Shown piece after piece: positions 1-35,944 of a DNA stretch of 35,944 bases. Positions within the stretch are counted from its first letter, which is position 1. Each line of letters begins with the position of its first letter. The notes beneath the pieces are model-generated. The model had not been told where the DNA came from. It ran no database searches and was given only the letters and a program-made list of their open reading frames with translations. The translations under genes and the position numbers were made by a program. Origin of the DNA: Acidobacteriota bacterium (lineage in GTDB: Bacteria; Acidobacteriota; Terriglobia; Acidiferrales; UBA7541); NCBI GenBank assembly GCA_003223295.1, contig QHYM01000327.1:1-35944 (forward strand), written 5' to 3'.

Positions 1-58
1 CCTCCTAAAAACAAAGAAGTTAGACAAAACTGCCGAGGTGTCGTGGCAAGATAGCGGG

Positions 59-541
59 ATGCTAATTCGCGAAGCGGTTCCAGGCGATGCGAATGCCATC
101 TGGAGGATTCTGGAACCTATCATCTGCGCGGGGGAAACTTACCCCCTGCCTCGCGACATGGACCGGGAGAGCGCTCTCGCCTATTGGTTCTCTCCCGGCC
201 ACGAAGTTTTTGTCGCGGAAAACAACGGAGAAATCGTTGGCACCTATTTCCTGAAAGCCAATCAGAAGGGCGGTGGGGCACACGTTGCGAACTGCGGATA
301 TATGACTGCGCCTCACGCAACGGGCCGCGGTGTGGCTCGTGCGATGTGCGCACACTCGCTGGAGCGCGCGCGGGAACGGGGTTTCCGCGGCATGCAATTC
401 AATTTTGTGGTCAGCACCAATGAACGAGCCGTCCGGCTGTGGCAAAAGTTTGGCTTCGAGATTGTCGGCCGCTTACCTAAGGCTTTTGACCACCCGACCT
501 GCGGCTTGGTCGATGCGTACATCATGTACCGCGAGCTTTGA
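59..541 (+). CDS. GNAT-family N-acetyltransferase
   Basis: A 160-residue GNAT fold protein that should transfer an acetyl group from acetyl-CoA to an unidentified amine. The start [11 protein letters not shown] is the usual beta-1 strand opening of the family, so I prefer ATG 59 over an in-frame GTG at 38. Strand beta-4 ([10 protein letters not shown]), the pyrophosphate-binding motif A region ([12 protein letters not shown]) and the C-terminal [17 protein letters not shown] segment, typical of motif B, are all visible. It ends 41 nt before recR on the same strand and may be co-transcribed with it. The substrate cannot be told from sequence; phosphinothricin-acetyltransferase-like or ribosomal-protein acetyltransferase-like members look similar. 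Confidence 0.88.
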
Positions 542-582
542 GCCGTTTGCGCTCGCGCGCGCGCCTGTGCTACACATGCTGC

Positions 583-1182
583 ATGCCTGATTTTGCCGCT
601 CCTGTGGAACGCCTCATCGATGAATTGAAACATCTTCCTGGCATCGGCCAGAAGACCGCGCAGCGCCTGGCGTTTTTTCTGCTGCGGGCCGCGCCTGAAG
701 ATGCGCTGGCGCTTGCCGACGCCATTCGCGACGCGAAGGAAAAGATTCGCGAATGCTCGACGTGCCACAACATCACGGATGCCGATCCGTGTCTTTACTG
801 TGTCGGTCCCACGCGCAACAAGAAAACGATTTGCGTCGTCGAAGAGGCCCACAATATCCTGGCCATCGAGAAAACGCGCACCTACAGCGGCATGTATCAC
901 GTGCTTGGCGGCTCTCTTTCTCCGCTCTCGGGGCGCGGGCCGGAGCAACTTCATATCAAATCGCTCATCGAGCGCCTGAAGGGGGGCACTGTGGAAGAAA
1001 TCATCATTGCGACAAACCCCACTGCCGAAGGGGAGGCAACGGCCGTTTATCTCTCGAAGCTCCTAAAGCCGCTGGGCGTTCGCGTTACCCGTATCGGCGT
1101 GGGCATCCCCGTGGGCGCCGACCTCGAATACGCCGATGAGGTAACTATGCTAAAAGCCATGGAAGGCCGCCGGGACCTCTAA
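583..1182 (+). CDS. recR: Recombination mediator protein RecR
   Basis: A 199-residue protein, the normal RecR length. RecR acts with RecO (and RecF) to load RecA on SSB-coated gapped DNA. Visible in order: helix-hairpin-helix [13 protein letters not shown] near residues 18-30, the Cys4 zinc finger starting CSTC at about residue 57 and ending CLYC, and a Toprim domain starting [14 protein letters not shown] and running through the [13 protein letters not shown] segment. ATG 583 is chosen because the family begins at this point; an upstream ATG at 538 would overlap the acetyltransferase gene and add a non-conserved Arg/Cys-rich tail. The usual dnaX and ybaB neighbours are not present in front of it here. 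Confidence 0.97.
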
Positions 1183-1335
1183 CCCTCTAGACTCGATTTG
1201 CCAGCCTGAAACGTTTCGCTCCTGACCCTCACTACTCCTGCATACGGGTCCAAACAGGCAGAGATGCGGTGGACCAACGCTGCGCGGCTAGATAGCTGGC
1301 CGTAGCGGCTCCGCATGCATTCTTGATGGTGTCGT

Positions 1336-3060
1336 ATGAAAAGCAGCAAGCGCAGAAGCCATGCCGTTCGCATCGCACTTGGTCTGCTTGGCATCGGTTT
1401 TTTGGCGCTGTTCCTCACGCAACGAACTATCCGCGGTAATTCAAGGCGGACCTCGCGCAGCGACTCAACGCTCGCCGGCCGCAAGCCGATCGTCCTGGCC
1501 ACCGGGCTTCTCGATGGCGACTATATACGCCTGGGACATGCAATCGCCCACATCGCCGCCGATTGGGGTATAAACATCCAGGTGTGCCATTCGCAAGGAT
1601 CGAAGCAAAACCTGGAGTACTTGAAAAGAGAGGATTCCGGCATCACCTTCGCGTTGGTGCAAAGTGATGCGTTGCACGATGAAGCCTTTCACCCGGCGGA
1701 GGAAGCAGCGGAGACCAAGCCCATTTCGCTGGTCACCTATCTGTACAACGAGAAGGTGCACTTGGTGCTCAAGCCACATTTCTATTTGAGCTCTCTCGGT
1801 GACCTAAGGCGCATGGAAGATAAAGTCTGGCTCGGCCCCGAAGGCAGCGGCACCAGGGCCACAACGGAACGTGTCCTGGAAGCTGCCGGCCTGACCGAGA
1901 TGGAAATCTCGAGGCTTGGGGAACGGAACGAAAAGAGCTGGGCCAATGCCAAAAACGACCTGCTCAAAGGAAACCTACAAGCTTTCTTCCGTACGCGTTC
2001 CACTCCACGGAAGGAAATGGCTTCTTCGCCTGCCGAGGTCCCCAAGGATATTCCGTCGTGCGACCATCTTGACGTTGCCATCCGGCATGTCGAGAAGAAA
2101 GGGGAGCGGGACCGAGGGAAGGAGACAGATCCGATAGAGGCGCTTCTTTCCAAAGACGCCCGGCTCGTCGGCCTGCCATCAGAGATCATCGACAGAATGA
2201 CCGAAGACGGGCTCTATGAACGGTCCGCGATTCCCCTGGCCACTTATCCGAACTTGAAGCGCGGGGTGCCGACAATTTCTCTGAGCACAGCGCTGGTAAC
2301 GAGTGAGGGACGCAAAGATCCCGCTGCGGCGGCCCTCATCAGCGACCTCCTGGACATCATGCAAGAAAACCAATCCACCATCGAGCGTGAATTGGGGGGC
2401 ACTCCTCTTGAGCTCCTGAATAGTCCTTTGAACAAGGAAGCTGCCGAGAAGTGGAAGGACTACGTTCAATTGGGTGCGCGTGACCATCTGCTGCCAGCCA
2501 ATTCCTGGCAAATGGCAGAAATCGAAGGTTGCGCCTTGGCGGGGGCGCTATTGTTGCTGTTCTCCAGAGCTCGAAGGTTGCTGCGAAAAGCGATCGCAAA
2601 GAGTATGTACCCGTTCCTTCTGCTGACTATATTGCTCACGCTTTGGTTTGTTTTTTCTTGGGGCATGGTTGCCGCGGAGGGACAATTCAACCCGGACTTC
2701 CAGACCGTCTTCATTGCGATGCGCAAGATGCTGGCTTATGTCAGTGGATGGTCGGGAGGAAGAGAAACGATTACGCCGCAAGGACGTACGGTCCTTTACC
2801 TGGCCGTATTCGCCGTGCCGTTGGTCTTCGGATGGTTGACCTCCGACGTGATTCACCGTGGGGTCGAGAAGGCGGCAAGCTGGCTTTCGGGAGCTTTATT
2901 TCACACAGCGGGGCAAATCTCTCCTTCGAATGCCTCGGGAAGCTCAGAAAAGCGAAAAAGACCAGGTTTCCGGAGATGGGCGCGCCGGGTCATCGGAAAG
3001 TCTCGACGTGCGGACCCGCATCCAAATCTCCCAGCTCCGAATCCAGACTCCGCCGACTAA
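1336..3060 (+). CDS. TAXI-type periplasmic solute-binding domain fused to a two-helix pore-like membrane segment
   Basis: A 574-residue membrane protein. Residues 10-28 form an N-terminal membrane anchor or signal. Residues about 48-390 look like a TAXI/NMT1-type substrate-binding protein: IVLATGLLDGDYIRLG start, ALVQSDALHDEAF, and the ligand-loop-like GSGTRATTERVL near residue 170. There is a charged insert near residues 215-275. The C-terminal third then has hydrophobic segments at about 398-412, 423-447 and 484-506. Between the last two lies an amphipathic stretch followed by YVSGWSGGRE and TPQGRTVLYLAVFAVPLVFG, which resembles the pore loop and second helix of two-transmembrane ion channels of the Castor/Pollux type. 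The tail is basic and proline-rich. Standard TAXI proteins end after the binding domain, so this is an unusual architecture. Role unknown; a ligand-gated conductance or a sensor are both possible. Confidence 0.72.
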   Translation: MKSSKRRSHAVRIALGLLGIGFLALFLTQRTIRGNSRRTSRSDSTLAGRKPIVLATGLLDGDYIRLGHAIAHIAADWGINIQVCHSQGSKQNLEYLKREDSGITFALVQSDALHDEAFHPAEEAAETKPISLVTYLYNEKVHLVLKPHFYLSSLGDLRRMEDKVWLGPEGSGTRATTERVLEAAGLTEMEISRLGERNEKSWANAKNDLLKGNLQAFFRTRSTPRKEMASSPAEVPKDIPSCDHLDVAIRHVEKKGERDRGKETDPIEALLSKDARLVGLPSEIIDRMTEDGLYERSAIPLATYPNLKRGVPTISLSTALVTSEGRKDPAAAALISDLLDIMQENQSTIERELGGTPLELLNSPLNKEAAEKWKDYVQLGARDHLLPANSWQMAEIEGCALAGALLLLFSRARRLLRKAIAKSMYPFLLLTILLTLWFVFSWGMVAAEGQFNPDFQTVFIAMRKMLAYVSGWSGGRETITPQGRTVLYLAVFAVPLVFGWLTSDVIHRGVEKAASWLSGALFHTAGQISPSNASGSSEKRKRPGFRRWARRVIGKSRRADPHPNLPAPNPDSAD

Positions 3061-3280
3061 CAACCAGGCCTGTAAGGCCCGCACGGCTGATGCGGTCGTT
3101 CGTCCAATTTGCTGCTCCATCCGGAATAAACGGACGCGAACAGCGGTATTTGCGATTGACGGGGTGTGAGACCGATAGGCCTAGGGAAATATGGATTGTC
3201 CCCAGCGCGACTGCCCGGTTTGATCAAAGACCTTCACGATGCTCCGTTAAACAAAGATGGTGACATTTTCGCGCACATAA

Positions 3281-3298
3281 CTTGCCGTCAAGGGCAAG
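3281..3298 (+). repeat. Inverted repeat in the leader of the sigma-54 activator gene
   Basis: CTTGCC and GGCAAG form a perfect six-base-pair stem around a six-base loop, ending 21 nt before the activator start codon. The AAGGAG at 3296-3301 that could serve as a Shine-Dalgarno overlaps the 3' arm but is rather far (18 nt) from ATG 3320. It could be a translational control hairpin or an operator; chance is not excluded. The rest of the 259-nt gap (3061-3319) shows no gene or clear promoter. Confidence 0.3.
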
Positions 3299-3319
3299 GA
3301 GCGTCAAACAGATTCGAAC

Positions 3320-5251
3320 ATGAGCAGCGCTGCCGCACAAAGCCGGTCGGAAACACTAATACGCTACCTTCTCGAGGGCACTTCCTCGAAGACTGGGCAG
3401 GAATTTCTACAGGCTTTAGTGCGCTCCGCAGCTTTGGCAATGAACGTTGCCGGCGTCTGGGTGACCGAGTACTTGCCGGAGAGAAAGGTTTTGCGCTCTC
3501 TGGCATTCTGGATGAACGGCGGCTTCATCCAAGACTATGAGTATAGGATCGAGGGAACACCCTGTGAGGTGGTGATCGAAGGGGCACGACTCGTGCACTA
3601 TCCGGAGCGAATCATCGAGCTCTTCCCGAACGATCCAGACCTGTCAGCACTCAACGCCGTGAGCTATGCCGGGGTCCCCTTGCTCAAATCCGATGGCACG
3701 GTCATGGGACACCTCTCAGCGCTGGACACAAAAGCTCTTGAACTTCTTCCAGAGCTGGAGTCCGCTTTTCGCATTTTTGCGGAGCGTGCGGCCGCAGAAC
3801 TCAACCGGCTGCGCGCGGAGTCCACAATCCGTGAAAGCGAACAACGCTTTTCGAGACTGTTCGATAGCGCCATGGACGCAATCCTCGAGCTGGACGAACA
3901 ATTCCGCATCATGCGCGCTAACGAATCAGCCGCTCAGCTGTTTGCGTTGTCAGGAGACGCCCTTGTCCATTGCAAGATGACAGAGCTCCTCGCGCCGGCC
4001 AGCGCTCAGAAGCTGTGTTCTGTTGCAGAAGAACTGGATTGCGCAAGCCGTCCTTTCGCGTGGGTGCCGGGGGGATTCGATGCCGTACGCAGCGACGGCT
4101 CTTCTTTCGCCGCGGAGGCCAGCGTTTCCCGGTTTGACGTCCAAGGCAACCGCCGCTTCAGCTTGATCCTACGAAGCGTGCAGGATCAACTGGCGGCAGA
4201 GAGCCGCCTTCGTGAGCTCGAAGCAGAAACCGCCTATTTGTTGAGCGAAAGTACAGAACAGTTGAATTGCACAGAAATTCTCGGCAACAGTTCGGCCATC
4301 CGCAATGTCATCACTGCGGTTCACCAAGTCGCTGCAACGCCAGCCACTGTTCTCATCACCGGGGAGACGGGTACCGGCAAGGAACTGGTTGCCAGGGCGA
4401 TTCATCAAGCGAGCGAGCGGGTCAGTAAGGCATTTATTCGTGTGAATTGCGCCGCCATACCCGCCGCTCTCTGCGAAAGCGAATTCTTTGGTCACGAGCG
4501 CGGAGCCTTCACTGGCGCTGCTACGCGCCGGATTGGGAGGTTCGAGTCGGCCCACGGTGGAACTATCTTCCTCGACGAGGTCGCCGAGTTGCCACTCGAG
4601 TTGCAGCCCAAACTCTTGCGTGTTCTTCAGGAAGGCGAATACGAACCCGTGGGCAGTTCGCAAACGCGCAAAGTGGACGTTCGCGTCATTGCCGCGACAA
4701 ACCGCGATCTTGCCGCTGAGGTTGCGGGGGGCCGTTTCCGTGAGGATTTGTACTATCGGGTTCATGTTTTTCCCATTCCGGTTCCGCCGCTTCGCGAGCG
4801 GGGCTCGGATGCCGAGTTGCTGGCGCAAAGTTTCCTCGAACGCATTTGCGCGCGGATGAGAAGAAGTCCCCTCGAACTGACCAGCGATTGTCTAAGACGC
4901 CTGCGTTCTTATCCTTGGCCGGGTAATGTACGAGAGCTGGAGAACGTCATCGAGCGCGCCGTAATCATCGCGCGCAACGGACGCCTAAACCTGCGCGACG
5001 TCTTGCCGATCCATAATGTTCCGCAGGTTCAAGAGCGCAGGAGTTCGGGCACGGTTCCGGCTCTCCGCACCAAAGGAGAACTTCGGGAGATGGAAAAGGC
5101 GACTTTGCACCGTGCCCTGGAAGAGGCCAATTGGAAGGTGGCAGGTGCTCAAGGAGCCGCACAGAAACTGGGTATTCCGCCCTCCACTCTCAACTCGAGA
5201 ATGAAAGCCCTTCGGATTCGACGTCCTCAACAAATCCGTCCGCAAGACTGA
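3320..5251 (+). CDS. Sigma-54-dependent transcriptional activator (GAF-PAS-AAA+-Fis HTH)
   Basis: A 643-residue enhancer-binding protein that should remodel RNA polymerase-sigma-54 at -24/-12 promoters. Domains in order: a GAF-like sensory domain (about 20-165), a PAS domain (about 175-285, beginning [21 protein letters not shown]), the AAA+ core (about 320-545) and a Fis-type helix-turn-helix (about 600-637, [20 protein letters not shown]). The AAA+ core has Walker A GETGTGKE near 347, an intact GAFTGA sigma-54-contact loop near 395-400, Walker [10 protein letters not shown] near 412 and ATNRDL near 458. There is no phosphoacceptor receiver domain, so control is probably by a small molecule, redox or haem-type signal through GAF/PAS, as in FhlA or NorR-type activators. 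A near-perfect sigma-54 promoter lies 107 nt after its stop, pointing to local targets. Confidence 0.95.
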
Positions 5252-5262
5252 TCAACAAACCC

Positions 5263-5291
5263 CTCGAAAAATCGAGAAAAGCGAGAAATCG
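5263..5291 (+). promoter_or_regulatory. Candidate enhancer sites: two CGA-N4-TCG inverted repeats
   Basis: CTCGA-AAAA-TCGAG at 5263-5276 is a perfect inverted repeat, and CGA-GAAA-TCG follows at 5282-5291, the two cores being 17 bp apart. They lie about 70-95 bp upstream of the -24/-12 element at 5358, the normal range for a sigma-54 activator binding site. A related CGA-AGAAC-TCG with a five-base spacer sits at 5328-5338. A third A-rich CGA-N4-TCG precedes the next sigma-54-like promoter. The assignment to the neighbouring activator is inference. The first repeat could instead be a weak terminator hairpin of the activator gene, though no T-run follows it directly. Confidence 0.4.
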
Positions 5292-5357
5292 TCAGTTTTT
5301 TGGCAGACGTCACACGCCTAAACGGTTCGAAGAACTCGACTTGTCCGTTGGGATTGT

Positions 5358-5373
5358 TGGCATACCCTTTGCT
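5358..5373 (+). promoter_or_regulatory. Sigma-54 (-24/-12) promoter
   Basis: TGGCATACCCTTTGCT matches the sigma-54 consensus TGGCAC-RNNNN-TTGCW at all fixed positions except the last base of the -24 hexamer (T for C). GG (5359-5360) and GC (5371-5372) are exactly 10 bp apart, as required. Transcription would start near 5383, giving a leader of about 12 nt that still carries the AGGAGG Shine-Dalgarno at 5385-5390 before ATG 5395. It lies immediately downstream of the gene for a sigma-54 activator, which raises confidence. Confidence 0.75.
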
Positions 5374-5394
5374 CCGGCCTACACAGGAGGCCGG

Positions 5395-6078
5395 ATGCTT
5401 CTTACGCGAAGACTGAAGGTAATCGTTACTTTGGCGATTTTGAGTACGCCGCTTTTCCCACGCCTAGCGTGTTCCCAAGATTCGTCAACTCCCGACTCTC
5501 GGGTCGAATCGGAGCTGGCAGCCATGGGCAAGCGCGGTGCTGTCATTGCACGAGCCCGCGATCAGGTTCTGACGATCTTGCAAGAAGAGAATGCATGCAC
5601 CGCCTGGTTTCGCCAAGCCGATCCGGATCCCGCTGGAGTCTTTCAGTCATTGCACTATGAAATCGGAAGCGGTAAGCCTGCATACATTTTCCGTATGGCG
5701 GACGGCCGAGGTGAACAGTTCTTCAAACAGCCTTGGGCTGCACGTACGACCGAGAATGGCGGTCCAAACTCGACTGTCGAACTCAATGCCAATGGACCAT
5801 TTTTCAATTATATTTCGCCGGTTATGGAGGTGCGTCCGGGCGGAATACCAGTGCGGCCCGCTGGGCTTCAAAGGCTGGCTATAGCATCGTTTAGGGGAGA
5901 GACGAACGAGGCGCAAATGACAGCCTTGCTCCATGAACTGGGTCACATTATCGGACGACTCCCTGAGGACGACGACTCGTGGGACGGCCGATCCTCGCGA
6001 AACACCGCCGAAGTGCTCCGCCATTGTAAGGATGAGATTCGACGGAAAGCCAAAGGAAGTTCGCAGCGAACTGATTAA
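5395..6078 (+). CDS. Secreted putative zinc metallopeptidase with HELGH motif
   Basis: A 227-residue exported protein. ATG 5395 is chosen because it has a strong AGGAGG Shine-Dalgarno five bases upstream and gives a clean signal peptide (MLLTRRLKVIVTLAILSTP, cleavage probably after ACS near residue 26); longer in-frame starts would run back into the activator gene. Residues 180-184 are HELGH in the context MTALLHELGHIIG, the gluzincin/metzincin-like zinc site with two His ligands and the catalytic Glu. A third ligand is not obvious; candidates are the acidic residues in PEDDD shortly after. The rest is not recognised. Position behind a sigma-54 promoter suggests conditional expression controlled by the upstream activator. 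It may act on cell-wall or extracellular protein; that is inference. Confidence 0.6.
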   Translation: MLLTRRLKVIVTLAILSTPLFPRLACSQDSSTPDSRVESELAAMGKRGAVIARARDQVLTILQEENACTAWFRQADPDPAGVFQSLHYEIGSGKPAYIFRMADGRGEQFFKQPWAARTTENGGPNSTVELNANGPFFNYISPVMEVRPGGIPVRPAGLQRLAIASFRGETNEAQMTALLHELGHIIGRLPEDDDSWDGRSSRNTAEVLRHCKDEIRRKAKGSSQRTD

Positions 6079-6226
6079 GTATTCCTTCGCCCGCCCTGTC
6101 CCGCGCAAATTGGACGTCCTAAAGACAACGGTGTGTAGCGCACCTGGGCCAAGGGCGGAACTACGTCCCCTGCCGAGTCGATCTCCATGAGATCCGGCCC
6201 CGCGACATCTCGAGACTGGCACTGCG

Positions 6227-6242
6227 TAGCGAAAAGTCGCTA
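6227..6242 (+). promoter_or_regulatory. Inverted repeat TAGCGA-AAAG-TCGCTA, candidate activator site
   Basis: A perfect six-base-pair inverted repeat with an AAAG spacer. Its core CGA-AAAG-TCG matches the CGA-N4-TCG repeats in front of the metallopeptidase promoter. It lies about 70 bp upstream of a sigma-54-like element at 6308-6323. The surrounding 299-nt intergenic stretch (6079-6377) has no convincing gene. It may alternatively be a hairpin after the metallopeptidase gene. Confidence 0.35.
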
Positions 6243-6307
6243 GCCATCGCATACCAGTCGCCGATCGGAACTCGCTGAAACTCAACGACTAAGCATAAGC
6301 CCACGAC

Positions 6308-6323
6308 TGGCATCCTGCCTGCC
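6308..6323 (+). promoter_or_regulatory. Possible sigma-54 promoter, weaker match
   Basis: TGGCATCCTGCCTGCC keeps the GG-N10-GC spacing and the TGGCA core, but has CTGC rather than TTGC at -12 and a C where a purine is preferred. It lies 54 nt upstream of the OsmC-like start codon; transcription would begin near 6334, leaving a 44-nt leader that carries an AGAAAGG Shine-Dalgarno. Together with the inverted repeat at 6227-6242 it mimics the arrangement in front of the metallopeptidase gene. Confidence 0.4.
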
Positions 6324-6377
6324 TTACACGTCGCTACGGAATGCAAGTTCCAAGATCAACAAGAAAGGTAGAACAGA

Positions 6378-6947
6378 ATGCAAAGTAAAGTCGTGTCGTT
6401 CACGAATGGTGTAGACGTAGGCCGGCTGACAGAGACAGTCGCGGCTGTGAAGGCGGCCCCTGCACTTGGCAGCTTCCAATTTCGCGTGCAGAACCGCTGG
6501 ATCGACGGTGGGTACAATCGGTCAGAGGTGCAGCCGTTTTCTGCCGGAGGAAAGGAGATTCAACATAAGACTGGCTTTAGGTTGGCGGCCGACGAGCCAG
6601 ATATTTTGCTCGGAGCCGACCAAGGCGCCAATCCCGTCGAACATCTGCTCCACGCTTTGGCGTCTTGCGTAACCACTTCGATGGTCTACCACGCGGCCGC
6701 CCGTGGCATCGCTATCGAGCAAGTGGACTCCACTCTCGAGGGTGATCTCGACCTCCGCGGTTTTCTCGACCTCTCCCCGAACGTCAGAAAGGGCTATCAG
6801 AATATCCGCATGAAGCTGCGCATCAAGGCGGATGTTTCGGACGAACAGCTTCAAGAACTCAGCTCCCTCGGTCCCACGTTTTCACCTGTCTACGACTCGA
6901 TCACTCGAGGAGTTCGCGTCGCGGTTTCCGCTGAGCGGATGAAGTAA
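6378..6947 (+). CDS. OsmC-family protein
   Basis: A 189-residue OsmC/Ohr superfamily protein. The family reduces organic or fatty-acid hydroperoxides with a peroxidatic cysteine in a dimer. The diagnostic central helix PVEHLLHALASCVTTSMVYH contains the peroxidatic Cys (C97), and the upstream EIQHKTGFRLAADEPDILLG strand region and downstream GDLDLRGFLDL strand fit. The second conserved cysteine, normally in a CPV-type motif, is Ser169 in FSPVYDSIT, so a classical disulfide cycle is not possible within this chain; members with SPV are common in the broader family and may not be peroxidases. A hydrophilic N-terminal extension of about 30 residues precedes the domain. It probably forms a unit with the following cupredoxin gene (32-nt gap). 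Confidence 0.88.
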   Translation: MQSKVVSFTNGVDVGRLTETVAAVKAAPALGSFQFRVQNRWIDGGYNRSEVQPFSAGGKEIQHKTGFRLAADEPDILLGADQGANPVEHLLHALASCVTTSMVYHAAARGIAIEQVDSTLEGDLDLRGFLDLSPNVRKGYQNIRMKLRIKADVSDEQLQELSSLGPTFSPVYDSITRGVRVAVSAERMK

Positions 6948-6979
6948 ACAGCAGTTCAATAAATTTAAGGAGAGATGCT

Positions 6980-7729
6980 ATGAATGAATTGAAAAGCAAT
7001 ATCAGGTGGCTGGCAGTAAGCATGAGCGCGACGCTGCTGCTCATGTTTCCTTTGAGGAGTGGCGCGCAATCGAAAAGCGCAAGTGAAGAAATCAAGGTTG
7101 CGTTGCCCGCCTTTCGCACCAACGCTTCGAAACCAGCGCACAATTCGGGCACACAAGCGGGAACGCAGACAAAGACAATTCGCATCTGGGACGCTTGCGA
7201 CCCAGTAACCTTCGATGCCAAAGTCGGTCCGGGAACCTGTATTGCGGGCCATCATGGACAAACAATTTTTGACGACTTCTTCGCCGAAGTGCAGCAAGAC
7301 CGGGTGGCTGGAGGCTGGCGGTTCAATCCTCTGCTGAACACAACGGACGGCATCTTCAAGCTCGTCCGACTGGAGCTTGCGCCCGGGGACCGCATATCGC
7401 TGGAAAATGTGGGCGGTGAAACTCATACCTTCACCAAGGTCGAGGAGTTTGGTGGAGGATTCTTTGCACCGCTGAATCCCCTCACAGGCAATCCTGAACC
7501 GGCTCCGGAGTGCGCCCGCGTACTCGCGGACGGTTCACTGGCACCGCAACCGGAATCGGATACCAATCAGTTTGTGGAGGCGGGGGAGACAGAATTCGGA
7601 CCGATTGCGGGCACCCGGGCGTTACCTCTGGGCGTAACGCACTGGCAGTGCTGCATCCATCCATGGATGCGAACAAACGTGGCCGTTCGTGATCGTGACC
7701 AAGATCATGAACACGAGCACCAGAATTAG
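6980..7729 (+). CDS. Exported cupredoxin-like protein with His-rich tail
   Basis: A 249-residue secreted protein. The signal peptide covers about residues 1-30 (ending RSGAQ). A good GGAGAG Shine-Dalgarno precedes ATG 6980. The fold call rests on the type-1 copper ligand pattern: His149 in GGETHTFT, then C224-C-I-H227-P-W-M230, the C-x-x-H-x-x-M loop of plastocyanin-like proteins near the C-terminus, followed by a short last strand. Unusual points are a long insert between the two ligand regions, which is rich in Pro/Gly, an extra Cys next to the copper Cys, several other cysteines (DACDP, GTCIAG, PECARV), and a C-terminal DHEHEH tail that could bind metal. Likely a periplasmic or extracellular electron carrier or copper-handling protein. 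A strong terminator follows. Confidence 0.75.
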   Translation: MNELKSNIRWLAVSMSATLLLMFPLRSGAQSKSASEEIKVALPAFRTNASKPAHNSGTQAGTQTKTIRIWDACDPVTFDAKVGPGTCIAGHHGQTIFDDFFAEVQQDRVAGGWRFNPLLNTTDGIFKLVRLELAPGDRISLENVGGETHTFTKVEEFGGGFFAPLNPLTGNPEPAPECARVLADGSLAPQPESDTNQFVEAGETEFGPIAGTRALPLGVTHWQCCIHPWMRTNVAVRDRDQDHEHEHQN

Positions 7730-7741
7730 CCGTGATTCCCC

Positions 7742-7777
7742 GACTCTCGCGGAGGCTAGTCTTCCGCGAGAGTCTTT
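7742..7777 (+). terminator. Rho-independent terminator after the cupredoxin-like gene
   Basis: GACTCTCGCGGA and TCCGCGAGAGTC form a perfect twelve-base-pair stem (7742-7753 with 7763-7774) around a nine-base loop, followed by TTT and another TTT four bases on. It starts 12 nt after the cupredoxin stop codon and ends the sigma-54-associated block. The rest of the gap up to 7982 shows no gene. Confidence 0.85.
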
Positions 7778-7982
7778 GCATTTGTGGAAGCAAGATTAGT
7801 GGAAGGCTGCGATTTCAGAGCTTCTCGGTTTAGGAGGGTAATAGGCAGGTCGCGACATGACTCTTAGTAGTTCCAGGACGCCCTAGGAAATTCTCCCGAT
7901 TAGGTATAGAGTGCAGTTGGAACGCGGACGTCCCCACAACCGCGACTTGGCAGCCCGCAACGGCTGCCGGGAGGTGCGCTAC

Positions 7983-8318
7983 ATGCCGAGCCTGGCGCAC
8001 TACATGGCGCAGTACGATCACGAGCACGGATTCACTTCGAACAAGCTGCTGCATGCGGTCGGTATCCCCATGATTTTTGCGGGGATCATCCTCCTTTTTT
8101 TCATGAAGTGGATTTGGGGAGCGGGATTTTTTCTTGGCGGGTGGGCGCTCTTATTCCTAGGCCACCGGATGGAGGGAAATCATCCGGCGTTTTTCCAGGG
8201 GCCGGTTTATTTGCTCGTTGGGCCAATCTGGGTCGCTCGAGAAGTCTGGATGTTTCTCTTGGGAACAAGCCGCAGGTCGACCTCAGAAGGTACCACGCGA
8301 AGCACCGCCGATAAGTAG
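7983..8318 (+). CDS. DUF962 / Mpo1-like membrane protein
   Basis: A 111-residue integral membrane protein. ATG 7983 is used because the family starts here and a GGGAGG lies upstream; an in-frame ATG at 7911 adds only non-conserved residues. It opens with HYMAQYDHEHGFTSNKLLHAVGIPM, cut here as two conserved parts: the His/Asn cluster YDHEH-x5-NKLLH and then GIPM. Two hydrophobic stretches follow (about 25-42 and 46-60), then GHRMEGNHPAFFQGP and a last hydrophobic segment LLVGPIWVAREVWMFLL. Yeast Mpo1, the family's studied member, is an iron-dependent fatty-acid alpha-dioxygenase; whether bacterial relatives share that activity is unknown. Confidence 0.8.
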   Translation: MPSLAHYMAQYDHEHGFTSNKLLHAVGIPMIFAGIILLFFMKWIWGAGFFLGGWALLFLGHRMEGNHPAFFQGPVYLLVGPIWVAREVWMFLLGTSRRSTSEGTTRSTADK

Positions 8319-8377
8319 TCCGGCGGCGCTTTTGCACTTGCTCGAAGACAAGACACTGAGGGAAGACGGCGGTTTGT

Positions 8378-11161
8378 ATGAACGACGCAGGCGGCAATTT
8401 TGCCGATGAGACAATCGAGATGGCTTCGGAGTCGGGAGCCAATCAAACCGTGGAACTGAGGAAACGCCGGAGTACGCGCATCGTACAGGCCGTTCCTCTC
8501 GTGGTGACCGGTGTGGACGCGCTTGGGCGTCCGTTCGTGGAGCGTACTTCGTCGCTGATCCTCAACTGCCACGGCTGTCGCTACCAATCGAAGCACTACG
8601 TCTTGAAAAACATGTGGGTGACGCTGGAGATTCCGCACCCGGAAAGCGGGCAACCGCCGCGAGCAGTGCGCGGCCGCGTGGCCTGGATTCAGCGGCCCCG
8701 TACGGTGCGCCAGCTTTTTCAAGTAGCGCTCGAGCTGGAAGTATCCGGAAATGCCTGGGGCATCGCCTTTCCGCCGGAAGACTGGTTCGCATTCCCTGAG
8801 GGGGTGCAGGTTCCTCCGGTGCTGGATGGACCGCCGCAGACACAGCCGGTGCCGGCGCCTGCTCTGGAGCCTGAGGCACCCGCTGCTGTGAGCGAAGCCG
8901 ACCTTTCATCAGCAAACACGCCGGCGAATGCAAATGACAATTTGCGTGTCTTCCCTTCTCCGGGGAGCACCACCGACACGTCGCTCCAGTTGGCTCGCCA
9001 AGTAGCCAGACTTGTCGCGGACGCGCGGCAGCAGATTCAGGCGGCTGCGCAGGAAGCGGCTTCACACGCCGCCTCCGCCGAGCGGCGCCTCTCCTTCGAG
9101 CAGTGGGAACAGAAGTTTGCCGCGGGGCGCGCGGAAATCGCCAATGAAACGACACGCGCGCTCGAAAAACTACAGCAGGAAACGGACAAGCAGTCACGCG
9201 AGGCCCATGCCGCAGCGGCGGAAGCGTTGCGTATGGAGTTGCCTCGCTGGCTGGCACCACAACTGGAACAGCTCACCCGCGATCTCACCGACAAACTCTC
9301 GCAGGAGGCTCAAGCGCTGCGTGGTGAACACGCACAGCAATTGGATGCAGCTACGCGCTCGCTCAACGCCAGTCGGCAACAAGCCGAAGAAACTGCCGCC
9401 CGGCTAAAGACTCAAGCAGAGCAAGCCGAAGCGGAAATCGCTCGGGTCGAAACCACAACGGGCTCGTTGGCGGCGACCGCCAGGCAACACGAAGAAAACA
9501 TTAACGCGCAGCGCGAGGCCTTGCAGGCCAAAGCCGAGGAGGTTCAGCAGCAGGCAGCCTCCGCGCAATCTTTGCTGCAAGAGCAGGTCTCGAAAAAGCT
9601 TGAGACTGCTCACGCACAATTACGCGAACGCCTGGAAGGCCCGCTCGCCGAAGCACAGGATCGCGCGGCTGGCGGATTGAACGAACACTTACGCTCGTTG
9701 CTCGCGCAGCTTCAGGAAGAAGCCGCGCGGCACGGCGCCGCTCTTCAGGAATCCACTGGGGCAGTGGGAGCCGAATGGGAACAGCGCCTGACGGCCATGC
9801 GCGAGGCCGTGGAGGAGCAGTCGCAAAAGCTGGAATCTATCCTCGCGCGCGCCGCAGAAACCCATCAGCGCATCGAACAGCATTCCACCGAATTTCAGAA
9901 CGCGCAGGAGCAAACCCTTGCAGCTTTTCAGGCGCAACTCGACGAGACGCAGAGTCAGCGCCGCAACGAATTGCATCGGGACGCGGAATCTCTCGTCGAG
10001 CAGATCAACGCGCGCGTAAAATCCACCTTCGAAGAATCCGCCAACAAAGCGATGGAGCAATTCAACCAGCAAATTCAGGGCCTGGTCCAGCCGCATATTA
10101 CTCAAACGGAGGAGGCAATCCACCGCCTCGCAGGGGGGCGCTCGATGGTTGACGCCGCCCTGACGCTGCAACAAGACCGGATCCGCGCCTCCGCCGACGA
10201 AGCGTTCGCCGAATCCCTTTCGCAGTTCAGGGAAAATCTCGGAAGTGTCGAGCAAATCCTGCGTGAATCCTCGCAATCCATCACCAGGCAGTCCCTCGCC
10301 GAACTGGACGAAAGAGTTGCCAACTTGAAGCACCAGGTCGAGGAAGAACTTCTCAAGTCCGCGGAGTGGTACGAGAAAAGGGCGCAGACACAAATTCAGA
10401 ATCATTCGGAAAAAGCCGTCGAGCAAACGCTAAGCCAGCTGCGCGAAGGAGCGCGGGAAATCTCCAGCGTTCTTGCCACGGAACTCGATCATTCGAGCCG
10501 CAACTTCCTCGGCCACACGCAGACCCAGATGGAAGACGTGGTGCGCGATTCCTTTGAACGGGCGCGCGCGCTCTACGCCGAAGCGGCGGACATGACGGCC
10601 GCCGCGTTCATCGATGAGATTCAGCGCACTGCCCGGCAGGAACTTGGCGGATACAACGAGGAACTCAAACGTTCCACCACAAAAGAGCGAACAGAGCTTG
10701 CACAGAAGGTCAATGCCGAGCAGGAGGCCTTTTTAAAGCGTTTTCAGGAATCCTTGGGCGAAGTCCTGCAAGCGGGCGTCGCCGAAGCCCAAAAGACGGT
10801 TTCCGAAGGCTTCGCCCCCTTGCTGAAGCAGTGGAAGGCCATGACCTATGCTCACCAGCAAGAGACCAAGCGCGTTTATGACAGGATTGGCGAGCAGGTT
10901 GCAGAGCACCACAAGACGCGGCTCGAAGGCGTGTCCAATCAGTGGCTGCTGGCGACGGTGGTATCACTGGACCACCAATCCCGCGAGTTGATTTCAGGGA
11001 TTGCCACTGCCGCGGAAGAAAAGCTTCGAGCAGCGTGTTCGCAAGTTTTCGAAGGCGTGGGAGATTCGCTGCGGCAACGCCTCAGCGAGATCGCGAAGAA
11101 CTTTACGCCGCCGACCGAGCCCATTGCACCACGTGCGAAGGGCGCAAGCTCGGGAAACTAG
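8378..11161 (+). CDS. PilZ-domain protein with a very long coiled coil
   Basis: A 927-residue protein. Residues about 25-145 resemble a PilZ domain: the RKRRSTR basic motif at about 28-34 followed by beta-strand-rich sequence, but the second c-di-GMP motif (D/N-x-S-x-x-G) is altered to LNCHGCR. A Pro/Ala-rich linker (about 150-200) leads into roughly 650 residues of Glu/Gln/Ala/Arg-rich sequence with heptad character and almost no proline, for example EQWEQKFAAGRAEIANETTR. No signal peptide or membrane helix is visible, so it is probably a long cytoplasmic rod with an N-terminal regulatory head. It could be a structural or polar-organising protein tied to c-di-GMP. Function is not established. 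Confidence 0.75.
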   Translation: MNDAGGNFADETIEMASESGANQTVELRKRRSTRIVQAVPLVVTGVDALGRPFVERTSSLILNCHGCRYQSKHYVLKNMWVTLEIPHPESGQPPRAVRGRVAWIQRPRTVRQLFQVALELEVSGNAWGIAFPPEDWFAFPEGVQVPPVLDGPPQTQPVPAPALEPEAPAAVSEADLSSANTPANANDNLRVFPSPGSTTDTSLQLARQVARLVADARQQIQAAAQEAASHAASAERRLSFEQWEQKFAAGRAEIANETTRALEKLQQETDKQSREAHAAAAEALRMELPRWLAPQLEQLTRDLTDKLSQEAQALRGEHAQQLDAATRSLNASRQQAEETAARLKTQAEQAEAEIARVETTTGSLAATARQHEENINAQREALQAKAEEVQQQAASAQSLLQEQVSKKLETAHAQLRERLEGPLAEAQDRAAGGLNEHLRSLLAQLQEEAARHGAALQESTGAVGAEWEQRLTAMREAVEEQSQKLESILARAAETHQRIEQHSTEFQNAQEQTLAAFQAQLDETQSQRRNELHRDAESLVEQINARVKSTFEESANKAMEQFNQQIQGLVQPHITQTEEAIHRLAGGRSMVDAALTLQQDRIRASADEAFAESLSQFRENLGSVEQILRESSQSITRQSLAELDERVANLKHQVEEELLKSAEWYEKRAQTQIQNHSEKAVEQTLSQLREGAREISSVLATELDHSSRNFLGHTQTQMEDVVRDSFERARALYAEAADMTAAAFIDEIQRTARQELGGYNEELKRSTTKERTELAQKVNAEQEAFLKRFQESLGEVLQAGVAEAQKTVSEGFAPLLKQWKAMTYAHQQETKRVYDRIGEQVAEHHKTRLEGVSNQWLLATVVSLDHQSRELISGIATAAEEKLRAACSQVFEGVGDSLRQRLSEIAKNFTPPTEPIAPRAKGASSGN

Positions 11162-11212
11162 CGTCCAAACCCTCTCTGATGCGGCGCAAAGCAATTTTGC
11201 ATCGCCCGCGAT

Positions 11213-11241
11213 TCGCCACTTGTCTCTGAGCCCGGTATAAT
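11213..11241 (+). promoter_or_regulatory. Sigma-70 promoter for the 11259 gene
   Basis: A perfect -10 hexamer TATAAT (11236-11241) lies 17 bp after TCGCCA (11213-11218), which matches four of six positions of the -35 consensus. Transcription would start near 11248, leaving a leader of about ten bases, so the mRNA may be nearly leaderless. Confidence 0.6.
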
Positions 11242-11258
11242 CCAAAGATTCAAACGCC

Positions 11259-11966
11259 ATGGCCAATCATGCTTATCTGCGCGTCTGGACACGCGACTTT
11301 TCCCTGGAAACGATGATCGCCGAGTTCGCGCGCTTCCTGACCACCGCGCCGCTTTCCGCTTCTCAGGACACCTTTGACGAATTGATCGTCCAGGCTGTCG
11401 ATCCCGGTGAGACCCCTATCGCGGAATGGGATTTGCGCCCGCTCAAAGCAGGCCCGGCGGAAGTGGCCGCCATGTCTGCCCAACACCTCAATTCCGATAC
11501 TGCCTACATCGCAAGGGCGGCTTGGGACCTGTGGTCTTTCGACATCGACACGATGAAGTGGCAACGGAAACCCGAACCGCTGGAACTGACTTGCCATGGG
11601 CCCGACTACGACGGCGGAATTGCCGCCTCGGCAGGCCATTTTCAGGCGGACTTGACGTTCGAGCATTTCTTCACTGGCCATGGCGGACTGCTCGCTCCTG
11701 GCACCTCGTCTAGTTTTTCCAAATCTTCCAATTCGTCCAACTCTTTCGAGTCCTTTGAACATCCCGTCGAACACACCTTCCGGCAGTGGATGGCCGTGAG
11801 CGACAACCTGAAGGAATATCACGCCAAGACCCGCGAGAACATCCAACAATTGTTTCTTTGGATGGATGCCATCGCACGGGCATTGCCCGTCGAGCGCACG
11901 GAGTTGTGGTCCGAAGGGGAGGAGAACATGGAAGCGCGGCTGGATGAGATTTTCGCGCGACTCTAG
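11259..11966 (+). CDS. Hypothetical protein with Ser-rich linker
   Basis: A 235-residue soluble protein that I do not recognise. It has no signal peptide or membrane segment. The N-terminal part (1-145) is a mixed alpha/beta sequence with aromatic-rich strands (WDLWSFDIDTMKWQRKPEP). Residues about 150-168 are a Ser/Asn/Phe linker coded by 9-bp repeats, and the C-terminal part is helical (HTFRQWMAVSDNLKEYHAKT). Strong upstream promoter and complete codon usage support it as real. It is followed by the lipoprotein gene. Confidence 0.65.
   Translation: MANHAYLRVWTRDFSLETMIAEFARFLTTAPLSASQDTFDELIVQAVDPGETPIAEWDLRPLKAGPAEVAAMSAQHLNSDTAYIARAAWDLWSFDIDTMKWQRKPEPLELTCHGPDYDGGIAASAGHFQADLTFEHFFTGHGGLLAPGTSSSFSKSSNSSNSFESFEHPVEHTFRQWMAVSDNLKEYHAKTRENIQQLFLWMDAIARALPVERTELWSEGEENMEARLDEIFARL
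11718..11744 (+). repeat. Three tandem 9-bp units in coding sequence
   Basis: Three successive units TCCAAATCT, TCCAATTCG and TCCAACTCT encode S-K-S, S-N-S, S-N-S in the linker of the hypothetical protein; a fourth diverged unit (TTCGAGTCC) follows. The pattern suggests slippage-driven linker expansion. Confidence 0.6.
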
Positions 11967-12159
11967 CGCGCCGCGCCTCATGGCAATTAGACTCGCAGAG
12001 TCCTTCCAAGGAACGACGGGAGCGGTTAGAATTGTGGTATTTGGCGCTGGAATCGGCGCGTCCGGATGTGCCGCCGAGATTGGCAATCCCCAGCACTCCG
12101 GGGAAAGATGGGAAGCCCGAGCCGATGGTCGGAAGCACGCTCGCGGCCCCCAGGTTGGA

Positions 12160-12858
12160 ATGGAAAAGACCTCATCGAACGATTGTTCGTGTGCTAACGG
12201 GACCGGGCGGGCTCCGTCCTTCCTAAAGAGGATAGTCGGTGCCGGGGCGGTCCGAAGCGGAAAAATCCCTCTGCGCGTGTGCTTGAGTTTCTTGCCCATG
12301 GCTATTTTTCTGTGCAGCTGCGGCACGGACGCACCCAAACCTGTGGCACAAGCCGAAGCCAAACCTGCCGCGCCGGCGGTTCCCGATGAGATTCAGTCGG
12401 CGGCGGAGTCCTTGTTAGGAAGAGAGACGCAAGTGTTGCTATTCGGGGATCTGGCGAAAAACGGCAAACAGCAGTTCCTTGCGGCCAACGTCGTGCCAAA
12501 AACGCCCACGAACAACCTGCCCGGTACAATCGTCACGCGCGCCGTTGTCGTAGAAAACTCGGACGGAAAGTGGTCGGAAGTCCTGCGCTGCGATGAGCAT
12601 TTGAAAAACGCGAAGGGTTTTTTGGGTTTGACGCCCTTGACGTCGGTGACCGGTTGGCGGTTGCAATACGAACAAAGCGAAGTCAAAGGGTTGGAGCTCT
12701 ACTTCACGCCGCTCAAGGGCGTCACCGATTCGCACGTGCTGCCCATTGGCGTGCGCTGGAATTCGGCCACCAAGCGCTACCAGTCGCTCGACCGCACCTA
12801 CGAACATTTTTTGCTCGAGGCCCCCTCCATCGAAGCTGCGAGGTCCTCTCTGCGATGA
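12160..12858 (+). CDS. Probable lipoprotein of unknown function
   Basis: A likely outer- or inner-membrane lipoprotein. The hydrophobic stretch LSFLPMAIFLCSCG contains a lipobox-like L-C-S-C with the lipidated Cys followed by G-T-D. The start is uncertain: ATG 12160 gives 232 residues with a long basic N-region, while GTG 12277 or ATG 12298 would give a short conventional signal peptide. A Pro/Ala spacer (KPVAQAEAKPAAPAVPDE) precedes a compact domain with WRLQYEQSEVKGLELYF and GVRWNSATKRYQSLD. No family recognised. Its stop overlaps the start of the first ABC exporter gene (ATGA), so the two are translationally coupled and it may be an accessory of the exporter. Confidence 0.6.
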   Translation: MEKTSSNDCSCANGTGRAPSFLKRIVGAGAVRSGKIPLRVCLSFLPMAIFLCSCGTDAPKPVAQAEAKPAAPAVPDEIQSAAESLLGRETQVLLFGDLAKNGKQQFLAANVVPKTPTNNLPGTIVTRAVVVENSDGKWSEVLRCDEHLKNAKGFLGLTPLTSVTGWRLQYEQSEVKGLELYFTPLKGVTDSHVLPIGVRWNSATKRYQSLDRTYEHFLLEAPSIEAARSSLR

Positions 12859-14807
12859 GCCAGGCAACGACTGGCGCAAACTCCCGGGCGTCCAACGCTG
12901 GACAGGATCCGCCTCCAAGCAAAGACTTGCGCGGGTTGATGCCTTATCTTCGCCGGTATACGGGGAGCATCATCTTCGGATTGTTCATGGTCGTGGTGAT
13001 GGGGATCGTAGGCAACGTGCTCCCATTGGCGGTCGGCATCATGACCGACACGCTCTCCGGCAGCCAGGCTCCGTTTGAACATTCGAGAGCCGGGTCCACG
13101 CTCGCAGCACTGCCTCATCTGTCCACTCTAAGCCGCGCCATTCCCTTCTACGCGCCGAACAGCCGCCGCACTCTTGGTATTTACTGTCTCATTGTGGTGC
13201 TGTGCGTGGCGATCAAAGGCCTGCTTTCTTTCTCCGCGCGGTGGACGCTCATTGGCGTTTCCCGCGACATCGAGTACGACATCCGCAGTGACCTGCTGAA
13301 GCGTTTGCTGGCACTCGAACCCGAATTCTACGTCCGCAATCGCACCGGCGAGCTGATGTCTCGCGCCACGAACGACCTGAACGCCGTCCGCATGGTGCTT
13401 GGTCCCGGCATCATGTACAGCGCGACGACTCTCATTACCATGATCATGGCCATTCTGGTCATGGTCACGCTGTCCCCTTCGCTCACACTGTGGGTTTTGT
13501 TGCCGGCGCCGATTGTCGCCGTGGCCGTGTGGTACTTCGGCAAAACGATTCATGAGCTCTACGAAACAATTCAGGCCGCCCTCGCAACACTCACCGCTCG
13601 CGTGCAGGAGAATCTCTCTGGCGTTCGCATCATACGTGCCTATGCACAGGAGCAGGCGGAAATGCGCACGTTTGACGAGCCCAATCGCGAGTACGTCTCC
13701 CGCAACATTCGCCTCATCCGCACCTGGAGCATGTTCATGCCTTCGCTCCAGGCATTGGTCGGCACCAGTTTTTTGATTGTCCTTTGGCAGGGCGGCCACC
13801 AGCTCCTTCGCGGCGAGATCTCGCTGGGTGCGCTCATCGCCTTCAATGGCTATCTCACCGTGCTGGTCTGGCCCATGATCGCCCTCGGCTGGGTCACGAA
13901 TATTTTCCAGCGCGGCGCCGCATCCATGGGCCGCCTGAATTTCATTCTGACGGCAAAACCAAGCATTGACGATCGCGCCGCAACTCTTCCGAAAGACTCA
14001 TCCCCACGCGGCGAAATCGAGTTGCGGAACCTCACGTTCGCTTATCCAACCACTCTTTCTGGTGCAAACGGATCAAACGGCGCCGGCAAATCCATCGGCA
14101 GCGGTCCGCACGCTGTTCTTTCCGACATCAATTTGAAGATCCCTGCAGGCTCAACTCTCGCCATTGTGGGGCCCACCGGATGTGGCAAGACTACCCTCGC
14201 CGCTCTTGTCGCCCGCCTTTGGGAAGCGCCCAAAGGAACGGTGTTGGTCGATGGCCACTCCATCCAAGATTGGCCGCTCGAGGCCCTCCGCCGCTCCATC
14301 GGCTACGTTCCCCAAGACACTTATCTGTTCAGCGAGACCGTCGGCGGGAATATCGCCTTCGGCCTGCCGGATTACAATCCCGAGCGCTGTCGCGAGGCGG
14401 CAGAAATCGCCAGCCTTCATGGCGACATCGCCGACTTTCCTGCTGGCTACGAAACCGCGGTCGGGGAACGCGGCATCACGCTTTCGGGAGGGCAGAAACA
14501 GCGCACTGCCATTGCCCGCGCCATTGTTCGCGACCCGCGCATCCTCATCCTGGATGACGCGCTCTCCAGCGTCGACACACAAACCGAGGAGAAAATCCTT
14601 TCGGGCTTGCGTGGCGTAATGGGGGGCCGAACTACGATTCTGATTTCGCACCGCACCTCCACGGTAGAGAATGCGGACCAGATTGTGGTTCTCCGCGAAG
14701 GCCGCATCATCGAGCGCGGCACTCACGATCAGTTGCTTGAGCGCGGCGGTTATTACGCGGACTTGTACCAGAAGCAGTTGCTTGAAGAAGAGCTCGAAAA
14801 GGCATGA
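12855..14807 (+). CDS. Heterodimeric ABC exporter, subunit 1 (degenerate catalytic Glu)
   Basis: A 650-residue half-transporter: six-helix type-IV exporter membrane domain (about 40-350) with the coupling segment RDIEYDIRSDLLKRLLALEPEFY, then the nucleotide-binding domain. Walker A GPTGCGKTT is near residue 439, signature LSGGQ near 543, Walker B ILILDD near 562-567 and H-loop ISHRTST near 597. The residue after the Walker B Asp is Asp instead of the catalytic Glu, the mark of the degenerate-site subunit in TM287/288- or BmrCD-like heterodimers. A Gly/Ser/Asn-rich insertion near 400-415 of the NBD contains NGAGKS, a chance-looking P-loop mimic. ATG 12855 overlaps the lipoprotein stop, and its own stop overlaps the next gene. 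Substrate unknown: drugs, lipids or peptides are possible. Confidence 0.93.
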   Translation: MSQATTGANSRASNAGQDPPPSKDLRGLMPYLRRYTGSIIFGLFMVVVMGIVGNVLPLAVGIMTDTLSGSQAPFEHSRAGSTLAALPHLSTLSRAIPFYAPNSRRTLGIYCLIVVLCVAIKGLLSFSARWTLIGVSRDIEYDIRSDLLKRLLALEPEFYVRNRTGELMSRATNDLNAVRMVLGPGIMYSATTLITMIMAILVMVTLSPSLTLWVLLPAPIVAVAVWYFGKTIHELYETIQAALATLTARVQENLSGVRIIRAYAQEQAEMRTFDEPNREYVSRNIRLIRTWSMFMPSLQALVGTSFLIVLWQGGHQLLRGEISLGALIAFNGYLTVLVWPMIALGWVTNIFQRGAASMGRLNFILTAKPSIDDRAATLPKDSSPRGEIELRNLTFAYPTTLSGANGSNGAGKSIGSGPHAVLSDINLKIPAGSTLAIVGPTGCGKTTLAALVARLWEAPKGTVLVDGHSIQDWPLEALRRSIGYVPQDTYLFSETVGGNIAFGLPDYNPERCREAAEIASLHGDIADFPAGYETAVGERGITLSGGQKQRTAIARAIVRDPRILILDDALSSVDTQTEEKILSGLRGVMGGRTTILISHRTSTVENADQIVVLREGRIIERGTHDQLLERGGYYADLYQKQLLEEELEKA

Positions 14808-16681
14808 GCACTCAACACGAGGAAGAGGCCTTAGGCAAAGCGTACGACTCGCGCTTGATGCGGCGGCTCTTGCAGTACTTGAAGCCGTACCGCTGGCGCG
14901 TGATTCTGGCGCTGGCGCTTGTGGCGGTGGTCACGCCACTCGAGCTCGCTCCACCGGCCATTTTCCAGAAGGCTATCGACAACAATTTCGTCCCGGCGAT
15001 GGATCACAAGATGCCCGAATCCAGCGCATGGACGGGCATCATTTGGCTGAGCTTGCTGTACTTGGCGGTGCTCGCGTTCGATTTCCTCGCCCAGTACATC
15101 CAAATTCGCATCATGCAGCGCGTCGGCCAGCAAACCATGTATGACATGCGCCGCGAAATTTTCGGCCATATGCAGCGCCTGCCGATGAGTTATTTCGACC
15201 GCAACCCCGTCGGCCGCCTCGTGACTCGTGTCACCACCGATGTGGATGCCCTAAACGACCTCTTTGCCGCGGGCGTCGTCACCATGATCAACGACTTTTT
15301 TCTCCTCGCGGTCATGGCCGCATTGCTTTTCAAGCTCGATCGCCGCCTGGCTTTCGATACCCTCCTTGTCCTGCCGGGCATCCTGGTCGTCACGCTGATC
15401 TTTCGCCACTACGTTCGCGACGCCAACCGCCGCATCCGCACGGCCATCGCACGCATCAACGCCTTCCTCCAGGAATACATCTCGGGCATGAGCGTCGTGC
15501 AGCTTTTCAATCGCGAGAGCAAGGCCATGGACGAATTCTCCAAGCGCAACCGCGACAATATGCTCGCCTGGCGCGACGCCATTCTGGCCTACGCGCTTTT
15601 CTATCCCGCGGTGGAGTTTTTGAGCTTTGCCACCATCGCGCTCATCTATTGGTCCGGTGGCAATCGCATCTTGCACGGCGCGCTTACGCTTGGCGTGCTT
15701 ACCGAATTCACCATGTATGCGCAGCGCTTCTTCCGCCCGATTCAGGATCTCAGCGAAAAATTCAACATCCTGCAGTCCGCCATGGCCGCCTCGGAGCGTA
15801 TCTTCAAGCTTCTCGACGAGCCCGTCACGATCCAGTCCGATCCCAACGCCGTCCCCCTGGACCAGCCGCGTGGCGAAATTGAATTTCGCAATGTGTGGTT
15901 CAGCTACCGCAATGTTCAGGAGCCTGCCGATGAAGACTGGGTTCTGCGCGACGTCTCTTTCCGCGTTGAACCGGGCCAGACCTTCGCTATCGTGGGTCAC
16001 ACAGGCGCCGGCAAGACCACGCTCATTTCCCTGCTTCTCCGCTTCTACGACATTCAGCGCGGCCAAATCCTTCTCGATGGCAAGGACATTCGAGCCATCA
16101 ACCTTCAGGATTTGCGACGTCAATTCGGCATCGTGCTGCAGGATCCTTTTCTTTTCACTGGAACGATTGAAACCAACGTCCGTCTCGGTACCCAGAACAT
16201 CGAGAACGCCACTGTTGAACGCGCGATCGAGGAAGTTGGCCTCGGCGAATTCATCCGTTCGCTCGACAATGGCACCGCCACCAGCGTCAATGAGCGCGGC
16301 TCCACGCTCTCCGTGGGCCAGCGCCAGCTCATCAATTTCGCGCGCGCCCTGGCCCACGACCCGCGCTTCCTGATTCTCGACGAAGCCACCTCCAGCGTGG
16401 ACACCAAAACGGAATTGCAAATCCGCGAAGCGCTGAGCCGCTTGCTCTCGGGGCGCACCGCGCTGGTAATCGCTCATCGCCTGAGCACCATCCAGCACGC
16501 GGATTGCATCCTCGTTTTCCACAAAGGGCGCTTGCGCGAACAAGGTGCGCACCAGGAGCTTTTGGCGCAGCGCGGCATTTACTACCGCCTCTATCAGCTC
16601 CAGTACAAGGAGCAGGAACTGCACCTGCCCGCCGAAGCCACCGGCGCGGCTGAACCCTCGGCGCTGCCGGCCAGCGATTGA
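14804..16681 (+). CDS. Heterodimeric ABC exporter, subunit 2 (catalytic Glu present)
   Basis: A 625-residue half-transporter that pairs with the preceding gene (ATGA overlap). The membrane domain covers about 20-330 (MRREIFGHMQRLPMSYFDRN coupling region). The NBD has Walker A GHTGAGKTT near 397, signature LSVGQ near 501 (second Gly replaced by Val), Walker B FLILDEATS near 521 with the catalytic Glu, and H-loop IAHRLST near 556. Combined with subunit 1 this gives one consensus ATP site (this subunit's Walker A/B with subunit 1's LSGGQ) and one degenerate site (subunit 1's Asp with this LSVGQ). lpxB follows 17 nt later, so a link to envelope lipid export is possible but not shown. Confidence 0.94.
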   Translation: MSTQHEEEALGKAYDSRLMRRLLQYLKPYRWRVILALALVAVVTPLELAPPAIFQKAIDNNFVPAMDHKMPESSAWTGIIWLSLLYLAVLAFDFLAQYIQIRIMQRVGQQTMYDMRREIFGHMQRLPMSYFDRNPVGRLVTRVTTDVDALNDLFAAGVVTMINDFFLLAVMAALLFKLDRRLAFDTLLVLPGILVVTLIFRHYVRDANRRIRTAIARINAFLQEYISGMSVVQLFNRESKAMDEFSKRNRDNMLAWRDAILAYALFYPAVEFLSFATIALIYWSGGNRILHGALTLGVLTEFTMYAQRFFRPIQDLSEKFNILQSAMAASERIFKLLDEPVTIQSDPNAVPLDQPRGEIEFRNVWFSYRNVQEPADEDWVLRDVSFRVEPGQTFAIVGHTGAGKTTLISLLLRFYDIQRGQILLDGKDIRAINLQDLRRQFGIVLQDPFLFTGTIETNVRLGTQNIENATVERAIEEVGLGEFIRSLDNGTATSVNERGSTLSVGQRQLINFARALAHDPRFLILDEATSSVDTKTELQIREALSRLLSGRTALVIAHRLSTIQHADCILVFHKGRLREQGAHQELLAQRGIYYRLYQLQYKEQELHLPAEATGAAEPSALPASD

Positions 16682-16698
16682 TTGTTTCTCTGCCGAAC

Positions 16699-17865
16699 AT
16701 GCCACCCATTCCGCTTCTTCTCTCCGCCGGCGAGGCTTCCGGGGACATGTATGCCGCGCGCCTCGCCTCCGCCCTGGAGCAGCGCCTCGACGTGGCCATC
16801 TTCGGTATGGGCGGACCGCAAATGCGTGCCGCGGGCGTTGAAATCATCACCGACTATTCGGAAGTTTCCGTCGTGGGAATCACCGAAGTCTTGAAGCGCT
16901 TACCCTCGCTCGTCCGCGCCATGCGCCATCTTGTCGACGAAGCGCGTCGCCGCAAACCCCCGCTCGCCATCCTCACAGATTTTCCGGGCTTTCATCTCCG
17001 CCTCGCGCGCAAGCTGCGCCCCCAAGGCACTCGAATCATCTATTACATTTGCCCGCAATTCTGGGCCTGGCGCCCCTGGCGCGTGAACCTGGTCCGCCGC
17101 CGCTTTGCCGAAGCCCTTTGCATTTTTCCTTTCGAAGAGAAGTTCTACGCCGACGCTGGCGTACCCGTGAAGTTCATCGGCCATCCGCTCGTGGGAAACG
17201 TCCAGGCCACTCTGACGCGGGAATTATTCTGCAGGAAATACGGTCTTCAAGAGGGCGGGCAAATTATTACCGTTCTCCCGGGCAGCCGGCGGGGGGAAAT
17301 TGCGCACCACCTTCCCATCCTAATCGAGGGGCTTGGTGAGATTCGCGAACGCCTCCCCGTGCCGCCTCAGATTGTTTTTGCTGTTGCCCCTGGCTTGGAT
17401 GCCGCGCGGATCGAGAAGCACTTCTCCGCCGATTGGCAGGTGCGGTTCATTGCCAAGGACACTTACAACGCTCTGGCTGCGGCCGATCTCGCGATTGTCT
17501 CCAGCGGCACTGCCACCGTCGAGACCGCGCTCCTTGGCAAACCTATGATTGTCGTTTATCGCCTTTCGCCGCTCACCGCGCGCCTCGCAAAACCGCTGGT
17601 GAAAACCAGGTTTTTCAGCATGGTCAACCTCATCGCCGGGCGCGCCGTCGTCCCGGAATTGATTCAGGACGACTTCACGCCCCAGCGCCTCGCCGCTGAA
17701 GCGGAGTCACTGCTTTCCGGCTCACAAACCGGGCTTGCGCGCGTCTCAGAAATGAAGCGCGGCTTGCAAGAAGTGCAAAAGCTCCTGGGCCCTCCAGGAG
17801 CTGTCGACCGGGCCGCCGATGAAATCGCCCGGCTTCTGCAAGCCGCCCAAAGCAACGCAAAGTGA
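16699..17865 (+). CDS. lpxB: Lipid-A-disaccharide synthase LpxB
   Basis: A 388-residue GT19 glycosyltransferase that condenses UDP-2,3-diacylglucosamine with lipid X to form the lipid A disaccharide at the inner membrane. Recognised by LLLSAGEASGDMYAARL at the start, MGGPQMRAAGVEIITDYSEVSVVG (split here as GGPQMRAAGVE and SVVGITEVLKRLP), LTDFPGFHLRLAR, YYICPQFWAWRPWR, GHPLVG, ITVLPGSRRGEI and SSGTATVETALLGKPMIVVYR. ATG 16699 is chosen because the conserved strand begins three residues later; an in-frame TTG at 16678 overlapping the exporter stop is an alternative. Presence of lpxB indicates an LPS-bearing Gram-negative outer membrane. Confidence 0.97.
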   Translation: MPPIPLLLSAGEASGDMYAARLASALEQRLDVAIFGMGGPQMRAAGVEIITDYSEVSVVGITEVLKRLPSLVRAMRHLVDEARRRKPPLAILTDFPGFHLRLARKLRPQGTRIIYYICPQFWAWRPWRVNLVRRRFAEALCIFPFEEKFYADAGVPVKFIGHPLVGNVQATLTRELFCRKYGLQEGGQIITVLPGSRRGEIAHHLPILIEGLGEIRERLPVPPQIVFAVAPGLDAARIEKHFSADWQVRFIAKDTYNALAAADLAIVSSGTATVETALLGKPMIVVYRLSPLTARLAKPLVKTRFFSMVNLIAGRAVVPELIQDDFTPQRLAAEAESLLSGSQTGLARVSEMKRGLQEVQKLLGPPGAVDRAADEIARLLQAAQSNAK

Positions 17866-17922
17866 GCTCTTTGGTATCCTATTAGGTGTACATTGGTATT
17901 GAATCGCATTGAAAGGGGTCCG

Positions 17923-20079
17923 ATGACCCGCCGTCGAAGAATTTCCCGCACTATCGGTTTGTTTGCGCTGGCTCTTTCGTTCGTCGCCGCGGCGCCGCTC
18001 CATGCGCAAGTCCCTCGCCCCGCGAATTTTCTCGCCACCCACTACGACGTCTCCGCGACGCTTGACGCCATCGGGCAATCGCTTTCCGCAACGGCGAAAA
18101 TCGATCTCACCGCCATCGAAGCCTCCAGCAACGTGCGCGTGGAACTTCATCCCAACTTGGTGATCAAGGAAGTCAAGGGCCCTGAAGGCAAACCGCTCAC
18201 CTTTGAGCGCGACAACCAAAATCCTCTTTTCGTCAATGTTCAGCTTCTCACTCCCATCGCCACGAATGGCCACGTCACGATCACTTTCACTTACGCGGGC
18301 TTGCTGTTCAACGAAGAAAATAGCCCCGTGCCCGGCGTGCGCGCGGCGTCCATCAATAAGGACGGCGCCTATCTGCTCTTGCCAGCGCGCTGGTTTCCCC
18401 TCACTAATTTCCCTTCCAACCGCTACACCGCCACGTTTCGCCTGAATGTTCCCGAAGCTTTCGCGGTTGCCGGCTCCGGCAAAGCGGCTGCTCCCTCACC
18501 GGTGCCTGGAAAAAACGCCGTCGAGGGTGGCAGGCTTCTCTACACCTTTGAATGCAACCGTCCCGCACAGCACGGTACTTTTGTGGCGGGCAACCTGCAG
18601 CTCAACCCCAAGCGAGCCGAAGGCATCAGCGTCGCCGTCTACGCGCCGCGCAATATGTCCGCCAACGCGCAGGAATTCGCCTCCGACGTAGCGCGCGCCG
18701 CCGTGGCTTTTTCCGATCTCATCGGTCCGATTCCCGATCCCTCTTTCACCCTGATTCAATTGCCTGAAGGAACGCTCCGCGATTTTGCCGCTCCCGGGGT
18801 CCTCCTTCTCAGTCAGCGCGTGTGGGACCCCAAGGCCAGCGACCGCACGATTGCCCGCCTTGTGGCTTCGCAATGGTGGGGCGTCCAGGTTGCTCCCGCG
18901 ACTCCTAATGATGTGTGGATCAGCGACGGCCTCGCTCGCTACTCCGAAGCGCTCTATGCCGAACAAACTGCCGGCAAAGAAGCCGGCCTTCGCGCTATCG
19001 ACGAATTCGCCGTCGGCGCGCTCATGTACGAGGACGCCGCGCCCGTCGGGCAAGTCGCCCGTCTCGCGCCTTATTCACCCGATTACCGCTCCGTGGTGAT
19101 GAACAAGGGCGCTATGCTCTTTCACATGCTGCGTGCGATGATGGGCGATGTCGCTTTCAAATCCGCCCTGCACGATTTTTACTTCCAGTTCGCCGAGAAA
19201 TCCGCCCGCATCGAGGATTTCCAGAATCTCGCCGAGCGCCGCCTCCAGGCCTCCGCCAAACCGGGGCAGGATCCTCCGAATCTTCGCAGCTTCTTCGCGC
19301 AATGGCTGAATTCCACGGGCATTCCCGAGTTTACCCTCGACTACGTCGTCTATCGCACGCCGAAAGGCTTCCGCGTCGTTGGCAAAATTAAGCAGCCTCT
19401 CGACACGTTCCACATGCCTGTGGATCTGCGCATCGACACCGAAGGAAACCCCGAAATCAAGACCATCGAGGTCACCGGCCTGGAATCGCAGTTTTCAATC
19501 GACGTTTTCGGCCGCCCCAAGCCGCTTGGAATCAAAATCGACCCCAACAACGTTATCCTTAAATCCAGCACGGCCCTCCGCGCTCGCGCCGCCATTGCTC
19601 GCGGCGAAGATCTCGCGGAGCAAGGCAAATTCTACGACGCCGTGGCACAGTACCAAAAAGGGCTCAGCATCCAGCCCGGCCGCCCACTTGCCAATTTCCG
19701 CATGGGCGAAGCTTTCTTCTATCAGAAAAATTATCAGGCAGCGGCGAACTCCTTCCGAGAAGCTCTGCAAAGCGTTCCCGAACCTTCGGAAAAGTGGACC
19801 GAGGTCTGGAGCCACATCTATCTTGGCGAGATTTTCGATTTGCTGGGTCAGCGCGAACGCGCCGTCAACGAATACAGTAAGGCTAAGCAAACCAACGATA
19901 ATACCGGCGGCGCGCAAGCCAGAGCCGAGCTGTTGATCAAGAAGCCTTATTCCGAAGGCGGCGGGGAGCTCGTTGCCACACCGACCACTGGCGAACCGGC
20001 AAAGCCCGCCTCAACTCTTCCGGCTCCCGCCTCCGGCGAGAAGCCCGTCCTCAAAAAGCCCAACCCCTCCCCGCAGTAG
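17923..20079 (+). CDS. Exported M1-aminopeptidase-like pseudoenzyme with TPR repeats
   Basis: A 718-residue secreted protein. ATG 17923 gives a signal peptide with a basic start (TRRRRISR) and cleavage after LHAQ, with GAAAGGGG upstream. Residues about 35-240 resemble the M1 N-terminal beta domain; about 245-460 align with the catalytic domain. The expected HELAHQWFG is RLVASQWWG (residues 312-320), so both His ligands and the Glu are lost, and the third-ligand motif WL-x-E-G reads WISDGLARY with Asp335. A beta-sandwich-like segment follows, then about three TPR-like units at 555-665 (EDLAEQGKFYDAVAQYQKGL, MGEAFFYQKNYQAAANSF) and a Pro-rich tail. It therefore probably binds rather than cleaves peptides or proteins in the periplasm. 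Confidence 0.82.
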   Translation: MTRRRRISRTIGLFALALSFVAAAPLHAQVPRPANFLATHYDVSATLDAIGQSLSATAKIDLTAIEASSNVRVELHPNLVIKEVKGPEGKPLTFERDNQNPLFVNVQLLTPIATNGHVTITFTYAGLLFNEENSPVPGVRAASINKDGAYLLLPARWFPLTNFPSNRYTATFRLNVPEAFAVAGSGKAAAPSPVPGKNAVEGGRLLYTFECNRPAQHGTFVAGNLQLNPKRAEGISVAVYAPRNMSANAQEFASDVARAAVAFSDLIGPIPDPSFTLIQLPEGTLRDFAAPGVLLLSQRVWDPKASDRTIARLVASQWWGVQVAPATPNDVWISDGLARYSEALYAEQTAGKEAGLRAIDEFAVGALMYEDAAPVGQVARLAPYSPDYRSVVMNKGAMLFHMLRAMMGDVAFKSALHDFYFQFAEKSARIEDFQNLAERRLQASAKPGQDPPNLRSFFAQWLNSTGIPEFTLDYVVYRTPKGFRVVGKIKQPLDTFHMPVDLRIDTEGNPEIKTIEVTGLESQFSIDVFGRPKPLGIKIDPNNVILKSSTALRARAAIARGEDLAEQGKFYDAVAQYQKGLSIQPGRPLANFRMGEAFFYQKNYQAAANSFREALQSVPEPSEKWTEVWSHIYLGEIFDLLGQRERAVNEYSKAKQTNDNTGGAQARAELLIKKPYSEGGGELVATPTTGEPAKPASTLPAPASGEKPVLKKPNPSPQ

Positions 20080-20081
20080 AA

Positions 20082-20106
20082 CCGCCATTTTCTCTTGTAA
20101 TGGCGG
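20082..20106. terminator. Hairpin between convergent genes
   Basis: CCGCCATT and AATGGCGG form a perfect eight-base-pair stem around a nine-base loop, two bases after the M1-like stop codon and 60 bp before the end of the convergent DoxX gene. There is no T-run on either side, so it is a weak intrinsic terminator or an mRNA-end stabiliser. Confidence 0.5.
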
Positions 20107-20166
20107 GGCTTCAGGCCCGTGAGTTTCTCCGCCCTTCTTTTGCCGGCGGTCTTTGTGATGGTGTGC

Positions 20167-20547
20167 TTAGGCCGCCCGCTGTGCAAACAGGCCCGAGAAG
20201 TTGTGGCGATAACGATAGAACAAAAATCCCCACAAGACCGCCACCAGGATCGCTAATATCGCGCCGGTATGGCTCAAGAGCAGGTGATACAACAAGATGT
20301 TGACCATCACCGGGCCGAGCAGCGTCAGCGCAAGCGGCACGTAGCGGTTCACCAGCAAGAGTGCGCCGCCTGCGACTTGGACCGCGCCTACAAAGAGTAC
20401 ATAGTGCGACTGGAAGAGCAGATTCAGGAACTGGCCTCCCAGGTCGGGAGGCAGAATCGCCGGAATGAAGTGCAAGAATGGATTTAGCCCAAACACAAAA
20501 AAGACCAAGCCAAGCAGAATACGCGCGATCAATGTTGCGACTCTCAT
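20167..20547 (-). CDS. DoxX-family membrane protein
   Basis: A 126-residue membrane protein with four hydrophobic segments (about 5-20, 45-65, 70-88, 97-113). The start RVATLIARILLGLVFFVFGL and the QVAGGALLLV and LGPVMVNILLYHLLL helices are characteristic of the DoxX/DoxD-like group. A GAGAGGTGA Shine-Dalgarno precedes the ATG. DoxX proteins have been tied to thiosulfate-quinone oxidoreduction in archaea and to oxidative-stress complexes in mycobacteria; the role here is unknown. It lies downstream of the MidA-like gene on the same strand with a 125-nt gap, so it may have its own promoter. Confidence 0.85.
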   Translation of the reverse strand: MRVATLIARILLGLVFFVFGLNPFLHFIPAILPPDLGGQFLNLLFQSHYVLFVGAVQVAGGALLLVNRYVPLALTLLGPVMVNILLYHLLLSHTGAILAILVAVLWGFLFYRYRHNFSGLFAQRAA

Positions 20548-20672
20548 TCTTCACCTCTCACTAAGAATTAACGGATCGTAAGAAAAATGACGGATTTTGA
20601 CCCATTCAGCACCTCGCCCCCAACCAGGCGATAAATTGAACCATGCCAGGCCCACCTCAGCAACCTCGATCC

Positions 20673-21770
20673 TTAAATTTGCTCTGCGATTACTCCCTTT
20701 CGCTGCACCAGCACTTGGAACCGTTCGCCCATGCCCTCCGGATAGATCAATGTCTTCAGTTGAAGCCGTGCGCGAACCTGCTCCGACTCGCTCTGCCCTG
20801 CATCGTAAAGGTCGGCGAACTCATTCCCCTGCCCCAGCGCCAGCAAAAAAGCTGTCTGCGAAGTGAACTCCGCCGTTTCCAGGCCCGATCGCTTCCCCCA
20901 GGTTTCGAGCGCCGTGAAATTCACGTGCGCCGTCAAATCCCGTTCTCCCGGCGAGGCGTAGAAATCCTCGCTCACGCGATGCTCCCGGTACGCAAGCAGC
21001 GTCCCACGCATGTGGCGCTCGTCGAACAGTTCCGCGGCGCGATGGCCGTAGTCAATCGTCAGCACAAATCCACTTTCGATGCGCCTACCAACCTCCGCGA
21101 TCCAGTCGCATGCTTCGAGCCCCGCTTCCGCGTGCTGGCTCTCGTTGAGGGTCACGCCTTGCGTCCCAAAATACTCGTTGATCGCACAAGTTGAAACCGG
21201 CGCGACCACGTCCACGAACTTTCCGCTGTCGCGGCCCACGAAGATTTCTCGCAACACGCCTTTTTCCATTACCACGCGGTGCGCTGCCAGCGCATCCATC
21301 AGTTCATTCGAGAAAACGCATCCCGTGGGAATCCGCGCTGGAATCTCCTGCGAAACCCGCAAATGACCATCCTTCGCGTGCCGCCCCAATCGCGCATCCG
21401 CTTGCTCGCGCCGCGAAAAGGACTGCTCCACGGCAACGTAACGCAGCGCACGGTAAAGCTCTGGAAGTTTCGCCGCGCAGAAATCCAAAATGTGCGTCGC
21501 CAACCGCCCAACGCCCGCACCGGCCTCCACCAGCAAAAACTCCTTTGGCCGCCCGAGCTGTTCCCACATTTCGGCGAATTTCCTTGCTAGCAGCCGTCCA
21601 AAAACCGGATGCACATCCACGCTGGTGTAGTAATCGGTGAAGCGCCGCGATTCCGCTGTGCTATAGTAGCCGTGCACCGGATGGTACAGGCACTCACGCA
21701 TGAAGTCGGCAAAGGGGATTGGCCCGTAGCGGCGAATCCGCTCCCTGAGCAGTTCTTCCAGAGGCGTCAC
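20673..21770 (-). CDS. MidA/NDUFAF7-like SAM-dependent methyltransferase
   Basis: A 365-residue protein of the COG1565 family, whose mitochondrial member NDUFAF7 methylates an arginine of complex I. It starts at GTG 21770, in a GTGA overlap with the macro-domain stop; the open frame extends upstream but only as an antisense-like shadow of that gene. Landmarks: RYGPIPFADFMRECLYHPVHG near residues 14-33 (family signature split by FADFM), the SAM motif LLVEAGAGVGRLA near 79-91, CVFSNELMDALAAHRVV, FVLTIDYGH, and RGTLLAYREH. Last gene of the minus-strand run. Confidence 0.92.
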   Translation of the reverse strand: MTPLEELLRERIRRYGPIPFADFMRECLYHPVHGYYSTAESRRFTDYYTSVDVHPVFGRLLARKFAEMWEQLGRPKEFLLVEAGAGVGRLATHILDFCAAKLPELYRALRYVAVEQSFSRREQADARLGRHAKDGHLRVSQEIPARIPTGCVFSNELMDALAAHRVVMEKGVLREIFVGRDSGKFVDVVAPVSTCAINEYFGTQGVTLNESQHAEAGLEACDWIAEVGRRIESGFVLTIDYGHRAAELFDERHMRGTLLAYREHRVSEDFYASPGERDLTAHVNFTALETWGKRSGLETAEFTSQTAFLLALGQGNEFADLYDAGQSESEQVRARLQLKTLIYPEGMGERFQVLVQRKGVIAEQI

Positions 21771-22327
21771 GCGCCCTTTGCTCCGGCCGTTCCCGAGGCA
21801 AGCTCCGCCTGGAGTTTTTTCCAGGTTTGCTCGAAAACGTCTTTTGCCGCCGCGTCGAACAACATGAAGTAGATGGTCTCGAGCGAGGTGCTGCCTTGAA
21901 GGTGCGTTGCTGCGACTCGCAGCATAATGTCGGCGCACTGCTGCATGGGGAATCCTGCAACACCGGTGCCAACCGCGGGGAAAGCGATCGTCTTCAGCCC
22001 GCGGTCCGAAGCGAGCCGGAGCGAGTGCGTCGTGGAGCCGCGCAAAGTTTCCGCCGTGGTCCTTCTTCCCGCTTGCATGCTTGCGGCGTGAATCACATAG
22101 CGCGCTTTGAGCTTTCCCGCTCCAGTGATGGCCGCAAAACCAACAGGAATGCTGCCGATAGCGTCGCACTCTTTTTGAATTACGTCTCCGCCTTTGCGAT
22201 AGATTGCTCCTGCAACTCCCGCGCCAAGAATCAAATCGTTGTTCGCGGCATTGACGATGGCGTCCGTATCCATCTCCGTCAGGTCGCCTTGTTGGATGAT
22301 GATTCTTTCCGTAAGCGATTTCATCAT
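21767..22327 (-). CDS. Macro-domain (ADP-ribose-binding/hydrolase) protein
   Basis: A 186-residue stand-alone macro domain. It has the ADP-ribose-binding motif DAIVNAANNDLILGAGVAG (about 22-40), AIYRKGG, and the phosphate loop AFPAVGTGVAGFP near residues 113-125. The family removes ADP-ribose from acidic side chains or hydrolyses O-acetyl-ADP-ribose; the GAGVAGAI form is close to the archaeal Af1521-like and ALC1-like groups. The stop overlaps the MidA-like start by four bases, so the two are translationally coupled, and the gap to the dehydrogenase gene upstream is 44 nt. Confidence 0.93.
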   Translation of the reverse strand: MMKSLTERIIIQQGDLTEMDTDAIVNAANNDLILGAGVAGAIYRKGGDVIQKECDAIGSIPVGFAAITGAGKLKARYVIHAASMQAGRRTTAETLRGSTTHSLRLASDRGLKTIAFPAVGTGVAGFPMQQCADIMLRVAATHLQGSTSLETIYFMLFDAAAKDVFEQTWKKLQAELASGTAGAKGA

Positions 22328-22371
22328 GGGCGTGATCCGCTCTTTTCCGGCCGCTGTGCTCAGGTTCGCGA

Positions 22372-23250
22372 TTAAGCTTTCTTCTCCGCAGCTTTCGGCT
22401 GTGGATACTCGTAGACTCCGCGCCCGCTCTTCCGTCCCAGGCGGCCTTCTTTCACGTATTTGCGCAGGAGTTCATTGGGCCGGTATTTCTCGCCGAGTGT
22501 GCTGTGCAAATATTCGAGAATGTTCAGCCGGACGTCCAACCCGACAAGATCCACCAGCTCGAACGGTCCCATCGGGTGATTCAAGCCCAATTTCAGCGCT
22601 TTGTCGATGTCTTCCGCCGTGGCGATCCCCGCTTCCAGCATGTTGAAAGCTTCGTTCCCGATCAGCGCATTCACGCGCGTAGTGATAAATCCTGGCGCTT
22701 CGTTCACCAGCACCACTTCCTTGCCCATGCGCCGCGCCACTTCGCGGCAGGTCACCACGGTTTCTTCGGAAGTGTGCGGCGTGCGCACCAGTTCGATGAG
22801 TTTCATCTTTGGCACGGGATTAAAAAAGTGCATGCCGATGCAGCGCTCGCGCGAAACGGTGATGTCCGTGAAATCAGTAATCGAGAGCGACGAAGTATTG
22901 CTAGCAAAGATCGCGCCGGTTTTCGCGAACTTATCGAAAATGGTGAAGAGTTCGAGCTTCATCTCCAGCTCTTCCGGAACCGCTTCAATGATCAGTTCGG
23001 CGTTTCGAATCGCGTCTTTCACATCCGTGGCTGTGGAGATCAGCGCGAGCGCTTTTTCAGGCACGCCGGCTTCGACTTTTCCCCGCGCGACCCCTTCTTC
23101 AAACGATTGCCGAATCCAGGCCACGGCTTGTTCGAGCACCCGCGAAGAAATATCTTCAAGCACGGTCTTGTATCCGCCGAAGGCCGCGGCGTAGGCAATT
23201 CCCCGGCCCATCGTGCCCGCGCCAATGACGGCAATGGTTTTCACATCCAT
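22372..23250 (-). CDS. hbd: 3-hydroxybutyryl-CoA dehydrogenase
   Basis: A 292-residue NAD(P)-dependent 3-hydroxyacyl-CoA dehydrogenase of normal length. The Rossmann motif IAVIGAGTMGRGIA begins at residue 6; IIEAVPEELEMK, FASNTSSLSIT and the catalytic-His segment MHFFNPVPKMKLIEL follow; the C-terminal helical domain has NEAPGFITTRVN and GLNHPMGPFELVDLVGLD. It oxidises L-3-hydroxyacyl-CoA to 3-oxoacyl-CoA and fits with the two crotonases encoded upstream in the same direction. A thiolase and an acyl-CoA dehydrogenase are missing from the window. Confidence 0.95.
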   Translation of the reverse strand: MDVKTIAVIGAGTMGRGIAYAAAFGGYKTVLEDISSRVLEQAVAWIRQSFEEGVARGKVEAGVPEKALALISTATDVKDAIRNAELIIEAVPEELEMKLELFTIFDKFAKTGAIFASNTSSLSITDFTDITVSRERCIGMHFFNPVPKMKLIELVRTPHTSEETVVTCREVARRMGKEVVLVNEAPGFITTRVNALIGNEAFNMLEAGIATAEDIDKALKLGLNHPMGPFELVDLVGLDVRLNILEYLHSTLGEKYRPNELLRKYVKEGRLGRKSGRGVYEYPQPKAAEKKA

Positions 23251-23282
23251 TCTTTAGCTTCTCCGAGACAGAACCGGATAAA

Positions 23283-23636
23283 TTATTTCAAAAGATTCTT
23301 GTATGCCTTTTCGTCAAAACCGAGAACCATCTGCGTACCGCGAATCACCACCGGCCTCCGGATTAGATTTGGCTCTTTAGCCATCAGTTGGATGGCTTCC
23401 TCGCGCGAAGGCGGATGCTCCCTCATGTTTCGCGTTCGAAAGAGCTCGTTGCGCGTGTTCAGAAAGTCCTTGTAATCGCGCTGGCCGATCAGCTCTTCGA
23501 TCTCGGACGCGCTTAGCCGTTCTTTATCCAAATCGCGCGATTCGAGTTCCGCACCCAGCTCCAGCAAGAGACCTCTTGCTTTGCGGCAAGTGGTTCACGT
23601 GGGCTTGTTCAGAAATTTGACTTTGACTTTTGGCAT
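23283..23636 (-). CDS. Candidate selenocysteine-containing ArsC/Spx-family redox protein (in-frame TGA)
   Basis: Read from ATG 23636, with GGAG in CCGGAGAGCGC just upstream, the frame gives MPKVKVKFLNKPT, then TGA (23597-23595), then TTCRKARGLLLELGAELE and onward to TAA, 117 residues in all, the normal ArsC/Spx length. The TGA is at position 14, exactly where the first Cys of the CxxCRKA motif belongs; Cys17 is intact. The remainder fits the family: RDLDKERLSASEIEELIG, DYKDFLNTRNELFR and the hallmark PNLIRRPVVIRG with GFDEKAY. No frame change is needed on either side of the TGA. A SECIS-like hairpin follows it. A conventional start at TTG 23567 would delete beta-1 and the active site. Best reading is a UxxC selenoprotein; a nonsense mutation or sequence error is the alternative. 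It lies between rhodanese and Hbd genes in one operon-like run. Confidence 0.8.
23549..23586 (-). promoter_or_regulatory. bSECIS-like hairpin downstream of the TGA codon
   Basis: On the minus-strand mRNA, GCAAGA-GGUC-UCUUGC (23579 to 23564) is a perfect six-base-pair stem with a GGUC tetraloop; the first loop G is 21 nt after the UGA. A lower helix CCGCA/UGCGG (23586-23582 with 23553-23549) can stack below it across an asymmetric internal loop. The apical GGUC is identical to that of the E. coli fdhF SECIS, where the loop G and U contact SelB, and the distance lies in the range usual for bacterial elements. Because the hairpin is within coding sequence its conservation would be constrained by the protein, which makes the perfect pairing more telling. 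Confidence 0.7.
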
Positions 23637-23712
23637 GCGCTCTCCGGTGGCAGCGACGGAGCTTTTTGTCAGCAGATTCGAATGAATGCGGCGCCCCGGC
23701 AAGAAAAGATAA

Positions 23713-24036
23713 TCAGTAGCGCGGGACTCTGGAATCGACTTCCAGCGACCAGCGCTCGATTCCCCCAGCCAAGGACTTGGCTCTTTGAAATCCCTGAAAA
23801 CGCAGCCACGCCGCCGCATCTAAGCTTCGCATGCCATGATGGCAATAACAAATCACCTCGTCCGCCTCAGGCAGGATGTTCAAGTTGGCCGCCAGCGAGC
23901 CGAGCGGAACGAGTTGCGCGCCCTCGATGCGGCATATTTTGAATTCCCACGGCTCCCGGACATCAACGAGCATTACCTGTTCGCCCCGGTCGAGCCGTGC
24001 CTTCACTTCCGCGGGCGTAATCTCCAATTGGTCCAT
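23713..24036 (-). CDS. Rhodanese-domain sulfurtransferase
   Basis: A 107-residue single-domain rhodanese of the GlpE/PspE size class. The core VMLVDVREPWEFKICRIEGA (about 21-40) is the CH2A-type segment, the active-site loop is C65-HHGMRS, and the C-terminal LAGGIERW is typical. It should carry a persulfide on Cys65 and transfer sulfur to a thiol acceptor. It ends 76 nt before the ArsC/Spx-family gene and starts 7 nt after the crotonase stop, so it is within the same transcription unit; persulfide or selenide handling next to a putative selenoprotein is suggestive but unproven. Confidence 0.93.
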   Translation of the reverse strand: MDQLEITPAEVKARLDRGEQVMLVDVREPWEFKICRIEGAQLVPLGSLAANLNILPEADEVICYCHHGMRSLDAAAWLRFQGFQRAKSLAGGIERWSLEVDSRVPRY

Positions 24037-24043
24037 ATCTTAT

Positions 24044-24814
24044 TTATTTTACCTTCCACGCCGGCTTGCGCTTTTCCAGAAAGGCGCGAACGCCTTCCTG
24101 TGCATCGTGCATTGGCATCAGCTCGGATAAGTATACCCGCTCCGCTTCTTCGAGCTCTTTCAAAAAATCGGGCGAGTGAAGCCGCGCAAGAGTCTTTCGC
24201 GTCAAACGGAGAACGTTCGGGCTGAGCGCTCGAAGTTCCTCGAGAAGCGCATCCACTGCCACGGAAAGCTCATCGTCAGACACCACGCGCGTCACGAGCC
24301 CGAGGCGGTGAGCCTCAGTCGCGCTGATTTGATGGCCGGTGAGGATCAAATGGGCGGCCGCTTGCATGCCAATCAGGCGTGGCAACGTCACCATGGCCAC
24401 GGGCGGGAAGCAGCCGATCTTGATCTCTGGCTGGCCGAATTGCGCGGATTCCGTGGCCAGAACAAAATCGCAAAACGTCGCCAGCTCCATGCCGCCCCCC
24501 AGGCAATAGCCGTGCACAGCGGCAATGGTCAGGCAATCGGCCGCGGCCAGACGGCGAAAGACCGCATGAAACGCAGAAAGCATTTTCTGCACACGCCCGG
24601 GAGCGTGGTCGGCAACGTCGGCGCCCGCGCAAAATGCTTTCACGCCCGCGCCCTGGAAAATCACGAAATCGCATTTAGGCAAGGAGCGCTGAAGCGTGGC
24701 GTCGAGCGATTCCATCATCGCGATGTCGAGAACGTTCAAAGGCGCGCGATCGAGCGTGATCCAAGCGGCGCGTTGCTCGATGCGCAGCTGAATGGTTTCG
24801 TGATGAGCAGTCAT
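24044..24814 (-). CDS. Enoyl-CoA hydratase/isomerase family protein (crotonase)
   Basis: A 256-residue crotonase-fold protein. The start WITLDRAPLNVLDIAMMESL resembles cyclohexa-1,5-dienecarbonyl-CoA hydratases more than fatty-acid enoyl-CoA hydratases. The oxyanion-hole segments KAFCAGADVADH and VHGYCLGGGMELA are present, and both general acid/base Glu positions are kept (GGMELA and GQPEIKIG). It probably hydrates an unsaturated acyl-CoA. It lies 27 nt after the other crotonase gene and 7 nt before the rhodanese gene. The substrate (aliphatic, alicyclic or aromatic-derived) cannot be fixed from sequence. Confidence 0.9.
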   Translation of the reverse strand: MTAHHETIQLRIEQRAAWITLDRAPLNVLDIAMMESLDATLQRSLPKCDFVIFQGAGVKAFCAGADVADHAPGRVQKMLSAFHAVFRRLAAADCLTIAAVHGYCLGGGMELATFCDFVLATESAQFGQPEIKIGCFPPVAMVTLPRLIGMQAAAHLILTGHQISATEAHRLGLVTRVVSDDELSVAVDALLEELRALSPNVLRLTRKTLARLHSPDFLKELEEAERVYLSELMPMHDAQEGVRAFLEKRKPAWKVK

Positions 24815-24841
24815 GCTTACCGAGGGTTAGAAATCTGAAGA

Positions 24842-25663
24842 CTATTTCCCGCGAAAGTGCGGTTGCCGTTTTTCAAAGAAAGCGCGGATCCCTTCGCTGC
24901 AATCGTCGGAAAGGTAGCAGCGAATTTGTTCCTGGACTTCCCGCTCCAGAGCTTCCTTCAGTCTTTGCTCTTCGTTCGAAAACAAAGTCTTCTTGACGGC
25001 ACGAATCGCCAAGGGCGGACCCTGCGCAATTTTTTGAGCGAGAGTCTTCACTTCTGCTTCGAGCTGCGCGGCGGACACCACTTGATTGACAATGCCAAGA
25101 CGCAATGCGGTCTTCGCGTCGATCATATCTCCGGTGTAAAAAAGCTCCGCCGCTTTCGCGGGGCCAACGAGTTGCGGCAAAAAGTAAGTGCCACCAAAGT
25201 CGGGGAAAAGTCCGACTTTGGCAAAATTCTGGCCAAATGTGGCTTCTTCCGCTGCGATTCGAATGTCCGCAGCCAGAGCGATGTTCATTCCCGCGCCTGC
25301 GGCAGCGCCGTTGACCGCAGTGATGACCGGTTGCGGCATGATGCGCATGGTCAAGACCGCTTGCATTCCCGAGCGCAGGAGCGGTTCCATGCTCTGAGTA
25401 TCGCCAGTGGCGCGGCCTTTACCGATCAAGGCAAGATCGCCGCCAGCGCAAAATGCGCGCCCCGCCCCCGTGAGCACCACAGCGCGGACGGACTCATCTT
25501 TGGCGATTCGGCCCAGGGCTTCGTTCAAAGCTGTTGCAAGTTCGTTGTTCAGCGCATTCAGACGATCAGGGCGGTTCATGATCAGCACGGCAACGGCATC
25601 GTGCTGCGCTTCCAGAAGAACCGGCCCGGCCTGCGCCGGCTGAGGAGAATTGTTCATAAGCAT
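24842..25663 (-). CDS. Crotonase-family enoyl-CoA isomerase/hydratase, PaaG-like
   Basis: A 273-residue crotonase-fold protein. The oxyanion-hole motifs are AFCAGGDLALIG and VNGAAAGAGMNIALAADI. The first catalytic Glu position is Asn (GAGMNIA) and the second segment reads FGQNFAKVGLFPDFGGTYFL with an Asp, the pattern of PaaG-type 1,2-epoxyphenylacetyl-CoA isomerases and some delta3,delta2-enoyl-CoA isomerases. It therefore more likely isomerises than hydrates. It starts 5 nt after the mismatch-glycosylase stop. ATG 25663 is used; ATG 25657 two codons later is equally possible. Other paa genes are absent, so a phenylacetate pathway is not implied. Confidence 0.9.
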   Translation of the reverse strand: MLMNNSPQPAQAGPVLLEAQHDAVAVLIMNRPDRLNALNNELATALNEALGRIAKDESVRAVVLTGAGRAFCAGGDLALIGKGRATGDTQSMEPLLRSGMQAVLTMRIMPQPVITAVNGAAAGAGMNIALAADIRIAAEEATFGQNFAKVGLFPDFGGTYFLPQLVGPAKAAELFYTGDMIDAKTALRLGIVNQVVSAAQLEAEVKTLAQKIAQGPPLAIRAVKKTLFSNEEQRLKEALEREVQEQIRCYLSDDCSEGIRAFFEKRQPHFRGK

Positions 25664-25668
25664 CTAAC

Positions 25669-26199
25669 TTAGTGTGCTTGGACTTCCCTGGCCTTTTCAA
25701 CTTTTGCGACGAGTTTCGCAAGCCTTCGAAAGTGCACCAGTTTCTCGCCCTTCAATTTGTTATTCGCGCCGCTCGTGGAAGGCAGAACGTAGACGTGCGC
25801 CCCGTAAAGCAGTTCTTTCTGCATCCCATACTTGCACCGGCGCTGCGCAAACTGCTCATAGGTAAGCTTACCGTTGAAGGCCACGACGTGTGGCGCAAAC
25901 TCCTCGAGCTTCTGCGACAGCACGATGCGTCCTTCTGCAAAATCTTCGCGCTTTAATTCATCGATTCCCTTGGTCGGGCGCTTCACCAAATCCGTGAGGC
26001 CGACGCCGAATTCAATCACCCGCCGGTCATCGTGATAGTCGAACGGTTCCGGCACTACGCCACTCTCATACAGGATGGGCCAGAATTCGTTGCCTCGTCC
26101 GGCATAGTAATGTCCCACGCGGACGGAAGACTCGCTGGGATTGCAACCGACAATGACAAGCTTCATGCCTTTGCGAAGGTGATCGGGCAGGGTGCGCAT
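25669..26199 (-). CDS. mug: Mug/TDG-family mismatch-specific uracil-DNA glycosylase
   Basis: A 176-residue DNA glycosylase of the family that removes U or T opposite G. The active-site strand KLVIVGCNPSESS carries the Asn of the GxNP motif, followed by GRGNEFWPILYESGVV (substrate pocket), GVGLTDLVKRPTKG, and the minor-groove intercalation region VLPSTSGANNK near residues 135-150. ATG 26199 is the first start; Met at residue 12 is an alternative. It heads the minus-strand run of acyl-CoA, redox, macro-domain and methyltransferase genes, an odd leader for such an operon. Confidence 0.92.
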   Translation of the reverse strand: MRTLPDHLRKGMKLVIVGCNPSESSVRVGHYYAGRGNEFWPILYESGVVPEPFDYHDDRRVIEFGVGLTDLVKRPTKGIDELKREDFAEGRIVLSQKLEEFAPHVVAFNGKLTYEQFAQRRCKYGMQKELLYGAHVYVLPSTSGANNKLKGEKLVHFRRLAKLVAKVEKAREVQAH

Positions 26200-26340
26200 G
26201 CTGCCAGCTTACTATGCCTTTCGATGATTCTATTTCCCTTTGAAACTGAGGTGCGCGCTTTTCTAAATAGGCAGCAGCCAAGCCTGCTATTCCCCCACTT
26301 TGTCTCCGAGAATGCGCCTGTCTCCCTGGAGCAGCATGTG

Positions 26341-27315
26341 TCAACTCCGAGCACCGCCCCAAAATGGCAACTCCCTGCCAAGTTTTTTTCCGCGTGCCGC
26401 CGCGTACACTTTCATGGCAACCGCTAAGTCCCACGAAGCAATTCCGTTGGATTTAAACAGCGTGATTTCCGCATTGCTCGTTCGGCCGCTGACCTTCCCT
26501 GCAACCACATCAGAGAGTTTCTTGACGCCGGTCCAACAGATTTCATCTCCGTGAAACGCGAGGATCAGGTCACCCGCTTCCTGGCGGGATTGCTCGATCG
26601 AGTCCACAACGATCACGTCGGCACTGGCTACGGCCTCATCATCCAGTTCGCGCTTGTGCGCATGGTTCGCGCCGATGGCATTGATGTGCACGGCCGGCGT
26701 CAAGTCCGCGCCGTAGGTCACCGGTTGCGAAGAAGTAGTCGCCGTGCAAACGATGTCCGCGCCGCGTACGGCCTCGCCCGAAGAACCGCTTGAGATCACC
26801 GGGATTGCCAACCGCGAAGACATTTCCGTGCAAAATTTCTCGCGCCTGGCGGCATCGCGGCCATAGACGCGCGCCGATTCAAGCTTTCGAACAGCGGCAA
26901 TGGCTTCAAGCTGTGTTCTCGCCTGGCCTCCCGTTCCAATAATGGCGGCGATGCACGAGTTTTCACGGGCCAGATATTTCGTGGCCACCCCAGAGGCCGC
27001 TCCCGTGCGCAACTGTCCCATGTAATCAGCCTCGATGACTGCCAGCAGATCTCCCGTAGCCATTTCGTAGAGCGGCACGAGAAACTGCAGCTTGCCGCGC
27101 ACGTAGGTGTATTGCTTCATGGCCACAAAACCCGCGGAATAGTCGGCCGCGGCCATGTAGTGAAAAAAGCCCCCGTGAGCCAATTCGAATCGCCTCCGCG
27201 GGTGCACGATCACTTCTTCGGTGGCCTGTTTGCGCGAAATCTCCTCCACCGCCCGGAGCGCTCGCGGGATGTCCAGCACTTCGCGCACTTCTGCCTCGCT
27301 GATATGCAGAGTCAT
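26341..27315 (-). CDS. Ornithine cyclodeaminase / mu-crystallin family protein
   Basis: A 324-residue NAD(P)-binding enzyme. ATG 27315 is chosen over an in-frame ATG at 27354 because a GGGAAGAA Shine-Dalgarno precedes it and the family starts MTLHISEAEVRE. Visible parts are DYMGQLRTGAASGVATKYLA (catalytic-region helix), the Rossmann loop IIGTGGQARTQLEAI, ADIVCTATTSSQPV, HINAIGANHAHKRELD and EITLFKSNGIASWDLAVA. The family includes ornithine cyclodeaminase, alanine dehydrogenase and ketimine reductases, and the substrate cannot be read off here. The 141-nt gap to the mismatch-glycosylase gene (26200-26340) holds only an imperfect hairpin near 26263-26290. Confidence 0.92.
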   Translation of the reverse strand: MTLHISEAEVREVLDIPRALRAVEEISRKQATEEVIVHPRRRFELAHGGFFHYMAAADYSAGFVAMKQYTYVRGKLQFLVPLYEMATGDLLAVIEADYMGQLRTGAASGVATKYLARENSCIAAIIGTGGQARTQLEAIAAVRKLESARVYGRDAARREKFCTEMSSRLAIPVISSGSSGEAVRGADIVCTATTSSQPVTYGADLTPAVHINAIGANHAHKRELDDEAVASADVIVVDSIEQSRQEAGDLILAFHGDEICWTGVKKLSDVVAGKVSGRTSNAEITLFKSNGIASWDLAVAMKVYAAARGKKLGRELPFWGGARS

Positions 27316-27379
27316 GCGGTTCTTCCCGGCTCGCGTGCCGCTATGCCGCAGCAAGTCACAAAACTCTCCTCAAAATAGA

Positions 27380-28447
27380 TTAGCGCGACCCTGGTTTCGC
27401 GCGTTTTGCGGCGACGCGCTTGCCCCCCGCCTCGCCAGGCTCACGGATGCGCCGGACTACAGTCTGCATCAGCCGGTAGACGCGCTCTTCCTTGTTTCCA
27501 TCCATGACCCGGAAGCGGAATTCGGGTTCGTCTTTGGGGCCCTTGCTCAGGCGAATGGGCAGTTGCCCGCAAAGATTGTTTTCGATGAATGCGGTCTCGT
27601 AGCGGTCTTTCTTCGCATACCATGTGTAGACCCGCAGCGCCGTGAAGTCGCATACGTGGCCCTCCGGCCCGCGCGTCGCGGCGACCAGGTATTGCGGCTT
27701 GTCGCCGGAGGGGTCCTGGACGCGATTCAACTCAAACCACGCGCCAGGGCGAATGTTTGCCGAAGCCACACCTTCGCGGACGGGATCCGGCAGGTCCAGT
27801 TCGATGAACCGCGCGATCACCCAACCGGCGATTGGCACGGTTTGATCTCCCGGTTCCGTAGTGGTGGTTGTCTCCGCGGCGCGCGACGAAGTCTCTCCGG
27901 GCGGCCGCGTGGCCACGCCGCGAATCAGGAACCAATCTTCTTTCTTGGTCTCCTGAGGCTCGTTGCCGGAATCTTTTTCATCGGTGGCCTGCACCCAATC
28001 GGCCACGCTGCGGCCCACAATTTCTACGGGAACGTTGCGCGCGAATTGGTAGAGGCGCGGCTCGGTACGACCGGGGAGCACGCGCAAGTTGGTGGAAACT
28101 TTCGTGCGTCCGCGCGCCTGGACAGGCATGTTGCGCACCTGCTCGAGCAGCTTGATGCTGCGCTGCCAAAGCGCCGGCTCCATCAATTGGCGTGCTTCCA
28201 CCCACCCGATGGCGCCGCTGGCGGTGCGAACTTTCGCATATTCATTGCGTTTGCTGAGGACCTCGACGCGCTCGCCATAATGCAGCACTCCCATCTGCTG
28301 CCGCACCTGGGCGATGCCGCTGAGCACCGGAGCCGCCCTTTCGCTGACGAAAGCCACACCCTGCCATTCGCGTTTTGGACGCACCATCCAGGCGGCAAAG
28401 GCCACCAGGCAGAGCAGCGGCACAGCGATAAGAAGCTTTCGCTTCAT
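27380..28447 (-). CDS. Membrane-anchored SH3-like-domain protein
   Basis: A 355-residue protein with one N-terminal membrane segment (KLLIAVPLLCLVAFAAWMV) and a long extracytoplasmic part. Residues about 30-92 look like a bacterial SH3 fold (AQVRQQMGVLHYGERVEVL, YAKVRTASGAIGWVEARQL), and a second SH3-like stretch follows near 112-215 (STNLRVLPGRTEPRLYQF, WFLIRGV, IAGWVIARFIELDLP) interrupted by a Thr/Glu-rich insertion. The C-terminal part (about 230-330) is an unrecognised beta-rich domain and the tail is very basic. It may bind peptidoglycan or another envelope component. Confidence 0.75.
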   Translation of the reverse strand: MKRKLLIAVPLLCLVAFAAWMVRPKREWQGVAFVSERAAPVLSGIAQVRQQMGVLHYGERVEVLSKRNEYAKVRTASGAIGWVEARQLMEPALWQRSIKLLEQVRNMPVQARGRTKVSTNLRVLPGRTEPRLYQFARNVPVEIVGRSVADWVQATDEKDSGNEPQETKKEDWFLIRGVATRPPGETSSRAAETTTTTEPGDQTVPIAGWVIARFIELDLPDPVREGVASANIRPGAWFELNRVQDPSGDKPQYLVAATRGPEGHVCDFTALRVYTWYAKKDRYETAFIENNLCGQLPIRLSKGPKDEPEFRFRVMDGNKEERVYRLMQTVVRRIREPGEAGGKRVAAKRAKPGSR

Positions 28448-28457
28448 GCGCCTTCTT

Positions 28458-28475
28458 CTAACGCTGGGACGTTAG
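28458..28475. repeat. Inverted repeat between divergent genes
   Basis: CTAACG and CGTTAG form a perfect six-base-pair inverted repeat with a six-base spacer, 11 nt upstream of the SH3-like gene start in the 201-nt gap that also precedes the DoxX gene. It could be an operator or a leader hairpin. Confidence 0.3.
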
Positions 28476-28648
28476 GCATTACCATGGCGTTCCTCATGGT
28501 CATAATCTCCGCGTCTCGCCGGAATGCTTGAGATTGTACCTGAAAGCCGTGCTGGCGCCGGAGATGCCCGTGGAGCACGTCGCTTTTTCTGCTAAAATGC
28601 CGCAGCTTTCAAGAAAATCGCTCAAGAAATCTTTCGCGGAGGTTCTGC

Positions 28649-29056
28649 ATGAAGTCCCTCAATGCTCTGCAGCCGTTTGGGTTGCTGGCGCTGCGCATCG
28701 CGCTCGGCATCATTTTCTTCTCACATGGCTACCCCAAGCTCGCGCACTTAGGCGGCGGCATGCAGGGCTTTTTTGTAGAGCATGGCCTGCCAGGATATTT
28801 TGTCTATGTTGCGGGTGTGCTGGAAGTGTTTGGCGGACTGCTGTTGATGCTGGGACTGTTTACGCGCCCCGCCGCACTGCTGCTAGCCGGTGAAATGACT
28901 GTGGCGATTTGGAAAGTACACAGCAGCAAAGGATACCTCGCCGTGCACGAGTACGAATTTCCTCTTGCGCTCGCGGTGGCTTGCTTCGCGCTGGCAACGG
29001 TTGGCGCGGGAGCGTTTTCTCTGGACCAGCCGTTGTTCGAAAAGGGAGGCAAGTAA
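28649..29056 (+). CDS. DoxX-family membrane protein
   Basis: A 135-residue membrane protein with four helices (about 10-25, 50-70, 74-90, 104-124). It shows the DoxX pattern LLALRIALGIIFFSHGYPKL, AGVLEVFGGLLLMLGLFTRPAALLL (joined motifs), and a last helix LALAVACFALATVGAGAFSLD. GGAGG lies seven bases before the ATG. It belongs to the same superfamily as the gene at 20167-20547 but is a different subgroup, being closer to the YphA/DoxX oxidoreductase-associated type. Isolated on the plus strand. Confidence 0.9.
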   Translation: MKSLNALQPFGLLALRIALGIIFFSHGYPKLAHLGGGMQGFFVEHGLPGYFVYVAGVLEVFGGLLLMLGLFTRPAALLLAGEMTVAIWKVHSSKGYLAVHEYEFPLALAVACFALATVGAGAFSLDQPLFEKGGK

Positions 29057-29161
29057 CGCGGTTTAAAAAAAACAGGTTACAAACAGAACTCTTTTGCCGT
29101 ATGGCAAGCGTTTGATTATGCGTTCTTCCTGACGCAGCGGGGCATTCAGAACTGAGGGCCA

Positions 29162-29494
29162 CTACGAGGCAGTGGCCGCCGAGGTTGGAATTATACCTGC
29201 CGGCGCCAAAGGAAGAACAATCCACAGAATGACGTAGAGGAGAAGACCGGTCCCGGCACAAAGCGCCGCCAGCAACCATACGACACGGACGATGGTCGGA
29301 TCCAGATCAAAATAGTCGGCCAAGCCGGCGCAAACGCCTGCTATCTTTTTGTCAGTGCTTGAGCGCATCAATTTCTTCTTGCCGCCCGTTGCAGGTGACA
29401 ACCCCGGTGGAGGCGTTTCCGCCTGTTTGGCGCCACAGTTGTAGCAAAACCTCGAACCAATCGCGATGTCTTTTTGGCAATTCGGGCAAATCAT
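29162..29494 (-). CDS. Zinc-ribbon and PspC-domain membrane protein
   Basis: A 110-residue protein. ATG 29494 is preferred over an in-frame ATG at 29536 because GAAGGTGA precedes it and the zinc ribbon starts at once: [20 protein letters not shown] gives two CxxC pairs at about residues 3-20. A Pro-rich spacer follows, then a PspC domain (about 43-100): [20 protein letters not shown] and the membrane helix [20 protein letters not shown]. PspC partners PspB in phage-shock/envelope-stress responses in enterobacteria; stand-alone ribbon-PspC proteins are widespread and of unknown role. Confidence 0.92.
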
Positions 29495-29593
29495 GGCTTC
29501 ACCTTCAAAGCGCGAATTTACCGACCTTCTATTCAACTATACGAGAAACGTGGCCGAAAAGTTTCCTGCGCCGGTAGTTTAGACCCATCAAGC

Positions 29594-31750
29594 CTAGTAC
29601 TGCAAAAGCTGTTTCACGGCGGCAGTTATGTGGCCCGTTTGCGGAAGGATCACGTCCTCCAGCTTCGGCTGGTAGGCGCAAAACGTGTCCATGGCCGCCA
29701 CCCGCTTCACCGGGGCATCCAGTTCCTCGAATAGCTCGTCCGCGATGCGCGCAGCAATCTCCGCTCCATAGCCCCAGCTCAACATATCTTCATAGGCCAC
29801 GATGACGCGGTGCGTCTTTCGAACCGTGGCGGAGATGGCTTCCCAGTCGTACGGCGAAAGCGAGCGCAGGTCGAGGATCTCCACGTTGACGCCTTCGCGC
29901 TGAAATTGCGCCGCGGCCACTTCCGCGCGGTGCACCACCGCGCCGTAGGTGATAATGCTCAGGTCGCTGCCTTCCTTCACCACGCGCGCCCTACCAAAAG
30001 GAATCGTGAAATCCGGTCCAGGATTCTCCGAGCGGTTGTACGGCTGCCGATACAAGTGTTTGTGCTCCAGGAACATCACCGGATCGTCGCAGCGAATCGC
30101 CGTGCGCAGCAGCCCGGCAACATCCAGCGCGGTCGAAGGCATCACCACTCGCAATCCCGGGCAGTGCGTAAAAATCGATTCGCCGCTCTGGCTGTGGTAC
30201 ACGCCGCCACCGGTCAAGTAGCCACCAATTGGCACGCGCAGCACCACTGGCGCCTTGAACGCGCCATTCGAACGCCAGCGCATCACGCACAATTCATCGC
30301 GAATCTGCATCATCGCCGGCCAGATGTAGTCAAAGAACTGAATTTCCGCGACCGGCTTCAATCCGCGCACGGCCATGCCGATGGCCCGTCCCACGATGCA
30401 CGCTTCCGCCAGCGGCGAATTGAACACGCGATCGTGGCCATATTTCCTCTGCAAGCCCGAAGTCGCCTTGAAAACGCCGCCCTTCCCCTTCACGTGCTTT
30501 AGGTTTTCCTCGCGGCTGGCGTCGGCCACATCTTCGCCAAACACGGTGATGCGTTCGTCGCGCGCCATTTCGTCCGAAAGTGTCAGCGCCACCATTTCCA
30601 CCATGGTTTTGGGTGCGCCGTGAAAATGCGGCTGCGTTTCGAACGTCCCCGATGTCGGATCGATTTCCGGCGAGTACACGTTCGTGAGAATGGAATCGAC
30701 TTCCGGCGGATCCGCGGCCAGGGCCTGATCAGCAGCCGCGCGGACTTCTTCATCCACTTCCGCTTCGAGGCTCTCGATTTGCTTCTGGTCCAGAATCCCT
30801 TCACGCACCAATCGTAGCGCCATCTTGGAAATGGGATCGCGTCGCGCTTCTTCTTCGCGCTCTTCGGGCGCCTTATACAGTTTTTCGTCGTCCGACAACG
30901 AATGCGAATAAGGACGCGTCACATGCGCATGGATTAGCGCTGGCCCTCGGCGGTCGCGGCAGTACTGCGCGGCTTCCTTGCAAACCGCGTAGCTTTCGAA
31001 CGGGTCCGTCCCATCGCATTCGGCCACATGCAGCCCGGGAAATCCGCGCACCAGTTTCGAAATGCTGCCGCCCGCCGTCTGCACTTCAACGGGCACGGAG
31101 ATGGCGTAGCCGTTGTCTTCAATCAGATACAGCAGCGGCAGCTTTTTCGCGCACGCGACGTTCAGCGATTCCGAGAACTCGCCCTCGCTGGTGGCGCCAT
31201 CGCCGCCTGAAACGTACACAATCTCGTCGCTCTGATGACCAACGTATTGGCCCAGCGGAGCTTTCTTTGCCTGCGCAAGCGCCTTGGCACGTCCCTGGTA
31301 ATACTGCGTGGCCTCGGCCGCGCCCACGGCCTGCAAAAATTGCGTCCCCGTGCAAGACGACTTGCTGACGATATTCAGCCGCGGCTGCCCCCAATGTGAC
31401 GGCATCTGCCGCCCACCGGAGCTGGGATCGTCTTTCGCGCCGACCGCCGCCAACAGCGTCTCATAGGGCGTCAGGCCCAGCATCAGGCAAAGCGCGCGAT
31501 CCCGGTAGTAAGGAAACAGCCAGTCCACGCCGGGCCGCAAAAGTAACCCCATAACTGCGCAGACCGCTTCGTGTCCGGCGCTGGAAATCTGGAAGAAAAT
31601 CTTGTTCTGGCGCTTCAGCTGGATTTCGCGGTCGTCGAGACGCCGCGACAAATACATCGTTCGGTAGATGCGTATGAGGGTGTCGTGATCGAGGTCCTGA
31701 ACTTTGAGCGAATCAAGCTTGGTCAGTCTGACGCGCGTGTGAAGCGCCAT
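29594..31750 (-). CDS. 2-oxoacid dehydrogenase E1, alpha and beta subunits fused
   Basis: A 718-residue fusion of the two thiamine-diphosphate-dependent E1 chains. The alpha part (about 1-350) has [23 protein letters not shown], and the ThDP motif [18 protein letters not shown] with GDG at 183-185 and Asn213 (EDNGYAIS). The beta part (about 380-718) has [39 protein letters not shown] and [22 protein letters not shown] and the overall layout favour branched-chain 2-oxoacid (BkdA/B-like) over pyruvate. It decarboxylates the 2-oxoacid and acylates the E2 lipoyl group; no E2 or E3 gene is in the window. GAGGACGGA precedes the ATG. Confidence 0.95.
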
Positions 31751-31801
31751 TCGTTCCGTCCTCGTGTTTGGATTCAGGGGTTTGAGGGTCTGCGGGAGCT
31801 C

Positions 31802-31807
31802 ATTATA
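31802..31807 (-). promoter_or_regulatory. -10 element upstream of the E1 gene
   Basis: The minus strand reads TATAAT here, 51 nt upstream of the E1 start codon. No convincing -35 hexamer lies at 16-18 bp, so it is only a tentative promoter. Confidence 0.35.
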
Positions 31808-31924
31808 GCGGATTTCTTTTGCCCCCGCCCCAGCGTACTCTCCTGGTCGTGGCCCATGGACTCAAAGTCATCGGTCCAATTTGGCCTTGAAACCTAAAGT
31901 GCGAGCTTACCCATGCTGCTCCTG

Positions 31925-32404
31925 TCAAGAGATGGATTCGAATTGCTTGTCCGTCGCCTCAAATTCCGGATCGGCCTGATTGATCACTTTCGGCGAGGCG
32001 CTCCTGAACGGCTCCTCCGCTGGAATTCGCGCAAGCCAGCGCTGCTCGGAAAGTTTCTCGTGCGGAGAAAAATAAAGCCTCACCAGCAATTCCACTTTGC
32101 CGTTCGTGGCGGCTTCCGGTTTTGCTGCCGCAAGTTCGCTGGATTTTCCAGCAGCTTTGGCCGCCGCCTTCCCTGCGGCTTTTTCTTTCGTTTTTCCTGC
32201 CGTAGCCGGCTTTTCCGCGGGCGCTGATTTCTCGGCGGCCTGCGTCGCAGGGCCGGCGGTCTCCGGTCGGTCCATCTTGTATTGAACCCTCTTGTCCAAC
32301 CGGAACGCTTGCCTCCACCCATCGAGCTTGTGCCGCGCTTGCTGGGCCTTCTCCTCGTCGGTCCCAAAATCGAAGCGAATGTAAATCCCGTACGTGTGAG
32401 CCAT
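31925..32404 (-). CDS. Hypothetical protein with Lys/Ala-rich linker
   Basis: A 159-residue protein that I do not recognise. ATG 32404 is chosen because the ordered part starts MAHTYGIYIRFDFGTDEEKA; an upstream in-frame ATG at 32461 adds a poorly coding tail. An N-terminal alpha/beta segment (1-48, ending VQYKMDRPE) and a C-terminal segment (about 100-140, KVELLVRLYFSPHEKLSEQRW) look like two halves of one fold. They are separated by about 50 residues of Ala/Lys/Pro-rich low-complexity sequence like that of histone-H1-like proteins. Shared beta-strand style of the two halves suggests a single domain with a long disordered insertion. Confidence 0.6.
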   Translation of the reverse strand: MAHTYGIYIRFDFGTDEEKAQQARHKLDGWRQAFRLDKRVQYKMDRPETAGPATQAAEKSAPAEKPATAGKTKEKAAGKAAAKAAGKSSELAAAKPEAATNGKVELLVRLYFSPHEKLSEQRWLARIPAEEPFRSASPKVINQADPEFEATDKQFESIS

Positions 32405-32580
32405 ACGTCGAGTCTGCGACGCGGGGGCACGCCAAGTCAAGATTCGAGGTTCCGCGCACACGATCCGCGTGCAACGCCCTAAAAGCTCAACGCTGCCGGA
32501 TTGGCCTTTCGGTAGTGGGGCAGTTTGAATTTTCTTGATCGTGACAAACTAACCCCTTACCGGCCTTTCCAACTTGCTGC

Positions 32581-32599
32581 CGCCAAACCCCTTTTGGCG
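32581..32599 (+). repeat. Hairpin in the leader of the Cys/His-rich gene
   Basis: CGCCAAA and TTTGGCG form a perfect seven-base-pair inverted repeat with a CCCCT loop, ending 26 nt before the start codon of the Cys/His-rich exported protein. No T-run follows, so it looks like an operator or 5' leader element rather than a terminator. The rest of the 221-nt divergent gap (32405-32625) has no gene. Confidence 0.4.
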
Positions 32600-32625
32600 T
32601 ATCATGGAGGAAGTTTGGGAGCCTC

Positions 32626-33042
32626 ATGAACTCGCGGCCGCAAAATCGCCTTCGTTCGCTTTTCGCGATGCTGTGTCTGGTTGCGGTCGTCTTGCTCTAC
32701 GCTCCCCTAGGCGGAGCCGCCTGGTCTCTGTACTCCGCCGCGTGCTGCACCACGCAGCAATGCCCGATCAAGGGCCATCATGCGCAGCATTCGTCCGCCT
32801 CTCCCAAACATGCCATGGACTGCGGCCACGACACGCCCGCGATGGCTTCCTGCAGTATGTCCTGCTGTCAGCATCCTGACCGGCCTGCCTTCACGCCCGT
32901 AATTTTCGTGCTCCCGATACCTCTCACGGTCTCCGCCACCACGAACTTAGAAGCATTGGCTCCTGCTCCTGACCCACGAAATATTTTCAGCTCGATCAAA
33001 CCCCTCTCTCCCCCTCCGCGAATCTCTACTGCTGCCGCCTGA
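32626..33042 (+). CDS. Small exported Cys/His/Met-rich protein, probably metal-binding
   Basis: A 138-residue protein with an N-terminal signal or anchor (LRSLFAMLCLVAVVLLYAPL). Residues about 38-84 hold a dense ligand cluster: AACCTTQQCPIKGHHAQHSS, then HAMDCGHDTPAMASCSMSCC and QHP, with Cys, His and Met spacing typical of copper or zinc sequestration. The C-terminal third is Pro-rich with a hydrophobic stretch (AFTPVIFVLPIPLTV). No known family assigned. It lies 90 nt upstream of the TonB-dependent receptor in the same direction, so the two probably form a metal- or metallophore-related unit. Confidence 0.75.
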   Translation: MNSRPQNRLRSLFAMLCLVAVVLLYAPLGGAAWSLYSAACCTTQQCPIKGHHAQHSSASPKHAMDCGHDTPAMASCSMSCCQHPDRPAFTPVIFVLPIPLTVSATTNLEALAPAPDPRNIFSSIKPLSPPPRISTAAA

Positions 33043-33132
33043 GACTGCGGCTTCTTTCCTTAATCCGTTGATTCACTCCTTCCGCAGGCATCTTGTCCGC
33101 GCGGCTCACTTTCTTTGGGGAGAAAAAGCTCT

Positions 33133-35367
33133 ATGCGCTATCTTCGGCTACTCGGTGTTTTTCTTTTCTTTGCTGTAAGTGCTTTGGCCACCGTTTTTGG
33201 CACGGTGCGCGGTATTGTTCACGATCCACAGCACCGCCCCGTTTCCGACATAACCGTGATTCTCAAAGCGCGCAATTCGGAACTCACGCAGACCGCGCAT
33301 ACCGACGCGGCGGGCCAATTCCATTTCGACGCCGTTCCGCTCGGCGAATACACCGTCGCCATCTCCGATTCGACTTTCGCCGCCGAGCCACAAAACGTCA
33401 CCGTGCTTTCCGGTACCGCGCCCGTTCTGCATCTCGAATTGCGCCTTTCCTCACAAAAGCAGGAAGTGACCGTTTCCGCCAGTGACGGTCAGTCCGAAAC
33501 CGTTACGCCCTCGAGCCTCGTTGATCGCCTGCAAATTCAGGAAACGCCGGGGGCCTCGCGCTCCAATAGCTTGGCCATGGTCCTTGACTTTGTTCCGGGC
33601 TCCTACGTCACTCATGATCAGCTCCACATTCGCGGCGGCCACCAGGTTAGTTGGCTCATCGACGGCGTGCCCATTCCCAATACCAACATCGCCAGCAATC
33701 TCGGCCCGCAAATCGATCCCAAGGACATTGACACTCTCGAAGTGCAGCGCGGCAGCTACTCTGCCGACTATGGTGATCGCACTTACGGCACCTTTAACGT
33801 CGCCCCGCGCACCGGCTTCGAGCGTAACAAGGAAGCCGAGCTGTCGCTTTCCGCCGGCAATTTCTACCAGACCGACAATCAATTCAACTTCGGCGGCCAC
33901 TCTAGCCGCCTTGCGTACTACGCCAGCCTCAACGGCAACCGCACTAACCTCGGCCTCGATCCTCCAACATCAGTCGTCATTCACGACGCGGCCAATGGCT
34001 TCGGCGGCTTTACTTCGCTCATTTACAACGCCACTCCGGGGGACCAGCTTCGCTTCGTGGCCCAGTCGCGCCGCGACTTCTACCAGGTTCCTTTCGATCC
34101 GGCCGATCCCAACAACGCTCCCAGTCAGTTTCTTCGCGACGCCAATCGCGAGAGCGATTCCTTTGCCGCTTTTTCCTGGGTCCGCACTCTCAATTCCGGC
34201 TTGCTACTCACAGTTTCACCGTTCTACCACTACAACTCCGCGAACTACGAAAGCAGCCCGAAGGACTCTCCTTCTTCCGCCACGGAAAACCGCGCTTCCA
34301 AATACGAAGGCGGCCAAACCGCTCTTTCTTGGGTCGAAAAACGCAATAATTTGCGCGGTGGGTTCTATGGTTTTGCCCAGCAGGACCATCAGCTCTTTGG
34401 ATTGGACTGTCACGATCCACAGCAGTGCGTGGGCCTCACTTCGCCGGAGCTTCTCACCTCCACGGGAAGCCTCATCGCGGCTTATGTGGAAGATCAGCTG
34501 AAAGCCACTTCCTGGCTCACGCTCAATGCCGGCCTGCGCCAAACTCATTTCTCCGGTGGCGTGGTGGAAAACGCCACCAGCCCACGCGTTGGCGCCTCAC
34601 TCCGCATTCCCAAGCTGAATTGGGTTTTCCGTGGCTTCTACGGCCACTTCTACCAGGCCCCTCCGCTGCTTACGGTTTCCGGACCTCTTCTACAGGCGGC
34701 TACTGACCAAAACCTAGGCTTCATCCCGCTTCACGGCGAGCGCGACGAAGAGCATCAATTCGGCGTCACCATTCCCTTGCGCCGTTGGACCCTTGACGCC
34801 GATAACTTTCTCACGCGCGCCGCAAACTTCTTTGACCACAACAATTTCAACAATTCCGATCTCTTTTTCCCCATCACCATCGAAGGCGCGCGCATCAGCG
34901 GCTGGGAGCTCACCTTGCGCTCGCCCCGCCTTCGTAATCGCGGTCAGATGTATCTCACTTATTCGAATCAGCTTGCCCTCGGCTGCGGCGGCATCAACGG
35001 CGGCCTGACTGATTTTTCCTTCAGCGGCAGTTGTGGCCTTCTCGACCACGACCAGCGGCACACGCTGCACCTCGGCGGCGAGTTCACTCTACCCTGGCAC
35101 GCCTATGCTTCTACCGACATCTCCTACGCCTCCGGCTTCACCGATGGCGACCAACCGCCGATGACTCCTGGCGATCATCTCCAGCCCCACACCACGCTTG
35201 ATCTTTCGATTGGCAAGGAATTTGGCGAGCGCCTTTCCGTCAATCTCCAGGCCCTCAACGTTGTCAACCGCCGCGTGCTGCTCGACAATAGCTTCACTTT
35301 CGGCGGCACCCACTACCTCAAACCGCGCGAAATCTTTGTCCAACTGCGCTACCGCTTCCACTACTGA
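33133..35367 (+). CDS. TonB-dependent receptor with carboxypeptidase-regulatory-like N-domain
   Basis: A 744-residue outer-membrane receptor. ATG 33133 gives the signal peptide MRYLRLLGVFLFFAVSALA; GGGGAG precedes it, and an in-frame TTG at 33115 is less likely. Residues about 22-115 are a CarboxypepD-reg/CNA-B-like beta domain (GTVRGIVHDPQHRPVSDITV, DAAGQFHFDAVPLGEYTVAI). The plug (about 120-240) has LHIRGGHQVSWLIDGVPIPN and IDTLEVQRGSYSADYGDRTYG. A beta-barrel of about 500 residues follows, and it ends in the aromatic YRFHY. It imports a ligand with TonB energy. No clear TonB box was identified. The Cys/His-rich neighbour hints at metal or metallophore transport, which is inference. Confidence 0.93.
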   Translation: MRYLRLLGVFLFFAVSALATVFGTVRGIVHDPQHRPVSDITVILKARNSELTQTAHTDAAGQFHFDAVPLGEYTVAISDSTFAAEPQNVTVLSGTAPVLHLELRLSSQKQEVTVSASDGQSETVTPSSLVDRLQIQETPGASRSNSLAMVLDFVPGSYVTHDQLHIRGGHQVSWLIDGVPIPNTNIASNLGPQIDPKDIDTLEVQRGSYSADYGDRTYGTFNVAPRTGFERNKEAELSLSAGNFYQTDNQFNFGGHSSRLAYYASLNGNRTNLGLDPPTSVVIHDAANGFGGFTSLIYNATPGDQLRFVAQSRRDFYQVPFDPADPNNAPSQFLRDANRESDSFAAFSWVRTLNSGLLLTVSPFYHYNSANYESSPKDSPSSATENRASKYEGGQTALSWVEKRNNLRGGFYGFAQQDHQLFGLDCHDPQQCVGLTSPELLTSTGSLIAAYVEDQLKATSWLTLNAGLRQTHFSGGVVENATSPRVGASLRIPKLNWVFRGFYGHFYQAPPLLTVSGPLLQAATDQNLGFIPLHGERDEEHQFGVTIPLRRWTLDADNFLTRAANFFDHNNFNNSDLFFPITIEGARISGWELTLRSPRLRNRGQMYLTYSNQLALGCGGINGGLTDFSFSGSCGLLDHDQRHTLHLGGEFTLPWHAYASTDISYASGFTDGDQPPMTPGDHLQPHTTLDLSIGKEFGERLSVNLQALNVVNRRVLLDNSFTFGGTHYLKPREIFVQLRYRFHY

Positions 35368-35430
35368 TTCTTGATATCGGGCACTCTTGCTGGTTAGTGG
35401 TGTCCAACATACAAGAAGAATGCTGGTGGG

Positions 35431-35553
35431 ATGAAAACCTGGCTGCCGTACCTAGTTATGTCTCTGGGTTTTGCTCTGCCAACACCCGGTCAAGGAAACG
35501 TTCCGAGGAATCACCAACGCAGAGTCGTTGAGACAACAACGTCCAGTTGGTAA
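35431..35553 (+). CDS. Possible small exported peptide
   Basis: A 40-codon frame starting MKTWLPYLVMSLGFALPTPG, which looks like a signal peptide, followed by a basic, Thr/Ser-rich tail (NVPRNHQRRVVETTTSSW) and a TAA stop. Only a GGTGGG directly abutting the ATG could serve as ribosome binding site. It may be a genuine micropeptide, the stump of a decayed exported-protein gene, or chance. The remainder of the 273-nt gap between the receptor and the deacetylase gene (35368-35640) shows nothing else. Confidence 0.22.
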   Translation: MKTWLPYLVMSLGFALPTPGQGNVPRNHQRRVVETTTSSW

Positions 35554-35640
35554 TTCAATCCGTCGAGAATGTAGAGGCCACTCCGCACTGACAACGTAGC
35601 CGATTGCAACACGCTTTTTTCGGCTCCGCTATCGCTTCCG

Positions 35641-35944
35641 CTATTCATTTGCGGCGGCCTTTCGGCTTTCTCGGAACCGCTTCATCACCCAGTCCGGCGG
35701 GTCCGGATCGTGTTCGTAGTCGGCCTTTTGTCCAAAGTGAACTCTCCAGCGCTCAATCCACGAAATGCCCGCCGTGCCGACGAATCGATCCGGAGTCCCG
35801 TACGCGGGATCGGCAAGAACCGCGTCGAGGGTCACGAACTCATATCCACGTTGCTCCAAATTGGTAAGCAGGCGATCCAACGTCTCCGTGTTGATTTCGT
35901 TGTCGTGCATCAGGAACACTTGAGGAATCTCTCGCCCAAATAAT
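35641..35944 (-). CDS. Polysaccharide deacetylase family protein (C-terminal part, cut by window edge)
   Basis: The last 100 codons of a NodB-homology gene whose start lies beyond the window. The frame stays open to the edge and reads FGREIPQVFLMHDNEINTET, then LTNLEQRGYEFVTLDAVLAD and PAYGTPDRFVG. The MHDNE/LLHDNE segment is the family's His-containing motif near the end of the TIM-barrel-like fold, and GYEFVTLD is its usual last strand. These enzymes deacetylate N-acetylglucosamine polymers or peptidoglycan, or act on related esters. A C-terminal extension of about 50 residues with WRVHFGQKADYEHDPDP follows. Confidence 0.85.
   Translation of the reverse strand, partial: LFGREIPQVFLMHDNEINTETLDRLLTNLEQRGYEFVTLDAVLADPAYGTPDRFVGTAGISWIERWRVHFGQKADYEHDPDPPDWVMKRFRESRKAAANE

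Follow-up and report, generated by a model that had tools for sequence, protein, structure and literature searches.

Introduction

Selenoproteins of the ArsC type have been published before. Under the name 'Arsenate reductase 2' (cd03032), the published description in the 2008 GOS survey (PMC2398784) gives 42 sequences with a UxxC motif, where U is selenocysteine (Sec); an arsenate reductase-like UxxC protein also appears in two reviews, in the later one (PMC13188914) as NF041106. For the phylum considered here, the relevant passages of PMC1794560 give three selenoprotein families in Acidobacteria, and two ArsC-like selenoproteins; the deep-Sep work, whose main text names neither ArsC nor arsenate, credits a single Acidobacteriota genome with three known selenoprotein genes. 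Among the titles and abstract openings, mostly from outside subscription journals, of literature on ArsC/Spx proteins, acidobacterial selenoproteins and Sec/Cys exchange, we did not find the family described in Acidobacteriota. A preliminary description of the DNA studied here, made from its letters, had cautioned that novelty would need checking; with the GOS 2008 and NF041106 proteins in print this caution was justified, and the acidobacterial branch described below adds a well-supported member to a published kind of selenoprotein.

An ArsC/Spx-family gene with an in-frame UGA

The window, by which we mean the whole analysed stretch of 35,944 nt (contig QHYM01000327.1, positions 1 to 35,944, of a soil Acidobacteriota bacterium), contains the following features, each given with the evidence for it.

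23283..23636, minus strand: gene for a predicted ArsC/Spx-family UxxC selenoprotein (Pfam ArsC, 64.5 bits; Cys homologues; codon 14 alignment)
23595..23597, minus strand: in-frame TGA, codon 14, predicted to place Sec at the presumed catalytic residue of UxxC (alignment of codon 14 across 79 loci)
23586..23588, minus strand: Cys17, second Cys of UxxC, presumed resolving residue (95 of 95 aligned members)
23642..23645, minus strand: GGAG, ribosome-binding-site-like, 5' of ATG 23636 (sequence reading)
23564..23579, minus strand: SECIS-like hairpin, stem GCAAGA/UCUUGC, loop GGUC, nt 19-34 from the U of UGA (conservation in 46 of 49 TGA rows)
23713..24036, minus strand: rhodanese-domain gene, directly upstream (Pfam Rhodanese, 4.7e-19)
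22372..23250, minus strand: 3-hydroxyacyl-CoA dehydrogenase, directly downstream, not part of the selenoprotein (Pfam 3HCDH_N, 7.7e-59)

Translation of the minus strand agrees with the preliminary description in that the frame from ATG 23636 to TAA 23285-23283 is broken solely by TGA 23597-23595, its codon 14, with no further stop. The read-through translation begins MPKVKVKFLNKPT-U-TTCRKARGLLLELGAELES and, with UGA taken as Sec, gives a product of 117 aa. The TGA falls on the first Cys of a CxxC motif, which would become UxxC within K-P-T-Sec-T-T-C; that the protein so affected belongs to the ArsC/Spx family, as had also been claimed, is borne out by the match to Pfam ArsC (PF03960; E 1.2e-17, score above the gathering cut-off of 24) and by the codon 14 alignment. 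The ORF list gives the stop-free part as 94 aa from TTG 23567, exactly where a conventional call had been expected to start. This TTG sits within the SECIS-like hairpin (23579-23564), and a start there would cost the product its active site; a gene caller could in this way truncate a selenoprotein by a start inside its SECIS.

Codon 14 in related genomes

A search of 151 genomes, the window's own included, yielded a homologue at E <= 1e-15 in 76. These supplied 80 loci from the window's genome and its relatives, and in the 79 that span codon 14 (L112 stops short of it) the codon is TGA in 49, TGC in 25 and TGT in 5, with nothing else seen. The same TGA occurs in 47 further genomes of this set. 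Bacterial selenoproteins are recognised by an in-frame UGA at a position where homologues have Cys, and the Cys homologues proposed in the preliminary description, whose alignment extends along the length of the protein, are these 30 TGC and TGT loci. Its argument that a chance nonsense mutation would rarely hit this one codon gains from the restriction to TGA, TGC and TGT in all 79 loci. It had further named other stops in sister genomes as the mark of a pseudogene: at codon 14 there is no scatter of them among the 79 loci, and this part of the argument stands, but one distant TGA-form copy (G418:C2, locus L233) has an extra TAG at codon 26 and is either decaying or in error.

A phylum-wide draw of 396 genomes gave 36 matches at E <= 1e-18, 34 of them new; from these 34 we fetched 20 loci, namely all 18 with TGA and two of the 16 without, and among the loci fetched codon 14 is TGA in 18, that of G418 included, and TGT in two. 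Nine named loci with the same protein come from Acidobacteria or Acidobacteriota MAGs, with gp2 in the titles of six. Viral contigs held one distant relative (29%), and plasmids gave 13 records, each below 60% identity.

A conserved hairpin downstream of the UGA

In bacterial selenoprotein genes the UGA is followed immediately by a SECIS whose apical loop contains G and U, and a hairpin of this kind follows the UGA of the window. In 46 of the 49 TGA rows (the main register), nt 19-24 always pair with nt 29-34 and nt 26-27 always read GU, compared with all six stem pairs in none of the 30 Cys rows and GU at nt 26-27 in two. The pair closing the loop, 25-28, covaries in the main register (G-C in 39 rows, A-U in seven), though the rows are related and these counts do not equal independent events. 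AGA occupies codon 21 in 45 of the 46 main-register rows, while it makes up 4.3% of the 487 Arg codons further along the same ORFs; codon 24 is TTG in all 46. Elsewhere on the same strand of the same TGA loci, a scan of 141,807 other offsets finds the fixed-register hairpin 20 times.

Three TGA rows, from genomes G076, G077 and G087, fold another hairpin (for example GCUCGAC-AGUUC-GUUGAGC) with GU at nt 27-28, the stem of G077 having one mismatch. Judged by eye, A-U replaces G-C at 23-30 in four of six TGA loci of family f28, and more distant TGA loci of the phylum set have other stems (also by eye). Conservation and covariation support the hairpin as a putative Sec insertion signal, and this element, which is absent from the preliminary description, is the strongest evidence for the predicted insertion of Sec. 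With their covarying RGUY loop and one-nucleotide register shift, these loci form a test set for SECIS rules.

Selenium machinery in the genomes

All four genes that had been proposed as a check on the source genome are there: selA (571 bits), selB (350 bits), selD (349 bits) and selC, the tRNA-Sec (64.9 bits, anticodon UCA). The selD gene (L118, G000:C136:8380-9342, minus strand) has its own in-frame TGA, at GUAAK, and a strong hairpin (-21.6 kcal/mol) after it; from these features it is probably a second selenoprotein gene. A count of two tRNA-Sec genes in this genome was rejected: the identical copies (L115 973-1326, equal to G000:C465:6472-6825) lie in a shared stretch flanking a run of N and are most likely one gene, duplicated as an assembly artefact. 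An ORF next to the tRNA-Sec (L115 674-958; L142) resembles, by eye, the C-terminal end of a tyrosine recombinase.

Across the relatives we counted tRNA-Sec only above 57 bits, so that G085, G086 and G150 are scored as lacking it on score alone. On this tally tRNA-Sec is present in 38 of the 48 TGA genomes, SelB over the cut-off in 45 and one or both in 46; the corresponding numbers for the 28 Cys genomes are 19, 19 and 21, and the comparison of TGA with Cys genomes (Fisher's p 0.01) ignores kinship and incomplete assemblies. Neither gene passed its cut-off in seven Cys genomes, three of which (G051, G061 and G106) are at least 94% complete, nor in two TGA genomes, G087 (73% complete) and G127 (82%), which gave no tRNA-Sec match and no SelB over the cut-off. 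In 10 of the 48 TGA genomes tRNA-Sec was not found by the Rfam search, by a looser Rfam search or by a DNA search with the tRNA-Sec of the window's genome, the last being weak for distant genomes (it missed G114, which is positive by Rfam); ARAGORN, applied to 20 of the 22 looser-Rfam matches, gave other tRNAs. Five TGA genomes with SelB over the cut-off gave no tRNA-Sec match (G046, which is 97% complete, G016, G040, G052 and G133), due either to assembly gaps or to a divergent tRNA-Sec.

A Cys-form genome with SelB over the cut-off, G041 (98% complete), shows no whole tRNA-Sec match and has a 46-base 3' piece of tRNA-Sec together with five copies of 20-25 bases of the 3' end (E < 0.005), which could be leftovers of integrating elements. 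Short tRNA-Sec copies are present in G030 and G056 as well, and G041 may be less special than it looks.

Reading of the UGA codon

The codon 14 pattern, the hairpin and the sel genes support the claim of the preliminary description that Sec stands in place of the catalytic Cys, and we put the probability that the gene represents Sec insertion in an ArsC/Spx-fold redox protein at about 0.9. Following the general scheme of bacterial Sec insertion, SelB with Sec-tRNA(Sec) would read UGA 23597-23595 as Sec by means of the hairpin GCAAGA-GGUC-UCUUGC. A pseudogene or a sequencing error, with the TGA a true stop or a wrong base, has a precedent in the family in G418, whose TGA and TAG point to decay or error; but 49 of 79 loci share the TGA while the other 30 carry Cys codons in its place, and the hairpin is conserved at synonymous positions, all of which makes this explanation very improbable. 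Nor do we give appreciable weight to a general code change that would make UGA a codon for Cys or another residue: it would fit the Cys at codon 14 of relatives without TGA, but it would need no hairpin, and of the TGA-form ORFs 24 of 49 in the 151-genome set and 12 of 18 in the phylum set have TGA as their terminal stop.

Fold and possible function

The top NCBIfam model is TIGR01617 (Spx/MgsR), which matches all 53 members, some of them more strongly than the window protein (best E 2.5e-26); the window protein scores 70.7 bits and a member from genus g4 74.0, below the cut-off of 75.05. NF041106 (ArsC_rel_Se_1) matches 48 of the 53 at E <= 1e-5, with the window protein at 37.6 bits, far below the cut-off of 85, and we take the best member (E 1e-11) to lie below it too. 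An AlphaFold2 model from the 53-member alignment has a pLDDT of 93.2 and resembles, among solved folds, an ArsC-family protein (Z 16.9), YffB (16.4), Spx (15.8) and E. coli ArsC (14.3); the best sequence matches among solved structures are Spx proteins. Invariant in the 53 members are K11, U/C14, C17, A20, L91, R94, P95 and G106, and R62 is nearly so; the count of 95 given for Cys17 above covers all aligned members.

In the mechanism we infer for a UxxC reductase, the selenolate of Sec14 would attack an oxidised substrate, Cys17 would resolve the intermediate as a selenenylsulfide, and a thioredoxin-type reductant would restore the enzyme. Fold and motif incline us towards such a reductase step with some confidence. 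Its substrate may be arsenate, a peroxide, a small disulfide, or a persulfide from the neighbouring rhodanese. A rhodanese lies near the gene in at least 31 of 49 TGA loci and at least 16 of 30 Cys loci (lower bounds, as some flanks are short); a functional link with the selenoprotein is possible, and a tie to persulfide chemistry is a guess. Matches to the 3-hydroxyacyl-CoA dehydrogenase, whose position differs between loci, turned up in 26 of the 49 TGA loci and in 10 of the 30 Cys loci, some with short flanks.

Two more specific functions can be weighed against this. Arsenate reduction proper, in which Sec itself would attack arsenate as the nucleophile, would suit the ArsC fold, the invariant R94 and the nearly invariant R62, residues that presumably answer to Arg94 and Arg60 of E. 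coli ArsC. However, the protein scores 40.4 bits with the arsenate reductase model TIGR00014, whose cut-off is 106.05, the profile match to E. coli ArsC stops at profile position 99 and leaves the third arginine (which we take to be Arg107) unmatched, and no ars gene is found among the nine window proteins scanned, so we consider this function doubtful. A Sec-containing Spx-like regulator, in which the redox state of Sec14-Cys17 would govern binding to RNA polymerase, is suggested by the Spx proteins as best matches among solved structures and by TIGR01617, the top model, which matches all members. But G52 of Spx, the residue of the alpha-CTD interaction, corresponds to D54 in the profile alignment or to a gap in the single-sequence alignment, and K62 is E64 in the profile alignment, although R60 is kept as R62. 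According to the relevant part of PMC2801614, the source for the roles of these three residues, G52 is absolutely required for activation via alpha-CTD. These differences favour a UxxC reductase, which on residue comparison is most likely the better description than an RNA-polymerase-binding Spx regulator; we judge the latter unlikely.

Exchange of Sec and Cys in genus g4

On a 76-row protein tree built with codons 14-26 omitted (and leaving out L111, L113 and L114, which are cut or frame-broken, and L112), the U/C label switches at least eight times, three of the switches being forced by well-supported branches. We looked at genus g4 of the same family, where 18 of 20 genomes have the gene and three (G076, G077 and G087) have the TGA. 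For this genus, gene trees again without codons 14-26 are indecisive: in the protein tree the three U rows group together within the Cys rows (93/94, not starred), in the DNA tree they are split, holding them together there gives p 0.367, and a single clade of all 16 Cys rows is not rejected (p 0.174). The SelB tree, from which G087 and G075 are missing because their SelB was not found over the cut-off, and which was rerun without G070 (a long odd row) and without G083, places the U genomes G076 and G077 within Cys genomes, nearest to G060 and then G086, and rejects a single clade of the non-U g4 rows (p 1.9e-13). Rejection by rpoB and SelB combined (p 5.5e-6) is driven by SelB; rpoB alone leaves gain versus loss undecided (p 0.38).

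The SelB and combined trees make a regain of Sec with a shifted hairpin plausible, with rpoB alone and the gene tree indecisive, and we see about even odds that the g4 ancestor had the Cys form and that Sec was regained in the lineage leading to G076, G077 and G087, with a new SECIS arising in place from Cys-form coding sequence. Such a regain would have turned TGC into TGA and set the GU of the loop at 27-28, one nucleotide 3' of its main-register position 26-27, and the regained SECIS would have converged on the RGUY loop, with a pair that covaries here too: two of the three have AGUU and one has GGUC. Between G086 and G077 there are seven base differences over the 37 bases from codon 14 through the hairpin, the change from TGC to TGA included. 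Conversion of Cys to Sec as such is known, with 33 events inferred in the relevant section of PMC1794560. In the three g4 TGA loci (L074, L099 and L100) an HBDH-like stretch (39-40%) also separates the gene from the macro-domain gene; it is missing from most g4 Cys loci.

Dense sampling of Sec and Cys forms in close relatives offers a natural series for the loss of Sec and the birth of a SECIS within coding sequence; within the branch selenium has been exchanged for sulfur, and perhaps regained, in closely related genomes.

Comparison with known systems

The window protein shares its fold with E. coli ArsC (1i9d; Z 14.3, 20% identity) and YffB (1rw1; Z 16.4, 24% identity), and differs from the former in having UxxC where E. 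coli ArsC has CxxS. It is like Spx (1z3e, 3gfk, 7f75) in its fold, in the position of the CxxC and in the R60 equivalent, and unlike it in carrying predicted Sec for Cys, D54 or a gap for G52 and E64 for K62. With the GOS 'Arsenate reductase 2' proteins, compared through their published description, it has in common an ArsC/Spx-type domain with Sec first in UxxC, the family described here coming from Acidobacteriota. NF041106, which by its published account is an 'ArsC family (seleno)protein' model covering Sec and Cys members, agrees with it in family and in UxxC but differs in score, 37.6 bits against 85; what we describe is a selenoprotein branch present in many Acidobacteriota genomes, whose member in the window falls under the cut-off of that model.
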